Shown in pieces: positions 1-64,000 of a stretch of DNA of 64,000 nt (its first letter is position 1; every line of letters starts with the position of its first letter). The DNA lies in assembly GCF_000331025.1 (NCBI RefSeq), contig NC_020055.1, positions 408,370-472,369 of the forward strand, in the 5' to 3' direction. A program made the translations under genes and the position numbers. Origin of the DNA: Maridesulfovibrio hydrothermalis AM13 = DSM 14728. Lineage in GTDB: Bacteria > Desulfobacterota > Desulfovibrionia > Desulfovibrionales > Desulfovibrionaceae. The notes below the pieces were generated by a model. It made no database searches, was not told the DNA's origin, and worked only from the letters and a program-made list of their open reading frames with translations.

Positions 1-1137
1 GAACTGAGTGGACTGACGCCAGGTGTAGTAAGCAGGGTCACGGAAATCATCGATCAGGTGGGGAGTGAATTCAATCCCGGTCTTTTCGAAGAAACGTTCC
101 CAACCAATACGCTCAGCCCAGTCGCCCAGACGTTCGTACTTGTTAGCATCAGCTTTGTAAACTTCCACGATGTTGCGGATAGTTTTAGTAAGCGTAGGCC
201 AACGAGGAGGTTCGTTAGGAATAAACGCAACAACAACCTTAGAGAACTTAGGCATGCTGATACGGTTAGATACTTTACCACCAACCATCAGTGCGATACC
301 GTCGCCTTCCTTATCGGAAAGAGGCAGTGAGGGGCACATTGTGTAGCAGTTACCACAGAACATGCAACGCTCTTCTTTAATAGCAACAGTCTTGAACTGT
401 TTACCGTCGATTTCGACCTTGGAAGGACGAACAGCACCGGTAGGACAAGATGCTACTGCAAGAGGAATCTCACAAAGGTTGTCGAGGTATTCGTGGTCAA
501 TAAGTGGAGGCTTGCGGTGGATACCGACAACTGCGATATCGGAGCAGTGACAAGCACCACACATGTTCAGACAACAAGCAACTGCGATACGAACTGGAGC
601 TGGCATGTTATGGCCGGTGAACTCTTCAAAGAGGTCATCCATGATAACTTTAACAGTACCGGAAGCATCGGTAGCAGGTGTGTGACAGTGAACCCAACCC
701 TGTGTGTGAACGATGTTGGATATACCAGCACCAGTACCACCTACTGGGAATTTGTATGAACCACCGTCGAACTTACGGGACATCAAGTCTTCTTTAAGCG
801 CAACCATTTTGTCCTTGGAATCAACCATGAACTCAACGTTGTTACGAGTAGTGAAGCGCAGGAAGCCTTCGCAATGTTTATCAGCGATATCACACATTTC
901 ACGAATCAGAGTAATACTCATGAGGCGAGCGGTACCACAGCGGACTGTGTATACTTCATCTCCGGATTCGGCAACGTGAACCAGTACGCCTGGCTCAAGA
1001 ATTTCGTGGTAAAGCCACTTGCCGAAGTTATTTTTGATAACCGGAGGCATGAACTCGTTAAAATCACGAGGTCCAATGTCCGAAATCCGGTTTTCCATCG
1101 GTTTGTCTGGATTGTAGCCAGAAGAAACGAACGCCAT
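1..1137 (-). CDS. dsrB: dissimilatory sulfite reductase beta subunit (3' end cut by window)
   Basis: Beta subunit of the cytoplasmic dissimilatory (bi)sulfite reductase, which with DsrA and DsrC reduces sulfite in sulfate respiration. The minus-strand frame is open from an ATG at 1137 (preceded by GGAGGA) to the window edge, giving 379 codons; family members are about 381 residues, so only the last few codons and the stop are missing. I translated it directly: the siroheme/4Fe-4S cysteine cluster reads [12 protein letters not shown], and an inserted ferredoxin domain follows with [12 protein letters not shown]. The reading ends in the conserved [10 protein letters not shown] region. It lies 15 bases downstream of dsrA and must be co-transcribed with it. 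In this family dsrD often follows, but that lies outside the window. Confidence 0.97.
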
Positions 1138-1152
1138 GTCTGTCCTCCCGTG

Positions 1153-2466
1153 TTATCTCTGGTGTCTTTTTCTGTATTCGTTAACGTCACGTTCCCAAGG
1201 ACCATCAACCTCATCTGCTTTCCAGAAGATGTAAGGGTTGTGTCTAGGTTCTTGAACGTGTCTCGGATCAGCCTTGGTGTTGGTAACTTCGAGAAGCTTC
1301 TGGAAGCCCATGCGACGCATAGTTTCACCCAGACGCTCACGGTTTTTACCTTCTTCCATCCACCAGTCCCAAATGTTTTCAACAACTTCTTTAATTTCAT
1401 CGTAAGGCTCTTCAACCTTGATGAAAGGAATAAGAAGGGAGCTGAGCTGAGGACCGTCAAGGATCGGAGCTTTTGCACCACAAAGGATGGAAGCACCACG
1501 ATCGTTACCGATCATCAGAGCGCGAGGCATGGTGTTGATGCAATGCATGCAATGCATACATTCTTTGTCATTGATTTCAAGTTTGCCGTCAGCGTACTTG
1601 ATGCATTTGCCCGGGCAAAGCTCAACAACTTCTTTCTGGATATCAAACTTACCCCAGTCGCGACCGGAGTGAGCACCAGCGTTAGGAGCAAATTCGCCGC
1701 CTACGTAAGCTGCAACAGCTTCCTGATCGATGCGAATTTCATCACGCCAGATACCTACAACGGAGAAGTCAGAACGAGCAAGAGCACAAACACAGCTGTT
1801 TGGACAAGCGTCGAACTTAAACTTGAACTTGTAGGGGAAAGCAGGACGGTGAAGTTCGTCCTGAAATTCCATGGTCATATCATAGCAGAGTCCCTGAGCA
1901 TCGTAACATGCGTACTCACAACGGGACATACCGAGACATGCTGCAGGAGTACGAAGGTTGGAGCCTGAGCCACCAAGGTCAACGTTTGCATCATGAGTCA
2001 GTTCGTAGAAAATTTCTTCGAGCTGAGGTGTGGTAGTTCCGAGGAAGACGATGTCACCGGTGGAACCGTGCATGTTAGTAAGACCGGAGCCACGCATGTC
2101 CCAGATGTCAACAATTTGACGCAGAAAATCTGTGGTGTAGTACTTAGCGGTGGGCTGAGCAACACGAACAGTGTGAAAGTGTGCTACGCCGGGGAACATT
2201 TCGGGCTGGTCACAGTAACGACCGATAACGCCGCCGCCGTAACCGAAAACGCCAACAATTCCGCCGTGTTTCCAGTGAGTTTCACCGTCGTTGTAGGACA
2301 GCTCGAGAACACCGAGAAGGTCTTCACAGACTTCGACGGGAATCTGATAATTCACGCCCTTCTCGTTTTTAGCTCTAACTTCGGCTTCTTGTTTAACGTC
2401 GGACACGAAGCTAGGCCAAGGCCCACTTTCAAGTTCGTCCAACAAGGGAGTTTTGTGTTTCGCCAT
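1153..2466 (-). CDS. dsrA: dissimilatory sulfite reductase alpha subunit
   Basis: Alpha subunit of DsrAB (437 aa, normal length). The coupled siroheme-4Fe4S site is visible as CLGMSRC (C177-x5-C183) and CPNSC (C221-x3-C225). The ferredoxin domain inserted after it carries C284, C288 and C303-C306-C309 (CMHCMHC). In DsrA/DsrB heterotetramers the catalytic siroheme is bound largely through DsrB, and DsrA carries the structural partner. The ATG at 2466 is supported by GGAGGT eight bases upstream. It is the first gene of the dsrAB operon, with a structured leader of roughly 180 bases and a candidate TTGACA promoter upstream. Confidence 0.98.
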   Translation of the reverse strand: MAKHKTPLLDELESGPWPSFVSDVKQEAEVRAKNEKGVNYQIPVEVCEDLLGVLELSYNDGETHWKHGGIVGVFGYGGGVIGRYCDQPEMFPGVAHFHTVRVAQPTAKYYTTDFLRQIVDIWDMRGSGLTNMHGSTGDIVFLGTTTPQLEEIFYELTHDANVDLGGSGSNLRTPAACLGMSRCEYACYDAQGLCYDMTMEFQDELHRPAFPYKFKFKFDACPNSCVCALARSDFSVVGIWRDEIRIDQEAVAAYVGGEFAPNAGAHSGRDWGKFDIQKEVVELCPGKCIKYADGKLEINDKECMHCMHCINTMPRALMIGNDRGASILCGAKAPILDGPQLSSLLIPFIKVEEPYDEIKEVVENIWDWWMEEGKNRERLGETMRRMGFQKLLEVTNTKADPRHVQEPRHNPYIFWKADEVDGPWERDVNEYRKRHQR

Positions 2467-2521
2467 TCCCTTAAACCTCCATAAAGTTTAATAGATATAC
2501 CTACCAATACAAATTAGCCAT

Positions 2522-2554
2522 CCGGGCCAGGTCGAAATTAATCGACATCCCCGG
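2522..2554 (-). promoter_or_regulatory. hairpin in the dsrA 5' leader
   Basis: Nested inverted repeats lie in the transcribed leader of dsrA: outer arms CCGGG/CCCGG and inner arms GTCGA/TCGAC around an AATTAA-type loop. No T-run follows, so it is not an obvious terminator; it may stabilise the abundant dsr mRNA or simply be fold-prone sequence. The rest of 2467-2839 holds the putative dsrA promoter and the start region of the divergent gene; I see no further gene there. Confidence 0.4.
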
Positions 2555-2648
2555 CTGCTTTCCTCTCTTAGTGCGAGACCCCCAGATCGTAATGATGAAG
2601 GGGAGGGCAAGATACCCTTAAGTGAAAAAAAACACAACCTATGAAATG

Positions 2649-2677
2649 AGATAAAAAACTAATACTGCTATTGTCAA
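2649..2677 (-). promoter_or_regulatory. candidate sigma70-type promoter for dsrAB
   Basis: On the minus strand a perfect TTGACA lies at 2677-2672, followed after 17 bases by TTATCT at 2654-2649 (a weak -10). This would start transcription about 175 bases upstream of the dsrA ATG. The -35 is exact but the -10 is poor, so this is a moderate prediction. Confidence 0.45.
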
Positions 2678-2839
2678 CCAGTGATAGAAATTATCAGCTT
2701 TGAAAACAGAAGGACTTGCCAAGCACGCCCTAATCAGCGTAATTACTCATCTCGAACACAAGGTGCGTCAGTAGCAAATAATCCCTACAAAAAATTTTGA
2801 TAACCAGCAACATAAACTTGAAAAAGTGATCGTCTTAAT

Positions 2840-3496
2840 ATGAATGAATGCAAACAATGCGGAATATGTTGCCGAAAAGGCGGCCCGGCTCTTCACATTC
2901 AGGACCTTCCTCTTCTTAAAGAAGCGAACGGTCTTGACCTCACCGATATCGTAACTCTTCGTAAAGGCGAACTGGCTTACGACCAGCCCGAAGGAGCTGT
3001 TGTTCCTCTGCGCGAAGAAATTTTAAAGGTCAAAGGTACAGGCGGAGAATGGGTCTGTAAATTTCTTGCTCCATCTTCTCAAGTCTGTCGTATTTATAAG
3101 AATAGACCTCTTGAATGCCAGACTCTTTTTTGCGGAGACCCCGACCCGCTTCTTAAAATTTACGATAAGGACCGACTCAGCAGAAAAGATATTCTGCCTG
3201 AAGGACATCCTGTTCTCGAAATTATCGAAGAGCATGATAAAAAATGTTCTCCTGAAAAAATGGCACAGCTTGCTGCTGATATTCTCAAAGAATGGGATGA
3301 TAGTCAGGAAATGCAGGCCGACCTGCGCGAAATGCTGATTTATGACAAATCCATCCGTGAGCTTGTTGTCGAAAAATCAGGCCTTCCTGCCGAATCTATG
3401 GACTTTTTCTTCGGAAGAGAACTTGGCAGACTGCTGTCCGGGTACGGCATTATCGCCACCCCTAACGGAAAATCATTCTCACTGCGCAAATCTTAA
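2840..3496 (+). CDS. YkgJ-family cysteine cluster protein
   Basis: A 218-residue cytoplasmic protein of the YkgJ/Fe-S-oxidoreductase-like family (Zn or Fe chelating cysteine cluster). The N-terminus has CKQCGICCRKGG (C4, C7, C10, C11), then CKFLAPSSQVCRIYKNRPLECQTLFC further in, the usual CxxCxxCC plus C..C..RP.C pattern of the family. No membrane segment or signal peptide is visible. No strong Shine-Dalgarno precedes the ATG. It is followed after 14 bases by a small unknown gene with which it probably forms an operon, and is divergent from dsrAB. Biochemical role of the family is not established; metal binding is inferred from the cysteines. Confidence 0.85.
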   Translation: MNECKQCGICCRKGGPALHIQDLPLLKEANGLDLTDIVTLRKGELAYDQPEGAVVPLREEILKVKGTGGEWVCKFLAPSSQVCRIYKNRPLECQTLFCGDPDPLLKIYDKDRLSRKDILPEGHPVLEIIEEHDKKCSPEKMAQLAADILKEWDDSQEMQADLREMLIYDKSIRELVVEKSGLPAESMDFFFGRELGRLLSGYGIIATPNGKSFSLRKS

Positions 3497-3510
3497 GGGA
3501 GCTATGTATT

Positions 3511-3780
3511 ATGAAAGATTCACGCGGACTTTATTACTATCCGTCTTTGCAGACCCGCGAGACTAAAATGTACGTGCGGGACAATCAAGGCTCGGTTGAA
3601 TTCCGACTCTGGTCCAATGAAAACCCCGTTATCTGGGAAAAGCATGAATGGCTGCCCTATGACGTGATCATTGAAGCCGCCGAAGAATACAAACAACGCG
3701 GCTCTGACCGTAACCCGCTGGCTCTTTATGACTTAAATGTCGCAAAACAACTCATTAAAGATGACAAAATAACTCATTAA
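3511..3780 (+). CDS. conserved small protein of unknown function
   Basis: An 89-residue soluble protein, with GGGAG upstream of its ATG and only 14 bases after the YkgJ-type gene, so co-translated or at least co-transcribed. The middle is rich in aromatic residues (LWSNENPVIWEKHEWLPYD) and the C-terminal half looks helical (IIEAAEEYKQRG). I recognise no domain. It ends just before a bidirectional terminator. Its codon use matches the neighbours, so it is very likely a real gene, but its function cannot be told from the sequence. Confidence 0.75.
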   Translation: MKDSRGLYYYPSLQTRETKMYVRDNQGSVEFRLWSNENPVIWEKHEWLPYDVIIEAAEEYKQRGSDRNPLALYDLNVAKQLIKDDKITH

Positions 3781-3837
3781 AAAATCTGTTTTTTTCAAGC
3801 AGAAGAGTTACCTGTCTGAACATACTTGTTTCCAAGA

Positions 3838-3867
3838 AATCCCCGGATCTTCATAATCCGGGGATTT
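3838..3867. terminator. bidirectional terminator
   Basis: Perfect 11-bp arms AATCCCCGGAT / ATCCGGGGATT with a 7-base loop, followed by TTTT on the plus strand; A-rich on the other side. It separates the plus-strand 3511-3780 gene from the convergent DUF523 gene. Confidence 0.85.
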
Positions 3868-3874
3868 TGCGTGT

Positions 3875-4279
3875 TTATTCATTTTCAACTTCAATTCCGG
3901 CTTTTTTCAACATGGCGGCAAATACCCCGTCTCCGTCAACCAGATTTCCACTGAAAGTTCCATCATATATCTTGCTGATCCCGCATGAAGGTGAGCGGGA
4001 TTTCAAAATTGCTTTTTCAGCTCCCAGCATTTCTACCAGCTTAAACGCTTCTTCTGCTCCGCGCAAAAAGTTATCGCTTACGTCCATGCCATCTGCGTTC
4101 AACACTCTGCCATCAACTATTTCGCATGAAGGACGCGGCGTAGGCAAACCGCCAAATTGTTCAGGGCAGACCGGAACAGCCCTACCCTCCCGCACCAGAT
4201 TAATGACTCTTTCGTCCGCACTGTCTTTACCGTCATAGCGACAGCGAAGTCCTGCCAGACAACCACTTACAATATACAA
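3875..4279 (-). CDS. DUF523 family protein
   Basis: A protein of the DUF523 family, whose members are often found alone or fused to DUF1722. Visible family motifs are SGCLAGLRCRYDG near the N-terminus, PVCPEQFGGLPTPR, and the C-terminal LKSRSPSCG...YDGTF. The cysteines suggest metal or Fe-S binding; no reaction is established. The frame is open from 4321, but the best Shine-Dalgarno (GGAGGT) sits six bases before an in-frame TTG at 4279, which gives a 134-residue protein beginning MYIVSGCLAG, the length and start typical for the family. The in-frame ATG at 4294 overlaps the Shine-Dalgarno and is less likely. It is divergent from sdaA. Confidence 0.8.
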   Translation of the reverse strand: MYIVSGCLAGLRCRYDGKDSADERVINLVREGRAVPVCPEQFGGLPTPRPSCEIVDGRVLNADGMDVSDNFLRGAEEAFKLVEMLGAEKAILKSRSPSCGISKIYDGTFSGNLVDGDGVFAAMLKKAGIEVENE

Positions 4280-4375
4280 AGTCGTAACCTCCATAAGATG
4301 AAAGCGCATTGTTACGCTCACAGCAATATGCTAATGATAATTTTCATAAACTCATTTCATGGTCAAGGAGCACTA

Positions 4376-5728
4376 ATGATTGCCATTACCACATCTGTTT
4401 TCGAACTTTTCAAGATCGGTCCCGGACCATCAAGCTCACATACTATCGGCCCTATGAAGGCCGGTTTTAACTTTAACAAATCTACAGCAAACCTGAAGCT
4501 TGAAACCGCGCCGGACTCTATTGAAGTCAGACTTTACGGCAGTTTAAGTGCGACAGGTGAAGGGCATGGAACTGACCGGGCCGTTGTTGCAGGTCTTTTA
4601 GGTTATCGGCCTGACACTGTAGAGTGCGAATTTCTGGACAGCCTTGCTGACCGGTCCTCACATCAATTCGAGAGCGGTGACATATCCCTGCCGCTTAGCG
4701 TTAATAATGTTGTTTTTGCTGAAGTGGAAAATAACTTTCCCTACAGCAACACAATGCTTATACGTCTTAAAAAAAATGATCAGATCCTTTTCGAACAGGA
4801 ATACTATTCCATTGGCGGAGGTTTCATAAAATGGAAGGGACAAATCCCGAAAGTTCCTAATGTCCCTGCGCATCCTTATTCAAATACACAAGAACTTAAA
4901 AACATTCTTACTACTACAAAAAAGTTTTTACATCGCCTTGTTCTCGAAAATGAAACAGCCATCACAGGCGCATCTGAAGACGAAATTAATATAAAACTTG
5001 ATGCCATACTCGATACGATGAAAAAAGCGGTTAAAAACGGAATCAAAACAGATGGCTTACTGCCCGGTCCAATCGGGCTGCACCGTAAAGCGCGAAGCAT
5101 CTATCTCAAAACTGATGAAAATTTCAATGCTGCTGATAAATTTCTGATCCGTCTTAATGCTTATGCTTTTGCCGCGTCAGAAGAAAATGCAGCGGGACAT
5201 ATTGTTGTCACGGCCCCGACTTCCGGCTCAGCAGGGGTTATACCGGCTGTAATTTACACTCTTGAAGAAGATCTTGGTATCAGCCGTAAAATGGTGCGAC
5301 AGGGAATGCTCGCCGCAGCGGCAATTGGATTCATTGCTAAACACAATGCGAGCATTGCCGGAGCTGAGGTAGGCTGTCAGGGGGAAGTGGGAGTTGCATC
5401 TGCAATGGCGGCTGCACTGATCACCTACGCTAATGGATTCAGGTTCTGGCAAACAGAAAACGCCGCAGAGTCTGCTCTGGAACATCACCTCGGGATGACT
5501 TGTGACCCTGTCGGCGGATATGTTCAGATCCCCTGCATTGAACGCAATGCTATGGGAGCTGTAAGAGCCTATAACTCCTACATTATTGCGACAGTCGAGA
5601 ATCGCAAGTTTCACAAAGTCACCTTTGATGAAGTTGTCGAAGCAATGGCGCAGACAGGCAAAGATATGAGCAACAAATACAAGGAAACCTCTAAAGCCGG
5701 GTTAGCTGTATCTGTCCCTGACTGCTAA
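4376..5728 (+). CDS. sdaA: L-serine ammonia-lyase (single chain, iron-sulfur)
   Basis: Deaminates L-serine to pyruvate and ammonia using a catalytic 4Fe-4S cluster; cytoplasmic. The 450-residue length fits the single-chain SdaA type. Visible are the N-terminal substrate motif GPGPSSSHTIGPMKAG, the APTSGSAGVIPAV segment, and the cluster cysteines in GCQGEVGVASAMAAA and MTCDPVGGYVQIPCIERN. A longer in-frame extension to 4157 exists, but the ATG at 4376 has AAGGAG five bases upstream and begins directly at the conserved domain. It is monocistronic, with a strong terminator right after it, and feeds pyruvate to the pyruvate/oxaloacetate genes downstream. Confidence 0.95.
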   Translation: MIAITTSVFELFKIGPGPSSSHTIGPMKAGFNFNKSTANLKLETAPDSIEVRLYGSLSATGEGHGTDRAVVAGLLGYRPDTVECEFLDSLADRSSHQFESGDISLPLSVNNVVFAEVENNFPYSNTMLIRLKKNDQILFEQEYYSIGGGFIKWKGQIPKVPNVPAHPYSNTQELKNILTTTKKFLHRLVLENETAITGASEDEINIKLDAILDTMKKAVKNGIKTDGLLPGPIGLHRKARSIYLKTDENFNAADKFLIRLNAYAFAASEENAAGHIVVTAPTSGSAGVIPAVIYTLEEDLGISRKMVRQGMLAAAAIGFIAKHNASIAGAEVGCQGEVGVASAMAAALITYANGFRFWQTENAAESALEHHLGMTCDPVGGYVQIPCIERNAMGAVRAYNSYIIATVENRKFHKVTFDEVVEAMAQTGKDMSNKYKETSKAGLAVSVPDC

Positions 5729-5747
5729 CTGACACCCTTAAAAGCGA

Positions 5748-5783
5748 AAAAGTCCCGCTGAAAATATTTTCAGCGGGACTTTT
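5748..5783. terminator. bidirectional terminator between sdaA and pckA
   Basis: A perfect 18-bp inverted repeat (arms AAAAGTCCCGCTGAAAAT and its complement) with A-run and T-run at the two ends, placed between the convergent sdaA and PEP carboxykinase genes. Confidence 0.92.
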
Positions 5784-5801
5784 CTCAATCTATATCTAAA
5801 A

Positions 5802-7553
5802 CTAATCTTTAATACGCAACATTTTGGTGAGCTTTGCAAGAAGCTGCGGCTTGCAGTTGAGGTCGTCAGTCTGCTCCAGAAAATGTCTGCGCTGTGCAAA
5901 TCTGTCCTTGAGAGTCTGAATGTATTCAGCCTGATTTTCGGTATTCTTCGGATTGTAGGTATCATAGAAACCGGGCAGAATTTTCTCAATGCAGTTACGC
6001 TTAGGCAACTGTGCACCGGGCAGCAGATCCCAGTCTTCCCATTCCAGCTTATCGGTTAAAATCATGGTCTGGAGTGTAAGGGAAGTCTGCAAAGGAATTG
6101 CATGGAGATCTGTATCGGAAGATTTCCAGTAGCCTACAGAGTTAAAGCTGTACCCTGATGCGCCGTTGTCAAAGACACCTGCGAATGCTTCAACGTCTTT
6201 CCACAATTCGTAAACACGGAAAGGATTGGCGTAAGGAATGAAGACCAGCTTCTTAAGCTCCTCTTCGGATACATTCTCAGCAAGATTGCGCTTAGTCATA
6301 AGTGCTGCGCCCATAGCAACCGCCAGATACGTATCCGAGAAGCGGATAATCGGTGGCAGGCAGGTATCTTTCATCAACCAGCACAATGAATCAGGGAATG
6401 AGCAGCGATTGACATATTTGCCAAGCACATCACGGTCAATAAGTGCGCGACCGTTAGGGTTGCGGATATCCTGCCCCAGAGGCATGACTTTACCGTCAAT
6501 TTCCATCATGGCGTGATTCATTACCGACACCATGTATTTCCAGTCGGGATTGCCCAGTGGTCTGGAATCGGTTTTATCGAAAAGAGTAGGTTCCCATGCA
6601 CGGCAGACACGCTTTGCAGTATCAATCTGAAAAGCATCATCATGCAGAACATGCTTACTAAAACCTTCAGGCAGAGTTCCGCCATTATCGTGAGAATTTG
6701 TATGTGAAGACTTGCCTGTACCGGACAGACCGAAGAAAGCGATAGACTTTTTGCCTATCTTCTTCATCTCTTCGTCCGGACAATCTGAAAAATCAATTTC
6801 TTTAATACCGCCATGACAAGCGGCCATACCGACACGTATACCGGAAGTCCATGCCAGAGTCAGTGTGCCCTTCTTGCGTTCGCCGAAGTAGCGCATACCA
6901 AAATTGTAAATAACATTACAATCTTCATCGACAAGAGCAAGCTGAGGAAATCCCTGATTGTGATAGAAAGGGTCTTCGTTACGCCAAAGGTTATCACCGA
7001 TAATGATGATATCCTGAATGGGCAGCTTAGTGCTTTTGGCGTATTCTTCTGCAAGCTCCTCAAAGGGAGTAAAATTTACCAGCCAGTTAAAAATATTTGC
7101 TGCATCATCTTCAGAACCAAGAATTGTAGCTTTGATCATAAGATCCTGATCAAGTCCTACAACGGCTTCTGCTTTGATCAACGGACGTTCCTGCAAATCG
7201 CAGATAGCTTCTCTCAGATCACCGGCCACCTTGCGCTGATCGGAATCACTGAGTCGATTGTAGAATCTGCGGGCAAGAGCGGTACGCCCGACAATCTTGC
7301 CGTGGCAATGATTGAGGAGCTTAGCACCTTCGGGAAGGCCCAGGCGCTTCGCTGCTTCAGGGTAAATAGGATGGTCTGTTTCCATGACATCCCATTGTTT
7401 CCTTGCTAGCTCATAAGCTTCTGCTGCGTTAACTTTTCTTACTCGTTTATCACTGAGCAAGGTCTCCGCAATAGCTCTCAAAGGCGGAATCTTGGAAAGA
7501 TCGTCTTTGTAAAATTCATAGGTTGACTGACTGGCCACTGGTATATCCTCCAA
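5802..7553 (-). CDS. pckA: phosphoenolpyruvate carboxykinase (ATP type)
   Basis: Interconverts oxaloacetate + ATP and PEP + CO2 + ADP in the cytoplasm. At 583 residues it is longer than the ~540-residue E. coli-type enzyme. The kinase-1a P-loop is GLSGTGKSS, followed by HVLHDDAFQID (metal/nucleotide site) and the WEPTLFDKTDSRPLG and IRNPNGRALIDRD segments that mark the longer clade seen in anaerobes. The start at 7553 is followed directly by MEDIPVASQ with TTGGAGG upstream. It follows the oxaloacetate decarboxylase genes on the same strand but a terminator (7743-7776) separates them. The spacer 7554-7742 holds TATATT-type sequence near 7700 and small fold-back elements; I see no gene in it. 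Confidence 0.92.
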   Translation of the reverse strand: MEDIPVASQSTYEFYKDDLSKIPPLRAIAETLLSDKRVRKVNAAEAYELARKQWDVMETDHPIYPEAAKRLGLPEGAKLLNHCHGKIVGRTALARRFYNRLSDSDQRKVAGDLREAICDLQERPLIKAEAVVGLDQDLMIKATILGSEDDAANIFNWLVNFTPFEELAEEYAKSTKLPIQDIIIIGDNLWRNEDPFYHNQGFPQLALVDEDCNVIYNFGMRYFGERKKGTLTLAWTSGIRVGMAACHGGIKEIDFSDCPDEEMKKIGKKSIAFFGLSGTGKSSHTNSHDNGGTLPEGFSKHVLHDDAFQIDTAKRVCRAWEPTLFDKTDSRPLGNPDWKYMVSVMNHAMMEIDGKVMPLGQDIRNPNGRALIDRDVLGKYVNRCSFPDSLCWLMKDTCLPPIIRFSDTYLAVAMGAALMTKRNLAENVSEEELKKLVFIPYANPFRVYELWKDVEAFAGVFDNGASGYSFNSVGYWKSSDTDLHAIPLQTSLTLQTMILTDKLEWEDWDLLPGAQLPKRNCIEKILPGFYDTYNPKNTENQAEYIQTLKDRFAQRRHFLEQTDDLNCKPQLLAKLTKMLRIKD

Positions 7554-7742
7554 AGAAAAATGTACGTCTTAATGACTGTTTGAATCGCCCTTAACCCCAT
7601 TTACGGAAAAAAGCCACCTTCTATACTCTCCTAAAAATACGGCTGACAACCCCGGAAAGCGAGAAGCCTTATCAGGCCCCGTAAATGTTTCCCATAATAT
7701 ATACAATAAAAGTACTGCTCTGCCTTATACAGGAGCAATGAA

Positions 7743-7776
7743 AAAGGCGCACTCTCTATTTTGAGAATGCGCCTTT
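7743..7776 (-). terminator. terminator downstream of oadB
   Basis: Arms AAAGGCGCACTCTC and GAGAATGCGCCTTT (one mismatch) with a 6-base loop; on the minus strand the stem is followed by TTTTT. It lies about 130 bases past the oadB stop; nothing gene-like is visible in 7777-7903. Confidence 0.8.
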
Positions 7777-7903
7777 AAATTTGATCAACAAGGATCGGCT
7801 TTTTTTTGCTTGGTTGTTTTCATGCTCGCCTTGGCGGGCGCAAGTGTACGTTTGCGTTTTTTCACCAAAGTTCGGGCAGAAAGCAACATCATATCAATTG
7901 TCC

Positions 7904-9031
7904 CTACAATCCGAGTACAGACCAGAGAACACCTGCTGCAACAGCAGAACCGAGAACCCCCGCTACGTTGGGAGCCATGGCGTGCATAAGCAGGAAGTTA
8001 TGCGGATCTTCATCGCGGGCAACCATTTGTACTACTCGCGCGGAGTCAGGAACAGCGGAAACTCCTGCGGCTCCTACCAATGGGTTGATCTTATCCTTAA
8101 GGAACAGATTCATAAACTTGGCAAAAGCGAGTCCGCTTGCAGTAGCTACACAAAAGGAAGCTGCTCCAAGTCCGAAGATAAGCAGACTGTCAGGAGTCAA
8201 GAACGTCTGGGCCTGAGTGGAGGCTCCGACGGAGAAGCCGAGCAAAATAGTAACAGAGTCGATCATGCCTGTACGTGCAGTTTCAGCCAGACGCTCAGTT
8301 ACACCGGATTCTTTAAGCAGGTTACCGAAAAAGAGCATACCGACCAAAGCAAGCGAACCGGGCGCAATGAGTGCTGTGATGATAAAAGCACCTACCGGAA
8401 AAAGAACTTTTTCACGTGTGGTAACTTCTCTGGGAGCAGACATGCGGATAAGACGCTCTTTCTTGCTGGTCATGAGCTTCATGATCGGCGGCTGAATAAC
8501 AGGAACCAGTGCCATATACGAGTAAGCCGCAATGGCGATAGCCCCTAGCAGATGCGGTGCTAGTTTCGATGAAAGGAAGATCGCAGTAGGACCGTCCGCT
8601 CCACCGATAATACCGATTGCACCCGCTTCAGCGGGAGTAAAGCCCAGGAACATTGCACCGATCAGAGTAATAAAGATACCCATCTGCGCGGCAGCTCCGA
8701 GCAATACCAGTTTAGGGTTGGAGAGCATGCACGAAAAATCGGTCATAGCTCCGATTCCGAGGAAAATAAGCGGCGGGAAAATCCCTTTGCTGACCCCGAA
8801 ATATATATAGTAGAGAACACTACCTTCATCATAGACACTGAGGGGCATTCCGGCGATAGACGGAATATTCCCGACAATGGCCCCGAACCCGATAGGTAGG
8901 AGCAGGAGTGGCTCGTAATCCTTGATAATAGCGAGGGCGATGAAAACAATACCAATGACAATCATCATGAAGTTGCCATAAGTCATTTCCGCAAAGCCCG
9001 TTGTGCTTAGAAAATGCAGAAGTATATCCAT
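7904..9031 (-). CDS. oadB: oxaloacetate decarboxylase beta subunit (Na+ pump)
   Basis: Integral membrane beta subunit of the biotin-dependent Na+-translocating decarboxylase family; it decarboxylates carboxybiotin while exporting Na+. The 375 residues are very hydrophobic with about nine to eleven membrane segments. Family signatures are FLGIGAMTDFSCMLSNPKL, GIIGGADGPTAIFLSSKLAP (with the conserved Asp of the Na+ site) and VGAAGVSAVPDSARVVQ. It begins 8 bases after oadG and is last in the oadA-oadG-oadB operon. Glutaconyl- or methylmalonyl-CoA decarboxylases use the same beta subunit, but the alpha subunit here carries an oxaloacetate/pyruvate carboxyltransferase domain. Confidence 0.93.
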   Translation of the reverse strand: MDILLHFLSTTGFAEMTYGNFMMIVIGIVFIALAIIKDYEPLLLLPIGFGAIVGNIPSIAGMPLSVYDEGSVLYYIYFGVSKGIFPPLIFLGIGAMTDFSCMLSNPKLVLLGAAAQMGIFITLIGAMFLGFTPAEAGAIGIIGGADGPTAIFLSSKLAPHLLGAIAIAAYSYMALVPVIQPPIMKLMTSKKERLIRMSAPREVTTREKVLFPVGAFIITALIAPGSLALVGMLFFGNLLKESGVTERLAETARTGMIDSVTILLGFSVGASTQAQTFLTPDSLLIFGLGAASFCVATASGLAFAKFMNLFLKDKINPLVGAAGVSAVPDSARVVQMVARDEDPHNFLLMHAMAPNVAGVLGSAVAAGVLWSVLGL

Positions 9032-9039
9032 AGTTCCGT

Positions 9040-9321
9040 CTAGCCCTTGTTTTTATGCAGATATGCGACCGCAGCTGCGACTATCTCAGCTTCAGATGCC
9101 CCGGCGGAGGAAGCCGGCGGGGTCGGAGCACTCGCCACCGGACCATGATGATGGGCCGCAGGCGGGATAATCTTGTTACAAAAAGCAGCTAACTTGGGAA
9201 GCAGTGCAATATAAACACTTACCAGCAGCAGAGCCACGAACACAATACTCATGCCCGAGAGAGAAATAGCCACACCATTGCCGGCGACAACGTTATCCCA
9301 GCTGAACACCATCTGTTGCAT
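9040..9321 (-). CDS. oadG: oxaloacetate decarboxylase gamma subunit
   Basis: A 93-residue protein with one membrane helix near the N-terminus (about 17-40, GVAISLSGMSIVFVALLLVSVYIALL) and a Pro/Ala/His-rich tail (AAHHHGPVASAPTPPAS). This is the plan of OadG, which anchors the alpha subunit to the membrane and binds zinc through the His-rich tail. It sits between oadA (30 bases upstream) and oadB (8 bases downstream). Assignment depends on topology and context because OadG sequences are poorly conserved. Confidence 0.85.
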   Translation of the reverse strand: MQQMVFSWDNVVAGNGVAISLSGMSIVFVALLLVSVYIALLPKLAAFCNKIIPPAAHHHGPVASAPTPPASSAGASEAEIVAAAVAYLHKNKG

Positions 9322-9351
9322 TGGATTCTCCTTTTGCAGTTAGGTGTTAGC

Positions 9352-11184
9352 CTAGACGGTCATCTGGGCCAGAGGCTGTCCCTGCTGCACCTGATCTCCC
9401 GCTGTGATAGCGAAAGAGGCAACAGTCCCGGCCTTATGCGCCTTGACTTCCATTTCCATTTTCATGGCTTCCATAATCACCAGAGTCTGTCCTTCCTGAA
9501 CCACTGTTCCGGGTTCGACAGCCAGTCTGATAATCAGGCCGGGCATGGGGGCGGCAACAGGTTCGGTTGTTCCACCGGCAGGAGCAGCGGGAGCACCGCC
9601 TGCTGCAGCGGGAACAGCAGCACCTGTCCCGATATTGAAGGACTTGCCGTTCAATGTAGCGGATGCACCATCGACATTTACGGTATAGACCTGACCATCA
9701 ACAGTTACATTGACAGAACCTGATCCGGTACCGGCGCCGGTGTCACCGACAAGCTTCTTAACCTGCTCGGCCTCAACATCTGTCTTATAGCGGATGCCGA
9801 CGCGAGCTTCACCTTTAAGAAAGCTGACGCCTTTGTCCTTACAGGTGGCAACAATGAATATATTTTCATCGGTAAGCTCGAAACCTTCCTCTTCACAGAC
9901 CTTGCGGGCAGGAGCAAGCCCCTTGCTGGGATCTGCATCGTTGATTTCAAGCGGAGTTTTTTTGGTAGGCTCAAGTCCCATCTGCTCGGAGGCAAGTTTG
10001 ACTATTTCAGCATCCGGGGCAACCGGAGTCTTGCCGAAATATCCCAGAACCATTTTCCCGTAACCGTCTGCAAATTTCTCCCAGGGGCCGAACATTACAT
10101 TATTGAATGCCTGCTGGAAATAAAACTGAGATACAGGTGTAACAGAAGTACCGAATCCACCTTTGCGTACAACTTCGCTCATAGCTCTGATGATTTCGGG
10201 ATAGCGATCCATAAGACCGTTATCTCTCAGCATCTGGGTATTCGCTGTAAGTGCGCCGCCCGGCATCGGGCTGAAGGGGATCATGGGATCGACCTGAGTT
10301 GCCTCGGGAGGCAGGAAGTAATCTTTCATACAGTCACGGAAGACATCTTCAGCTGTGATAATCTTATCGATATCAACGTCGAGAGTGTAATCAGTTCCGC
10401 GCAGAATATGCCACATGGTCACGATATCTGTCTGGCAGGTTCCGCCAGATGCGGGAGCCATCGACAGGTCGATTGCATCAGCCCCGGCTTCGATTGCGGA
10501 CATATAGCAGAGTCCACCGATACCTGCTGTTTCGTGAGTGTGAAAGTGAAGCATGACATCATCAGGAAGCACCTTGCGGGCTGCTTTGATGGTCTCGTAA
10601 ACCTTGGAAGGAGTCGAGGTTCCTGAAGCGTCTTTAAAACATACTGAATCAAAGGGGATGTCTGCATCAAGAATCTGACGCAGAGTGCTTTCATAGAAAG
10701 CTGCGTCATGAGCACCGGAGCACCCCGGAGGCAGTTCCATCATGGAGACAACTACCTGATGCTTCAATCCGGCATCAGCAATACACTGCCCGCTATAGAT
10801 CAGGTTGTTGACATCATTAAGTGCGTCAAAATTTCGGATGGTGGTAATGCCGTGCTTGGCGAAAAGATCGGCATGAGCTTTGATGACATCACTTGGCTGG
10901 GATTCAAGACCGACTACATTCACTCCACGAGCGAGTGTCTGAAGGTCTGCGTCGGGACCTGCGGTCTCCCTGAACCTGTCCATCATTTCAAAGGCATCTT
11001 CATTAGAATAAAAGTAGAGGGCCTGGAACCGTGCACCTCCACCAGCCTCAAACCAGTTGATTCCTGCTTCTTTAGAAGCTTCTACAGCCGGCAGGAAATC
11101 ATCTGTCTTAACTCTGGCCCCGTAAACGGACTGAAAACCGTCACGAAAGGCGGTACACATGAACCTAATCTTCTTCTTGGCCAC
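9352..11184 (-). CDS. oadA: oxaloacetate decarboxylase alpha subunit / carboxyltransferase with biotin domain
   Basis: A 610-residue protein with an HMGL-like carboxyltransferase domain (about 1-300; FRDGFQSVYGARV, metal site HFHTHETAG, then SMAPASGGTCQTD), a PYC/OadA conserved region, an Ala/Pro/Gly linker (about 500-540) and a C-terminal biotinyl domain with EAMKMEM, whose Lys is the biotin site. It transfers CO2 from oxaloacetate to biotin for the membrane beta subunit to release. It is the first gene of the operon; GGGGAGG lies before its ATG. The same domain order occurs in subunit B of two-subunit pyruvate carboxylase, but the oadG and oadB neighbours favour the decarboxylase pump. Confidence 0.92.
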   Translation of the reverse strand: MAKKKIRFMCTAFRDGFQSVYGARVKTDDFLPAVEASKEAGINWFEAGGGARFQALYFYSNEDAFEMMDRFRETAGPDADLQTLARGVNVVGLESQPSDVIKAHADLFAKHGITTIRNFDALNDVNNLIYSGQCIADAGLKHQVVVSMMELPPGCSGAHDAAFYESTLRQILDADIPFDSVCFKDASGTSTPSKVYETIKAARKVLPDDVMLHFHTHETAGIGGLCYMSAIEAGADAIDLSMAPASGGTCQTDIVTMWHILRGTDYTLDVDIDKIITAEDVFRDCMKDYFLPPEATQVDPMIPFSPMPGGALTANTQMLRDNGLMDRYPEIIRAMSEVVRKGGFGTSVTPVSQFYFQQAFNNVMFGPWEKFADGYGKMVLGYFGKTPVAPDAEIVKLASEQMGLEPTKKTPLEINDADPSKGLAPARKVCEEEGFELTDENIFIVATCKDKGVSFLKGEARVGIRYKTDVEAEQVKKLVGDTGAGTGSGSVNVTVDGQVYTVNVDGASATLNGKSFNIGTGAAVPAAAGGAPAAPAGGTTEPVAAPMPGLIIRLAVEPGTVVQEGQTLVIMEAMKMEMEVKAHKAGTVASFAITAGDQVQQGQPLAQMTV

Positions 11185-12002
11185 TTCCCCTCCCTATGGT
11201 TTGAGAATGAAAAGCATATCCGCAAGCCGGGCAGCTTGCAGTTAAACATTCTTGTTAAACCCAAATTTTAAAAGGAAACCAGTAATTTACGAGAACATAT
11301 TCGTCTAGCCTGATATAAATGCGGCAGTTTGACGAGCTGAAAGTAGACATTAGGTAACACAAACTTCTGACAATTTCAGCAAAAAAGAGTAGCTTAAAAA
11401 AATATTAATGATTAGAATTACATGTTTGGCACTTGAGAAAATTCAACAGGACTATCCAACTTATGTAAAACACTACCTGCTATCAGACAACAAGCTATTT
11501 TTATTGATTATACTAATGAAGACAGTCTTTATTAAGCTCGAAATTATTCAATAAAAAATCATTTCTCACTTTTAAGATTTCAACTAAAGGCGAACTTTAG
11601 ACCCCGTTAAAAGGCAAAACAGCCTTTAAAAAGCATATACAAAGAGCCTGCAATTCAGCCAATTAACATTTTTGTTTTTTTAATCACATTCAATTGCGTT
11701 TTCAGCAAAATACCTACCTACTTCGTAGCTAATTCTGAATATTTACATAAAATACAACTAATAGACAAAATTCCTATTACGAAATAAGCAAGGTTTATAG
11801 CTGCTAAAGCAATTAACTATATAAAGAGGCTACAACTACAGCCTTTTTACCCTGCTCGTTACACAGCGAAATATGTGAATAGCATTCAAAACAAAAAGCC
11901 ACCTTGCAAAAAGTGGCTTTTCTGCTAATTCAAGCATAAAGTGAAAACTCTTACCAACACAAAGCAATTCACATCGTAACTACCTATTAATTAAGAACTT
12001 TG
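11185..12002. other. AT-rich gene-poor spacer with hairpins
   Basis: About 820 bases, clearly richer in A+T than the flanks, between the oadA start and the small Cys-rich gene. No credible coding frame is visible on either strand. Besides the terminator at 11894-11921 it holds two weaker terminator-like hairpins: AAAGGC/GCCTTT around 11610-11627 and AGGCT/AGCCT at 11827-11844 followed by TTTTT on the plus strand. It must also carry the oadA promoter near 11200-11400, which I cannot place with confidence. Confidence 0.5.
11894..11921 (-). terminator. terminator of the small Cys-rich gene
   Basis: Arms AAAAGCCAC / GTGGCTTTT with a 10-base loop; on the minus strand the stem is followed by TTTTTG. 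It lies about 80 bases past the stop of the 12003-12179 gene. Confidence 0.7.
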
Positions 12003-12179
12003 CTACTTTTGTCGTTGATCATCGATCTTTTTGTTTTCTGAACAACAACTTTTTTTATCACCGCCGGCCCCGGGGCAGTCACAACCGCAACCGCATGAAG
12101 ACCCGGATTTTCCAAACCATTTCCAGCCAAGGTATGCTACCGCACCCCCGATCAATACAAATACCAGTAAATCTTGCAT
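12003..12179 (-). CDS. FeoB-associated Cys-rich membrane protein
   Basis: A 58-residue gene I translated directly. It starts MQDLLVFVLIGGAVAYLGWK (one N-terminal membrane helix) and continues with KSGSSCGCGCDCPG, then KKSCCSEN and a charged tail. One membrane helix followed by a short CxCxCxC and CC cluster is the pattern of the FeoB-associated Cys-rich membrane protein family (also annotated as virus attachment p12-like), normally found beside feoAB. GGAGA lies six bases before the ATG. No feoA or feoB is in this window, so the gene is an orphan here. The cysteines may handle Fe(II) or another metal at the inner membrane; this is inferred from the family's neighbourhood. Confidence 0.85.
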   Translation of the reverse strand: MQDLLVFVLIGGAVAYLGWKWFGKSGSSCGCGCDCPGAGGDKKSCCSENKKIDDQRQK

Positions 12180-12290
12180 GCCCTTCTCCAGTGAGATAGA
12201 AATTCAATTTCATTTACCCTAAAATTAACATTTATTAGGACTATGTCAACGGCAACGAAAGATCATTATTATGTAAAAGTCCATAAACCG

Positions 12291-12329
12291 GAAATTTCCC
12301 CTGACCGCAACGCAGCCAAGGGAAATTTC
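12291..12329. repeat. 10-bp perfect inverted repeat
   Basis: Arms GAAATTTCCC (12291-12300) and GGGAAATTTC (12320-12329) around a 19-base loop, lying between two minus-strand microgenes. No T-run follows on either strand, so it is not a standard intrinsic terminator; it could be an mRNA 3' end structure or a protein site. Confidence 0.6.
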
Positions 12330-12348
12330 AGAACAGACAGATTCCCGG

Positions 12349-12522
12349 CTAAGCGAGAAAATTATGCAGCACACCCATCAGCTTGCTTACCGGTCCGGGA
12401 AACCTTTCCACCAAGGTCTGAAATGCTATGTAGGTTGCAACAAGAAAAGCGACAAACCCGCCGTAGACGACAACATCAAACAAGACAGGTATGGCTTTCT
12501 CCGACAATTTTTTTTTGTGCAT
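12349..12522 (-). CDS. small single-span membrane protein, unknown function
   Basis: A 57-residue frame with an excellent ribosome site: AGGAGGT five bases before the ATG at 12522. It begins MHKKKLSEKAIPVLFDVV and has one hydrophobic helix (about residues 11-36, ending FVAFLVATYIAF), then a short basic/amphipathic tail VERFPGPVSKLMGVLHNFLA. A positively charged N-terminus before the helix suggests the N-terminus faces the cytoplasm. I do not recognise a family. The strong Shine-Dalgarno, the neat start-to-stop frame and the flanking small genes make it a probable real gene. Confidence 0.65.
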   Translation of the reverse strand: MHKKKLSEKAIPVLFDVVVYGGFVAFLVATYIAFQTLVERFPGPVSKLMGVLHNFLA

Positions 12523-12602
12523 ATTTTACCTCCTGCGCATATAATTGCAACATGCGGACCACTGCTTGCGAAGTAAGGTTTTAAAAACATGCACATAAAA
12601 AA

Positions 12603-12635
12603 ACGCAGCCGAATTACTCCGGCTGCGTCATTTTT
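12603..12635 (-). terminator. terminator after the 36-residue microgene
   Basis: Arms ACGCAGCCG (12603-12611) / CGGCTGCGT (12620-12628) with an 8-base loop; on the minus strand the stem is followed by TTTTTTT. It ends 25 bases past the stop of the 12653-12763 frame, which shows that a minus-strand transcript terminates here. Confidence 0.85.
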
Positions 12636-12652
12636 CAGTCGTATATATAATG

Positions 12653-12763
12653 TTAATTTATGCGGCGGCGCATCAACAAAGCACTGACAATAAAGATAAG
12701 GATGCACCACTCCAGCACATAGAAAAACGAACAAAAGCTCATACCCCCTAAACGCATAAACAT
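12653..12763 (-). CDS. possible 36-residue membrane microprotein
   Basis: Frame from ATG at 12763 (AGG five bases upstream; alternative in-frame ATGs at 12757 and 12742) to TAA at 12653. The product is mostly one hydrophobic helix (FCSFFYVLEWCILIFIVSAL) with a basic end RRRIN, suggesting a single-span membrane peptide with its C-terminus in the cytoplasm. A strong minus-strand terminator sits right after the stop, which supports a transcript. I know no family. It is short, so coding is plausible but not proven. Confidence 0.4.
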   Translation of the reverse strand: MFMRLGGMSFCSFFYVLEWCILIFIVSALLMRRRIN

Positions 12764-12878
12764 TCATACCTATTTAATCTTTACATAAAAACCTTCCATA
12801 TGGCCTCACATTCTTCATCGTTTATAAATAATATTTCCAGCCCGCAGACTCAGTAAAGCTGCTACGGCTTAAAATATC

Positions 12879-12908
12879 TTGACATAGCCGACTCTCGTGC
12901 CATAGATT
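12879..12908 (+). promoter_or_regulatory. candidate promoter for cbiM
   Basis: TTGACA (12879-12884), 18-base spacer, TAGATT (12903-12908). Transcription would start near 12915 and give a leader of about 95 bases before the cbiM ATG. Confidence 0.5.
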
Positions 12909-12947
12909 TTGAAAAAGTATGCAGATGTAAGGTCGATAATTAATTTT

Positions 12948-12987
12948 CAGGGTCGCAGCATCCCTGCTTTTTTTTAAAAAGGCTGCG
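12948..12987 (+). promoter_or_regulatory. possible transcription attenuator in the cbiM leader
   Basis: CAGGG (12948-12952) / CCCTG (12962-12966) form a short hairpin followed by C and eight T, that is, an intrinsic-terminator shape inside the leader. The loop contains CGCAGC (12954-12959), which is complementary to GCTGCG at 12982-12987; pairing of these two would disrupt the terminator. The two mutually exclusive folds look like a terminator/antiterminator switch. I cannot match it to the cobalamin or NiCo riboswitch consensus. Confidence 0.45.
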
Positions 12988-13008
12988 AAATACAGAAGGA
13001 TTTGAGCA

Positions 13009-13617
13009 ATGCACATATCAGAAGGCGTTTTATCTATTCCTGTACTGGCTACCGGAGCGGCGATAACCGCGGCTGGAACAATAGTCGGGCTGAAAAAAAT
13101 TGATTCAGAAAAACTTATTTCCGTAGCCCTACTTTCATCAGTATTTTTTGTAGCTTCCCTGATTCACATCCCCATCGGCCCTTCAAGTGCGCATCTGATA
13201 CTAAGCGGCCTTATGGGACTTCTGCTCGGCTGGGCGGCTTTTCCGGCTATTTTGACCGGACTTCTTTTACAGGCCATACTTTTTCAGTTCGGAGGACTTA
13301 CAGTCATCGGGGTAAACACCGCCGTCATGGCCTTGCCTGCTGTCGCCTGCCACTACATGTTCCGCCCGCTGTTAAGCAGGCCGGGTATCTCCATGAGTAC
13401 CGGAGCCTTTTTCTGTGGTGCTGTATCCATCGCGCTTTCAACCATTCTGGGAGCACTTGCTCTTTCCTTTACCGACGAAAGTTTTATCGGGGTTGCAAAA
13501 CTGCTCATCTACGGCCACATCCCGATCATGATTATTGAAGGATTTATCTGCGCCTCTGCATACGGCTTTCTCCATAAAGTAAAACCTGAAATGCTGCTCA
13601 TGACTCAGGAAACGTAA
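13009..13617 (+). CDS. cbiM: CbiM-type metal transport permease (cobalt/nickel ECF family)
   Basis: A 202-residue membrane protein starting MHISEGVLS, the conserved N-terminus of CbiM/NikM in which His2 and the free amino end coordinate the transported metal. The segment HIPIGPSSAHLILSGLMG and the FGGLTVIGVNTAVMALPA stretch are also family hallmarks; about six to seven membrane helices are apparent. It is the substrate-binding S component of ECF-type Co2+/Ni2+ uptake systems. No cbiN, cbiQ or cbiO follows: the gene is monocistronic with a terminator immediately downstream. It may share a transporter core encoded elsewhere or act alone. Cobalamin genes cbiG and cbiH lie 20 kb away. Confidence 0.88.
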   Translation: MHISEGVLSIPVLATGAAITAAGTIVGLKKIDSEKLISVALLSSVFFVASLIHIPIGPSSAHLILSGLMGLLLGWAAFPAILTGLLLQAILFQFGGLTVIGVNTAVMALPAVACHYMFRPLLSRPGISMSTGAFFCGAVSIALSTILGALALSFTDESFIGVAKLLIYGHIPIMIIEGFICASAYGFLHKVKPEMLLMTQET

Positions 13618-13638
13618 ATTTAGATTCATAAAAATGAT

Positions 13639-13673
13639 AAGGCCGGATTGAAGCGATTCAATCCGGCCTTTTA
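13639..13673. terminator. bidirectional terminator, cbiM / MATE
   Basis: Perfect 14-bp arms AAGGCCGGATTGAA / TTCAATCCGGCCTT with a GCGA tetraloop and T-run on the plus strand; lies between the convergent cbiM and MATE genes. Confidence 0.92.
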
Positions 13674-13678
13674 TTTTC

Positions 13679-15049
13679 CTATTCAATGACTTTCATTTTC
13701 TCCCACTTCCCGCTCTTAAATCGGAAGTAAAAAGCAAAACTCAAAACCAGTACATAAACCGCAAATATCCCCCATAGAAAATATGGTCCGGCCTCAATGA
13801 CTTCAACTCCGATGTAGCAGGGGATAACCATTACAGTGAGACAAAACAGGCCGACGCTCTTCATTACAAAAACCACATCTCCTGCTCCTTTCAATGCTCC
13901 GGAATACACGAGAGCTACGCCGTCAAAAAGAATATAAACAATCATAAACATTAAAAACACGCGCCCATGTTCCAGCACATCGCCAAACTGTGCATCGGTT
14001 AGATCACCGGGGCGGAACATAGATATAAGTATATCGGGTATTGTCAGGTAAACCAGCCCCATAAACAACATCCAGACGCAAGTAATATGCAGAGCACACT
14101 TAGTTGCCCTTTTTGCATAATCAGGCCGGCCCTGCCCTATGGCCTGTCCGACCAGCGTACTTACTCCCACAGCAATGCCGTATGCCGGGAAAAAAGATAT
14201 ACCATCGATAGATAAAGCAATATTGCTGGCCGCCAGTACGATTGTTCCGAGCCTTCCAACCATGTACACAAAAAAAGTGATGGCAAATATATCCAGAAAG
14301 AACTGGATTCCGTTTGAAAGACCGTACTTGATAAATCTTTTAAAAAGCACAAAATCGAAATGGAATTTGCTGCGGATCTTGTAAAGTTCTTCATTCCTGC
14401 GGCTGAAAATAAGCGGACAATAAATAAGCACAATAACCGCTGTAGCTGTAACCGTGGCTATTCCGGCTCCGCGAATACCCATTTCCGGAAAAAACCAGAC
14501 CCCGTTGATCAGTGCGTAATCAAGGGGGATATTTACTGCCGCTCCGATCATATTAACGACCATGACTGTACGGGTCAGCCCCCTTCCTGAATAAAAACCG
14601 GAAAGGGCCGTATCGAGCACAGGAAGTCCGGCTCCAAGCATGAGAATTCTGAAATATTGTATTTCCAGTTCCAGCACCTCAGGCGGATGTCCACCACTGA
14701 CCAAAAGCGGGGTCAGTGTGTAAGCCATAGCAGCGAGCAACACCCATGCTCCGAGCGAAAAATAAATTCCCTGCCATAGACTGGCAGCAACTTTCTCCGG
14801 CTTTGCCGCTCCTGTATACTGGGCAATGAATACATTAATATAACTGGCTACGCCCATAAAAAACGAAATAAATAAAAACGAAAGAATCCCGGCAGGCAAC
14901 GCGGCCGCAATTGCTTCAACTGAATATCGCCCCAGAAAAATACGGTCAGTGACCTGCATAATGGTGGTGGAGGCCATGCTTATAGCAAGAGGCATGCTTA
15001 CTTTAAGAACATGCTTATACCCGAAAGGTTTATCCCATAACGCGATCAT
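13679..15049 (-). CDS. MATE family efflux transporter
   Basis: A polytopic inner-membrane antiporter of the MATE (DinF/NorM) family, 456 residues with about 12 membrane helices. Family features include AISMASTTIMQVTDRIFLGRY near the start and GIAVGVSTLVGQAIGQGR in the second half. Substrates (drugs, cations) cannot be told. The frame is open to 15121; the ATG at 15049 is chosen because GGAG lies nine bases before it and the protein then starts MIALWDKPFGYKH just ahead of helix 1. An upstream ATG at 15064 has no Shine-Dalgarno. It lies downstream of HU but a terminator intervenes, so it has its own promoter. Confidence 0.9.
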   Translation of the reverse strand: MIALWDKPFGYKHVLKVSMPLAISMASTTIMQVTDRIFLGRYSVEAIAAALPAGILSFLFISFFMGVASYINVFIAQYTGAAKPEKVAASLWQGIYFSLGAWVLLAAMAYTLTPLLVSGGHPPEVLELEIQYFRILMLGAGLPVLDTALSGFYSGRGLTRTVMVVNMIGAAVNIPLDYALINGVWFFPEMGIRGAGIATVTATAVIVLIYCPLIFSRRNEELYKIRSKFHFDFVLFKRFIKYGLSNGIQFFLDIFAITFFVYMVGRLGTIVLAASNIALSIDGISFFPAYGIAVGVSTLVGQAIGQGRPDYAKRATKCALHITCVWMLFMGLVYLTIPDILISMFRPGDLTDAQFGDVLEHGRVFLMFMIVYILFDGVALVYSGALKGAGDVVFVMKSVGLFCLTVMVIPCYIGVEVIEAGPYFLWGIFAVYVLVLSFAFYFRFKSGKWEKMKVIE

Positions 15050-15180
15050 TTTATAATGCTCCATAAATTTGAAATGCAGCAGGAGGAGGAACTCAGTTTT
15101 TGCAATAATTTTGCGCTGCAAACAGACTGTGATTCGACATACAACCCGAAGCTAAATTTTAAAATTTTTAATGTACACAA

Positions 15181-15219
15181 AAAAAGCCGCTTCCAGAAGT
15201 TTCCGGAAGCGGCTTTTTT
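15181..15219 (-). terminator. terminator of the HU gene
   Basis: Arms AAAAAGCCGCTTCC / GGAAGCGGCTTTTT with a 9-base loop and T-runs on both ends, 20 bases past the HU stop. Confidence 0.9.
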
Positions 15220-15240
15220 AACAGTCGAAGTAGCTACGAA

Positions 15241-15513
15241 CTATTTAACTGCGTCCTTAAGAAACTTACCGGGAGTGAATTTAACACCGCGGGATGCTGG
15301 AATCTGAATTGCGGCTCCGGTCTGGGGGTTGCGTCCGGTTCGTGCGGAACGCTCAACGGTCTTGAATGTACCGAAACCTGTAAGAGTAACATTGCCTTCA
15401 CTTTTAAGGCTGTCTTCAATTGCACCGAGGACTCCATCCAAAGCTGCAGATGCGTCTTTTGCACTCAGCTCGAGTTTTTCCCGGAATTTCTTAACAAGAA
15501 CAGTTTTACTCAT
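15241..15513 (-). CDS. HU-family DNA-binding protein
   Basis: A 90-residue histone-like nucleoid protein. The frame starts MSKTVLVKKFREKLELS and contains TLTGFGTFKTVERSARTGRNPQTG with the DNA-inserting beta arm (GAAIQIPASRGVKFTPGK), the standard HU/IHF arrangement with the conserved NP motif. The ATG at 15513 has AAGGAG eight bases upstream; a further in-frame TTG at 15528 overlaps that Shine-Dalgarno and is rejected. HU bends and compacts DNA as a dimer. HU versus IHF subunit cannot be separated with certainty, but the sequence is HU-like. Monocistronic, with its own terminator. Confidence 0.93.
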   Translation of the reverse strand: MSKTVLVKKFREKLELSAKDASAALDGVLGAIEDSLKSEGNVTLTGFGTFKTVERSARTGRNPQTGAAIQIPASRGVKFTPGKFLKDAVK

Positions 15514-15856
15514 AATTAACTCCTTCAAAATTGTTTTTATCTACCCTGATGGCAGATTATCCGTCCCCTAAAAAGCCCCTACACCAGTTGACTCAAAAAA
15601 GCCATAGCCGAAGGAGGTACTTTACTTGATAAGGTATTATTTTTAACAGAAAATCATTATCCAAATCATGCTTTGCCCCCAAAACAGGGGAAATAAAATT
15701 AGACGGACGTGGCGAACTACAAGCAATCACGAGCTATTGTCAAGCCTGAAAGACACATTAAACAGCAATAAGGCTTATTTATATTGCAAATTCATAAAAT
15801 CAAAACATCACCTCAACTCAACTACGGTAAAATCTCTCTTTTTTTCACCTATGGTG

Positions 15857-15937
15857 TTGACATATTTTTCTGCTGTCTTAGTTTAATTCAGCCTTCCCTG
15901 AGGGAAGCATTTTACCTGCTGAAACATTCAGGTTTCA
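15857..15937 (+). promoter_or_regulatory. groESL promoter/leader region
   Basis: TTGACA at 15857-15862 is followed by TTTAAT at 15882-15887 (19-base spacer). The leader then shows two hairpins: CTTCCC/GGGAAG (15893-15907) and TGAAAC/GTTTCA (15920-15937). No CIRCE element (TTAGCACTC-N9-GAGTGCTAA) is seen, so HrcA control is not supported here. The remainder of the 500-base gap 15514-16013 is AT-rich with no gene that I can see, apart from the HU promoter on the other strand. Confidence 0.4.
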
Positions 15938-16013
15938 AATCTAAACGTATAATCTGCTAAACTATGCGGATTACTTATTATTATCAAAAAGTTTATTCTA
16001 TTCTGGAGGAAAC

Positions 16014-16286
16014 ATGAATCTCAAGCCATTACAGGATCGTGTACTGATCAAACGTCTCGAAACCGAACAGACTACCGCCAGCGGCATTATCATTCCTGAC
16101 TCTGCGCAAGAAAAGCCCATGAAAGGCGAAGTCGTAGCAGCCGGTCCAGGTAAAGACAACGCTCCCATGACTGTAAAAGCCGGGGATGTTGTTCTTTTCG
16201 CTAAATATGCCGGTAATGAACTTAAAATCGACGCTGACGAGTTCATCATCATGCGTGAAGATGAAATTCTCGCCATCGTTGAGTAA
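16014..16286 (+). CDS. groES: co-chaperonin GroES
   Basis: A 90-residue GroES: begins [16 protein letters not shown], has the mobile loop [20 protein letters not shown] with the IIIP tripeptide that docks on GroEL, and ends [20 protein letters not shown]. The heptameric lid closes the GroEL folding chamber. CTGGAGG lies six bases before the ATG. It is first in a two-gene operon; groEL starts 49 bases later. Confidence 0.97.
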
Positions 16287-16323
16287 TTTTCTTTTCTACA
16301 TTAAATATACATTTTCTTTTTAG

Positions 16324-17922
<1,599 letters not shown>

Positions 17923-17950
17923 TTAAATAATCTTTACCAGACTAATCAAA

Positions 17951-17986
17951 AGCGCCCGGAAGCATATGCTTCCGGGCGCTTTCTTT
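17951..17986 (+). terminator. groESL terminator
   Basis: Arms AGCGCCCGGAAGCAT / ATGCTTCCGGGCGCT, a continuous 15-bp dyad, followed by TTTCTTTT. Confidence 0.92.
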
Positions 17987-18003
17987 TGCTTTTACCACCT
18001 TTA

Positions 18004-20436
18004 TTATTGCATCGAACTTCGTCTGGATAAATCCTCATAGAGTGTCCACGTTTTTAAAAACTCAGCGTCAAATGATCGTTTTTCAGTATAGGTTCTGGCA
18101 CTGCGTTTCATGTATTGCAGCAATTCAGGATGATCACTCAGCCGCAGGATTGCGCGTACCATAGCATCGGTGTTTCCTGCTTCTACTATCAGTCCGGTTT
18201 TATCTTCGATAAGATTTTCGCAGGGTCCGCCGAAATCTGTTACAATTACGGGCAACCCTGATGCTTGCGCTTCAAGGACAACGTTGCCGAAAGTATCAGT
18301 TGCGGAAGGGAATACAAAAACGTCTGAACTGGCGTAGCATTGAGCCAAATCTTCCCCGCCCAGATATCCGGTAAATGTAGCAGGAAGTCCGGCAAGTTTT
18401 TGTTTCATTTCTTTTAGATACGGCCCGTCCCCGACAACCACCAGATGTAATTCAGATCGTATGGACGAAACGGTTTTGAAAGCCTCAGTAAGTACGTCCA
18501 GATTCTTCTCCCTTGAAACCCGACCGACATAAAGGAGCTTTACTGTTTCTTTGACTTGAAATTTACCATTGTAAAAACCGTTTCTTTTTTCCGGAGTAAA
18601 GCGGGTGATGTCCACCCCTCTCGGGTAGACCCTGACCTTTTCTAAATCAACACCCTTTTTTATGAGTTCATCACCTGTAGCTTCAGAAGGGACAAAGACA
18701 GTATCCAGTTGATTGTAGAACCAGATCATGAACTTCCAGGCCAGATCTTCAAGCCCGGTATCATCCGTAAAAGCTTTCACATATTGCGGAAAGGCGGTGT
18801 GGTAAGTGCCGTGAACTGGAAGCTTGAGTAACCTTGCAACAGCAAGCCCTGCCAGCCCGACAGGTCCGGGAGTTGCCAGATGCAATACTGTGTAATTGTT
18901 TTCCAGACAATGAGAAAGAACTCTGAGAAACGGAGGATATTTAAATGACAGTTCAGGATATTCCGGCAGTTCGAATTCTCCCGCAGGAGTAAAGTTTACA
19001 ACCTGATCATTACTGCCCTCCCTGCTACAGGTTATTACAGTGAGTTTTTTGTCATGCTTGCGGGCCACTTCCAGTTGGTGCTGAAGAGTAAGAGCCACCC
19101 CGTTCACATCGCTGAATGTATCCGTAAAATGGGCCATCTTTGTTTCAGTGCCAAGCGGGTCTTGCAGCCCGAAAACCTGCATGCACTCACGGGCAAACTC
19201 TCTTTCGCTGGCGAAAAGTCCGTAGGAGAGAAAATATGGGGCTAAAGAGGCATACAGGGAACCGGCAGCCCCGATAGCATGGAACAGGTCGAAGAAGTTC
19301 GCACCGAGTGCGCTGTTGATTATCTTATCTCCTAACTCAGATAGAACTTTATCAGTTGCGTTACCAACAAACCTGAACCACTCGCCTTCAAGCTCCTCAG
19401 GACCGTTGTTAATACCTGCGCAGACTTTACGGGCCTGCTCATCATTTTCAACTATCCGGTTTGCCTCCCGAAACAGTGCGGCCTGCACGGAATCAGATGT
19501 TTCAAAATATTTTTTAGATCGCTGCCGGTAAATAAAATTCTGCAACTTCTCCAGCAGGCCCGGGATTTCCTTGTCACCGGGGTCAAGCACGTTATCAATA
19601 TACCGAAAACACTCGGCAGACCTTTTCATTTTAGCTATCTCAAAATGACTCTTGTAAAATTGATAGGCGATGCCGTAAATATTGTGAGCCATAGTATGCG
19701 GTGTGGCCGCAGTGCCTTGCACCACGCACTTCCCGTCAGCTACTGCTCTTAACATTTCACGATGATTTTTGACTCCTGTTATTTCGGTGTAGACCCTTGC
19801 TATATTAATCCCTGAATGATCATCAGATCCACCGGTAAGAGCTTTAATCCAAGGGGTGCTGCCGTAAGGTTCAATTGAATGTTTCTCGGACAAAGAATCT
19901 ATTTTTTCAGGAGTCAGGCTGCCGACAATACTTTTAATCGCCGAGTTCTGCATTTCATCTCTGGTTCCATTCAGCTCAAGGGAGTTAAACAGGAGCAAGG
20001 ATTTCTCAAAATGCTCAGTAGAAAGTCTTTCATTCACAGCAAACAGAGGATGAGCCAAAACATGCACTATGCTTTGTTCTCTAAGATAAACGACAAGATC
20101 AAAAACATTATTACGGATTTTCTGAAATTCCCGATGATGCTCTTCGGTTATATCGTAGGCAAGCACGTGCAGTTTGCAGCCGTCTTCCGGAAAGTAAGTA
20201 GTGATCTCTTCACTGACAAATGCATTATCAAGATGTGCAATTTCAAGGCTGCCGTTAATGGTGTTGTGATCGGTTATTGTAACCATGTTCATTGAACGCG
20301 CACGTGCCCTTTCATAGATTTTGAGCGGCTCCGTAAAGCTCTCCGGGCAGCCGAGTTTCTGTAAGATCCACTGGGAAGGTCTGGTTGAATATTTTGAATG
20401 TACGTGCAGGTCCACCCTCACGTTAATACCTCTCAT
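18004..20436 (-). CDS. PHP-domain / GT4 glycosyltransferase fusion protein
   Basis: An 810-residue cytoplasmic protein. Residues 1 to about 270 are a PHP metal-dependent phosphoesterase domain: DLHVHSKYS (HxH), ITDHNTING, HVLAHPLF and GGSDDHSG give the four metal-binding motifs. A helical linker of unclear kind follows. From about 430 to the end is a family-4 glycosyltransferase (GT-B): HGTYHTAFPQY acceptor side, LYVGRVSREKNLD, VVVGDGPYLKEM, and FPSATDTFGNVVLEAQASGLPVIV, in which the first Glu of the EX7E motif is Asp. The ATG at 20436 has AGGAGG eight bases upstream; the frame continues upstream to 20532 without a better start. The sugar donor and acceptor are unknown; GDP-mannose or similar would fit the GT4 subgroup. 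Confidence 0.87.
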   Translation of the reverse strand: MRGINVRVDLHVHSKYSTRPSQWILQKLGCPESFTEPLKIYERARARSMNMVTITDHNTINGSLEIAHLDNAFVSEEITTYFPEDGCKLHVLAYDITEEHHREFQKIRNNVFDLVVYLREQSIVHVLAHPLFAVNERLSTEHFEKSLLLFNSLELNGTRDEMQNSAIKSIVGSLTPEKIDSLSEKHSIEPYGSTPWIKALTGGSDDHSGINIARVYTEITGVKNHREMLRAVADGKCVVQGTAATPHTMAHNIYGIAYQFYKSHFEIAKMKRSAECFRYIDNVLDPGDKEIPGLLEKLQNFIYRQRSKKYFETSDSVQAALFREANRIVENDEQARKVCAGINNGPEELEGEWFRFVGNATDKVLSELGDKIINSALGANFFDLFHAIGAAGSLYASLAPYFLSYGLFASEREFARECMQVFGLQDPLGTETKMAHFTDTFSDVNGVALTLQHQLEVARKHDKKLTVITCSREGSNDQVVNFTPAGEFELPEYPELSFKYPPFLRVLSHCLENNYTVLHLATPGPVGLAGLAVARLLKLPVHGTYHTAFPQYVKAFTDDTGLEDLAWKFMIWFYNQLDTVFVPSEATGDELIKKGVDLEKVRVYPRGVDITRFTPEKRNGFYNGKFQVKETVKLLYVGRVSREKNLDVLTEAFKTVSSIRSELHLVVVGDGPYLKEMKQKLAGLPATFTGYLGGEDLAQCYASSDVFVFPSATDTFGNVVLEAQASGLPVIVTDFGGPCENLIEDKTGLIVEAGNTDAMVRAILRLSDHPELLQYMKRSARTYTEKRSFDAEFLKTWTLYEDLSRRSSMQ

Positions 20437-20572
20437 GGCAAAATCCTCCTGACACCCTTGCATTGTTAAGGTTCGAGACGGGTTTTCTTTTTTGCCTATT
20501 TCATTAAGAGGAGGCCGGTGTAACTGACCCACGATTGAGTTACGGTTTAGGGGTTTTTATGAGACCACAGAA

Positions 20573-20605
20573 AAGGGCCGCATCCTTCATCAGGATGCGG
20601 CCCTT
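20573..20605 (-). terminator. purL terminator
   Basis: Arms AAGGGCCGCATCCT / AGGATGCGGCCCTT around a short loop, followed by TTTT on the minus strand, 26 bases past the purL stop. Confidence 0.88.
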
Positions 20606-20630
20606 AATCAGTTATACTTAAAGCTGCTTT

Positions 20631-23609
20631 TTACCAGTCCAGAGTGGCCTTGAAGGCAGTCGCAAGAGCTTCAATCTTGCATCTTACAATACCGGCAGAA
20701 CCTTCCATCAGTCCGAAGGAATCACCACCGGTAATCATACCGATACGCTGGCAGATCTGCCCGTCGAACATTTCTTCGAATTTAAGTGAATTTTCAGGAG
20801 ATACGGTTACTGCAAAACGGCTGGCTGACTCACTGTAGAGCACCGAAAGAGTGCTCATGCCATATTCGGTAGGTACGGAGCGAAGATCAACTTCGCAACC
20901 GAGACGCCCGCCGATGGCCATTTCAGCAAGTGCAACACCAAGTCCGCCGTCAGAAAGGTCATGACATGCGGAAACAAGGCCCTGACGCATAGCGTTATTC
21001 AGAGTGATGTAGCGTTTTTTAGCTGTGAGAGCTTCAACATGGGGAACTTTTCCGTGGCTGAAACCGAGCTGGGAAGCAATTTCAGTACCGCCCATTTCGT
21101 CTCTGGTGAAACCGAGAATGTATATAAAATCACCGGCATTCTTGAAGTCCGAGGTCACACACATGTTAATGTCCGGAACGATACCCACGGCAGAAAACAG
21201 TACAGTCGGCGGGATGGAGATTTTAACGCCTCCGCCCTTGTAGTCATTTTTCATGGAGTCCTTACCGGAAATGCAAGGCACTCCGTAAGCACGGCAGAAG
21301 TGGGACAGAGCCTGATTAGCACGAACAAGCTGAGCAAGCTTGTAATGACCGTCAGGAGTTGTTTCAGACTGAACAGGATCACACCAGCAGAAGTTATCGA
21401 TACCGGCCATATGGGCAATATCACCACCGACAGCAACAGCATTCCTGACAGCCTCATCAACAGCGTTAGCCATCATCCAGTAGGTATCAAGATCACTGAA
21501 TTTAGGGCAGATACCATGTGAAACAACCAGCCCTTTATCAGAATCAAAATCAGGTCTCAGCACACCGGCATCTGCGGGGCCGTCTTCCTTCTCGCCAACC
21601 AGAGGCTTGATGACACTGCGTCCCTGAACTTCATGGTCATACTGACGGATAACATACTCTTTACTGCAGATATTAAGTCTGCCGAGCATATCCTTAAGAA
21701 GCTGAGTCTGGTCTTCGACTTCAGGTTCATCATCAGCTTCAATAACAGGACGCTCCCAGACTGCTTTAAGCTGCATCTGAGGCACGCCGTCATGCAGGAA
21801 GTCCATACTGAGACAGGCTACAGGCTTATCACCGTAACGGATGTTATAGAGACCGCTGTCAGTGTAGGTTCCGAGGGCGGAAGCTTCAACATCCATTTCA
21901 TCGGCAAGGGCCATGAACTCGTCAAGATTTTCAGGAGGAACAGCCAGAGTCATACGTTCCTGAGCTTCGGAAACAAGGATTTCCCAAGGCTTAAGTCCAT
22001 CATATTTGAGAGGAGCTTTAGCGAGATCAAGATCACAACCTCCGCTGTCTTCAGCCATTTCACCAACGGAAGAGGAAAGGCCCCCTGCTCCGTTGTCAGT
22101 GATGGCATTGTACAGCCCCAAATCGCGGACACGCATGAGAAAATCATACATCTTGCGCTGCGTGATGGGGTCGCCGATCTGAACTGCGGTTGCGGGTGAA
22201 CCTTCATGCAGTTCTTCGGAAGAAAATGTTGCACCGTGAATACCATCTTTACCGATACGTCCGCCGGTCATAACAATAATGTCGCCGGGCAGAGCTTTTT
22301 TCTCGTAGCTGAGACGGCCGGCAGACTTAACAGGCATGGTTCCGATGGTTCCGCAATAAACCAGAGGCTTACCAAGGTATCTCTCATCGAAGACAATAGA
22401 GCCGTTCACGGTTGGAATACCGGATTTGTTACCACCGTGCTCAACCCCTTCACGCACGCCTTCAAACACCCTGCGCGGATGCAGCAGACGGGGAGGCAGT
22501 TCACCTTCGTGAAAAGGTGAGGCAAAACAGAATACATCGGTGTTACAAAGCAGGTTTGCACCCAGTCCGGTTCCCATAGGATCGCGGTTGACACCGACGA
22601 TTCCAGTCAGTGCTCCCCCGTAAGGGTCAAGAGCTGACGGGCTGTTATGTGTTTCCATTTTAACGCAGACATTTAACTTATCGTTGAATTTGATAACTCC
22701 TGCATTATCTTTGAACACGGAGAGACAGAAATCATCATCGCCCTTTTCAGCGCGAATCTCCTTGGTGGTGTTCATGATGCAGGTTTTATAAAGACTGTCT
22801 ACAGTTGTGGAAAAACCTGTTTCCTTATTTTCATATTCAATTTTAGAGCTGAAAATTTTATGTTTGCAGTGCTCGGACCAAGTCTGCGCAAGAGCTTCAA
22901 GCTCTGCATCGGTAGGCATGGCAGTCAGTCCCATCTCTTCACGCTGCTTAACCACTTCAGGATCAGCATAGTAGGCACGAATGCGGTGAAACTCTTCAAG
23001 ACTCAGCGCAAGAGTATTGGCACGACTGAAAGCCATCATTTCATCATCGCTCATGGATGCGAGATCAATAACAGCTACTTCATCACTTGCCTTTCCGGTA
23101 ACGCGTGCAGCCCTGGCTTCAAATCCCGGAGACTTAACCCACTCAGCGGCGGAACGTATTTCGTAACGCTCAATAAGTTCGTTAGCCAGCAGGTCTCTGG
23201 CAATGGTAGAAACCTTTTCCAGACCGAGGTCTTCGGAAAAGATATACTGAGTAGAAGTGTAGACTTTTACTTTTTGACTATCTTCAGGCTTCACGACCAG
23301 AACAAGGGATTCCTTTGCAGTACGCCCTTCGTTATCAGTCACGCCCGGACGAAAGCCGACTTCCAGATTCCATGAGAAATCCGCAGCCAGAGGCTCAAGT
23401 GAAGGAGTGTGCAGTACCGGATCATGCAGAACGCCCAGTTCCAGAACTTTTTCTATTTCGTCCTTTTCCAGCCCTTCTACTGTATATACTTTGATTGTCC
23501 GTACTTCACCGGCCTCGATACCGAGTTCTTCTCTTATCTTGTTGGAAACTTTGTGTCCGTGAACATCGCGGACATGGTCTTTAAGTGCGACCTCGACACG
23601 CCAGAGCAT
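20631..23609 (-). CDS. purL: phosphoribosylformylglycinamidine synthase, PurS-PurL fusion
   Basis: Purine biosynthesis: FGAR + ATP + glutamine-derived ammonia to FGAM. At 992 residues it is longer than small PurL (~730) and shorter than PurLQ fusions (~1290). Residues 1 to ~180 look like PurS-type sequence (MLWRVEVALKDHVRDVHG, then LGIEAGEVRTIKVYTVEGL), followed by the PurL core with TWSEHCKHKIF (catalytic His), MKMETHNSPSALDPYGGA-type ATP site (here VKMETHNSPSALDPY), TDNGAGGLSSSVGEMA and ISGKDSMKN. No C-terminal glutamine amidotransferase is present, so a separate PurQ is needed; it is not in this window. AAGGAG precedes the ATG. Monocistronic with its own terminator. Confidence 0.95.
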   Translation of the reverse strand: MLWRVEVALKDHVRDVHGHKVSNKIREELGIEAGEVRTIKVYTVEGLEKDEIEKVLELGVLHDPVLHTPSLEPLAADFSWNLEVGFRPGVTDNEGRTAKESLVLVVKPEDSQKVKVYTSTQYIFSEDLGLEKVSTIARDLLANELIERYEIRSAAEWVKSPGFEARAARVTGKASDEVAVIDLASMSDDEMMAFSRANTLALSLEEFHRIRAYYADPEVVKQREEMGLTAMPTDAELEALAQTWSEHCKHKIFSSKIEYENKETGFSTTVDSLYKTCIMNTTKEIRAEKGDDDFCLSVFKDNAGVIKFNDKLNVCVKMETHNSPSALDPYGGALTGIVGVNRDPMGTGLGANLLCNTDVFCFASPFHEGELPPRLLHPRRVFEGVREGVEHGGNKSGIPTVNGSIVFDERYLGKPLVYCGTIGTMPVKSAGRLSYEKKALPGDIIVMTGGRIGKDGIHGATFSSEELHEGSPATAVQIGDPITQRKMYDFLMRVRDLGLYNAITDNGAGGLSSSVGEMAEDSGGCDLDLAKAPLKYDGLKPWEILVSEAQERMTLAVPPENLDEFMALADEMDVEASALGTYTDSGLYNIRYGDKPVACLSMDFLHDGVPQMQLKAVWERPVIEADDEPEVEDQTQLLKDMLGRLNICSKEYVIRQYDHEVQGRSVIKPLVGEKEDGPADAGVLRPDFDSDKGLVVSHGICPKFSDLDTYWMMANAVDEAVRNAVAVGGDIAHMAGIDNFCWCDPVQSETTPDGHYKLAQLVRANQALSHFCRAYGVPCISGKDSMKNDYKGGGVKISIPPTVLFSAVGIVPDINMCVTSDFKNAGDFIYILGFTRDEMGGTEIASQLGFSHGKVPHVEALTAKKRYITLNNAMRQGLVSACHDLSDGGLGVALAEMAIGGRLGCEVDLRSVPTEYGMSTLSVLYSESASRFAVTVSPENSLKFEEMFDGQICQRIGMITGGDSFGLMEGSAGIVRCKIEALATAFKATLDW

Positions 23610-23655
23610 GGCAATCTCCTTATTTTGTTATATAAAAACGGTCTTAAGCACAAAA

Positions 23656-26142
23656 CTATTTAGCCCAGACCAATACATTTCCGCCTAAATCCTTGGCTTC
23701 ATAAGTAGCCCTGTCAGCCCGGGCCAACATGCCGGCTGGAGTATCGTCTTCCTTGAGCACGGTGATTCCGCCGCTGATAGTTACTTTGCCGGAAAATTTC
23801 TTCTCTATCTTAAACCTGATCCGATTTCCTATTTTCTCAAGAGCTTCCGGACGAACCTCGGTTACAATCACCGCAAATTCATCCCCTCCATACCGACATG
23901 GAAAATCCATTCCGGCCCGAAGCTCCGCCTTCAAAATATCACCAACGAGTTTAAGAACCTCATCCCCGGCTTGATGTCCTTTACTGTCATTGACGTGTTT
24001 AAACCCGTCCAGATCAAAGAAAAGAAGTCCGATAGGCCTTCCGGTCCTTCTGCTGCGCACCATTTCGCGCTCCAGCAAAGTATTGAACTGGGTATGATTA
24101 AAAAGATCGGTCAAACCGTCAAAAATAGCCTGCCGTTTAAGTTTATCCTCAAGCCGCCTGATATGGGTCAAATCTCGGGCCACTATGAGATACTTCTCTC
24201 CCGGACCGTTAAGCCGGCTGATCACCAGCTCAAAAGGCCGCCCTGCAGAATCGGTTCGCTTAAGCAACACTTCAACCACAGACTTTTTCTGCTCAAACAG
24301 ATCCGGTCCCCACCTTCCGGTAAAGGTGTCACCGGGAGAAGCTATCTCAAAAATATTTCTGCCCAGAAAAATTCTTGAAAAACGTGCCGAAGCATAATTG
24401 ATATTACCACGTCGATCCACAGTGAGCACCACGTCCCGCATGGAATCAATCAGTCCTTCCAGAAAATCCCTTTGCTTTAAAGCTTGAATCTGGCTTTCAG
24501 AAATTTCCCGTATATCTTCCATCACAACAGAAATAACCTGATCCTCTCCACGTTTCTGCTTATAAGCAGAAACATAAATACAGGCATCTCTGGGAATTCC
24601 ACCGGTACGTAAGCTTACGCACAAAATTTTACTGAAAGAGGTCTTGGATTCAGTCTCTAGGAATTTATCCCAGCTTTTACCCAGACCGGTCCCGACTCCC
24701 ATGCTGAAAAGTTCGTTAAACCCCTTAGCTCCGGAGATAGAAGCCCCGCCGAGATAACGGCCCATCTCCTCATTCATATCGAAAATATTGCCGGCCATAT
24801 CAAGAGTCGCCACACCGAGCGGCAGAGCATCAAGAGTTTCTGCACGGTCTTCTATAAGGTGTTGCTTGGCACAATAATGCTCATATGCCTGACCGATAAA
24901 TCTAAAATAAAGCTTCAGTGCTTTTTGCTCTTCCGGAGAAAGACCTCTGGCTGAATATTTAAACCGGCCGAACAAAATAGACCTGCTTACAATAGCCTCT
25001 CCATTTCCACGCTTGGACCAGGGCAGTTCCTTAAGCGGGCAGTTAGCAACAACTTTTTCCAGACCGGTGTTTTCAACAGCTTTAAATAAACTGTAAACGT
25101 CACGATGAGGCGACTTTAATGCAAGCTCCCAATCCACAATATCCCAGTTCAATTTTGCGTGCCGTCCGATAATTCTGGCAATGGAACCGATTCCGCCCTC
25201 TGCGGTCAGCAGTTCAAGACTCATAAAGTAACTGGCTTGCAAGCTCTTAATGGAATAATTATAAAAATTGGCAGCCTCGCCCCCCTCTCCCATTCCCAGA
25301 ATGGAAAGCATAGACTGAAATTTTGTCCGGCAGACACCTCTAAAATCCTCAAGGACTTCCTCATCCATGTTCAATGCATTTTGAAGCAGAAGCTCAAATT
25401 GTAATACATTAAATGGAGCAGAATCATTGCCAAGTTCCATTTCCGCCCATTTGGTAGCAAGAATCACCGCTTGCGTAGGCAGCTCAAAAGAATCAAGCTC
25501 CTCAAGGGCGTGATGATGAAGCAAGGACGGGCAATCAATATTTTTCATCTTCCAGCGGGAAAGCAGCAACTGACTGAGTGCGCCGTGATTCATACCCCAC
25601 ATTTCATTTTCCGCCTCAGCCTGTCCTGGATACGATCTGGCTACAGAGTCAAGCTGGGCAAGATTAGGAATTTCTGATGGTGCGGCACTTCTCAGGAAAA
25701 GCAGCGAGATATCTTTCAGCAGGCAGCAAAGATAAACTTTATCAGCCTGATCCGGACAAATTCTGGAAGCAATCAGACTGGCGGCAATGGCTCCCCAGAC
25801 TGTAAGCATCCAGTCGCTGTATATTTTATACTGTTCATCCTCAACTTTGGTGGAGATATGTTTTTGATAGGTGACTGTTACCGCAAGATTAAGCAGCTCT
25901 CTGGTACCAAGAACGATAGCAGCCCGTTTTAAATCTGAAATCTCTTGCGAAAGGCCGTAAAACGGAGAATTAACCAGCGTGAGAATGGTGGTGGATAAAG
26001 CAGGGTCCATGCTGATAATTTTGCCCAGTACCGCAAAGTCCGGTTCAGACTTGCACGCCTCCTCCATCAGCTGAAGCATAACTGGAGGAAAACTGAGCTT
26101 CATCATTAATCTTGGCGACTCAAGGATTTCATCAAGACTCAT
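23656..26142 (-). CDS. HDOD-PAS-GGDEF signalling protein (putative diguanylate cyclase)
   Basis: An 828-residue cytoplasmic regulator. An N-terminal HDOD domain (about 1-280; FPPVMLQLMEEACKSEPDFAVLGKIISMDPALSTTIL) is followed by a middle region, two PAS-like segments (about 470-580 and 590-690, the second NYASARFSRIFLGRNIFEIA) and a C-terminal GGDEF domain with an intact YGGDEFAVIV about 70 residues from the end. The inhibitory RxxD site is not present in its usual place (RAGMD precedes the motif), so product inhibition may be weak. The ATG at 26142 is preferred: CAGGAG lies nine bases upstream and the HDOD domain starts there; it overlaps the 3' end of the polyprenyl synthase frame only if the longer start at 26223 is used. 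Confidence 0.87.
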   Translation of the reverse strand: MSLDEILESPRLMMKLSFPPVMLQLMEEACKSEPDFAVLGKIISMDPALSTTILTLVNSPFYGLSQEISDLKRAAIVLGTRELLNLAVTVTYQKHISTKVEDEQYKIYSDWMLTVWGAIAASLIASRICPDQADKVYLCCLLKDISLLFLRSAAPSEIPNLAQLDSVARSYPGQAEAENEMWGMNHGALSQLLLSRWKMKNIDCPSLLHHHALEELDSFELPTQAVILATKWAEMELGNDSAPFNVLQFELLLQNALNMDEEVLEDFRGVCRTKFQSMLSILGMGEGGEAANFYNYSIKSLQASYFMSLELLTAEGGIGSIARIIGRHAKLNWDIVDWELALKSPHRDVYSLFKAVENTGLEKVVANCPLKELPWSKRGNGEAIVSRSILFGRFKYSARGLSPEEQKALKLYFRFIGQAYEHYCAKQHLIEDRAETLDALPLGVATLDMAGNIFDMNEEMGRYLGGASISGAKGFNELFSMGVGTGLGKSWDKFLETESKTSFSKILCVSLRTGGIPRDACIYVSAYKQKRGEDQVISVVMEDIREISESQIQALKQRDFLEGLIDSMRDVVLTVDRRGNINYASARFSRIFLGRNIFEIASPGDTFTGRWGPDLFEQKKSVVEVLLKRTDSAGRPFELVISRLNGPGEKYLIVARDLTHIRRLEDKLKRQAIFDGLTDLFNHTQFNTLLEREMVRSRRTGRPIGLLFFDLDGFKHVNDSKGHQAGDEVLKLVGDILKAELRAGMDFPCRYGGDEFAVIVTEVRPEALEKIGNRIRFKIEKKFSGKVTISGGITVLKEDDTPAGMLARADRATYEAKDLGGNVLVWAK

Positions 26143-26171
26143 CGGCAGCAGCTCCTGTATTTTTAATCCAC

Positions 26172-27140
26172 CTACTTGCTGCGGGTCAACACAAAGTCGG
26201 CGGCCTGTTTCAGCACCCTGCATTCCATGCTATCCGGCAATGGAGACAAACACTCTTTTGCTTTCTTAATATAATCAGCGGCAGATTGTCTGGTGAGAGT
26301 ACCCAGCTCGTGTTTTCGGATTTCCTTAAGCACCTGATCACGCCTTGCGTCAGAAAGTGTACGGTTTTTGATTTCAGCAAGCAATTCTTCAGCTTCTTTA
26401 TCTTGTAACATTTCAAGGTAAAGAATCAACGGTAAAGTAACTTTGCCCTCTCTCAAATCTCCTCCCTCAGGCTTTCCGGTATCCCCGGAAGGTGATTCGT
26501 AATCGAGAGCATCGTCAACCAGTTGGAAGGCAATGCCCATATTGAGACCGAAATTGCCTACAGCATCCTCCAAATCCCGATCGTCGCAGGCAAGAGCAGC
26601 TCCGATACGACAGGAAGTTTCAATAAGGCGCGCTGTTTTACCAATGATGATCTCCATGTAAGTTCCACGGTCCACCATTGGCTCAGAAATATGAGCAATC
26701 TCGCGGATCTCACCTTCGGCTGTTGCCATGATCCCCGATGCTAAGATAGAGCTTATACGGGATTTCCCATAATCTGCGCCGATACGGTTGGCAAGAGCAA
26801 GAAGAACATCCCCGGCAAGTATTGTCTCGGTTGTACCGAAAACAAGATGAGATGCTTCGACCCCCCTACGCAAATCAGCATCATCAAGAATATCATCATG
26901 CAAAAGCGTTGCAGCATGAAGAAGCTCAAGCGACCCGGCAAGCGGATAAATGTCAACTTTTGAATACCCCAGACCTCTGGCAGACAAAATGGTGAGTACA
27001 GGACGAATCCTTTTCCCGGGTGCCAGCAGAACATGTCTTGCCACACCACGCACCAAACCCTGAAGCTTAGCAGTTTCCTCATTGAGAAAACCGTTAATCA
27101 GAGGCAATTCCTTTTCAAAATAGGCTAATAACTCAGTCAT
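26172..27140 (-). CDS. trans-polyprenyl diphosphate synthase
   Basis: A 322-residue trans-isoprenyl diphosphate synthase. GKRIRPVL, the first Asp-rich motif LLHDDILDDADLRRG and the second FQLVDDALDY, then GGDLREGKVTLPLI, are all present. Two small residues before the first motif and the length suggest a long-chain (octaprenyl-type, IspB-like) enzyme rather than farnesyl synthase; a separate short-chain enzyme is at 50.1-51.0 kb. It sits with futalosine hydrolase and the menaquinone methyltransferase, so its likely job is the menaquinone side chain. The HDOD gene begins 30 bases after it. Confidence 0.92.
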   Translation of the reverse strand: MTELLAYFEKELPLINGFLNEETAKLQGLVRGVARHVLLAPGKRIRPVLTILSARGLGYSKVDIYPLAGSLELLHAATLLHDDILDDADLRRGVEASHLVFGTTETILAGDVLLALANRIGADYGKSRISSILASGIMATAEGEIREIAHISEPMVDRGTYMEIIIGKTARLIETSCRIGAALACDDRDLEDAVGNFGLNMGIAFQLVDDALDYESPSGDTGKPEGGDLREGKVTLPLILYLEMLQDKEAEELLAEIKNRTLSDARRDQVLKEIRKHELGTLTRQSAADYIKKAKECLSPLPDSMECRVLKQAADFVLTRSK

Positions 27141-27194
27141 CCGCGTATGAACTATCCCGGTTACGAAGAATCTGCAGAAAAAAACCGGACCAGT

Positions 27195-27893
27195 TTATTT
27201 TACCAGTGCACAACAAATCCGGCCCAGCTCGGCCAGCGCACCAGATAAATCCCAGTCTTTCTTTTCCCTTGATCCAACAAGGTTTGATACAGTCCGCACC
27301 TGACATATTTGCACCCCAGACAGGGAGCATGCATATGCAGCTGCAAAACCTTCCATATTCTCTATATCCGCCGAATACTCATCTCTGAGTCCGGCAGCAC
27401 CATCCGCCGTGGCGGTCACTCCGCTAACTGTCAAAGAGACAGCTTCGGGCAGTTTTTGCAATCGGTCAAGCCCTGAATTCACAAGACTTTTGCCATCACA
27501 TAGTTCGACCCTGTCCCAAATCTGTTTATTATCAATCTCAGCAAGGCAGAAACCAATCCCTCTCGGATCAACCTTCTCACCTGTTTTAAGACCATATTCA
27601 GGCCATATTTCAGTCCTGACCAAGCAGCCGCTGCCGACAGGAAACAGCTTCGGATTAAATGTACCGGCTATACCCGCCAGAAGAACGAAGCCTACATCAT
27701 GTTCAGCCAGCGTACGTCCGAGAGCAAAAGAAGCATTAATTACACCGATTCCAGTCACAAGCAGCAAAACAGGTTTATTAGCAAACTTAAAACCAACAGG
27801 TTTCCCCTGCTCAAGTTGAGGCAGTGAACAAACCCCGCCGAGGGCGGACTTCATTTCCTTAATTGTTGCTGTGACAAAAAGAAGCGGTTTCAA
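27195..27893 (-). CDS. mqnB: futalosine hydrolase
   Basis: A 232-residue nucleoside-phosphorylase-fold enzyme. TGIGVINASFALGRTL and LLAGIAGTF mark the nucleoside site, and DIENMEGFAAAYAC is the conserved purine-nucleosidase catalytic segment; VRTVSNLVGSREKKDW near the end is typical of futalosine hydrolases. It splits (dehypoxanthine) futalosine in the alternative menaquinone pathway. The start is a TTG at 27893 (GGAG upstream), three bases after the stop of the UDP-sugar dehydrogenase; the pair is co-transcribed. Downstream by 54 bases is polyprenyl synthase, and menG is close by, which agrees with menaquinone synthesis. An ordinary MTA/SAH nucleosidase is less likely. Confidence 0.85.
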   Translation of the reverse strand: MKPLLFVTATIKEMKSALGGVCSLPQLEQGKPVGFKFANKPVLLLVTGIGVINASFALGRTLAEHDVGFVLLAGIAGTFNPKLFPVGSGCLVRTEIWPEYGLKTGEKVDPRGIGFCLAEIDNKQIWDRVELCDGKSLVNSGLDRLQKLPEAVSLTVSGVTATADGAAGLRDEYSADIENMEGFAAAYACSLSGVQICQVRTVSNLVGSREKKDWDLSGALAELGRICCALVK

Positions 27894-27896
27894 CTG

Positions 27897-29207
27897 CTAC
27901 AGTCTCCAGTACTTAATGCCTGCATCTTTCATTTCTTTGCGGTCAAAGAAGCATTTGACATCAATGACCAGAGCATTTTCAGGAATTCTGAACCAGCTCT
28001 TAATGTCATCGAGGCTGATTTTGCGATATTCGTCATGCGAAACCGCAAGAATAACAGCATCAAGATCTTTCAGTTCATCAAAAGGAACAGTTTTAAGACC
28101 ATACTCTTCAACGGCTTCTTCCGGATCAGCGTAGGCATCGTGAACAAGCACATTTACGCCGAAAGATTTAAGTTCGTCGACAACATCAACAACTTTGGTA
28201 TTGCGCAGGTCGGGAACATTTTCTTTAAAAGTAAGTCCGAGAACACCGACCCGGGCATTCTTAACTTTGCTGTCACCATTAATCATCTGTTTGATGGTAG
28301 TATCAGCGATAAACTTGCCGACAGAATCATTAATTTTGCGCCCTGCGAGAATGACCTGCGGATGATGTCCGATAGCTTCAGCCTTGGTAGTCAGGTAGTA
28401 CGGATCAACCCCGATGCAGTGCCCGCCGACCAGACCGGGACGAAATGGCAGAAAGTTCCATTTAGTGCCGGCCGCCTCAAGAACATCCAGGGTATCAATA
28501 CCCATACGGTCAAAGATCATGGAAAGTTCATTCATCAGCGCAATATTTAAATCACGCTGGGTATTTTCAATAACCTTTGCGGCTTCGGCAACTTTGATGC
28601 AGGAAGCTCTATGGGTTCCGGCAGTAACAACGGTTGAATAGAGCTGCTCCAGCAGATCAACAACATCGTCATTGTTTCCGGCCACAACCTTCACAATAGT
28701 CTGCAGGGTGTGCTTGCGGTCACCGGGATTGATACGCTCAGGGGAGTAGCCTACGCCGAAATCTTTTCCATATTCAAGGCCGGATTTCTCCTCAAGGATA
28801 GGCACACAAATATCTTCGGTCAGACCGGGGTAAACTGTTGATTCATAAACAACAATTGATCCGACGGACATATTTTCACCAACCATGGTTGATGCTCCAA
28901 CCACAGGACGTAAATCCGGATTACGTGCTTCATCAATAGGGGTCGGTACTGCGACGATAATTACCCCTGCTTCTTTAAGGGTAGCAGGATCGCTGCTGAA
29001 TTCCACAAAATTATGAAAATCTTTTTCAAGCACCTCAGCAGTGCGGTCATACCCTTCACGGAGTTCCTTGATACGCTGCTCGGAAATATCAAGGCCAAGC
29101 ACCTTGAAATGACGCCCGAGAGCTACTGCCAGCGGCAGTCCGACATAACCAAGTCCAACAATCGCAATTGTTGTCTTCTTATCTTTAATATCTGCAAAAC
29201 TAATCAT
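27897..29207 (-). CDS. UDP-N-acetylhexosamine 6-dehydrogenase (TviB/WbpO type)
   Basis: A 436-residue NAD-dependent nucleotide-sugar dehydrogenase. Rossmann motif IVGLGYVGLPLAVALG, VPTPIDEARNPDL, ESTVYPGLTEDICVPILE, YSPERINPGD and the catalytic cysteine in GGHCIGVDPYYLT are all visible. The WNFLPFRPGLVGGHCIGVDPYYL context is characteristic of UDP-GlcNAc/UDP-GalNAc dehydrogenases (TviB, WbpO) rather than UDP-glucose dehydrogenase. It makes a uronic acid sugar for capsule or O-antigen, although no other polysaccharide gene adjoins it. AAGGA lies nine bases before the ATG. The following gene, mqnB, starts just 3 bases after it, an odd functional pairing. Confidence 0.92.
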   Translation of the reverse strand: MISFADIKDKKTTIAIVGLGYVGLPLAVALGRHFKVLGLDISEQRIKELREGYDRTAEVLEKDFHNFVEFSSDPATLKEAGVIIVAVPTPIDEARNPDLRPVVGASTMVGENMSVGSIVVYESTVYPGLTEDICVPILEEKSGLEYGKDFGVGYSPERINPGDRKHTLQTIVKVVAGNNDDVVDLLEQLYSTVVTAGTHRASCIKVAEAAKVIENTQRDLNIALMNELSMIFDRMGIDTLDVLEAAGTKWNFLPFRPGLVGGHCIGVDPYYLTTKAEAIGHHPQVILAGRKINDSVGKFIADTTIKQMINGDSKVKNARVGVLGLTFKENVPDLRNTKVVDVVDELKSFGVNVLVHDAYADPEEAVEEYGLKTVPFDELKDLDAVILAVSHDEYRKISLDDIKSWFRIPENALVIDVKCFFDRKEMKDAGIKYWRL

Positions 29208-29311
29208 AACGTTTTGTCCTTTATCGCTTAGATACTAAAATAGAACTATGCAGTTCCCGTATAATAATTAAGGCCATCAAATCTAACAAAACAACTCACA
29301 TCGGAAAGAGG

Positions 29312-29560
29312 GTGGACATAATCAACCAGCGCATATACATAGCAACTATTATGAATATCGAATGGTCCTTTTTGCTGTCCGCCCTTGGCCTAGCCTTCAT
29401 TATTGAAGGTATTCCCTATTTTCTCTTCTCTGAGCGCATGCCCAGAATTCTGATTTCCATTATTGAAAGAGGTCCGAAGCAATTGCGGATTCTCGGCCTG
29501 ATCGCCATGATTTTCGGGCTGCTGCTCATTTCATTCGGGCAGTCTCTATCAGACCTCTGA
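29312..29560 (+). CDS. DUF2065 family small membrane protein
   Basis: Two hydrophobic helices around a basic loop: WSFLLSALGLAFIIEGIPYFLF, then ERMPRILISIIERGPKQLR and ILGLIAMIFGLLLISFGQSL. This matches DUF2065 (YjeT-like), small inner-membrane proteins of about 60-70 residues. The frame opens with GTG at 29312 after GGAAAGAGG; an ATG at 29351 would give 69 residues, closer to the family length, but has no Shine-Dalgarno. It converges on menG with only 5 bases between the stops. Function of the family is unknown. Confidence 0.78.
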   Translation: MDIINQRIYIATIMNIEWSFLLSALGLAFIIEGIPYFLFSERMPRILISIIERGPKQLRILGLIAMIFGLLLISFGQSLSDL

Positions 29561-29565
29561 CAATT

Positions 29566-30297
29566 TTATTCTGAAGGCTTTTCAGCTACATGAATATAAA
29601 CAATCCCTGAAAGCAACGGTATAAACATTACCCTGCCGAAACCGGCATTCTGCAATTCCTCTCCCAGAGTTCTTTCGTCCGGGAAAGAGCGGATTGTGTC
29701 CGCAAGATATGAATAAGCTCCGGAATCTCCGGATACAACTTTCCCCATGAGCGGAAGAACTTTGTTCAAATAAAAATTATACACACCTTTCCAGATACGC
29801 TTGCTTCCTGATCCAAACTCAAGAATACAAAAACGCGCTCCGGGCTTTAAAGCTCGCAGCACTTCTTTATACGCATCTTCCCGCGGAAGAATGTTCCTGA
29901 TTCCAAAAGAAATTGTAGCTCCGTCAAGACAACAGTCCGGCAAAGGCAGTTTCTTGCCATCAGCCTGAATGGCGGCAATAACTTCGCTACGCCCGATATG
30001 TTTGCCTTCCAGCTTTTTACCTTTGCCACATGAAAGCATGGGGTAGGCAAAATCCATAGCCAGAACTTTTACATCAGGATACTGGCGCGTAAGTTCCACA
30101 GAAACGTCAAGGGTTCCGGCTGCCAGATCAAGAACCAAGCCCTCTTTTGCAGGGCGCACCAGTTTGGCCAGACGGTAACGCCAGTAAATATCCTGCCCAC
30201 CACTTAAAAAGTGATTCAGAAAGTCATACCATCCGGCGATTCGGCCAAACATGGCAGCTACTTTTTTACCGTGCTCCTCATGTGATACTTGCGCCAT
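29566..30297 (-). CDS. menG: demethylmenaquinone methyltransferase
   Basis: A 243-residue class I SAM methyltransferase of the UbiE/MenG family, catalysing the last step of menaquinone synthesis. FGRIAGWYDFLNHFLSGGQDIYWR at the N-terminus, LDLAAGTLDVSVELTRQ (SAM motif I), SFGIRNI and ALKPGARFCILEFG are characteristic UbiE/MenG motifs. It starts 4 bases after a small upstream gene, implying an operon. The futalosine route gene mqnB is 1.7 kb downstream; these organisms use menaquinone, so menG is preferred over ubiE. Confidence 0.93.
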   Translation of the reverse strand: MAQVSHEEHGKKVAAMFGRIAGWYDFLNHFLSGGQDIYWRYRLAKLVRPAKEGLVLDLAAGTLDVSVELTRQYPDVKVLAMDFAYPMLSCGKGKKLEGKHIGRSEVIAAIQADGKKLPLPDCCLDGATISFGIRNILPREDAYKEVLRALKPGARFCILEFGSGSKRIWKGVYNFYLNKVLPLMGKVVSGDSGAYSYLADTIRSFPDERTLGEELQNAGFGRVMFIPLLSGIVYIHVAEKPSE

Positions 30298-30301
30298 CTA
30301 C

Positions 30302-30484
30302 TTAAGTATCTCCCTTTCCGTCATCAGCAAGATTACTTTCCTGCTCTCTGACAGAGGCGACTACGTCAGCATAAATAGCACTGAAGTGCTCAGAAAAATT
30401 TGAAGGGGAAATCCTGCCAACTTCGATAAATTTCACAACGATTTCCTTAGTAACCTGTAAAGCCTGCTTCTGAATTTTGTCCAT
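30302..30484 (-). CDS. 60-residue protein resembling the MucR N-terminal region
   Basis: ATG at 30484 with AAGGA seven bases upstream; the product begins MDKIQKQALQVTKEIVVKFIEVG and continues ISPSNFSEHFSAIYADVVASV before a charged tail. The spacing of Thr/Ile-Val and the later Ile-Tyr-x-x-Val resemble the N-terminal part of MucR/Ros regulators, but there is no zinc finger. This resemblance is by eye. The frame also extends in-frame to an ATG at 30616 preceded by GGAGG, giving 105 residues, but the extra part looks non-natural. It leads menG by 4 bases. Confidence 0.6.
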   Translation of the reverse strand: MDKIQKQALQVTKEIVVKFIEVGRISPSNFSEHFSAIYADVVASVREQESNLADDGKGDT

Positions 30485-30512
30485 AATTATATCCTTACTT
30501 CGGCTTGAAAAC

Positions 30513-30564
30513 CCCGCCCGGTGGGAAATGGCCACAACCTCCACAGGTGGGACAGCCGGGCGGG
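30513..30564. repeat. GC-rich inverted repeat upstream of the 60-residue gene
   Basis: Nine-bp perfect arms CCCGCCCGG / CCGGGCGGG around a 34-base loop that is itself fold-prone, in otherwise AT-rich spacer. On the minus strand this lies in the putative leader of the menG operon. One minus-strand frame across it reads PPGCPTCGGCGHFPPGG but has no start codon. It could be an RNA regulatory structure; I recognise no riboswitch class. Confidence 0.5.
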
Positions 30565-30702
30565 TAAAAAGAAAGAAACCATTAAAGCACCCCTCTTTTG
30601 TGAGGCTCTTTAGCATGAGACCTCCAAATAGTCGACCAGCTTCTTTACGCCGGAAAGTGTAACCCAGCCCCTCCGGATAGACCAAAATGATACGTACTGT
30701 AT

Positions 30703-30740
30703 AAAAAAAGGTCCGCCGGATGGCAATCTCCAGCGGACCA
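30703..30740 (-). terminator. terminator of the acidic repeat protein gene
   Basis: Arms GGTCCGC (30710-30716) / GCGGACC (30733-30739); on the minus strand the stem is followed by TTTTTTT. It lies 30 bases past the stop of the 30768-32972 gene. Confidence 0.85.
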
Positions 30741-30767
30741 TAATTTCGATCAAATAATAAACAGAGT

Positions 30768-32972
30768 CTAATCTTCGAGTTCGCGAGCCAGCGCCGCAAT
30801 CTCTTCACGAATAATGCGGGCAGCTTCTGCAGGCACAATTCTTTCAAGCTTTTCAGCCAGAGCTTCTTCAATAGCAGCCCTGAATGAATCTTCTATCTCA
30901 GCTTTCATATCGTCAATTTTTTCAACCAGACGTGGAGCAAGATAATCTTCAATATCTTCAGTCAACCGGCTTTTAATGCGGTAGAAGGCTGTAGAATCGG
31001 GATCAAGTTCTTTCTCAAGTGCCTTGCTGACCAGATCTTCCACGTCAGGTGCGGCTTCAAGTTTTTCTTCAACAGCCGAAATACGCGGATCATGATCGGG
31101 AATCTCAGCAAGCCTGCCTTCCAAAGCAGCAAGGCGCGGATCATGATCAGGAACTTCGGCAAGCCGTCCTTCAAGAGCTGCAAAACGCTCTTCTGAATCA
31201 ACTTGAATTTCACGCAGTCCGAGTTGAACTTGTTCTGCAACACTTTCCTGCATTTCACCGGCTGCGGCTGCAGCAATAGCGACCACTGCTGCGGAATCAG
31301 GTTTCAAGGCTTCACTGAACTTCTGGCTCACGACAGATTCAATCTCTCCACCATCAGAGATACGCTTTTCCAAAGTCTGCAGACTTTCAGTCAAAGAGGT
31401 TACACTGGATTCAAGAGTATCAATCTGAGAAACCCGTTCTGTTGCAGCTTCAAGAGCAACTTCAAGGGAGGCAATCCGCTCAGCAGCTTCGTTTAAAGAA
31501 ATTTCAAGAGTTTCAGACCGCTTAGCTGCCGCGGCAGCTTTTTCTTCCAGTCCGGCAACTATTGCCGCCTGATCTTCATCAGCACCGGAAGCCGCTACGG
31601 CTTCAATCTCGGGCACTTTAGACTCTAGAGCGTCAAGCCTGCCAACAAGTTCTTCAATGCGAGCTGAGTCGGCAGCCTCAACCTGTTCATCTGCCGGGCT
31701 GGAGTCAGCCTCAGAAAGAACTTTTTCATCATCCAAGTCCGTAAAATCTATTTCCGTATCCTCAAGCAGTTCGCCGAGGTCAATATCATCATCTTCAAGT
31801 CCGAGATCTTCACCGTCAACAAGCTCAATATCGTCAGTAAAATCAACCTCAGCAGAGTCAGTTACAACATCGGCAACCTCAGCTGCAATATTATCTTCTT
31901 CTGCAACAGGCTCAGCATCTTCTGCGATCTGCGCTTTCTCAATGCCATCCAGATCCTGCACAATTTCAGGCTCTACGGTTTCCGCATCAAGCACAGGTTC
32001 AACTGTCGCAGTTCCGGTAACATCTTCCGCTGCTTCGAGAGGATCAAGGCCCTCTTCTGAAAGTTCAACTATCTCTTCTTTCTCATCACCAAGCAGCCCT
32101 TCAATGTCTTCATCGGCAAGCACATCTTCACCCAGATTTTCAAGGTCTACATCGCCTTCGACTTCACCAAGCAGGTTATCAAGGTCGTCCAGATCGTCCC
32201 CTCCAGACTCGCTGAGCAGGTTATCCAGATCCTCCACCTCGGTATCCCCGTCAAAAAGGCTCTTAATATCACCTTCATCAGCAGAAACGGTGGCATCCCC
32301 GCCCAGATCATCTATAAGACCATCCAGACCATCGGCATCAAGCTCCCCTTTATCTGTAGCGGCAAGAACGTCTTCTTCACCGAGATCAAAATCCAGATCA
32401 TCGATATCATCAGCTTCGTCCGGAGCGGCTTTTTCTGCAACTTCTTCGGGTGCAGTCTCCTCAGGCGCAGTTTCAGGGAGTTCAGAAATATCAGCTTCTT
32501 CGACAAAATCACCGAGATCAAGAACATCTTCCTCCGGCTCGACTACATCGTCCAGAACCATCAGGTTTTCATCCCCGGGTTCTGCAACATCGTCAAGCTC
32601 AAGAACGTCTTCATCTCCGGCATCCTCGACTATATCGTCAAGAACAAGCGGATCATCATCTCCGCCATCCTCTACAATATCATCGAGTTCGATCAGGTCA
32701 TCACCGGAAGCTTCTTCAGCCACATCGTCAAGAATTAGCAGGTCATCATCTTCTGCTTCTTCAGCAACGTCATCAAGCACAAGAAGTTCCTCTGAATCAT
32801 CATCTGCGATAATTTCAGGCTCTTCAAGGTCAAGGTCTTCAGAAAAAAGGTCTTCAAGCTCCTGTTCAAAGCTTGCATCCACATCAACGGTTCCGGAAGA
32901 AACCTCTTCCGCAACATCATTAAGGTCAAGAACCTCTTCCTTACCCTGCTTTTCCGGTGAATCCGGGGTCAT
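30768..32972 (-). CDS. highly acidic repeat / coiled-coil protein of unknown function
   Basis: A 734-residue, strongly acidic protein. Residues ~14-155 carry about eight copies of a 14-15-residue repeat whose core reads LxLDDVAEE (variants LILDDVAEE, LIELDDIVED, LVLDDIVED, LELDDVAEP, MVLDDVVEP). Residues ~210-300 have looser DLDNLLxE motifs. Residues ~430-560 look like coiled coil (heptad-like KRSETLEISLNEAAERI), then two copies of LAALEGRLAE(V/I)PDHDPR near 590-630, and a helical C-terminal segment ending IIREEIAALARELED. No signal peptide or membrane segment. GAAGGG precedes the ATG. It is just downstream of cytochrome c3 but separated by a terminator. A scaffold or surface-adaptor role would fit but is not shown. 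Confidence 0.8.
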   Translation of the reverse strand: MTPDSPEKQGKEEVLDLNDVAEEVSSGTVDVDASFEQELEDLFSEDLDLEEPEIIADDDSEELLVLDDVAEEAEDDDLLILDDVAEEASGDDLIELDDIVEDGGDDDPLVLDDIVEDAGDEDVLELDDVAEPGDENLMVLDDVVEPEEDVLDLGDFVEEADISELPETAPEETAPEEVAEKAAPDEADDIDDLDFDLGEEDVLAATDKGELDADGLDGLIDDLGGDATVSADEGDIKSLFDGDTEVEDLDNLLSESGGDDLDDLDNLLGEVEGDVDLENLGEDVLADEDIEGLLGDEKEEIVELSEEGLDPLEAAEDVTGTATVEPVLDAETVEPEIVQDLDGIEKAQIAEDAEPVAEEDNIAAEVADVVTDSAEVDFTDDIELVDGEDLGLEDDDIDLGELLEDTEIDFTDLDDEKVLSEADSSPADEQVEAADSARIEELVGRLDALESKVPEIEAVAASGADEDQAAIVAGLEEKAAAAAKRSETLEISLNEAAERIASLEVALEAATERVSQIDTLESSVTSLTESLQTLEKRISDGGEIESVVSQKFSEALKPDSAAVVAIAAAAAGEMQESVAEQVQLGLREIQVDSEERFAALEGRLAEVPDHDPRLAALEGRLAEIPDHDPRISAVEEKLEAAPDVEDLVSKALEKELDPDSTAFYRIKSRLTEDIEDYLAPRLVEKIDDMKAEIEDSFRAAIEEALAEKLERIVPAEAARIIREEIAALARELED

Positions 32973-32996
32973 AGACTACCCTTCCGTAAAAATTTA

Positions 32997-33021
32997 AAAA
33001 GGGGGCAGTGAAGCCCCCTTT
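32997..33021 (-). terminator. terminator of the cytochrome c3 gene
   Basis: Arms AAGGGGGC (32999-33006) / GCCCCCTT (33014-33021), with TTTTT following on the minus strand, 19 bases past the cytochrome stop. Confidence 0.88.
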
Positions 33022-33039
33022 CATTACACACAAGAAGAC

Positions 33040-33447
33040 TTATTTCTTTTTCTTGGGGTGACAATCGCCACACTTAGTAGGACCAGTCTTCTCTTTAGCC
33101 TTCTTCAGAGCCTTATGACAGCCTACACAGCTGAAATCGGCTTTAGCATGGAAAGCAGAGTAGAAAGAGTCAGGCTTTTTCTTGCCTTTTTTACTGGTGT
33201 CAACGTGACAACCTTCGTTAGAACATTTTTTAATAGCAGCTTTGCCGTCCCAATTGTGGTGACACTTAGTACAGTCAACAGCGGCATGTCCTTTGTGAGA
33301 AAAATCCACAGGGGACTTGGTCATTTTAGCACCTGCGGGTGCTTTAAGAACCATATCGCCGGGGGCGTCTACAGCGTACAGGCTGGGCAGCGCAAATGCA
33401 CATACCAGAGCAGCTGTTACCATGCAGATAAGCAGGGTCTTCTTCAT
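33040..33447 (-). CDS. tetraheme cytochrome c3 (type I)
   Basis: Periplasmic tetraheme electron carrier between hydrogenases and membrane redox complexes. The 135-residue precursor has a signal peptide MKKTLLICMVTAALVCAFALPSLYA, then DFSHKGHAAVDCTKCHH (heme 1), CSNEGCH (heme 2, CX4CH), CVGCH (heme 3) and CGDCH (heme 4). The PVDFSHKGH and FYSAFH segments provide the distal histidines. Many type I c3 proteins have CX4CH at heme 4; here it is CX2CH, a known minor variant. AGGAGG lies eight bases before the ATG. Lys-rich surface (KKGKKKP, HPKKKK) is typical for docking hydrogenase. Upstream lie cbiH, cbiG and hemL, an arrangement I recall from D. vulgaris. Confidence 0.96.
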   Translation of the reverse strand: MKKTLLICMVTAALVCAFALPSLYAVDAPGDMVLKAPAGAKMTKSPVDFSHKGHAAVDCTKCHHNWDGKAAIKKCSNEGCHVDTSKKGKKKPDSFYSAFHAKADFSCVGCHKALKKAKEKTGPTKCGDCHPKKKK

Positions 33448-33585
33448 CCTCAGTTCCTCCTTAAAAAAACGTTAACCTAATTACAGTCTTCTTGTGGATT
33501 TAATTTAGATAAAACACCATGTCAAGCACACTGGCAAAAAATAGAGGATTAAAATTAGCGGTATCAAACACTTATAATGAGCTTA

Positions 33586-34329
33586 TCAGATATCGTACTT
33601 TCCTGCATAGCCACGGGGAGTAAGCATTCTGCCGCCTGCCAGCCTTGTAGATGAATTACCCACAATCAAAACAGTCTGCATATCAACATCCTGTTCATTT
33701 ACCGTATCAAGGCTAACAACCTGAACTTTCTGGCCTGTCCGATAAGCTTTGTTAACAATCCCTACCGGTGTTGTTCCCGTCCGGTGTTTTTTTAAAATAC
33801 TTATAGCCTCGCTCAAATGCCCAGCCCTCTTTTTTGAACGGGGGTTGTATATGGCGATAACAAAATCGGCCTGCGCAGCAGCTTCAAGCCGCATTACAAT
33901 TTTTTCCCAGGGCGTAAGCAGGTCGCTTAAACTGACAGAAGCAAAGTCATGCATAAGCGGAGCACCCAGCAAAGCCGCTGCGGCTGTAAACGCCGGTATT
34001 CCGGGGATTACTTCAAATCCGACTTTATCAAACAGATCTCCGGCTTCAAGTATTTCCATCACCAGACCAGCCATAGCATAAATACCGGGATCACCGCTAC
34101 AAACCATAACCACATCTTTACCGCAGGCAGCTGCCTCAACTGCTTTGCGGCAACGCTTAACTTCCGCCATCATGCCGGTGGAAAGAACCTCCCTCCCTTC
34201 CAGCAGATCCTGCGGAATCAGCTTAATGTATCCAGTATAACCAACCACAGCATCGGACTGCTCAATAGCATTTCTGGCCTGCGGAGCAAGCAGACATTCA
34301 TCACCCGGCCCGAGACCTATTACTTTCAA
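33586..34329 (-). CDS. cbiH: cobalt-precorrin-3B C17-methyltransferase
   Basis: SAM-dependent tetrapyrrole methylase of the anaerobic cobalamin pathway that methylates C-17 and contracts the ring. The 247-residue product has KVIGLGPGDECLLAPQA at the N-terminus, VCSGDPGIYAMAGLV, and AIYNPRSKKRAGHL plus VGIVNKAYRTGQKV, the CbiH/CobJ signatures. The frame is open to 34425 inside cbiG, but the likely start is a TTG at 34329 that overlaps the cbiG stop (TTGA), with AAAGGA just upstream; this gives the normal family length. It is translationally coupled to cbiG. Confidence 0.9.
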   Translation of the reverse strand: MKVIGLGPGDECLLAPQARNAIEQSDAVVGYTGYIKLIPQDLLEGREVLSTGMMAEVKRCRKAVEAAACGKDVVMVCSGDPGIYAMAGLVMEILEAGDLFDKVGFEVIPGIPAFTAAAALLGAPLMHDFASVSLSDLLTPWEKIVMRLEAAAQADFVIAIYNPRSKKRAGHLSEAISILKKHRTGTTPVGIVNKAYRTGQKVQVVSLDTVNEQDVDMQTVLIVGNSSTRLAGGRMLTPRGYAGKYDI

Positions 34330-35351
34330 GCATCCTTTGCCAATGCTGCTGTTACCCGTGCACTTTTCGTCTTGGGCACGAGTATTTCCGTTGCATTTGC
34401 CATTTTCATCGCCGCCGCTTCGCATACGCTGCCGACTCCCATATGTTTCATCACCATTCCCGAAGGAGCGGCCACTTTTATTTCATCAAGTTCTGCTGCG
34501 CTGAAAAAATTCAGCTCCAAGCCTAAAATTTCAGCAGCGTCAATCAACCCCTGTTCGTCACTTTTAGCATCAATTGTACCCATGCAGGAAATGGACTGGA
34601 CCGCAACACCGTTACTATCCAAAGTGGATCTGATCAAACCCAGTATTTCACCAACCGGCACTCCCCGCCGACACCCGACACCCAGCGCAAGACAGCGTGG
34701 ATAAAGAGGAAGTACCGTTTCTGCCAAATTGCGAATACGCCAGTCAACACAGACTCCGCAACGCAAATCCCCCAGCATTTCAACATCATCAACCAGATAA
34801 AAATTTATATCATTTTCGCTTATATTCAAAAAACCGTCTGGATCATAAACTGCAACCTGATCACCATCAAGCAAAGCGGCATTTATATGCTTAATTAAAC
34901 AGATATCACCAATAACAAGATTATTTTCTCTTGCCAAAAGATCAATTGCGGGCACTCCCGCGCAATCTGTAGCCGTGGTGATGACCGGAACAGCTCCTAT
35001 TTCATCACCTATCAAACGGGCCAGTTCATTAGCACCGCCCAGATGTCCTGAAACAAGGCTCACTGCGAACTGCCCTTTTTGATCGAGTACAACGACAGCA
35101 GGGTCCGCAGCTTTGTTCTTTAGGTGAGGTGCAATCATGCGCACAGCAATGCCCGATGCAGCAATAAAAATATGTGCTTCATAAGCTGAAAATTTATCTG
35201 AAACAAGGTCGGCCAGAGAAGTAAATGAAGTGCTCAATTCCGAAGAGTAGCGTTCCAGAACAAACAAATCAGCATTTATTTTTGAAATTAAAATGGATGC
35301 TAACCCTGCTCCTTCAGCAGTCAAAGCATAAATTGCTATTTTATTTCTCAC
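34326..35351 (-). CDS. cbiG: cobalt-precorrin-5A hydrolase
   Basis: Opens the delta-lactone of cobalt-precorrin-5A, releasing acetaldehyde, in anaerobic B12 synthesis. The 341 residues show a CbiG N-terminal domain (HIFIAASGIAVRMIAPHLKNKAADPAVVVLD, then VSLVSGHLGGANELARLIG), the central region (VITTATDCAGVPAIDLLA) and the CobE-like C-terminal domain (ALGVGCRRGVPVGEI, and FFSAAELDEIKVAAPSG). It precedes and overlaps cbiH. The other corrin-ring genes are not nearby. Upstream by ~130 bases is hemL, separated by a terminator. Confidence 0.94.
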   Translation of the reverse strand: MRNKIAIYALTAEGAGLASILISKINADLFVLERYSSELSTSFTSLADLVSDKFSAYEAHIFIAASGIAVRMIAPHLKNKAADPAVVVLDQKGQFAVSLVSGHLGGANELARLIGDEIGAVPVITTATDCAGVPAIDLLARENNLVIGDICLIKHINAALLDGDQVAVYDPDGFLNISENDINFYLVDDVEMLGDLRCGVCVDWRIRNLAETVLPLYPRCLALGVGCRRGVPVGEILGLIRSTLDSNGVAVQSISCMGTIDAKSDEQGLIDAAEILGLELNFFSAAELDEIKVAAPSGMVMKHMGVGSVCEAAAMKMANATEILVPKTKSARVTAALAKDA

Positions 35352-35368
35352 GACAACCTCATTTCGAA

Positions 35369-35400
35369 AAAAAAAGCGGGAGGAGTTACCTCCCCCCGCT
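35369..35400 (-). terminator. hemL terminator
   Basis: Arms AGCGGGAGGAG / CTCCCCCCGCT (one bulge) followed by a nine-T run on the minus strand. It lies about 80 bases past the hemL stop and just before the cbiG start. Confidence 0.8.
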
Positions 35401-35478
35401 TAATATTACTTAAACTATTAACAGATTTAGAGACGAACAAACCTTTAATATAAAGAGGTTGATCCGCCGGAGGATCTG

Positions 35479-36747
35479 TTATCCCTTAAAACTTCTAACA
35501 GCTTCAAGGGTCGCTTCGTAATCTTCTTCGCTGTGGGCAAAGGAGGTAAAAGTGCACTCAAAACTTGAAGGTGCAAGATTGACTCCTTTTTCACGCATAT
35601 GACGATAGAAAGAAGAGTAAATCTCAGCATCACCTTTTTTGGCAGATTCAAAATCAGTCACATCACTACCATTAAAGAACAAGGTAAAGATAGATGCGAT
35701 ATGATTCAGAGTCATTTTGAAACCGTTAGCTTCAAGGGCGGCTTTCATATCCTGTGCGAGCTTCAAGGTACGAGCTTCGAGAGCATCATAATCCTGCTGC
35801 TGGAGTGCACGAAGTGTTGCAACACCTGCGGCCATTGCCACGGGATTGCCGGACAGAGTTCCAGCCTGATAGACATCTCCGCAAGGGGAGATGCGATTCA
35901 TATACTTTTTCTTGCCGCCATAACAACCGACAGGGAAACCGCCGCCGATAATTTTCCCGAGGGTGGTCAGATCAGCTTCGACTCCGAAACGGGGGCCGAC
36001 TCCGCCGGCTGTTACGCGAAATCCGGTGATAACTTCATCAAAGATAAGCAATGCGCCATGTTCGTCACATAAATCTCGCAGTCCCTGCAGAAAACCTTCG
36101 GCCGGCAGCACCAAGCCCATATTTCCGGCTACAGGCTCCACGATGATGGCTGCAATATTTTTACCTTCTTTTTCAAAGACGGCTTTTACTGCTTCGAGAT
36201 CATTGTAGGGAGCAAGAAGAGTGTCCTTAACTGTTCCCTCGGGCACACCCGGTGTTCCGGGGATGGAGAAAGTGGCCAAGCCGGACCCTGCACTGGCAAG
36301 AAAGCAATCGCTATGACCATGATAGCAACCGTCAAATTTGAGGACTTTATCACGTCCGGTAACGCCGCGGGCAAGACGCAGGGCGCTCATAGTTGCTTCA
36401 GTTCCGGAATTAACCATACGAACCATTTCAATGGAGGGGACCATTTTGATAATTTCTTCAGCGAGGGCAACCTCACCGGGGCAGGGTGCTCCGTAGCTTG
36501 CGCCCATATCGACTGCTCCGTGGGCAGCATCCTTAATTGCTTGATAACCGTGCCCCAGCATCATCGGCCCCCAGCTCATTACATAGTCGATGAGTTCCTG
36601 ACCATCGACAGACCACATACGGCTGCCGTCAGCTTTTTCAATAAAAAGAGGATCACAGCCAACGCTTTTGCACGCTCTGACCGGACTGTTGACACCGCCG
36701 GGCAGAAGCTTCTGCGCCTGCTTGAAAAGTTCAGAAGATGAGGTCAT
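35479..36747 (-). CDS. hemL: glutamate-1-semialdehyde 2,1-aminomutase
   Basis: PLP enzyme forming 5-aminolevulinate in the C5 pathway, the first committed tetrapyrrole precursor. 422 residues; [15 protein letters not shown] at the N-terminus, [27 protein letters not shown], and the PLP lysine in [14 protein letters not shown] are all conserved. AAGGAG precedes the ATG. It sits downstream of ahbB on the same strand; together they serve siroheme, heme and cobalamin. Confidence 0.97.
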
Positions 36748-36871
36748 GAAAATACTCCTTATCTATAAATATCATTAATTATAATTCCAGCCATCAGCCA
36801 GACTCCCCTTACAAAGAAACGTAAAGAGACTCAGCACCTTTATCCGTCAGAGGCCGACAGGCACAAACCTG

Positions 36872-37357
36872 CTATTTTTGTTCGAAATAAACCATAGAGG
36901 TCTTTTTCATCTCTTTAAGACTGCGCAGTATGCTGTGGTCGGTAATTCCGGTCTGCTCCATAAGTTCTTTGACCACATTCTTGCAGTCATCCGGCCCTTT
37001 ACCATGGATCATTGTATAGAGATTGTACGGCCAGTCATCATAAGTCTTACGCAGATAACAATGACTGATTTCAGGGCGCGCGGCCATTAATTCACCGACC
37101 CCTTCAGGATCCTGATCTTCCTCCACCCGCCATGCGACCATGGCATTTGCGCCGTAGCCGGCTTTCTGATGGCGCAATGTAGCACCGAAACGACGGATAA
37201 TCTTATCATCTTTGAGCCTGCTTAAAAGTTCGATGACGGTCTGCTCATCGGTCCCTGCCTGCTCGGCGATATCTGCGTAAGGGGTAGCACTTTCACTCAG
37301 ATTAGTACCTGCAAACGCCAGAATATTATTTTCAAGGTCACTAAATTTTTTTGCCAT
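36872..37357 (-). CDS. ahbB: siroheme decarboxylase subunit (AhbB-like, Lrp/AsnC fold)
   Basis: A 161-residue protein with an N-terminal winged-helix region (YADIAEQAGTDEQTVIELLSRLKDDKIIRRFGATLRHQKAGYGANAMVAWRV) and a C-terminal ferredoxin-like domain (HCYLRKTYDDWPYNLYTMIHGK). The RRFGATLRHQ and DWPYNLYTM motifs mark the AhbA/AhbB/NirDLGH family, not ordinary Lrp regulators; by motif it looks closest to AhbB. AhbA and AhbB together decarboxylate siroheme to didecarboxysiroheme in the alternative heme pathway of sulfate reducers. Only one subunit is in this window. It precedes hemL by 124 bases on the same strand. Older annotations would call it an AsnC regulator. Confidence 0.82.
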   Translation of the reverse strand: MAKKFSDLENNILAFAGTNLSESATPYADIAEQAGTDEQTVIELLSRLKDDKIIRRFGATLRHQKAGYGANAMVAWRVEEDQDPEGVGELMAARPEISHCYLRKTYDDWPYNLYTMIHGKGPDDCKNVVKELMEQTGITDHSILRSLKEMKKTSMVYFEQK

Positions 37358-37682
37358 ATCCCATCCTTCACTTCGGCCTAGAGTAAATGATCAAGGGCCG
37401 GATTCGTTTTTTTAATTTAATCGTTGATACCTGCATATCGCCTCATCCTCAAGGGTTGAGAATGAAATATTTATTTTCTACCTTAAAATCATACCTTAGC
37501 AGGCATCGTGTTATAAATTTTGCCCAACTACCATTCTTTTTTGGTCTAAGTCATGGACTAAAGGACAAACATGTGAGACATTTTAAATACTGTAAACTTT
37601 TATAAGGAGGTTGCTGCTAAATTTTTTTTAAAGGAATGAGGACGAAAGAGATAACTCCTAACAGCATGGAGGTGACTGGAAA

Positions 37683-38252
37683 ATGCCGGGAAACCCTAAG
37701 AAGACAGGGAAAAGCGGATTCAGTCGCAGATGGCGTTGGGGAGTTGTATCGGGACTTCTGATTGCAGTGATCACGGTGCTTGCCTCCGGTTACATGGTAG
37801 ACGTAACGAACACTGATATATTTTGTCAGACCTGTCATGCCATGAAACCGTTCCGGGCTTCTTGGAAAAAATCCGTGCATGGAGGGGAGAACCCGCAGGG
37901 CTTCGCAGCACAATGCGTTGACTGTCATCTTCCGCACGGTAATTTTGTGGAATATATGACCACAAAAGCCATCACCGGGACACATGACGTAATCATGAAT
38001 CTCATCATCGACCCGGCCGAATTCGACTGGGCCGCCAATGCAGAGAAGAACAGGCTTAAGTTTACATATGACAATGCTTGCAGGCATTGCCATGTGCAAC
38101 TTGAACCACGCGGTGTTAAACCGGGTGCTCTTCTCGCCCACCGGGCTTATCTCTATGGGCAGACCGACAAGAAATGCGCAAGTTGTCACCCGCATGTCGG
38201 TCACAAAAACATGATTGAAATGGCCAACAAGTTCTTCGAAAAGGACTTATGA
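37683..38252 (+). CDS. NapC/NrfH-type tetraheme quinol dehydrogenase
   Basis: A 189-residue membrane-anchored cytochrome. A cytoplasmic basic N-terminus (KKTGKSGFSRRWRW) precedes one uncleaved membrane helix (about 19-40). Four heme motifs follow: C48QTC51H52, C79VDC82H83, C133RHC136H137 and C165ASC168H169. Heme 1 has CxxCHxM (Met54), the unusual axial-Met feature of NrfH. The protein takes electrons from menaquinol and passes them to a periplasmic partner. GGAGG lies ten bases before the ATG. The octaheme gene begins 18 bases after its stop, so the pair is an operon. The partner is not NrfA, so it is better compared with the CycX-type anchors that accompany HAO-like enzymes. The 325-base gap upstream (37358-37682) holds its promoter; no other gene is visible there. 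Confidence 0.9.
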   Translation: MPGNPKKTGKSGFSRRWRWGVVSGLLIAVITVLASGYMVDVTNTDIFCQTCHAMKPFRASWKKSVHGGENPQGFAAQCVDCHLPHGNFVEYMTTKAITGTHDVIMNLIIDPAEFDWAANAEKNRLKFTYDNACRHCHVQLEPRGVKPGALLAHRAYLYGQTDKKCASCHPHVGHKNMIEMANKFFEKDL

Positions 38253-38270
38253 TTCCAACTGGGGGTAATC

Positions 38271-39623
38271 ATGTTGAAACAGATGATTAAAGTTATGACA
38301 GTTACGATGCTTATCGCGCTGTCCGCAGCTCTCGCTTATGCTGCAACTGAACCTTTTCCCAACCTTGCACCTAAAGAACTGGTTGTAAAAAGGGGCTTTT
38401 CCAAAGAAGCTACAAACTGTATTGAGTGTCACGCCAAAAAAACACCCGGAATCGTTGAAAACTGGAAGATGGGTAAAATGGCGCATGCCACAGTATCTTG
38501 CTACGACTGCCATATCGTTGAAAAAAATTCACCCATGGCCAGCCAGTGTGAAGGTCTTAAAGGCACCGGCCTTTTTATCTCACCCATGGTTTCTTCTAAA
38601 ACCTGTTCCCGCTGTCACCCGCAGGAAGTAGACCAGTTCCTCAAGAGCGGTCATGCCAGACTGTCCGGTGTTCCAGTTATTGAAAGTAAAAAGTTCATTA
38701 AACTTATGTACTACTACGAAGGTGCAGAGTTTATCGGTGTTAAAGCCGGCTCAGGTACAAGCATGGCTTCAAGGGCATCCGGTTGCCAGATGTGTCACGG
38801 TACACAGGTTGAACTCGGTCCCGATAACAAGCCTATCAACAACACATGGCCCGGCGGCGTAGGAACACGCTACCCTGACGGTTCCATCGGAACCTGTACC
38901 GTATGTCATACCAGACATATGTTCTCCATTAAAGAAGCCCGCAAGCCTGAAGCCTGCGCAAGCTGTCACCTCGGCCCTGACCATCCTCAGGCTGAGATTT
39001 ATGAAGAGTCCAAGCATGGACAGATTTTCGCTGCACACGGCGAAGACTGGAAATGGGACAGTGCTCCTGACACATGGCAGCCCGGCGACTACGATGCACC
39101 GACCTGTGCAGTCTGCCATATGTCCGGTATCGGTGAGCTTTCCACCTCTCATAACGTTAATGAACGTCTCAAGTGGGATCTCATGCATAAGAAGAGCGTC
39201 ATCCGCAGCGGCGAACGCGGCGACGGTGAAAAAGGCGATAAACTTATGCGCAAGGTCTGCGTAAACTGTCATGGACAGACTCATACCGATGTCCAGCGTC
39301 AGTTGCTTGATGATGCTGTAGCCCTCTACAACACCTATTGGGACGGCGCAGTGAAAATGAAGAAGGAACTTGCTGATAAGGGACTTCTGCTCACTGATGA
39401 TCCGTGGAATGACGGTTTTCAGGAGCTGATGTACTATCTCTGGCATCATTGCGGTAGACGTGCCCGTCACGGTACTGCCATGAATGGCCCTGACTATTCA
39501 CATTGGCACGGTTTCTTCCAGGTATTCCAGGTTTACAAAGATATGCAGAAAATCCATGAATACCGCTTGAAGAACGGTAAAATCGAGGAACTGTCTCATG
39601 TAATGAGCACCGGTCCTCTTTAA
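38271..39623 (+). CDS. octaheme cytochrome c of the hydroxylamine oxidoreductase family
   Basis: A 450-residue periplasmic protein with a signal peptide (cleavage near AYA-AT). Eight CxxCH motifs are present at C50, C77, C112, C172, C209, C229, C279 and C330; there is no CxxCK, so it is not a pentaheme NrfA. After heme 6 comes HLGPDHPQ (D237-H238), the Asp-His pair of the HAO active site next to the catalytic heme, followed by EIYEESKHG. The C-terminal [20 protein letters not shown] segment is also HAO-like; whether Tyr409 equals the crosslinking Tyr of ammonia-oxidiser HAO needs an alignment. Paired with a quinol dehydrogenase it would act as a reductase, for nitrite, hydroxylamine or a related substrate. 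A terminator follows. Confidence 0.88.
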
Positions 39624-39653
39624 GCCTTACAGACTAAAATCAACATTACAACA

Positions 39654-39685
39654 AAGGCCCTGTGTGTAAGCACGGGGCCTTCTTA
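39654..39685 (+). terminator. terminator of the NrfH-like/HAO-like operon
   Basis: Arms AAGGCCCTGTG / CACGGGGCCTT with a 6-base loop and TCTT after the stem, 30 bases past the octaheme gene. Confidence 0.78.
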
Positions 39686-39819
39686 TGTGAACCATCCTTC
39701 CCGCCCCCCCGAACAGGTTGCCAATTTCCTCCGGTATGAGTATCTTGAACGGATTAATGAAACTATCTCTGCGTAAACAGTCAGGCAGAGTCATGAAATA
39801 TAATTTTCAAGGAGACTAT

Positions 39820-40809
39820 ATGAAGATTGCTGTCATCGGTGCCGGAGCATGGGGAACAACTCTGGCAAATACTCTGGCCAAAAAAGGGCTTGATGTTAAC
39901 TTATGGGTCAGGGAGCAGGAATTATGTGATGAGATGAAAGAAACCGGGTACAACAGTGTCTTTCTTCCTGACTATAAACTTTCTGAAAACATGAAATGTG
40001 ACAGCGATCCGCAGACAGTACTAGGCGGCGCTGATTATTATATCTTGGTTGTACCCAGCCAGTTTATGCGCGCCTCGCTCATAGATCTAAAGCCTTTCTT
40101 CCCGAAAAATCCGGCCGTAATCTGTGCGAGCAAAGGAATTGAACTTAAAACCGGCGCACCAATGTCGGAAGTTGTATTTGAAGCACTCGAAGGTCTAAAC
40201 CCCAGATACGGACATATTTCAGGCCCGACTTTCGCATACGAACTTAGCGCGGAAATGCCTACTTCCATTACGCTCGGCTGTGAGGACAAAGAGCTGGCAG
40301 AAGAAATTCAGGAGCTTTTCAATACTTCATACCTGCGAGTATACACCAACCCTGATTACCGTGGAGTTGAACTCGGCGGAGCCATCAAAAATATTATGGC
40401 TATCGCAGCGGGTATAGCTGACGGCCTCAAATTCGGTCACAATGCCAGAGCCGCCCTCATCACCAGAGGAATAGCGGAAATGAGCAGACTCGGAGTTGCC
40501 ATGGGAGCCACACCGTCCACTTTCATGGGACTTTCCGGCATGGGCGATCTCGTACTGACCTGCACAGGAGACCTTTCCCGCAACAGACAGGTGGGACTTA
40601 AACTGGGACAGGGGCTTAAGCTAAATGAAATTTTAAAAATGCGAATGGTTGCTGAAGGGGTTAAGACTACTGAGTCAGTACATTTCCTCGCTCAGAAACT
40701 TGGAGTGGAAATGCCCATTACCGAACAGGTTTATAAAATTTTATATAAAGACAAAAATCCGGAAAAAGCATTCCTTGATCTCATGAACCGTGACCTGAAG
40801 GCTGAATAA
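39820..40809 (+). CDS. gpsA: glycerol-3-phosphate dehydrogenase [NAD(P)+]
   Basis: Reduces dihydroxyacetone phosphate to sn-glycerol-3-phosphate for phospholipid synthesis; cytoplasmic. The 329-residue product starts MKIAVIGAGAWGTTLANTLA (Rossmann GxGxxG) and shows GHISGPTFAYELS, VELGGAIKNIMAIAAGIADGL (catalytic Lys) and GLSGMGDLVLTCTG. The frame reads upstream to 39718, but ATG 39820 has AAGGAG five bases before it and begins at the domain. A small lipoprotein gene follows 17 bases later and is probably co-transcribed. Confidence 0.96.
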   Translation: MKIAVIGAGAWGTTLANTLAKKGLDVNLWVREQELCDEMKETGYNSVFLPDYKLSENMKCDSDPQTVLGGADYYILVVPSQFMRASLIDLKPFFPKNPAVICASKGIELKTGAPMSEVVFEALEGLNPRYGHISGPTFAYELSAEMPTSITLGCEDKELAEEIQELFNTSYLRVYTNPDYRGVELGGAIKNIMAIAAGIADGLKFGHNARAALITRGIAEMSRLGVAMGATPSTFMGLSGMGDLVLTCTGDLSRNRQVGLKLGQGLKLNEILKMRMVAEGVKTTESVHFLAQKLGVEMPITEQVYKILYKDKNPEKAFLDLMNRDLKAE

Positions 40810-40826
40810 TATTTAGGGAGCCTAAA

Positions 40827-41105
40827 ATGAAAAAGACTATCCTTGTTGCGTTAACACTGGCCTGCATCAGCGGATGTTCCTCGTGGCACAACTCCAGCAT
40901 TGCAGACCAGTCCAAAGCTGCTGAAATTTTAGCTCGCGATAAAGCCTTCTGCAACCAGCAAAACCGGCAGAACGTTCCGGTCGGGGCCGAAACAGACGGC
41001 GCGCCGCCGGAACCCACAACGTATGAAGCTGAATTTTCTGAAAACTACGCTTCAGTAAACTATTTTGAAAGGTGTATGAAAGAACGCGGCTGGGAAAAGA
41101 AATAG
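40827..41105 (+). CDS. small lipoprotein of unknown function
   Basis: A 92-residue predicted lipoprotein: MKKTILVALTLACISGCSSW with lipobox ISGC, so the mature protein would start at Cys17. The rest is polar, with two further cysteines (AFCNQQN, FERCMKERGWEK) that could form a disulfide in the periplasm. AGGGAG precedes the ATG. It is the second gene of a short unit with gpsA, followed by a strong terminator. No known domain recognised. Confidence 0.75.
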   Translation: MKKTILVALTLACISGCSSWHNSSIADQSKAAEILARDKAFCNQQNRQNVPVGAETDGAPPEPTTYEAEFSENYASVNYFERCMKERGWEKK

Positions 41106-41124
41106 CTGAACCTTGATAATGCTC

Positions 41125-41159
41125 AGCCCCTCCAAAACCATTTGGAGGGGCTTTTTTTA
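41125..41159 (+). terminator. terminator of gpsA-lipoprotein unit
   Basis: Perfect 12-bp arms AGCCCCTCCAAA / TTTGGAGGGGCT with an ACCA loop and seven T. Confidence 0.95.
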
Positions 41160-41190
41160 GAAAGTCCAGCTAAGCAAAAATACATATATA

Positions 41191-41204
41191 TGTTGATATC
41201 AACA
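41191..41204. repeat. 14-bp perfect palindrome
   Basis: TGTTGATATCAACA, with no spacer, in the 110-base gap between a terminator and the 3' end of cheV. It lies past the end of both flanking genes, so it is not an obvious operator. Confidence 0.6.
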
Positions 41205-41273
41205 CTCAAATCTCCCTTTTCCAAGGCAGAGAAACAAAAGCAGCTCTATGAAATGGCAAAAAAACAGCCTGAT

Positions 41274-42224
41274 TTACTGCTCTGCTCTGTACTTTTCGAT
41301 CAGCGCGATTGCCCTTCCGGTAAGCTCGTTAAATTCAGGCTTGGTTATCTGATCATCAGCTTTAACGGCCTCACCCTTGTGATAAAGCCCCTTGGTTATC
41401 AATGATGAAAAAAGAATTACCGGAAGCTTCGAAAGTCCAGCATGGTCTTTAACGTTCTTAGTCAGTGTATAGCCGTCCATCTGAGGCATCTCAATATCTG
41501 ATACAATAATATCAATTACATCTGTAATAGCCCGGCCCTGTTCCTGAGCTTTGCTATGCATACCTTGAAGCCCTTCCCATGCCTCAAGGCCGTTGCTGTA
41601 AAGAAGCACATCAAAGCCGGCCGCTTCAAAGTTTCGATTAAGTAAAGCCCGGACAGAGGCTGAATCGTCAACCAGAACAGCTGTGAATTTTTCCTGTGTA
41701 GTATATACAGTTCCGTCGCTTCTTTCAGCCATTTCAGGATCAAGCTCACCAAGAATGCGCTCAAGATCAATCATTAAAATAAAACGTTCATCCATCTGCA
41801 CAGTACCGGTAATGCAGTTGGTCTCCATATCAGCAATATATTTATTAGGAGTTTTGAGATCTGCCCAGCCTATCCGGTGGATTTGAGTTACTCCGGTAAC
41901 CAGAAAACCCGTTATTACGTTATTTATCTCTGTAACAACAATCAGCTCAAATTCAGATTCCTTGCGCTCAATTCCAAGCCACACCGAAAGATCAATAACA
42001 GGCAGGATAATATCCCTAAGCGACATAGTCCCCAGATAACTGGGATGCGGAGCACCTTCTCCAGCCTCCAGCCCAGACGGGGCTTCAACAACCTCAAGAA
42101 CTTTGGCTACGTTGATACCGAAATAGTCGCGATTAGCAGATCCGCTTCCAAGGTCATCAATAAAGAACTCAATAATTTCAAACTCATTGGTTCCCGCGTC
42201 AAGTAAAATATCGTTATCAAGCAT
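41274..42224 (-). CDS. cheV: CheV chemotaxis coupling protein
   Basis: A 316-residue CheW-receiver fusion that couples receptors to CheA and adapts through phosphorylation. The N-terminal CheW domain contains YFGINVAKVLEVVEAP, LGTMSLRDIILPVIDLSVWLGI and IDLERIL; the receiver (about 185-316) has AVLVDDSASVRALLNRN, phospho-acceptor Asp in IIVSDIEMPQMDGYTL, and LFSSLITK and a Lys near DDQITKPEF. The ATG at 42224 has GGAG seven bases before it; the frame continues to 42260 without a better start. Monocistronic, converging on the gpsA-lipoprotein unit. An MCP lies 3 kb away. Confidence 0.92.
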   Translation of the reverse strand: MLDNDILLDAGTNEFEIIEFFIDDLGSGSANRDYFGINVAKVLEVVEAPSGLEAGEGAPHPSYLGTMSLRDIILPVIDLSVWLGIERKESEFELIVVTEINNVITGFLVTGVTQIHRIGWADLKTPNKYIADMETNCITGTVQMDERFILMIDLERILGELDPEMAERSDGTVYTTQEKFTAVLVDDSASVRALLNRNFEAAGFDVLLYSNGLEAWEGLQGMHSKAQEQGRAITDVIDIIVSDIEMPQMDGYTLTKNVKDHAGLSKLPVILFSSLITKGLYHKGEAVKADDQITKPEFNELTGRAIALIEKYRAEQ

Positions 42225-42507
42225 AAAAAAACTCCAAAATATCCCTTCCCGTTTTGACATCCACCTCTGGTCCGCCGATTACGATTGTAGATCGCTGATC
42301 ATTCTATTTCAAGGACAGATATGCTTTTTTACCAACTAAATCGCAGCAGAGAAAATAACTCAAGCAAGAAAAGACATATAATCAGTATCACACTGCTTTT
42401 CCAGAAACAGCGATATTGCGGACAACGCTTCAAACTCAATATTGCTAGGAGTTGTGTATTCAGATACAAAAGGCATTGGCTGTATTCAACTTAAACTCGA
42501 GGTCGAT

Positions 42508-43146
42508 ATGCTCAAAAATACAGGGTTGATAAAACTGCTGGCTCTTTCCTTTCTTATTCTGACCGGCGGTTGCTCTGCACACGAGGTCAAACCCACTGTG
42601 CCAATGACCGTCTTCAACCCTTCACCGGGAACTTTCAATGTCAAGGTAGTGCTGTTTCAGCTCAAAGGTAACGGCAATCCGCAACAAATCGAATCCGGCA
42701 TTGTCCCTATTGAGCAAAACATCATCATGGCACTTAAAGGACTCGGTTATGACTACGCCCCTGATGGTGATGTAAATTACCTGATTGAAGCCCGCATCGG
42801 CTCAATTTCACCTAAGCTAGCTGCTCAGGCTCAATCTCAGCATATCGGTTTTGCTTTTGAATCTTTTTCCGGCTGGCCCGGTTTCAATGACTACCCCGTC
42901 ATTGTGAATGAATGGACTCCGGAAATTCAGCGCATTAAAAGCGGCCCCGACTCCTGTTTTATCACCATGCAGATTCTTATTAAAGAGGTTAAACAGCAGC
43001 GGGATTCGGTTATTTATCACGGAACACCCCGTCCTATGGAAGTCTCTTACGCACTGGGATGCCCTTTCGCACAATGCGGACAGGGAGCAGGACAGGCTTT
43101 GACCAAGTATCTGGTGCAGTTGTTTTCACGCTCAGCGCAGAATTAA
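42508..43146 (+). CDS. lipoprotein of unknown function
   Basis: A 212-residue predicted lipoprotein: MLKNTGLIKLLALSFLILTGGCSA with lipobox LTGGC (Cys22 mature start). The body alternates beta-like stretches (FNVKVVLFQLKGNGN, VNYLIEARIGSI), and a late segment has two cysteines in ALGCPFAQCGQGAG. GAGG lies five bases before the ATG at 42508; the frame reads further up to 42442 without a better site. It might be distantly related to DUF4136-type periplasmic lipoproteins, but I cannot claim it. It stands alone between cheV and the acyl-CoA ligase. The 283-base gap upstream contains nothing else I recognise. Confidence 0.72.
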   Translation: MLKNTGLIKLLALSFLILTGGCSAHEVKPTVPMTVFNPSPGTFNVKVVLFQLKGNGNPQQIESGIVPIEQNIIMALKGLGYDYAPDGDVNYLIEARIGSISPKLAAQAQSQHIGFAFESFSGWPGFNDYPVIVNEWTPEIQRIKSGPDSCFITMQILIKEVKQQRDSVIYHGTPRPMEVSYALGCPFAQCGQGAGQALTKYLVQLFSRSAQN

Positions 43147-43279
43147 AACAAATTTAATTTCACTTACATACTTGCAAGAATCTAAACAGATCAATATACT
43201 CGCGACTCTTTTGAAAGCAGGCACCCGCCCACAATTTTCTGGGCTAAGCATAAATATATGAAGAAATGGAAGGTTTTGA

Positions 43280-44965
43280 GTGGAACTTAGTCGCCCCTGG
43301 CTCGATCATTACGATTCTGATGTCCCTAAAAGCATAGACATTACCAACCGTCCGCTGTTCGAATACCTTGACAGGACCGCTGAACAATGGCCCAAACGCA
43401 AGGCTATCGAATTTCAAAATTGGTCCATTACTTATGGCAAACTGCAGCATACAGCAGAAGTCATGGCTGCTAACCTGCGCAAACAGGGAATTGAACCGGG
43501 TGACAGGGTCGCAATGATGCTCCCCAACACCCCGCAGATGATTATGACATACTGGGCGATCCTCAAAGCCGGAGCCGTGGTTACCCTGACCAACCCGCTT
43601 TATATGGAAACCGAGATTGTTCATCAGTTAAATGATTCCGGCGCAAAAATGCTTATCACCATCGACCTGCTCTGGCCAAAGGTTGAAAAGCTTCGCGACA
43701 AACTTCCGGTCCGGAAATATTTGATCTCCCGTATCTCGGACACCCTGAATTTTCCCCTTAATTATCTGTACAAAATCAAATGCATGAGGGATAAAAATTC
43801 TCCCCGGGTTCCATACAATGACACTTCGGTCCTCAAATGGGACATCTTAAGGGCAGGAAAGGAAACCTACAGTGCACCGAACATTCGTCCGGAAGATACA
43901 GCCCTGTTGCAATATACCGGCGGAACAACCGGCCTTTCCAAAGGGTGCAATATAACTCACGCCAACCTCGGCGCGAACATGCAGCAATGTCATGCCATGC
44001 TCAACCAGCTGGGGCAGGATCGTGAGATTGTTCTCGGTATTTTGCCTTATTTTCATATTTACGGACTGACCGTCTGTCTAAACTTCCCCACCCTGCTCGG
44101 GGCGACAATGGTCCCGTTTCCCCGCTATGTTCCGCTTGATGTACTCAAAACCATGCATAAGCTGAAACCTACACTCTTTCCCGGTGCACCATCACTGTAC
44201 ATATCCCTCCTGCAGCAAAAGGAATTGGATAAGTTCGATGTGGCTTCGATTAAATATTGTCTGTCAGGTTCCGCGCCTATGCCGGTTGAAGCAATTGATG
44301 AGTTTAAAAAAGTTTTCGGGGCAACCATAGTTGAAGGATTCGGCCTGACCGAAGCCTCACCTGTTACCCATCTGAATCCACTGCGCGGAACACAAAAACC
44401 CGGTTCAATAGGAATGCCGCTGCCCAACACTGACGCCGCCATTGTCGACATGGAGGTAGGCAGCGTTCCCATGCCTCCGGGCAAAATGGGAGAGCTGATA
44501 ATCCGCGGGCCGCAGGTTATGAAGGGATACTACAACAAACCCGATGAAACCGCCGGAACCTTACGCAACGGCTGGCTTTATACCGGCGACATCGCATATA
44601 TGGATGAAGAGGGATACTTTTACATAGTCGACCGCAAGAAAGATATGATCATCTCCAGCGGTTATAATATCTACCCCCGCGAAGTTGATGAAGTTCTTTA
44701 CAAGCACCAGAAAATTCTGGAAGCCGTAACCGTAGGACTGCCGCATAAAACACGCGGCGAAATTATCAAAGTCTACGTTGTACTAAAAAAAGGGCAGTCA
44801 ATGGACCGCTCTGAAGTAATCTCATATTGTCGCGAAAAGCTGGCCGGATACAAAGTTCCCAGACAGGTTGAATTCCGCACAGAACTGCCGAAAACTATGG
44901 TCGGTAAAGTTTTAAGACGCGCCCTGCGCGAAGAAGAAGCAAAGAAAAGAGAAAATAAAGGCTGA
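43280..44965 (+). CDS. long-chain fatty acid CoA ligase
   Basis: A 561-residue ANL-family adenylating enzyme (FadD-like). YTGGTTGLSKGCNITHANL is the AMP-binding P-loop, VEGFGLTEASPVTHLNP and GWLYTGDIAYMDEEGYFYIVDRKKDMIISSGYNIYP include the adenylate and hinge motifs, and LPKTMVGKVLRRALREE holds the C-terminal catalytic Lys. It activates fatty acids with ATP and CoA at the inner membrane face. The start is GTG at 43280 with GGAAGG upstream. Monocistronic, with a strong terminator. Confidence 0.93.
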   Translation: MELSRPWLDHYDSDVPKSIDITNRPLFEYLDRTAEQWPKRKAIEFQNWSITYGKLQHTAEVMAANLRKQGIEPGDRVAMMLPNTPQMIMTYWAILKAGAVVTLTNPLYMETEIVHQLNDSGAKMLITIDLLWPKVEKLRDKLPVRKYLISRISDTLNFPLNYLYKIKCMRDKNSPRVPYNDTSVLKWDILRAGKETYSAPNIRPEDTALLQYTGGTTGLSKGCNITHANLGANMQQCHAMLNQLGQDREIVLGILPYFHIYGLTVCLNFPTLLGATMVPFPRYVPLDVLKTMHKLKPTLFPGAPSLYISLLQQKELDKFDVASIKYCLSGSAPMPVEAIDEFKKVFGATIVEGFGLTEASPVTHLNPLRGTQKPGSIGMPLPNTDAAIVDMEVGSVPMPPGKMGELIIRGPQVMKGYYNKPDETAGTLRNGWLYTGDIAYMDEEGYFYIVDRKKDMIISSGYNIYPREVDEVLYKHQKILEAVTVGLPHKTRGEIIKVYVVLKKGQSMDRSEVISYCREKLAGYKVPRQVEFRTELPKTMVGKVLRRALREEEAKKRENKG

Positions 44966-45034
44966 CACAGAATTTTGAACACCCTCTAATTTATCTCTGC
45001 AGACCTTCGTATTTTTACCGCTAACCTATTTAGT

Positions 45035-45070
45035 AAGGCCCTTCGAGTTCTCCTCGAAGGGCCTTTTTAT
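45035..45070. terminator. terminator after the acyl-CoA ligase
   Basis: Perfect 13-bp arms AAGGCCCTTCGAG / CTCGAAGGGCCTT with a short loop and TTTTTAT on the plus strand. Confidence 0.92.
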
Positions 45071-45158
45071 TCTGCGAGTATCAAATCATCAGCTAAACCC
45101 TGACAATCATCTTTCCGGCAATAGCGGTATATATGTGCTCAGCAGTTCAAATATCTGA

Positions 45159-47030
45159 TCACTTTCTATTCTGCATTTCGGTGATCAGGTTTTTCAAAGC
45201 CACCGTCTGCGCCGTCATAGTCTCCACTGAATTGGCGAAAGACTCCATTCCTTCAGCGGCCTGACTTGATATATTACTTACGTCGTCAAGGGTACGGTTG
45301 ATTTCCTCACTTGAAGCTGACTGCTCTTCTGAGGATGTAGCAATTAAGCGAACCTGATCGCTGGCAAGATCGACCAGTTTTACAATCTCCTCTAAAGCCT
45401 CGCCGGACTGACTCGCCAGACTCGTTGCATCTGCAATGGTTTTCACAGCCACATCAACATTTTCAATATTTTTCTGAGTACCCTGTTGAATGCCCTGAAT
45501 AGCTTCACCGACCTCCGAAGTGGCGGTCATTGTTTTCTCGGCGAGCTTACGTACTTCATCAGCGACCACAGCAAAGCCCCGTCCCGCTTCACCGGCTCGA
45601 GCTGCTTCAATTGCCGCATTCAGAGCCAGCAAATTGGTCTGATCGGCAATATCGGAAATAACATCCATGACCTGACTGATCCCTTCGGCTTTATGACCAA
45701 GTTCAGTGACATCCTCCTTCAGGTCCAACGCATTTTTCTGAACCACCTCTATTCCATGAACAACATCACCGACAATATTAGATCCTTGCTCGGCTTTATC
45801 TTTGGCCTTATCAACAGTTTCGGCAGCCTGACTCGCGTTCTTCGCGACCTCAAATACTGTAGTGTTCATCTCTTCCATAGCTGTAGAGGTCTCGCTTACA
45901 CGATTCGACTGCAACTGAATGCCGCGGTTTGACTTTTCTATCTGTTTCTCAAGATCATTAGATGCAGAGGAAAGTACCTCGACAACTTCCTGCAGCTGAT
46001 TGGCAGCATGCTGCATTCCTTCTGCTCTTGCCCGTTCGGATTTTTCCCTGGCCTCTTGAGCTTCAATAGAGGATTTAAGCGCACGTTCAGCCTCAAGGGA
46101 GGCCTCCTGTGATTTATTTTCGGCCTTCGCTATTGTCTCTTTCAAATTAGCGACCATAGACACAAATACACCGTAGACACTGTTCCGGTTCTGTTCTTTC
46201 TTTAATGCCAGATCCAGATCACCGGAAGCAATCTGATGGCTCACTTCATAAAGGTAGCCCGGGTCTTCGCCAAGCTGCTTTAACACATTGTAGAAGAGCC
46301 ATGCGATCAAACTAATTACAACAATAACCAAAGCAATCATCCCGATTACAACATTTTCCCATAATTGCGCGGTCTTATTGGCCTTAGCAATAAGATCCCC
46401 CGTGCGCTTTTCAAGCAAAACAAAAAATTCATCCACAGGCTTCATAATATTTGCTTTATACTTATGGTACATGTTGTCGTGAGTAAGCTTGCGGGCCAGC
46501 TCCAAATCAGGCTTTCCCTTCACAGTGAACTGACCGTTGTTATCCTTAAACAATCCTTTGACCGCATTCATGGCAATTGTTTCATTTTCAACAAGTCCGT
46601 CTGAATTTTTTTTTGCTTCCTCCAGCTTGCCCAGCTCCGCTGCCGAAAACCCCGCCTTTTTCATAAGGTCGATCAAAGCTACCGCTTGAGTGTCAGGACG
46701 AGGCTTATCTATTCCTGCTGCCACAAAGTCCCAATAGATACGATGATACTCCTCGGGGCGAGGCTTTTTGCCATTTCTGATATCCAGAATATCAAAATAC
46801 TGTCGCTCATATTCAGGGTTGCCAGTCACGACATAAGTTCTCGCAAGGCGGGTAAGATCATCCGAGCTCTGCCGCAGTTCATCAGCCAGCAAATATGAAA
46901 AGTACTTATTTTCATAAGCTTCAGACACATTATGGCCAGCATCAATCAAACGATTGAAAGATACCGCCAAAGCCAACATGGATACCACTAAACCCACTAA
47001 CAAAATTAAGAATTTGAGGCGAACAGTCAT
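45159..47030 (-). CDS. methyl-accepting chemotaxis protein
   Basis: A 623-residue transmembrane chemoreceptor. TM1 is at about 6-27 and TM2 at about 230-255 (VVIGMIALVIVVISLIAWLFY), enclosing a ~200-residue periplasmic, mostly helical sensor (LADELRQSSDDLTRLARTYVV, then ERQYFDILDIRNGKKPRPEEYHRIYWDFV). After a short HAMP-like stretch and a long coiled coil comes the signalling tip IADQTNLLALNAAIEAARAGEAGRGFAVVADEVRKLAEKT. No C-terminal CheR-binding pentapeptide. The ATG at 47030 is chosen for AGGAG eight bases upstream and its position right before TM1; the frame itself reaches 47078. The ligand is unknown. Confidence 0.93.
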   Translation of the reverse strand: MTVRLKFLILLVGLVVSMLALAVSFNRLIDAGHNVSEAYENKYFSYLLADELRQSSDDLTRLARTYVVTGNPEYERQYFDILDIRNGKKPRPEEYHRIYWDFVAAGIDKPRPDTQAVALIDLMKKAGFSAAELGKLEEAKKNSDGLVENETIAMNAVKGLFKDNNGQFTVKGKPDLELARKLTHDNMYHKYKANIMKPVDEFFVLLEKRTGDLIAKANKTAQLWENVVIGMIALVIVVISLIAWLFYNVLKQLGEDPGYLYEVSHQIASGDLDLALKKEQNRNSVYGVFVSMVANLKETIAKAENKSQEASLEAERALKSSIEAQEAREKSERARAEGMQHAANQLQEVVEVLSSASNDLEKQIEKSNRGIQLQSNRVSETSTAMEEMNTTVFEVAKNASQAAETVDKAKDKAEQGSNIVGDVVHGIEVVQKNALDLKEDVTELGHKAEGISQVMDVISDIADQTNLLALNAAIEAARAGEAGRGFAVVADEVRKLAEKTMTATSEVGEAIQGIQQGTQKNIENVDVAVKTIADATSLASQSGEALEEIVKLVDLASDQVRLIATSSEEQSASSEEINRTLDDVSNISSQAAEGMESFANSVETMTAQTVALKNLITEMQNRK

Positions 47031-47130
47031 GAAGATATCTCCTATCATCATACGAGAGCATTTTGAACAACAGCCCAAGGCTTTAACACGAACAAAAAAA
47101 CTATTCAGGCTTTAAAGATAACTCTGAGAA

Positions 47131-47170
47131 CTCGGCACTCCTTTATTTGGATTGTCTGAATCCTGCCGAG
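47131..47170. repeat. 40-base structured inverted repeat
   Basis: Outer arms CTCGGCA / TGCCGAG with an inner GGATT / AATCC stem-loop stacked against the right arm. It lies in the 400-base gap 47031-47429 between the MCP and the 172-residue gene, in the probable leader of the MCP. No T-run. Otherwise I see only AT-rich promoter-like sequence there, including a TTGACA near 47343 on the plus strand. Confidence 0.5.
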
Positions 47171-47429
47171 GTCGCACAGTATTTTTAAAATAACATCTAT
47201 CGCCTATTTATAACAAGACTGAAATCATTTTTTTTAGCAAATTGATAACCAGCTTAAAATCTTCACACTCAGAATCATGGACAGGTCTGCCCTGAGCAAT
47301 ATTTAACTGGATACTCCACCTTAATTTACTCTTATTCAAACTGTTGACAAAGGCACTTCTTAAGAACATCTTTTAAAAAGCTGCAATCTCGCTATCGTAT
47401 CAGCAAATTTTTATTCAAACAGGGGAACC

Positions 47430-47948
47430 ATGCACGGAAAAATAAAGACTGTTAATATTTCAGCAGGAACTCCCGGAACCATTACTTTGCTTCAAAAAGG
47501 AGTTGCCATTCGCGCAACTGCCGGAATGAACATACGTGATTTCATGATCAAAACCCTCGGCTTCTCTCCGGACTATGCTGAAAATAAAGTACGGACGGTT
47601 TTCCTGAACAGTTCCCCGGTGGACGATATTGACGGGATAAGAATAAAAGACGGGGACACACTTTCACTGTCAGGAGCTATGCCCGGGGTATGTGGTATCG
47701 CCATGGGCCGTGACACTCCTGTAAGCGGCTTTCGCAATGACATCAGCGCGACAGCCACCGATGATAATATAGAAGAGGCTGAAGCTCTGATCTACGTAAA
47801 GTTATTCAACCTTGTCGCCAGAGATGCCGGCTCAGTCTTGCTGAAAAAAGGTGTAATGGTTGAAGCTGTGGATATCATCAACGCCTTGAAAGAAAATTCA
47901 CCGGCAGGACTCAGTCCTGATGACGGGATTGTTATTTTGAAATTCTGA
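47430..47948 (+). CDS. unknown protein, possibly beta-grasp-like
   Basis: A 172-residue soluble protein with AGGGGAA before its ATG. The first ~95 residues (TITLLQKGVAIRATAGMNIRDF...KVRTVFLNSSPVDDIDGIRIKDGDTLSLSGAMPG) have the strand pattern of a MoaD/ThiS-like beta-grasp fold, but this is by eye. The C-terminal part is mostly helical (EEAEALIYVKLFNLVARDAGSVLLKKG). No cysteine cluster, no C-terminal Gly-Gly. It stands alone, flanked by a strong bidirectional terminator and convergent with dxs. I recognise no family. Confidence 0.72.
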   Translation: MHGKIKTVNISAGTPGTITLLQKGVAIRATAGMNIRDFMIKTLGFSPDYAENKVRTVFLNSSPVDDIDGIRIKDGDTLSLSGAMPGVCGIAMGRDTPVSGFRNDISATATDDNIEEAEALIYVKLFNLVARDAGSVLLKKGVMVEAVDIINALKENSPAGLSPDDGIVILKF

Positions 47949-47950
47949 TA

Positions 47951-47997
47951 AACTGAAAATCCCCTCAAAACTTAAAGCTTTGAGGGGATTTTCAGTT
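47951..47997. terminator. bidirectional terminator before dxs
   Basis: Perfect 19-bp arms AACTGAAAATCCCCTCAAA and its complement with a 9-base loop, between the convergent 172-residue gene and dxs. Confidence 0.95.
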
Positions 47998-48015
47998 AGT
48001 ATATTTAACTGAATA

Positions 48016-49932
48016 TTATTTACTGAGCAGTTCAAGCATCGATTTTTTCATACCATTTTTGTCGATACCAAGTTCACCGCGAAGTTCCTGTTGGGTTCCA
48101 TGTTCGATGAACTCGTCAGGGATTCCGAGACGTTTAATCTCATGACCGTCAATAGCATTGTTGTCCACAAGAATCTCAATCACAGCAGAGCTGAATCCGC
48201 CAGCCTTGGCATTTTCCTCCACAATGAGAATTTTCTTGAAGCGGGATGCCAGTTCAAGAATCTGCTTTTCAGGCAGAGGCTTGATAAAACGGGTATTGAA
48301 AACCGCAACTGCTTTACCGAACTCTTCATCCAGTTCTTCCACCGCTTCAATTGCCGGCCAGACTCTGGACCCTACAGTAATGATCACACCGTCAAATCCG
48401 TCTCTAAGCAATTCCCCTTCACCTATTTCAAGAATACGGGGATTTTCCTCAAGAATAGTACCGATGCCGACCCCTCTGGGGTAACGCACTGCCGCCGGAC
48501 CATCATAATCGATAGCGGTAGCGATCATACGGGCAAGTTCAGCTTCATCTTTAGGAGCCATGCACACAATATTAGGAATATGGCGCAAAAATGAAATATC
48601 AAATACACCGTGATGGGTAGCACCATCAGCACCGACCAGTCCGCCTCGATCAAGGAAAAAATTTACATTCAGATTCTGCAGACAGACATCGTGCACTACC
48701 TGATCATAAGAACGTTGCAGGAATGTTGAATAAATCGCAACAGCCGGTTTGTAACCCATAGTAGCAAGACCTGCGGCAAAAGTAACTGCATGCTGCTCAC
48801 AGATTCCTACATCCACAAAACGTTCAGGAAACTGCTCACGAAACGGACTTGTACCTGTCCCTTCCGGCATGGCGGCAGTTATGGCAACAATTTTATCATC
48901 TTTCTCGGCCAGCTTGCAAAGAGTCTTACCAAAAACTTCAGTATAAGACGGAAGCCCGCCTTTAAATTTCTTGGCCCGACCGGTTTCCGGTTCAAAGCTG
49001 CCTACTCCGTGAAAATAGGTAGGATTGTCTTCAGCAGGAGTATATCCCTTTCCTTTAGTGGTCAGCACATGAACCAAAACAGGAGAGTCAATTTTCTTAA
49101 CCTGCTCGAAAACATCGATAAGCTCTTGCAGGTTATGGCCGTCAATAGGACCGAGATAAGTGAAATCCAGCGACTCAAAAAGCATTCCCGGAGTGAAAAA
49201 ACTCTTGAAGGAATCCTCCCCGCGCTTGGCATACATAGCAAGGTCGTCACCGATCTTAGGAATCTGCTTGAGGAGGGATTCAAAATCTTTCTTGAATCTG
49301 TTCATAACCGGATGTGAAAGCTTACGGCTGAGATAAGCGGACAACGCCCCGACATTGGTGGAGATGGACATTTCGTTATCATTTAAAACAACAACCATCT
49401 TGCGTTTCATGCCACCAGCCTGATTCAGCCCTTCAAAAGCCTGTCCGGCAGTCATGGAGCCGTCACCGATAACTGCGACACAGTTACGTCCGTCGCCTTC
49501 AATATCGCTGGCAAATGCCATGCCCAGAGCTGCGGATATAGACGTACTGGAGTGCCCCACGCCGAAGTGGTCATAAGAGTTTTCCGCCATACGAGGGAAA
49601 CCGCTGATGCCGTCTTTCTGACGTAAGGTATGAAAATTTTCATAACGCCCGGTCAAAATTTTATGAGCATAAGCCTGATGACCCACGTCCCAAACCAGAC
49701 GGTCTTTATCAAGATCAAAACAACTGAAAAGAGCCAAAGTAAGCTCTATTACTCCAAGCGAAGGGGCCAGATGACCGCCGCCTTTGGATACTGTATTTAT
49801 GATACACTGCCTGAGTTCTTCCGCGAGTTGAACCAGTTGTTCTTTACTCAGCTCTTTAACCTCAGCAGGATTCTTTATTTTTTGCAGAAGAGGGAATTCA
49901 CCGCATCCACATGAAGCATCATTTTTACTCAT
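48016..49932 (-). CDS. dxs: 1-deoxy-D-xylulose-5-phosphate synthase
   Basis: First enzyme of the MEP isoprenoid route (pyruvate + glyceraldehyde-3-phosphate to DXP), TPP-dependent, 638 residues. HVGHQAYAHKILTGR, VIGDGSMTAGQAFEGLN with the later VVLNDNEMSIS (TPP motif), FESLDFTYLGPIDGHN, and GICEQHAVTFAAGLATMGYKP and VYSTFLQRSYDQVVHDVCLQ-type segment (here AIYSTFLQRSYDQ) are conserved. CACHAGFG-type N-terminus reads DASCGCGEFPLLQKIKNP. It is downstream of ispA on the same strand (163-base gap). Part of an isoprenoid cluster with ispA and ispG. Confidence 0.97.
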   Translation of the reverse strand: MSKNDASCGCGEFPLLQKIKNPAEVKELSKEQLVQLAEELRQCIINTVSKGGGHLAPSLGVIELTLALFSCFDLDKDRLVWDVGHQAYAHKILTGRYENFHTLRQKDGISGFPRMAENSYDHFGVGHSSTSISAALGMAFASDIEGDGRNCVAVIGDGSMTAGQAFEGLNQAGGMKRKMVVVLNDNEMSISTNVGALSAYLSRKLSHPVMNRFKKDFESLLKQIPKIGDDLAMYAKRGEDSFKSFFTPGMLFESLDFTYLGPIDGHNLQELIDVFEQVKKIDSPVLVHVLTTKGKGYTPAEDNPTYFHGVGSFEPETGRAKKFKGGLPSYTEVFGKTLCKLAEKDDKIVAITAAMPEGTGTSPFREQFPERFVDVGICEQHAVTFAAGLATMGYKPAVAIYSTFLQRSYDQVVHDVCLQNLNVNFFLDRGGLVGADGATHHGVFDISFLRHIPNIVCMAPKDEAELARMIATAIDYDGPAAVRYPRGVGIGTILEENPRILEIGEGELLRDGFDGVIITVGSRVWPAIEAVEELDEEFGKAVAVFNTRFIKPLPEKQILELASRFKKILIVEENAKAGGFSSAVIEILVDNNAIDGHEIKRLGIPDEFIEHGTQQELRGELGIDKNGMKKSMLELLSK

Positions 49933-50095
49933 ATTCCCCGAACCTCACAACGGGTTATATTTCTTAATAAATCATCAAGCAGAGTTGATTCATTTTCTGA
50001 TTTTTCAAAAAAAGAATCCATCGGGATAAACTACTTAACAGTGTTAACCATACGATTTATAAAAAACTATTTTATTCAGCATCAACTGACGCTGA

Positions 50096-50986
50096 TTAAT
50101 AAACTCTATCAACTATATACTGGGCCAGTTCAGCCAAAAAGTCAGCTTCTTCACCGGAATAAGGCTCCAGCAGTTCAACTGCTTCATCCACATATTTCCG
50201 GGCCAGTTCTTTACTTTCTTCAAGGCCTATCAAAGTGGGATAAGTAGACTTACCCATTTCCTCATCACTGCCGACAGGCTTGCCCAGAGAAGCTTCATCG
50301 CCGACAACATCCAGAACATCATCAACAATCTGGAATGCCACGCCGATAAGACGTCCATATTCTTCCGCTCTGCGCACATCATCAGCAGTCGCCCCTGCAC
50401 CTTTAGCCAGAATTGCACCTGATTTACAAGCAGAAAGAATAAGTGCCCCGGTCTTCATAGAATGCATAACTCTTAATTCTTCAAGAGTAACACCATCTCG
50501 ACCGGTATAACTAACGTCAACGACCTGTCCGCCCACCATACCTGCACTTCCGGCAGATTTGGCCATAAGTGCAATAGCTTCAACCACATCAGCGGGCGGT
50601 GCATCCGCTTTAGTCATAAAACCGAAAGCTTCGGTCAGCAGTCCGTCACCGGCAAGAATTGCAGTGGCTTCGTCAAATTTTTTATGATTGGAAGGCTTAC
50701 CTCTTCTCAGATCATCATCGTCCATGGCCGGAAGGTCGTCATGAATCAAAGAATAAGTATGGATCATCTCAAGGCTGGCGGCGAAGGGCAATACAGCTTC
50801 TTTCTTCGCACCGAGCATTTGCGCCCATACCAGCACGAGCACAGGACGCAGACGTTTTCCGCCTGCCATCAGGCTGTACTTCATAGACTCAAGCAACCCT
50901 TCTGGAATGCTGAGATCATCAAGACATTCACCCAGATATTTTTCAACATCAGCAGCATGCACTGCGAGTTTTTCTTTAACTGTCAT
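50096..50986 (-). CDS. ispA: farnesyl/geranylgeranyl diphosphate synthase
   Basis: A 296-residue short-chain prenyl synthase. First Asp-rich motif SLIHDDLPAMDDDDLRRGK (with the two-residue insertion typical of bacterial FPPS), GKRLRPVLVL upstream, and the second motif FQIVDDVLDVVGD. It condenses IPP onto DMAPP/GPP. It overlaps xseB by 11 bases, so the two are translationally coupled, and is followed by dxs. Confidence 0.94.
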   Translation of the reverse strand: MTVKEKLAVHAADVEKYLGECLDDLSIPEGLLESMKYSLMAGGKRLRPVLVLVWAQMLGAKKEAVLPFAASLEMIHTYSLIHDDLPAMDDDDLRRGKPSNHKKFDEATAILAGDGLLTEAFGFMTKADAPPADVVEAIALMAKSAGSAGMVGGQVVDVSYTGRDGVTLEELRVMHSMKTGALILSACKSGAILAKGAGATADDVRRAEEYGRLIGVAFQIVDDVLDVVGDEASLGKPVGSDEEMGKSTYPTLIGLEESKELARKYVDEAVELLEPYSGEEADFLAELAQYIVDRVY

Positions 50987-51233
50987 CAGCTATATCCTTA
51001 TTTTCATCATTAACTTCAAAGTCTTCGAGCATCCCGCCAACAACTGATTTCACTTCATTACGGGCGACAGCCAACTGGTCAGCGCAATTTCTGGAAAGCT
51101 GCTGTCCTTCTTTAAAAAGAGTTACCCCTTCTTCAAGCGGTAAATCACCTCTTTCAAGAGCGGCTACGATTTTTTTAAGCCGTTCGAGTTTTTCTTCAAA
51201 AGTTCTTTCATCTTTCATATTAATATTCTTCAA
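50976..51233 (-). CDS. xseB: exodeoxyribonuclease VII small subunit
   Basis: An 85-residue XseB with the conserved FEEKLERLKKIVAALERGDLPLEEGVTLFKEGQQLSRNCADQLAVARNEV motif set. It binds XseA (52.2-53.5 kb, same strand) to form exonuclease VII. It lies 5 bases after the M23 gene's stop and overlaps ispA by 11 bases. Confidence 0.93.
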   Translation of the reverse strand: MKNINMKDERTFEEKLERLKKIVAALERGDLPLEEGVTLFKEGQQLSRNCADQLAVARNEVKSVVGGMLEDFEVNDENKDIADDS

Positions 51234-51238
51234 GCTGT

Positions 51239-52144
51239 CTAACGGCTGCTGACACCGAGCAACTGATCTGTTGTTTTATAGAGCACATATGCCGGATCAA
51301 CTAATTTTCCCTGCACAGACACACTCATATGCAGATGAGGACCGGTCACGCGTCCGGTAGAACCGATGCCGCCGATGATTTGTCCTCTCTCTACAATTTC
51401 GCCTTGCTTAACATCTATTCGCGAAAGATGGAAATACATCGTTATAACCCCATTGCCGTGGTCAAGGTAAACACTGTTTCCTGCGTAATAATGATCTCCG
51501 ACCAGTACAACCTTTCCATCAGCCATAGCTTTAACAGCTGTGCCCTTGGCTCCGCGAAAATCAAGTCCGCGATGAGGATTCTTTGGCTTGCCGTTTAAAA
51601 TACGCTGCGCCCCGTAAGGACTGGACTGTGCACCTTTTGTCGGTCTCTGAAATGGAACAAACCATTTTCGCTTAGCAGATACAGTTTCCTTGGCTTTCTT
51701 AACTTCAACACGGTCCTTGGCAATCTTTTTGTAAACGGTTTCAGGCGGAGTCACCATTTTTTCAGGCAGAGTCAGACGCTGAATTTTATATTTCTTTTTA
51801 TTTATCTGGACGGTGCGCCCGAACTTGCGTTCTTTACCTTCTGATACCACTTTGACTACAAGCTTAGCTTTGCCGGTTTTATCAAAAAGAACATCCGTTC
51901 CAAGCATTGCAAGAGCAACAAAGCGTCCCTTCCATTTTTTAATCTCGGGCCTTACGCTCGCCCCTTTCCACAAAATAACAACCGATTCAAGGAAGTTATC
52001 TGAAGTAACCCGAACCATGAAAGGTTCACCCAGCCCCACTTTTTTAGGATAGGCCAGAAAAACCGAAGCCAGTGCAGTGGAAGCACACAACATAAATATA
52101 ATGAAGGTAAGAAAAACAACTCTGATCTTTTTACTATGATTCAT
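51239..52144 (-). CDS. periplasmic M23 family metallopeptidase
   Basis: A 301-residue secreted protein with a signal peptide (hydrophobic 9-27, cleavage near STALA-S), an N-terminal beta domain and a C-terminal peptidase_M23 domain. The zinc site is visible in HRGLDFRGAKGT (HxxxD) and GPHLHMSV (HxH), with HGNGVITMYFHL between. It is a LytM/NlpD-like murein endopeptidase or, if degenerate, an amidase activator; both zinc motifs look intact. It lies between xseA (21 bases) and xseB (5 bases), splitting the exonuclease VII genes. Confidence 0.9.
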   Translation of the reverse strand: MNHSKKIRVVFLTFIIFMLCASTALASVFLAYPKKVGLGEPFMVRVTSDNFLESVVILWKGASVRPEIKKWKGRFVALAMLGTDVLFDKTGKAKLVVKVVSEGKERKFGRTVQINKKKYKIQRLTLPEKMVTPPETVYKKIAKDRVEVKKAKETVSAKRKWFVPFQRPTKGAQSSPYGAQRILNGKPKNPHRGLDFRGAKGTAVKAMADGKVVLVGDHYYAGNSVYLDHGNGVITMYFHLSRIDVKQGEIVERGQIIGGIGSTGRVTGPHLHMSVSVQGKLVDPAYVLYKTTDQLLGVSSR

Positions 52145-52165
52145 CGGCTTAAATACTCCGCAATA

Positions 52166-53536
52166 TTATTCAGTGACAACTCTGGCCCGCACTTCACCGC
52201 ACTTCACCCGCACCCGTATACTGTCGCCATGAGCAACCTCATCCGGGTTACGCAAAAATGCACCGCTCTTTTCCACGGTAACAAGGCTGTATCCGCGCTC
52301 CAACGGACTTTCCGGATCTAATATTCTGAGCGAGGTCATTACATTCTCAAATTCAGCATTTTTGCCACAAAAAAAGCTGTTCCCCGCACGCTCCAGCCTG
52401 TCAGCCAGTGCGGCTGCATCCTGCTGCATGCGTAAAATTCTGTCTTCACCAAAAGCTCCCGCAAGCCTGCGGTCCTGATTTTCAACGTCCAGATCTTTCT
52501 TTGCAAAAAAGCCGTCAACAGCGCGCCCGAGCCTCTGCTCCTCCTCTTCAAAAGAAGATAAAAGCCTTTCAATACGCTGAGCCGGAGATAGCCAAGTCAG
52601 CCCCTTTCGCAAAGTATCAAAGCGGGATTCCCGCACATCAATAAAATTCTCATAACTGCGCACCAGCCCGAGTTCAAGCTCGTCCAGAATCTGCATCAAA
52701 GTCTCGCGCCGGGGCCAAAGCTCCTGTGCAGCATGACTAGGCGTAGCAACTCGTTTATCAGCCACGTAATCCGCAATGGAAACGTCCACTTCATGCCCCA
52801 CCCCGCAAACCACGGGAATGGTAGACCTGAAAATGGCATCAGCCACTGATTCGGTATTAAAAGCCCACAGATCTTCCAGCGAACCGCCTCCGCGAATCAG
52901 CACTACCACCTCAGCCCATCCGTCGCCTCCGGCCTGATCAAGCGCGTCAGCAATCTGCGCCGGAGCTAAGTCGCCCTGCACAAGCGATGGATAAATACGT
53001 ATCTCCGCTCCGGTTCCACGCGTTTCAGCAATTTTTAAAAAATCCCGAATCGCCGCTCCGGACGGAGAAGTTACTACCGCCACCCGTTTAGGAGAATCTG
53101 GAATTTCCATTTTACGTTCATCGTCAAAATATCCTTTCTCCGCCAATTTGCGTTTCATGGCTTCAAAAGCAAGTTTCAAGTCACCTACACCCTGTTCCTG
53201 AACCAGTTCGGCAACCAGCTGATAAACACCGCGCGGAGGATAAACATTCATATGTCCGGCGCAAAGAATCTCCATGCCGTCTTCAAGCTCAAGTGATCCG
53301 CCTTCCTCAACTTCGCCGGTCAAAGGATTAACGCTCTCACCGGCCCCGCTGCGCTGATTGCCTTTGAACCAAACAACAGAAAGCCCCGCGTCTCCATCAG
53401 TCAGTGTAAAATAAATATGGCCGGACGCAGGACGTGCCAGATTAGTAACCTGCCCCTTTACCCAGATAAAAGGGAACTCGGTCTCCAATACGTCTTTTAC
53501 AGCACGTGTTATATCAGTGACTGAAAATATTCTCAT
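52166..53536 (-). CDS. xseA: exodeoxyribonuclease VII large subunit
   Basis: A 456-residue XseA. N-terminal OB-fold tRNA_anti-like domain (PFIWVKGQVTNLARPASGHIYFTLTDG), catalytic domain with VVTSPSGAAIRDFLKI, IRGGGSLEDLWAFN, GVGHEVDVSIADYVADKRVATPSHAAQ and a long coiled coil after it. Degrades single-stranded DNA with XseB. It heads the xseA-M23-xseB-ispA-dxs run. Confidence 0.95.
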   Translation of the reverse strand: MRIFSVTDITRAVKDVLETEFPFIWVKGQVTNLARPASGHIYFTLTDGDAGLSVVWFKGNQRSGAGESVNPLTGEVEEGGSLELEDGMEILCAGHMNVYPPRGVYQLVAELVQEQGVGDLKLAFEAMKRKLAEKGYFDDERKMEIPDSPKRVAVVTSPSGAAIRDFLKIAETRGTGAEIRIYPSLVQGDLAPAQIADALDQAGGDGWAEVVVLIRGGGSLEDLWAFNTESVADAIFRSTIPVVCGVGHEVDVSIADYVADKRVATPSHAAQELWPRRETLMQILDELELGLVRSYENFIDVRESRFDTLRKGLTWLSPAQRIERLLSSFEEEEQRLGRAVDGFFAKKDLDVENQDRRLAGAFGEDRILRMQQDAAALADRLERAGNSFFCGKNAEFENVMTSLRILDPESPLERGYSLVTVEKSGAFLRNPDEVAHGDSIRVRVKCGEVRARVVTE

Positions 53537-53672
53537 GTAATCAGGAAGGCCCTCCGCAGCTTAAACTTTCAGCAGCTCAGGATTAAAGTTTTAACATGAA
53601 AAGCTGCGCCTCAATTAATAAAGCACATTTTCATAATATAAAAAACAGCTGAAATTACTTAAAGTTTTGAAA

Positions 53673-53711
53673 GAGTCCAGAGAATATATTTTAAATATAT
53701 TCTCTGGACTC
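53673..53711 (-). terminator. terminator-like 19-bp dyad after proS
   Basis: GAGTCCAGAGAATATATTT / AAATATATTCTCTGGACTC with a single-base spacer, 23 bases past the proS stop. T-run after the stem on the minus strand is short (TTTC). Confidence 0.65.
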
Positions 53712-53733
53712 CGGCGGGCCGCCGAAAACTTAT

Positions 53734-55479
53734 TTATTTGGCTTCAAGTCCCCAGGACTGCCAGATTTCTCTACGCCATGCGCTGAAAGCTTCGGTAAAA
53801 CCTTCGAGGGGCAGTTCAACTTTCTCGCCGGTCTTGCGATTCTTGGCTTCAATTATTCCGTTCTTAAGCCCTTTACCACCAAGTACGAGCTGCATGGGAT
53901 AACCGATCAGGTCTGCATCGGCGAATTTTACACCCGGACGCTCTTTGCGATCATCATAAGCTGCATCTATGCCCATTTCCATGAGCTGATTGTACAGCTC
54001 TCCGGCTTTTTCGTTGACGGCTTCATCCTTTCCGCCCAGAGATATTACGCAAAGTTCAAAAGGAGCGATGGTCGGAGGGAAAATGGCCCCGTTGTCATCA
54101 TTGTTCTGTTCAATGGCAGAAGCGACAATGCGGGAAACGCCTATTCCGTAACACCCCATTACCATTGGCTGGGTCTTACCGTTTTCATCCAGAAAAACAG
54201 CTTCCATTGCTTTGGAATATTTTGAACCCAACTTGAATACGTGTCCAACTTCGATTCCCTTGGTAAATTCAATCTTCGCTCCGCATTCGGGACAGGGATC
54301 GGATTCGGTAATGACACGCAAATCGGCGAATTTTTCTATTTTGCAATCACGCCCGAGAGACAGATGCTGAATGTGGGTATCGCCTTTATTGGCTCCGGCA
54401 ATCCAGTCAGTGGAAGAGCAGAGTTCATGATCGGCAAAAATACGCTCAACTTTCAAACCGACAGGTCCGGCAAAACCTACAGGAGCACCGGTCCATTCTT
54501 TAACCTGCTCTTCGGTGGCCATTTCGATTTCATTGCCGCCTGCGAGGTTGCGCAGTTTAACATCATTAAGTTCACGATCACCACGCACAAGGGCTGCAAC
54601 AGGTTCACCGTCAACAGTGAAGAGCATGGTTTTAACCAGCTTGTCAGCAGAGATTCCGAGAAACTTGCAGACATCTTCCACGGTATGCTTACCGGGGGTT
54701 GCCACTTCTTCAATAGCCGGACACTCCGCGTTGCAAACATCTTCGCCTGCCGGTGCGGCTATTTTAGCTTTTTCGAGGTTGGCAGCATATCCGCATTTTT
54801 CATCAGAACATACAGCAATGGTATCTTCACCGGTATCGGCAAGAACATGGAACTCATGAGAAAAATCACCGCCGATGGCACCGGAATCAGCCTGAACCGG
54901 ACGAAATTTCAGACCGATGCGGGAGAAAGCTTTTTTGTATGCTTCAAACATCAAACCATAAGATTTTTCTGCTCCGGCCTCATCTTTGTCAAAAGAGTAA
55001 GCATCTTTCATAACAAATTCACGACCACGCATAAGACCGAAACGGGGACGAATTTCGTCACGGAATTTGGTTTGAATCTGATACAGATTAAGAGGCAGCT
55101 GCTTGTAGGATTTTACTTCGCCGCGCACGAGGTCGGTGATAACTTCTTCGTGAGTGGGGCCGAGGCAATAGTCACGGCCATGACGATCTTTTACTCTGAG
55201 CAGTTCTTTACCGTAGTAATCCCAGCGTCCGGTTTCCTGCCAGAGGTCACCGGGCTGCACCATAGGCATAAGTACTTCGAGTGCTCCGGCGCGATTCATT
55301 TCTTCGCGCACAATGGCTGCGACTTTATTAAGTGACTTAAGTCCCAGCGGCAGATAATTGTAGATACCGCTGGTAACTTTGCGGATCATACCCGCACGCA
55401 TGAGCAGTTTATGTGAAACAACTTCCGCATCGGAAGGATCTTCTTTTAATGTAGGTATGTAGTAACGGCTTAAACGCAT
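53734..55479 (-). CDS. proS: prolyl-tRNA synthetase
   Basis: Bacterial-type class II ProRS, 581 residues, with the inserted editing domain. Motif 2 region [22 protein letters not shown], motif 1 region [35 protein letters not shown] and the motif 3 region [27 protein letters not shown] are clear; the C-terminal anticodon domain carries [20 protein letters not shown]. Its ATG follows the ispG stop directly, so the two are coupled. Confidence 0.97.
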
Positions 55480-56556
55480 TTATTTTCCTCTCTTTTCTTC
55501 CAAAAATGATTCTATTTCTTTCATAAATTCAGGCAGCAGATTTTCATCGCCTTTTACCTTGCGGATAACTTTACCTTTACGGAAAATAATGCCCAGTCCA
55601 CGTCCACCGGCAATGCCGATATCAGCTTCACGCGCTTCTCCGGGACCGTTCACCACGCACCCCATGACTGCAACGGTAAAGGACTCCTCGACACCACGCA
55701 GATTTTCTTCAACCTGCTGCGCAAGTTCGATGAGTTCAATCTCGGTCCGGCCGCAAGTCGGGCAGGATACAATTTCCGGTCCGCGTTCCCGCAATCCCAG
55801 AGCGCGCAGAATTTCCCACGCTACCCCAACTTCTGCAACAGGATCGTGAGTGAGCGAAACACGCATGGTATCGCCCAGTCCTTCCCAGAACAAAATCCCC
55901 AGTCCCACAGCGGATTTTACTGCTCCGCGCACCAGAGTTCCTGCTTCAGTGATACCTACATGCTGCGGATAATCAACTTTCTCAGACAACAGTTTATATG
56001 CTGAAATGGTGTTCAGAACAGATGAAGATTTCAGCGATATTTTAGTATCGTAAAAATTTCTTTTCTCCAGCAAAGCCACGTGTTCCAACGCGCTTTCCAC
56101 CATTGCTTCCGGAGTCGGACCGCCGTATCTGGCCAGCAGAGCCTTATCAAGCGACCCTCCGTTCACGCCGATACGGATGGGCACTTTGCGCTCTTTGGCA
56201 GCAGCGACAACGGAGTCAACTTTATCTTCACCGCCGATATTACCGGGATTTATACGCAGCGAATCTATTCCTGCCTCTATAGCTGCAAGAGCAAGACGGT
56301 AGTCAAAATGAATATCAGCCACCAGCGGAACAGGAGAACCTTTACGGATCTGCGGAAGGGCTTTAGCTGCAGCTTCGTCAGGCACAGCAACACGCACAAT
56401 TTCACATCCGGCCTCAGCCAGCGCGTCAATTTGCGCCCTTGTGGATAGAGCATCACGAGTGTCGGTGTTGCACATTGACTGGACCCTGATCGGGTTGTCG
56501 CCGCCAATTCCAACATCACCGATGAATATTTCACGGGTCTTTTTTCTATTGATCAT
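55480..56556 (-). CDS. ispG: 4-hydroxy-3-methylbut-2-en-1-yl diphosphate synthase
   Basis: Penultimate step of the MEP pathway, 4Fe-4S enzyme, 358 residues. GIGGDNPIRVQSMCNTDT at the start, RINPGNIGGEDK, GITEAGTLVRGAVKSAVGLG, SCPTCGRTEIE and MGCVVNGPGEAREADIGIAGG (cluster cysteines) are conserved. It is upstream of proS with zero spacing. With dxs and ispA it makes a loose isoprenoid cluster. Confidence 0.96.
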   Translation of the reverse strand: MINRKKTREIFIGDVGIGGDNPIRVQSMCNTDTRDALSTRAQIDALAEAGCEIVRVAVPDEAAAKALPQIRKGSPVPLVADIHFDYRLALAAIEAGIDSLRINPGNIGGEDKVDSVVAAAKERKVPIRIGVNGGSLDKALLARYGGPTPEAMVESALEHVALLEKRNFYDTKISLKSSSVLNTISAYKLLSEKVDYPQHVGITEAGTLVRGAVKSAVGLGILFWEGLGDTMRVSLTHDPVAEVGVAWEILRALGLRERGPEIVSCPTCGRTEIELIELAQQVEENLRGVEESFTVAVMGCVVNGPGEAREADIGIAGGRGLGIIFRKGKVIRKVKGDENLLPEFMKEIESFLEEKRGK

Positions 56557-56738
56557 TTTTCACCTGATTTATTCAGTTTCGCATCTTATTATCAATAACG
56601 TGCGCGAGAGCATAGTACATATCGCTGTCATAGCCAACCGGAGCATTACAGGCGCAGCCGGAAATCTCCGCGCGCCTTAGACCTGAACCATCAGCAAAAC
56701 TTTTATCGCAGTTATCTAAACCAGACTTTCAAATGCGC

Positions 56739-57458
56739 CTACTCTACCCAGGTTATTTCCGGACACTTTGCAAAATGATTCTCGCCCAGAAAAGAACCTT
56801 CTTTTTTATCATGCAGTCTGGGATGATAGCTGGTCATCTTTTGCCCGGCAGGAACAAAAGAAGCAAACTCCTGCGCATCTTTGCCCCAAAGGAGCCATTT
56901 TGCCTCAGGATTGTTAACTGAAATAAATTTAAGCAGTTCTGAGGTGAAACCACGCCAGATCTCAGTATGACTGCCGGAATCCATAATCTTACAAGTAAGA
57001 GCCGTGTTCAAGAAAAGAACGCCCTGCTCTTCAAGATATGAAAATAATTTTTTAGGCGGCAGAACCGGGAAACGGCCAGAGGCAATATCTGCACGGATCT
57101 CCGCAATGCCGACAACATCATCCGCTCCGAGATAATTTTTATGCAACAGTTTGAGAATATTCACTAGCGAAGCATTGCGCTTCAGCTCTGCCCAGCTTTT
57201 AATATCACCCACCTCAAATGATCTTCCTGTTGCTACATCCTGCTGCGGATAAGGATCCTGCCCGAGGACGATCACTTTTATCTGTGAAAGATCAATTTCG
57301 CAAAAACGCAGAACTTTATTCTCAGGGGGTGTAAAGTCATTACCGATAGCGGCACTTATTTTATCAAGCTCCACCAGCCTTATAAGGGTGAAAAACTTTT
57401 TCCACGAATCATCAGCCTCGTATGTTGTACAGCGAAAATTAAGTCTCATAATATCCAT
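56739..57458 (-). CDS. uracil-DNA glycosylase, divergent family-1 type
   Basis: Removes uracil from DNA. The catalytic motif appears as VLGQDPYPQQDVATGRSF (family consensus GQDPYH; Asp and Tyr kept, His replaced by Pro), followed by SWAELKRNASLVNILKLL, GVLFLNTALTC, WLLWGKDAQEF and the second motif YHPRLHDKKEGSFLGENHF in place of HPSPLSAHRGF. About 239 residues. The ATG at 57458 is chosen; a TTG four codons upstream has no better ribosome site. The leucine loop region is altered, so DNA intercalation may differ. The function assignment is by fold motifs. Confidence 0.8.
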   Translation of the reverse strand: MDIMRLNFRCTTYEADDSWKKFFTLIRLVELDKISAAIGNDFTPPENKVLRFCEIDLSQIKVIVLGQDPYPQQDVATGRSFEVGDIKSWAELKRNASLVNILKLLHKNYLGADDVVGIAEIRADIASGRFPVLPPKKLFSYLEEQGVLFLNTALTCKIMDSGSHTEIWRGFTSELLKFISVNNPEAKWLLWGKDAQEFASFVPAGQKMTSYHPRLHDKKEGSFLGENHFAKCPEITWVE

Positions 57459-57551
57459 ATTTTTATTCAAATTTTTCTTAAAAATACTTCCTCAACCCGA
57501 AAGTACAGAAGAAAAAATCTTCTGCTTTTCCCTGATCCGGAGAAGCCGGCT

Positions 57552-57602
57552 CATCAATCCGGGGAACAGTGCATCAATCCGAGGAACAGTGCATCAAATA
57601 AT
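57552..57602. repeat. 20-bp tandem direct repeat, about 2.5 copies
   Basis: CATCAATCCGRGGAACAGTG occurs twice head to tail (57552-57571 and 57572-57591, one G/A difference), followed by a partial third copy CATCAAATAA. It lies between the uracil glycosylase start and the CysH-like stop. Too few copies and no spacers for CRISPR. Confidence 0.85.
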
Positions 57603-57608
57603 CTATTA

Positions 57609-58301
57609 TTAAAAATATCCCAATGAAGTAAGCAGTTCCAAGTTCTTTTCCTTGCCTGCGCTGCGTCCTTCCCGTTCGCTGCCGCTTCCGGCAAGTGCGG
57701 TGCAGGGCTTACAGCCTAGTGAGCGGTAACCCTGATCATATAATTCACAATGGGGAATCCGGTGCATGGTTGTAAACGACCAGATGTCCATTTCAGTCCA
57801 TTCAAGAATCGGATTCAAAAGTGTATGATCCGGATCATTTCGCACTTCCAGATACTTGCGTCCAGCCCGGCTGGGGTGCTCATCACGTCTGATTCCGGTC
57901 AGCAGCAAATCTATTTCAAAATCTTCTATGGCCTTTTGCAATGGCTTTATTTTTAAATCCGCACAGCATGTTACCGGATCTTCTGCAACAGGATATAATT
58001 TAATATCCACATCAGGACGAATGACCTTCACTTCAACGCCCCATTCAAGAGCGAGTCTGTCCCGAAATGCCATTACTTCGGAAAATTTTACCCCTGTATC
58101 TATTGATAATGCCAGCGGAGTTTCCAGCCCCTTTGCTTTCATTACCTCGCGCAATAAGGCCAGTACGACCGTTGAATCTTTTCCTCCGGTCCACGCCACA
58201 GCGATTCGAGCGGGATCATACATTTCCAGCATGCCGGACATCAGCCCTGCGCTATGTGTGATTTTAGCATCAAGCGGGCAGGTTGCAGTAATTTCAGTCA
58301 A
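57609..58301 (-). CDS. PAPS reductase (CysH)-family protein without the catalytic tail
   Basis: A 230-residue ATP-pyrophosphatase-fold protein. PP-loop VAWTGGKDSTV (about 36-46), IDTGVKFSE, the cysteine pair C112-C113 and YDQGYRSLGCKPCT (C197, C200) resemble APS reductases with a 4Fe-4S cluster. The usual C-terminal ECGLH with the catalytic Cys is absent; the protein ends LLTSLGYF. It may be a sulfotransferase- or thiolation-type relative, not a true APS reductase. The start is a TTG at 58301 with AAGGAG six bases upstream; the open frame continues to 58469 as non-coding leader. It follows PFOR after a terminator. Confidence 0.75.
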   Translation of the reverse strand: MTEITATCPLDAKITHSAGLMSGMLEMYDPARIAVAWTGGKDSTVVLALLREVMKAKGLETPLALSIDTGVKFSEVMAFRDRLALEWGVEVKVIRPDVDIKLYPVAEDPVTCCADLKIKPLQKAIEDFEIDLLLTGIRRDEHPSRAGRKYLEVRNDPDHTLLNPILEWTEMDIWSFTTMHRIPHCELYDQGYRSLGCKPCTALAGSGSEREGRSAGKEKNLELLTSLGYF

Positions 58302-58458
58302 ACTTAACTCCTTATAAGAAAGAGTCTTGTTCTTGCCCGAAACGGTTCTTTTTGCAAGTTCAGGCCAGAACTTAATCCGCCTCAGCCCAAAAGTGATGAC
58401 TGCGGCCCCAAAGACCTTCATAGAAACACAGGGGGCGGAAAATTCCCTTCCATCGAAA

Positions 58459-58490
58459 AGCCCCCGCATCCGTAACCGGAAGCGGGGGCT
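58459..58490 (-). terminator. terminator of the PFOR gene
   Basis: Arms AGCCCCCGC / GCGGGGGCT with a small inner CCG/CGG fold, TTTT following on the minus strand, 33 bases past the PFOR stop. Confidence 0.85.
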
Positions 58491-58523
58491 GATTTATACA
58501 GACACCGAATTGTCCTGACCTAA

Positions 58524-62138
<3,615 letters not shown>

Positions 62139-62280
62139 TCACAGCTGACACTTATGTAAAAATTGATCAGCTGTTCAAACAACCTTAAACACTTGCACTC
62201 AAAAGACCAGTATCATTTAAAATAACAAAAAACATTCTCTTGAGGTGCGTTCAATCACACAAAATATTTCTTTGCTTAAA

Positions 62281-64000
62281 TCAGCTTTCCTGAATCTCCT
62301 TTTCCGCAATCGCCTGAATGGCTGTAATTGCAACGGTGTTTACAACGTCACGCACACTGCAACCCCGACTAAGATCGTTCACCGGCTTTCTAAGCCCCTG
62401 CAAAACAGGACCGATGGCCACGGAATCAGGAACTGAACGCTGTACAGCTTTATAAGTATTGTTACCAGTATTGAGATCCGGGAAAATAAGAACCGTCGCT
62501 TTTCCGGCGACTTTGCTGTCCGGCATAAGCTCCGCTGCAACTTCCGGGTCTACAGCAACGTCATATTGAAGCGGGCCTTCAACCGCCAGATCAGGTGCCT
62601 GTGCTCTGATAATCTTAGTCGCTTCTTTTACCTTATCTACATCCTTGCCCCTGCCTGACTCTCCAGTAGAGTATGAAAGCATTGCAACCCGCGGTTCAAG
62701 GCCGAAAATGGAAGCTGTGTGCGCTGAACTGATAGCAATTCCAGCCAACTCCTCTGCATTAGGATTAGGATTCACCGCGCAATCACCGTAGGCTATAACC
62801 TGATCATTCTGGCACATGAGAAATACACTGGAAACAATCGAAACACCGGGCTTGGTTTTGATGAACTCAAAAGCGGGACGTATAGTCTGCGCAGTGGTGG
62901 TTATAGAGCCGGAAACCATACCATCAGCAACCCCTGTATGCACCATCATAGTCCCGAAATACGTAGGATCACTCATGCGGTCCCGCGCATCATCCATCAT
63001 AATGCACTTATGCTTACGCAATTCAAAATACTCTTTTACAAAACGCTCGAAGTATTCTGACTTAACCGGATCAACAACCTCTATGCCGTCCAGTTTGATA
63101 TCAATGCTCGAAGCGGACCGCCGAACCTCATCCTCGTTACCTAGCAGAGTTATATTTACAACGTCTCTGCGCCGCAAAATATCCGCCGCGCGGATGATGC
63201 GCTCCTCTGCCCCTTCCGGCAGGACAATATGCTGTTTACTTTCCCGCGCTTTATGCAGCAAAGTATGTTCGAACATAAACGGAGTGATTCTGGATGATGT
63301 CGATGAAACAAGCTTTTCCTGCAACTCATGAGAATTCACACAGGTTTCGAAAAGGCCCATTGCGGAAAGCACCTTAACCTGATTTTCCGGATCAATGGTC
63401 CCGTGGAGTCCACGCAGAATCTGCGCAGTTTTGTAAGTATGTCCCGGAGCAACCAAAATAGGCAGAGGCACACCCTTCCATCCTTCAATAAGATGATGAA
63501 TGGTCATGGCAGGTTTGATTCCGCCGGTAAGTAATATGCCGGAAATATTAGGGTAGGAATCAGACAGCCTTGAAGAAAGACCTGCCAGAATGATATCTGA
63601 CCGGTCACCGGGGGTGATGATTAAACTGCCGTCGTTCACATATTTTAAAAAGTTCTCGATCTGCATAGCGGCGACAACATAGTTGTCCACCGGAGTTTCC
63701 AGCCTGTCGCGACCGTAAAGGACCGTACAATTCAGCCATTTGACCACATCATTCATGGTTGGGTTGCCAAGTCTTTTGTCGTCAGGAATTACATAAGTCA
63801 AAGGCTGAGTCTTGCCATTGTAGCCGGACTTGATACGAGTGGCTAAATCCGGAGAAAATTTTCTGGAAGACCTGTTAACCATGACCGAAATCACATCCAA
63901 CCCTTTCTCCTCGAACATATCCACTGTACGGATCGCAAGGTCGCAGACCTCATCTTCATCACTGTTCATGGCATTAAGTACTGCCAGCACCGGCGAACCT
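62281..64000 (-). CDS. pta: phosphate acetyltransferase (5' end outside window)
   Basis: Converts acetyl-CoA + Pi to acetyl-phosphate for ATP formation by acetate kinase. About 573 residues are visible to the window edge (frame open at 64000: GSPVLAVLNAMNSDEDE) of an expected ~700. The middle has a DRTGG domain (GDRSDIILAGLSSRLSD), and the C-terminal PTA_PTB domain has SKQHIVLPEGAEERIIRAADIL, DGMVSGSITTTAQTIRPAFEFIKT, LSYSTGESGRGKDVDKV and FPDLNTGNNTYKAVQRS. The N-terminal P-loop AAA_26 domain is partly lost to the edge. It is upstream of PFOR on the same strand, as expected for acetate-forming lactate metabolism. Confidence 0.96.
   Translation of the reverse strand, partial: GSPVLAVLNAMNSDEDEVCDLAIRTVDMFEEKGLDVISVMVNRSSRKFSPDLATRIKSGYNGKTQPLTYVIPDDKRLGNPTMNDVVKWLNCTVLYGRDRLETPVDNYVVAAMQIENFLKYVNDGSLIITPGDRSDIILAGLSSRLSDSYPNISGILLTGGIKPAMTIHHLIEGWKGVPLPILVAPGHTYKTAQILRGLHGTIDPENQVKVLSAMGLFETCVNSHELQEKLVSSTSSRITPFMFEHTLLHKARESKQHIVLPEGAEERIIRAADILRRRDVVNITLLGNEDEVRRSASSIDIKLDGIEVVDPVKSEYFERFVKEYFELRKHKCIMMDDARDRMSDPTYFGTMMVHTGVADGMVSGSITTTAQTIRPAFEFIKTKPGVSIVSSVFLMCQNDQVIAYGDCAVNPNPNAEELAGIAISSAHTASIFGLEPRVAMLSYSTGESGRGKDVDKVKEATKIIRAQAPDLAVEGPLQYDVAVDPEVAAELMPDSKVAGKATVLIFPDLNTGNNTYKAVQRSVPDSVAIGPVLQGLRKPVNDLSRGCSVRDVVNTVAITAIQAIAEKEIQES

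Follow-up and report, generated by a model that had tools for sequence, protein, structure and literature searches.

A quinol dehydrogenase and octaheme cytochrome c gene pair found in place of nrfHA in congeneric sulfate reducers, with a possible role in nitrite reduction

An NrfH-like Gene Paired with an Octaheme Cytochrome c Gene

We analyzed a gene pair in a stretch of DNA of 64,000 nucleotides (hereafter, the window). As shown in Table 1, an NrfH-like gene is followed, after 18 bases, by a gene for an octaheme cytochrome c of the HAO family (OCC). The original prediction had described the pair as an NrfH-like protein with an octaheme HAO-family cytochrome, not NrfA, and the PF03264, PF13447 and PDB matches agreed with it. 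The NrfH-like protein has a single N-terminal hydrophobic helix with a hydropathy peak at residue 21, and its four hemes, its one N-terminal helix and its profile match are those of the PF03264 family. NrfH (2j7a) was its only PDB match at E ≤ 0.1 (1.7e-9), and the NrfH equivalog TIGR03153 scored 78.7 bits on it, under the curated cut-off of 134.2. The product is predicted to be an NrfH/NapC-type tetraheme quinol dehydrogenase, HaoC/CycB-like.

The CxxCH motifs of OCC are at residues 50, 77, 112, 172, 209, 229, 279 and 330, and the GPDHPQ motif spans residues 235-240. A motif scan of the 450-aa translation found no CxxCK that could have been missed in the first reading of the sequence. The N-terminus resembles a signal peptide, and the protein looks exported. 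No nrfA was found elsewhere in the same genome by a whole-genome profile search with PF02335 (NrfA) at E ≤ 0.001.

Table 1. Features of the gene pair and of the adjoining DNA in the window.
Feature	Position	Strand	Description
AhbB-like siroheme decarboxylase	36872..37357	-	PF17805, PF22451; left edge of swap locus, flank only
TGGTCTAAGTCA, degraded TGACTTAAGTCA copy	37542..37553		3 mismatches; congener upstream alignment
NrfH-like gene	37683..38252	+	189 aa, four CxxCH, PF03264 NapC/NirT 9.5e-30
OCC (octaheme cytochrome c, HAO family) gene	38271..39623	+	450 aa, eight CxxCH, PF13447 1.7e-30
Cys93, extra non-heme Cys, codon 93	38547..38549	+	35/35 in clade, between hemes 2 and 3
Fourth heme CQMCH, codons 172-176	38784..38798	+	aligned with HAO C229/C232/H233, profile alignment
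Asp-His, codons 237-238	38979..38984	+	aligned with HAO D267/H268, strong central segment
His411, codon 411	39501..39503	+	aligned with HAO Tyr467 through P0003 Tyr398

Family and Active-Site Residues of OCC

Against the PDB, OCC had 10 matches at E ≤ 1, eight of which were HAO-family chains or the HAO-like 4qo5. The best were 4qo5 (1.2e-41), 6h5l (6.8e-25) and N. europaea HAO 4fas (8.5e-23), and the other two were NrfA 3ubr (3.4e-4) and NrfH 2j7a (0.39). A best alignment to an octaheme nitrite or tetrathionate reductase, the outcome that had been named as speaking against an HAO-type protein, was not seen, as no OTR, MccA or octaheme nitrite reductase (ONR) chain was among these 10 matches. 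OTR has eight CxxCH motifs with a non-motif Lys ligand. With its eight CxxCH motifs and PF13447 match, OCC is a member of the HAO family; it has neither the CxxCK heme nor the PF02335 match of NrfA, and it lacks the CxxCK of the ONR active heme (PMC12285233). An AlphaFold model of OCC built from 35 alignment rows was poor (mean pLDDT 58.8). The structures closest to it were chains of the HAO family, aligned over 119-141 residues in the C-terminal half (Z about 7), and 4qo5, aligned over 245 residues (Z 6.1, rmsd 12.6); this may lend weak support to HAO-family kinship.

The fourth heme of OCC falls on C229/C232/H233 of HAO, presumably the HAO catalytic heme, in a segment that is short and below significance alone, and the heme order in the profile alignment agrees with that of HAO. 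The partner of D237/H238, the Asp-His pair of GPDHPQ, is D267/H268, which we take to be the distal Asp-His of the HAO active site; the pair is thus kept, as originally proposed, and was invariant in 35/35 rows of the OCC alignment A1. At the sequence level, the fourth heme of OCC is predicted to be an active-site heme with a distal Asp-His.

The C-terminus of OCC gave no direct alignment with that of N. europaea HAO, so we used as a bridge P0003, the second octaheme protein of locus L018, which aligns with both the OCC clade and HAO (i-Evalue 0.00014 for the HAO C-terminus). By this route HAO Tyr467 corresponds to P0003 Tyr398 and to OCC His411, which was found in 47/47 clade sequences, and the HAO Tyr334 column is Met305 in the profile alignment. 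Tyr409, which had been considered as the cross-linking Tyr, was ruled out by the alignment through this Tyr-bearing protein. OCC does not have the Tyr that oxidative (cross-linked) HAO/HDH carries at the Tyr467 position for P460, and by its residues it is of the 'reductive' type, with His at the cross-link position. According to the literature, the key site holds His in reductive HAOs and Tyr in oxidative ones (PMC12758564), and for HAO proteins that lack the Tyr a reductive function is reported or predicted (PMC12758564, PMC8940962). Since heme 4 is without a Tyr cross-link, the site should favor reduction.

Among 47 sequences, 174 OCC positions were near-invariant (≥97%), D237/H238 and H411 included. 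The extra Cys93 is missing from seven sequences of a 44% identical clade (clade B, see below) and could not be placed near heme 4 in the poor AlphaFold model.

Exchange with nrfHA at One Locus in the Genus

The ahbB-side locus was searched in all 17 congeneric genomes with eleven proteins, namely seven flanking proteins, OCC and its NrfH, and NrfA and its NrfH. While ahbB was present in 17/17, nrfH-OCC lay beside it in eight genomes (G000, which is the window's, G001, G005, G006, G007, G011, G012 and G014), and nrfH-nrfA lay in the same place and orientation in four (G003, G008, G010 and G016). The protein search of the locus returned neither pair in four others (G002, G009, G013 and G015), and only an OCC-type nrfH remnant, the first 41 codons, in G004. 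Genus-wide, strong NrfA was present in 4/17 genomes, OCC in 8/17 and both in 0/17 (exclusion, p=0.053). Weak PF02335 matches (E about 1e-4) in the OCC genomes G005, G006 and G012, that of G006 exceeding the cut-off once frame neighbors were added, were taken for putative other multiheme proteins.

On the other side of the locus, gpsA, cheV and an AMP ligase gene were found in most genomes and in none of the fetched stretches of G003, G007, G011 and G012; gpsA was about 7 kb away in G008 and reversed in G015, and the locus of G010 was split over two contigs. The intergenic DNA from ahbB to shortly before nrfH was alignable between the OCC and NrfA versions. In a phylogeny built from as many as six flanking proteins, some missing and G011 represented by three only, the NrfA genomes grouped with G011 (OCC), G001 (OCC) and G004 (remnant). 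The OCC tree, with G001 and G011 as sisters, broadly follows the genus. We read these trees as suggesting that OCC was ancestral at the locus and that NrfHA took its place at least once, the number and direction of swaps depending on the tree root and on the placement of G011 (support 0.71).

The congeners' NrfHA has the same locus, the same promoter DNA and an NrfH-type partner as nrfH-OCC has; however, NrfA carries four CxxCH and one CxxCK whereas OCC carries eight CxxCH without CxxCK, and the two types of NrfH are only 25-27% identical. The genomic evidence that nrfH-OCC stands in for NrfHA is unusually strong. Because it holds the slot of NrfA and shares its promoter, the pair in all likelihood serves a similar function, by means of a very different enzyme that would escape ordinary gene surveys.

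Two further observations concern this region. The remnant of G004 is at L156 5773-5895, with the rest of nrfH and OCC gone and the promoter palindrome decayed (2 mismatches), and looks like a recent deletion. In the window, a small cytochrome c3-like gene with three CxxCH and one CxxxxCH lies at 33040-33447 on the minus strand, and a c3-like gene was near the ahbB-side locus, within the fetched DNA, in 13/17 congeners.

A Promoter Palindrome Pointing to HcpR

In an alignment of nine rows from eight congeners, most rows upstream of nrfH contained the palindrome TGACTTAAGTCA. The 17 genomes held 18 copies of it (11 for a reversed control pattern, whose sites were not located). All 18 were located, 10 at hcpR-like genes, five at nrfH-OCC promoters and three at nrfH-nrfA promoters. 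The site at nrfH was perfect in 5/8 OCC genomes and 3/4 NrfA genomes, and the imperfect copies had three mismatches in the window and in G006, four in G005 and five in the NrfA genome G010. In the window's genome, TGACTTAAGTCA stands at an hcpR-like gene that has frdX and hcp within a few kb. The palindrome matches the HcpR consensus for delta-proteobacteria, wyTTGACnnnnGTCAArw, and the predicted targets of HcpR in Desulfuromonas and Geobacter include nrfHA (PMC1274295). Given this fit and the 48% identity of the hcpR-like protein to the hcp-linked regulator of L004, we infer that the regulator acting at TGACTTAAGTCA is probably HcpR.

We also scanned for TTGACnnnnGTCAA. No perfect TTGACnnnnGTCAA site was present upstream of nrfH in 45 non-empty stretches from wider relatives and congeners, so that the HcpR promoter link is shown only in the window's genus; with one mismatch, the site occurred only in L001 and L051, both of that genus. 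The window's own genome has one perfect TTGACnnnnGTCAA, not at the nrfH-OCC locus (10 for the reversed control), and a site with one mismatch at hcp. No sigma-54 site was found upstream of the window's nrfH.

That OCC is a non-catalytic electron-transfer or redox-storage cytochrome in a hot-swap locus seems to us very improbable. The locus has neither pair in 4/17 congeners, so the gene pair is dispensable, and Desulfobacterota have up to dozens of multiheme cytochromes (PMC12758564), both of which would suit such a role; however, D237/H238 and H411 are among the near-invariant positions, and the promoter is common with nrfHA.

Distribution of OCC and Its Gene Context

A scan reaching no further than close relatives found relatives of OCC at 49 genome_contigs loci, with 63-85% identity over the best segment, and the titles of all 49 name Desulfobacterota groups or 'Deltaproteobacteria'. 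This recurrence indicates that the window pair is not a chance arrangement. A NrfH-like gene lay beside OCC in 42/49; of the seven loci without it, five have OCC at a contig edge (L019, L021, L038, L044 and L046), and the real misses are L041 and L049, where upstream DNA is available. A porin-like gene (PF13372 in L002) also recurred beside the OCC pair, in L002, L017, L018, L025, L040 and L049.

Among 297 genomes of the order, 105 had some OCC match and 23 were counted as carrying the close clade, at a best E below 1e-200 and an identity of at least 64%. PF02335 matched in 200 of the 297, of which 182 were counted strong and 18, with best E above 1e-30, were set aside as weak. Strong NrfA was present in 2/23 OCC genomes (G139 and G176) against 180/274 others (Fisher 7.5e-8, ancestry ignored), an association that is confounded by shared ancestry. 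OCC and NrfA thus do not exclude each other in general, since G139 and G176 carry both.

Within the DNA fetched around OCC, hcp was found at 11/49 loci, an HcpR-like gene at 10/49 and either at 13/49, hcp not being found in the fetched DNA of the other 38. The hcp linkage came in at least four gene arrangements: a Desulfoluna-type arrangement accounted for 6/11 loci, and the others were L005, L013/L015, L024 and L043. About 0.2 hcp genes would be expected in 505 kb if a genome has one or two, a rough rate to be read with the related OCC loci not being independent. For comparison, hcp was near 3/16 nrfA loci in stretches of 11-16 kb. At six OCC loci (L012, L014, L023, L039, L043 and L047), a two-component system that includes a sigma-54 regulator is encoded divergently. 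A sigma-54 promoter-like site preceded nrfH in L012 (two mismatches), L014, L039 and L043, and the rest of the 45 non-empty upstream stretches scanned had none. Over about 480 aa, the regulators of L023 and L047 share 44% and 43% identity with the nrfHA-divergent regulator of L088, which by position only would be NrfR; NrfS-NrfR control nrf (PMC5701242, PMC12285233).

This context bears on two other readings of OCC. It could be a scavenger of hydroxylamine or NO, with nitrite left to another enzyme, for example through a side activity of siroheme sulfite reductase. This reading overlaps with the nitrite-reductase explanation, and we regard it as unlikely: the hcp/HcpR-like neighborhood would suit it, HcpR responds to NO (PMC5701242, PMC12750200) and NO reduction may be an activity of Hcp itself (PMC10949509), whereas the nrfHA swap and the nrfHA-type two-component regulator in L023 and L047 point to nitrite. 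OCC could also reduce sulfite, thiosulfate, tetrathionate or a similar sulfur species, a proposal that the restriction of the 49 titles to the groups named above would fit. Sulfur reduction has been proposed, and called speculative, for a related clade I protein from Auka vent MAGs, and two enzymes of the wider superfamily, MccA and OTR, use sulfur substrates (PMC9213671). However, OCC shares locus and promoter with nrfHA, has HcpR-type sites and is linked to hcp; its PDB matches at E ≤ 1 include neither OTR nor MccA; and no sulfur gene was recognized in the 25 most recurrent neighbor clusters, most of which had no profile identification. A sulfur substrate is therefore improbable in our view.

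Proposed Function of nrfH-OCC

We propose that nrfH-OCC encodes a quinol-linked periplasmic reductase, most likely of nitrite, that is interchangeable with NrfHA in the genus, and we put the probability of this reading at about 0.72. Electrons would pass from the membrane quinol pool to the NrfH-like protein and through the octaheme chain of OCC to heme 4, where nitrite would be reduced with hydroxylamine and/or NO as an intermediate or co-substrate. The end product may be ammonium directly, or hydroxylamine or NO may be handed to Hcp, which is part of the pathway proposed for Nautilia (PMC3701875). The main role would be nitrite or nitrosative detoxification. We infer the transfer of electrons from NrfH to OCC, catalysis by OCC, the use of menaquinol, nitrite as the substrate, and ammonium versus hydroxylamine as the product. 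As for the menaquinol-linked reductase suggested at the outset, gene context points to nitrite or nitrosative chemistry, while its tetrathionate-like variant found no counterpart in the PDB search. We lean, by a small margin, to the wider view that His-type NrfH-OCC pairs form a quinol-linked nitrite reductase class of their own, which has the same function as NrfHA, has been naturally exchanged with it at one promoter and is spread among Desulfobacterota that nrfA-based surveys would take to lack nitrite reduction.

Comparison with Known Systems and Significance

In the reverse-HURM system of Nautilia (HaoA with a CycB/NapC-type cytochrome) and in eHao, a NapC/NrfH-family quinol dehydrogenase is likewise combined with a Tyr-less octaheme HAO. 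The two Nautilia genes lie apart (NAMH_0559 and NAMH_1280; PMC3701875), whereas nrfH and OCC are adjacent in the window. By its published description, epsilonproteobacterial eHao has Trp at the Tyr position, with a Met eight residues before it (PMC8940962); in OCC the aligned column is His411, and the adjoining Trp412 has Met404 eight residues before it. The epsilonproteobacterial parallel drawn originally holds for the kind of pair; the residue type is described as Trp there, and the aligned column has His here. No swap at an NrfA locus was found for the Nautilia or eHao systems in the portions of the literature examined.

N. europaea HAO (1fgj, 4fas) has eight hemes and D267/H268 in common with OCC. 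However, Tyr467 and Tyr334 are replaced by His411 and Met305 in OCC, which is about 100 residues shorter, and N. europaea HAO is oxidative whereas OCC is read as reductive. The closest PDB sequence, 4qo5 ('hypothetical multiheme protein'), presumably the Ignicoccus hospitalis octaheme cytochrome, has the C-terminal motif GTAMNG in common with OCC, but it has Asp-Val where OCC has Asp-His, and its chain is about 70 residues longer. Like OCC, 6h5l ('similar to hydroxylamine oxidoreductase'), which we take to be Kuenenia Kuste4574, is of the HAO family with a GPDHP motif and no Tyr at the aligned cross-link column, where it has Trp and OCC has His411. Kuste4574 is found in a Rieske/cytochrome b complex, in contrast to the NrfH partner of OCC, and slow reduction of nitrite to NO is described for HAOr (PMC12485887).

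An NrfH/NapC-linked, Tyr-less HAO-family reductase is a known kind. HAO relatives are already in print for Desulfobacterota (PMC9213671), where many HAO-like proteins occur (PMC12758564), and HAO-family function outside the nitrifier/anammox and Campylobacterota groups is stated to be unknown in the former source. No report of an exchange between an HAO-family protein and NrfA at one locus was found in the open-access literature searched. Since closely related sulfate reducers naturally carry either this pair or NrfHA at the same promoter, a direct genetic test is at hand. If the reading is true, surveys based on nrfA underestimate the extent of nitrite ammonification or detoxification in sulfidic sediments, Desulfobacterota seemingly unable to reduce nitrite in such surveys would have OCC, and a function would be assigned to some of the HAO-family proteins that fall outside the nitrifier/anammox clade. 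Nitrite is used to suppress sulfate reducers, so an OCC gene would then predict tolerance.

Other octaheme proteins accompany this clade. In L018 (3382-4665) and L020 (1470-2783), a second octaheme HAO-family protein is encoded just upstream of nrfH-OCC; it has Tyr at the HAO Tyr467 column (DYAYW), adjoining the His-type OCC, and is a candidate for a cross-linked (oxidative) HAO within Desulfobacterota. The octaheme clade B (L081-L087), 44% identical and from the same order, carries Trp at the cross-link column in the seven sequences read, is accompanied by a NrfH-like ORF in 6/7 loci, and is present in a larger number of the order's genomes than the His clade is.
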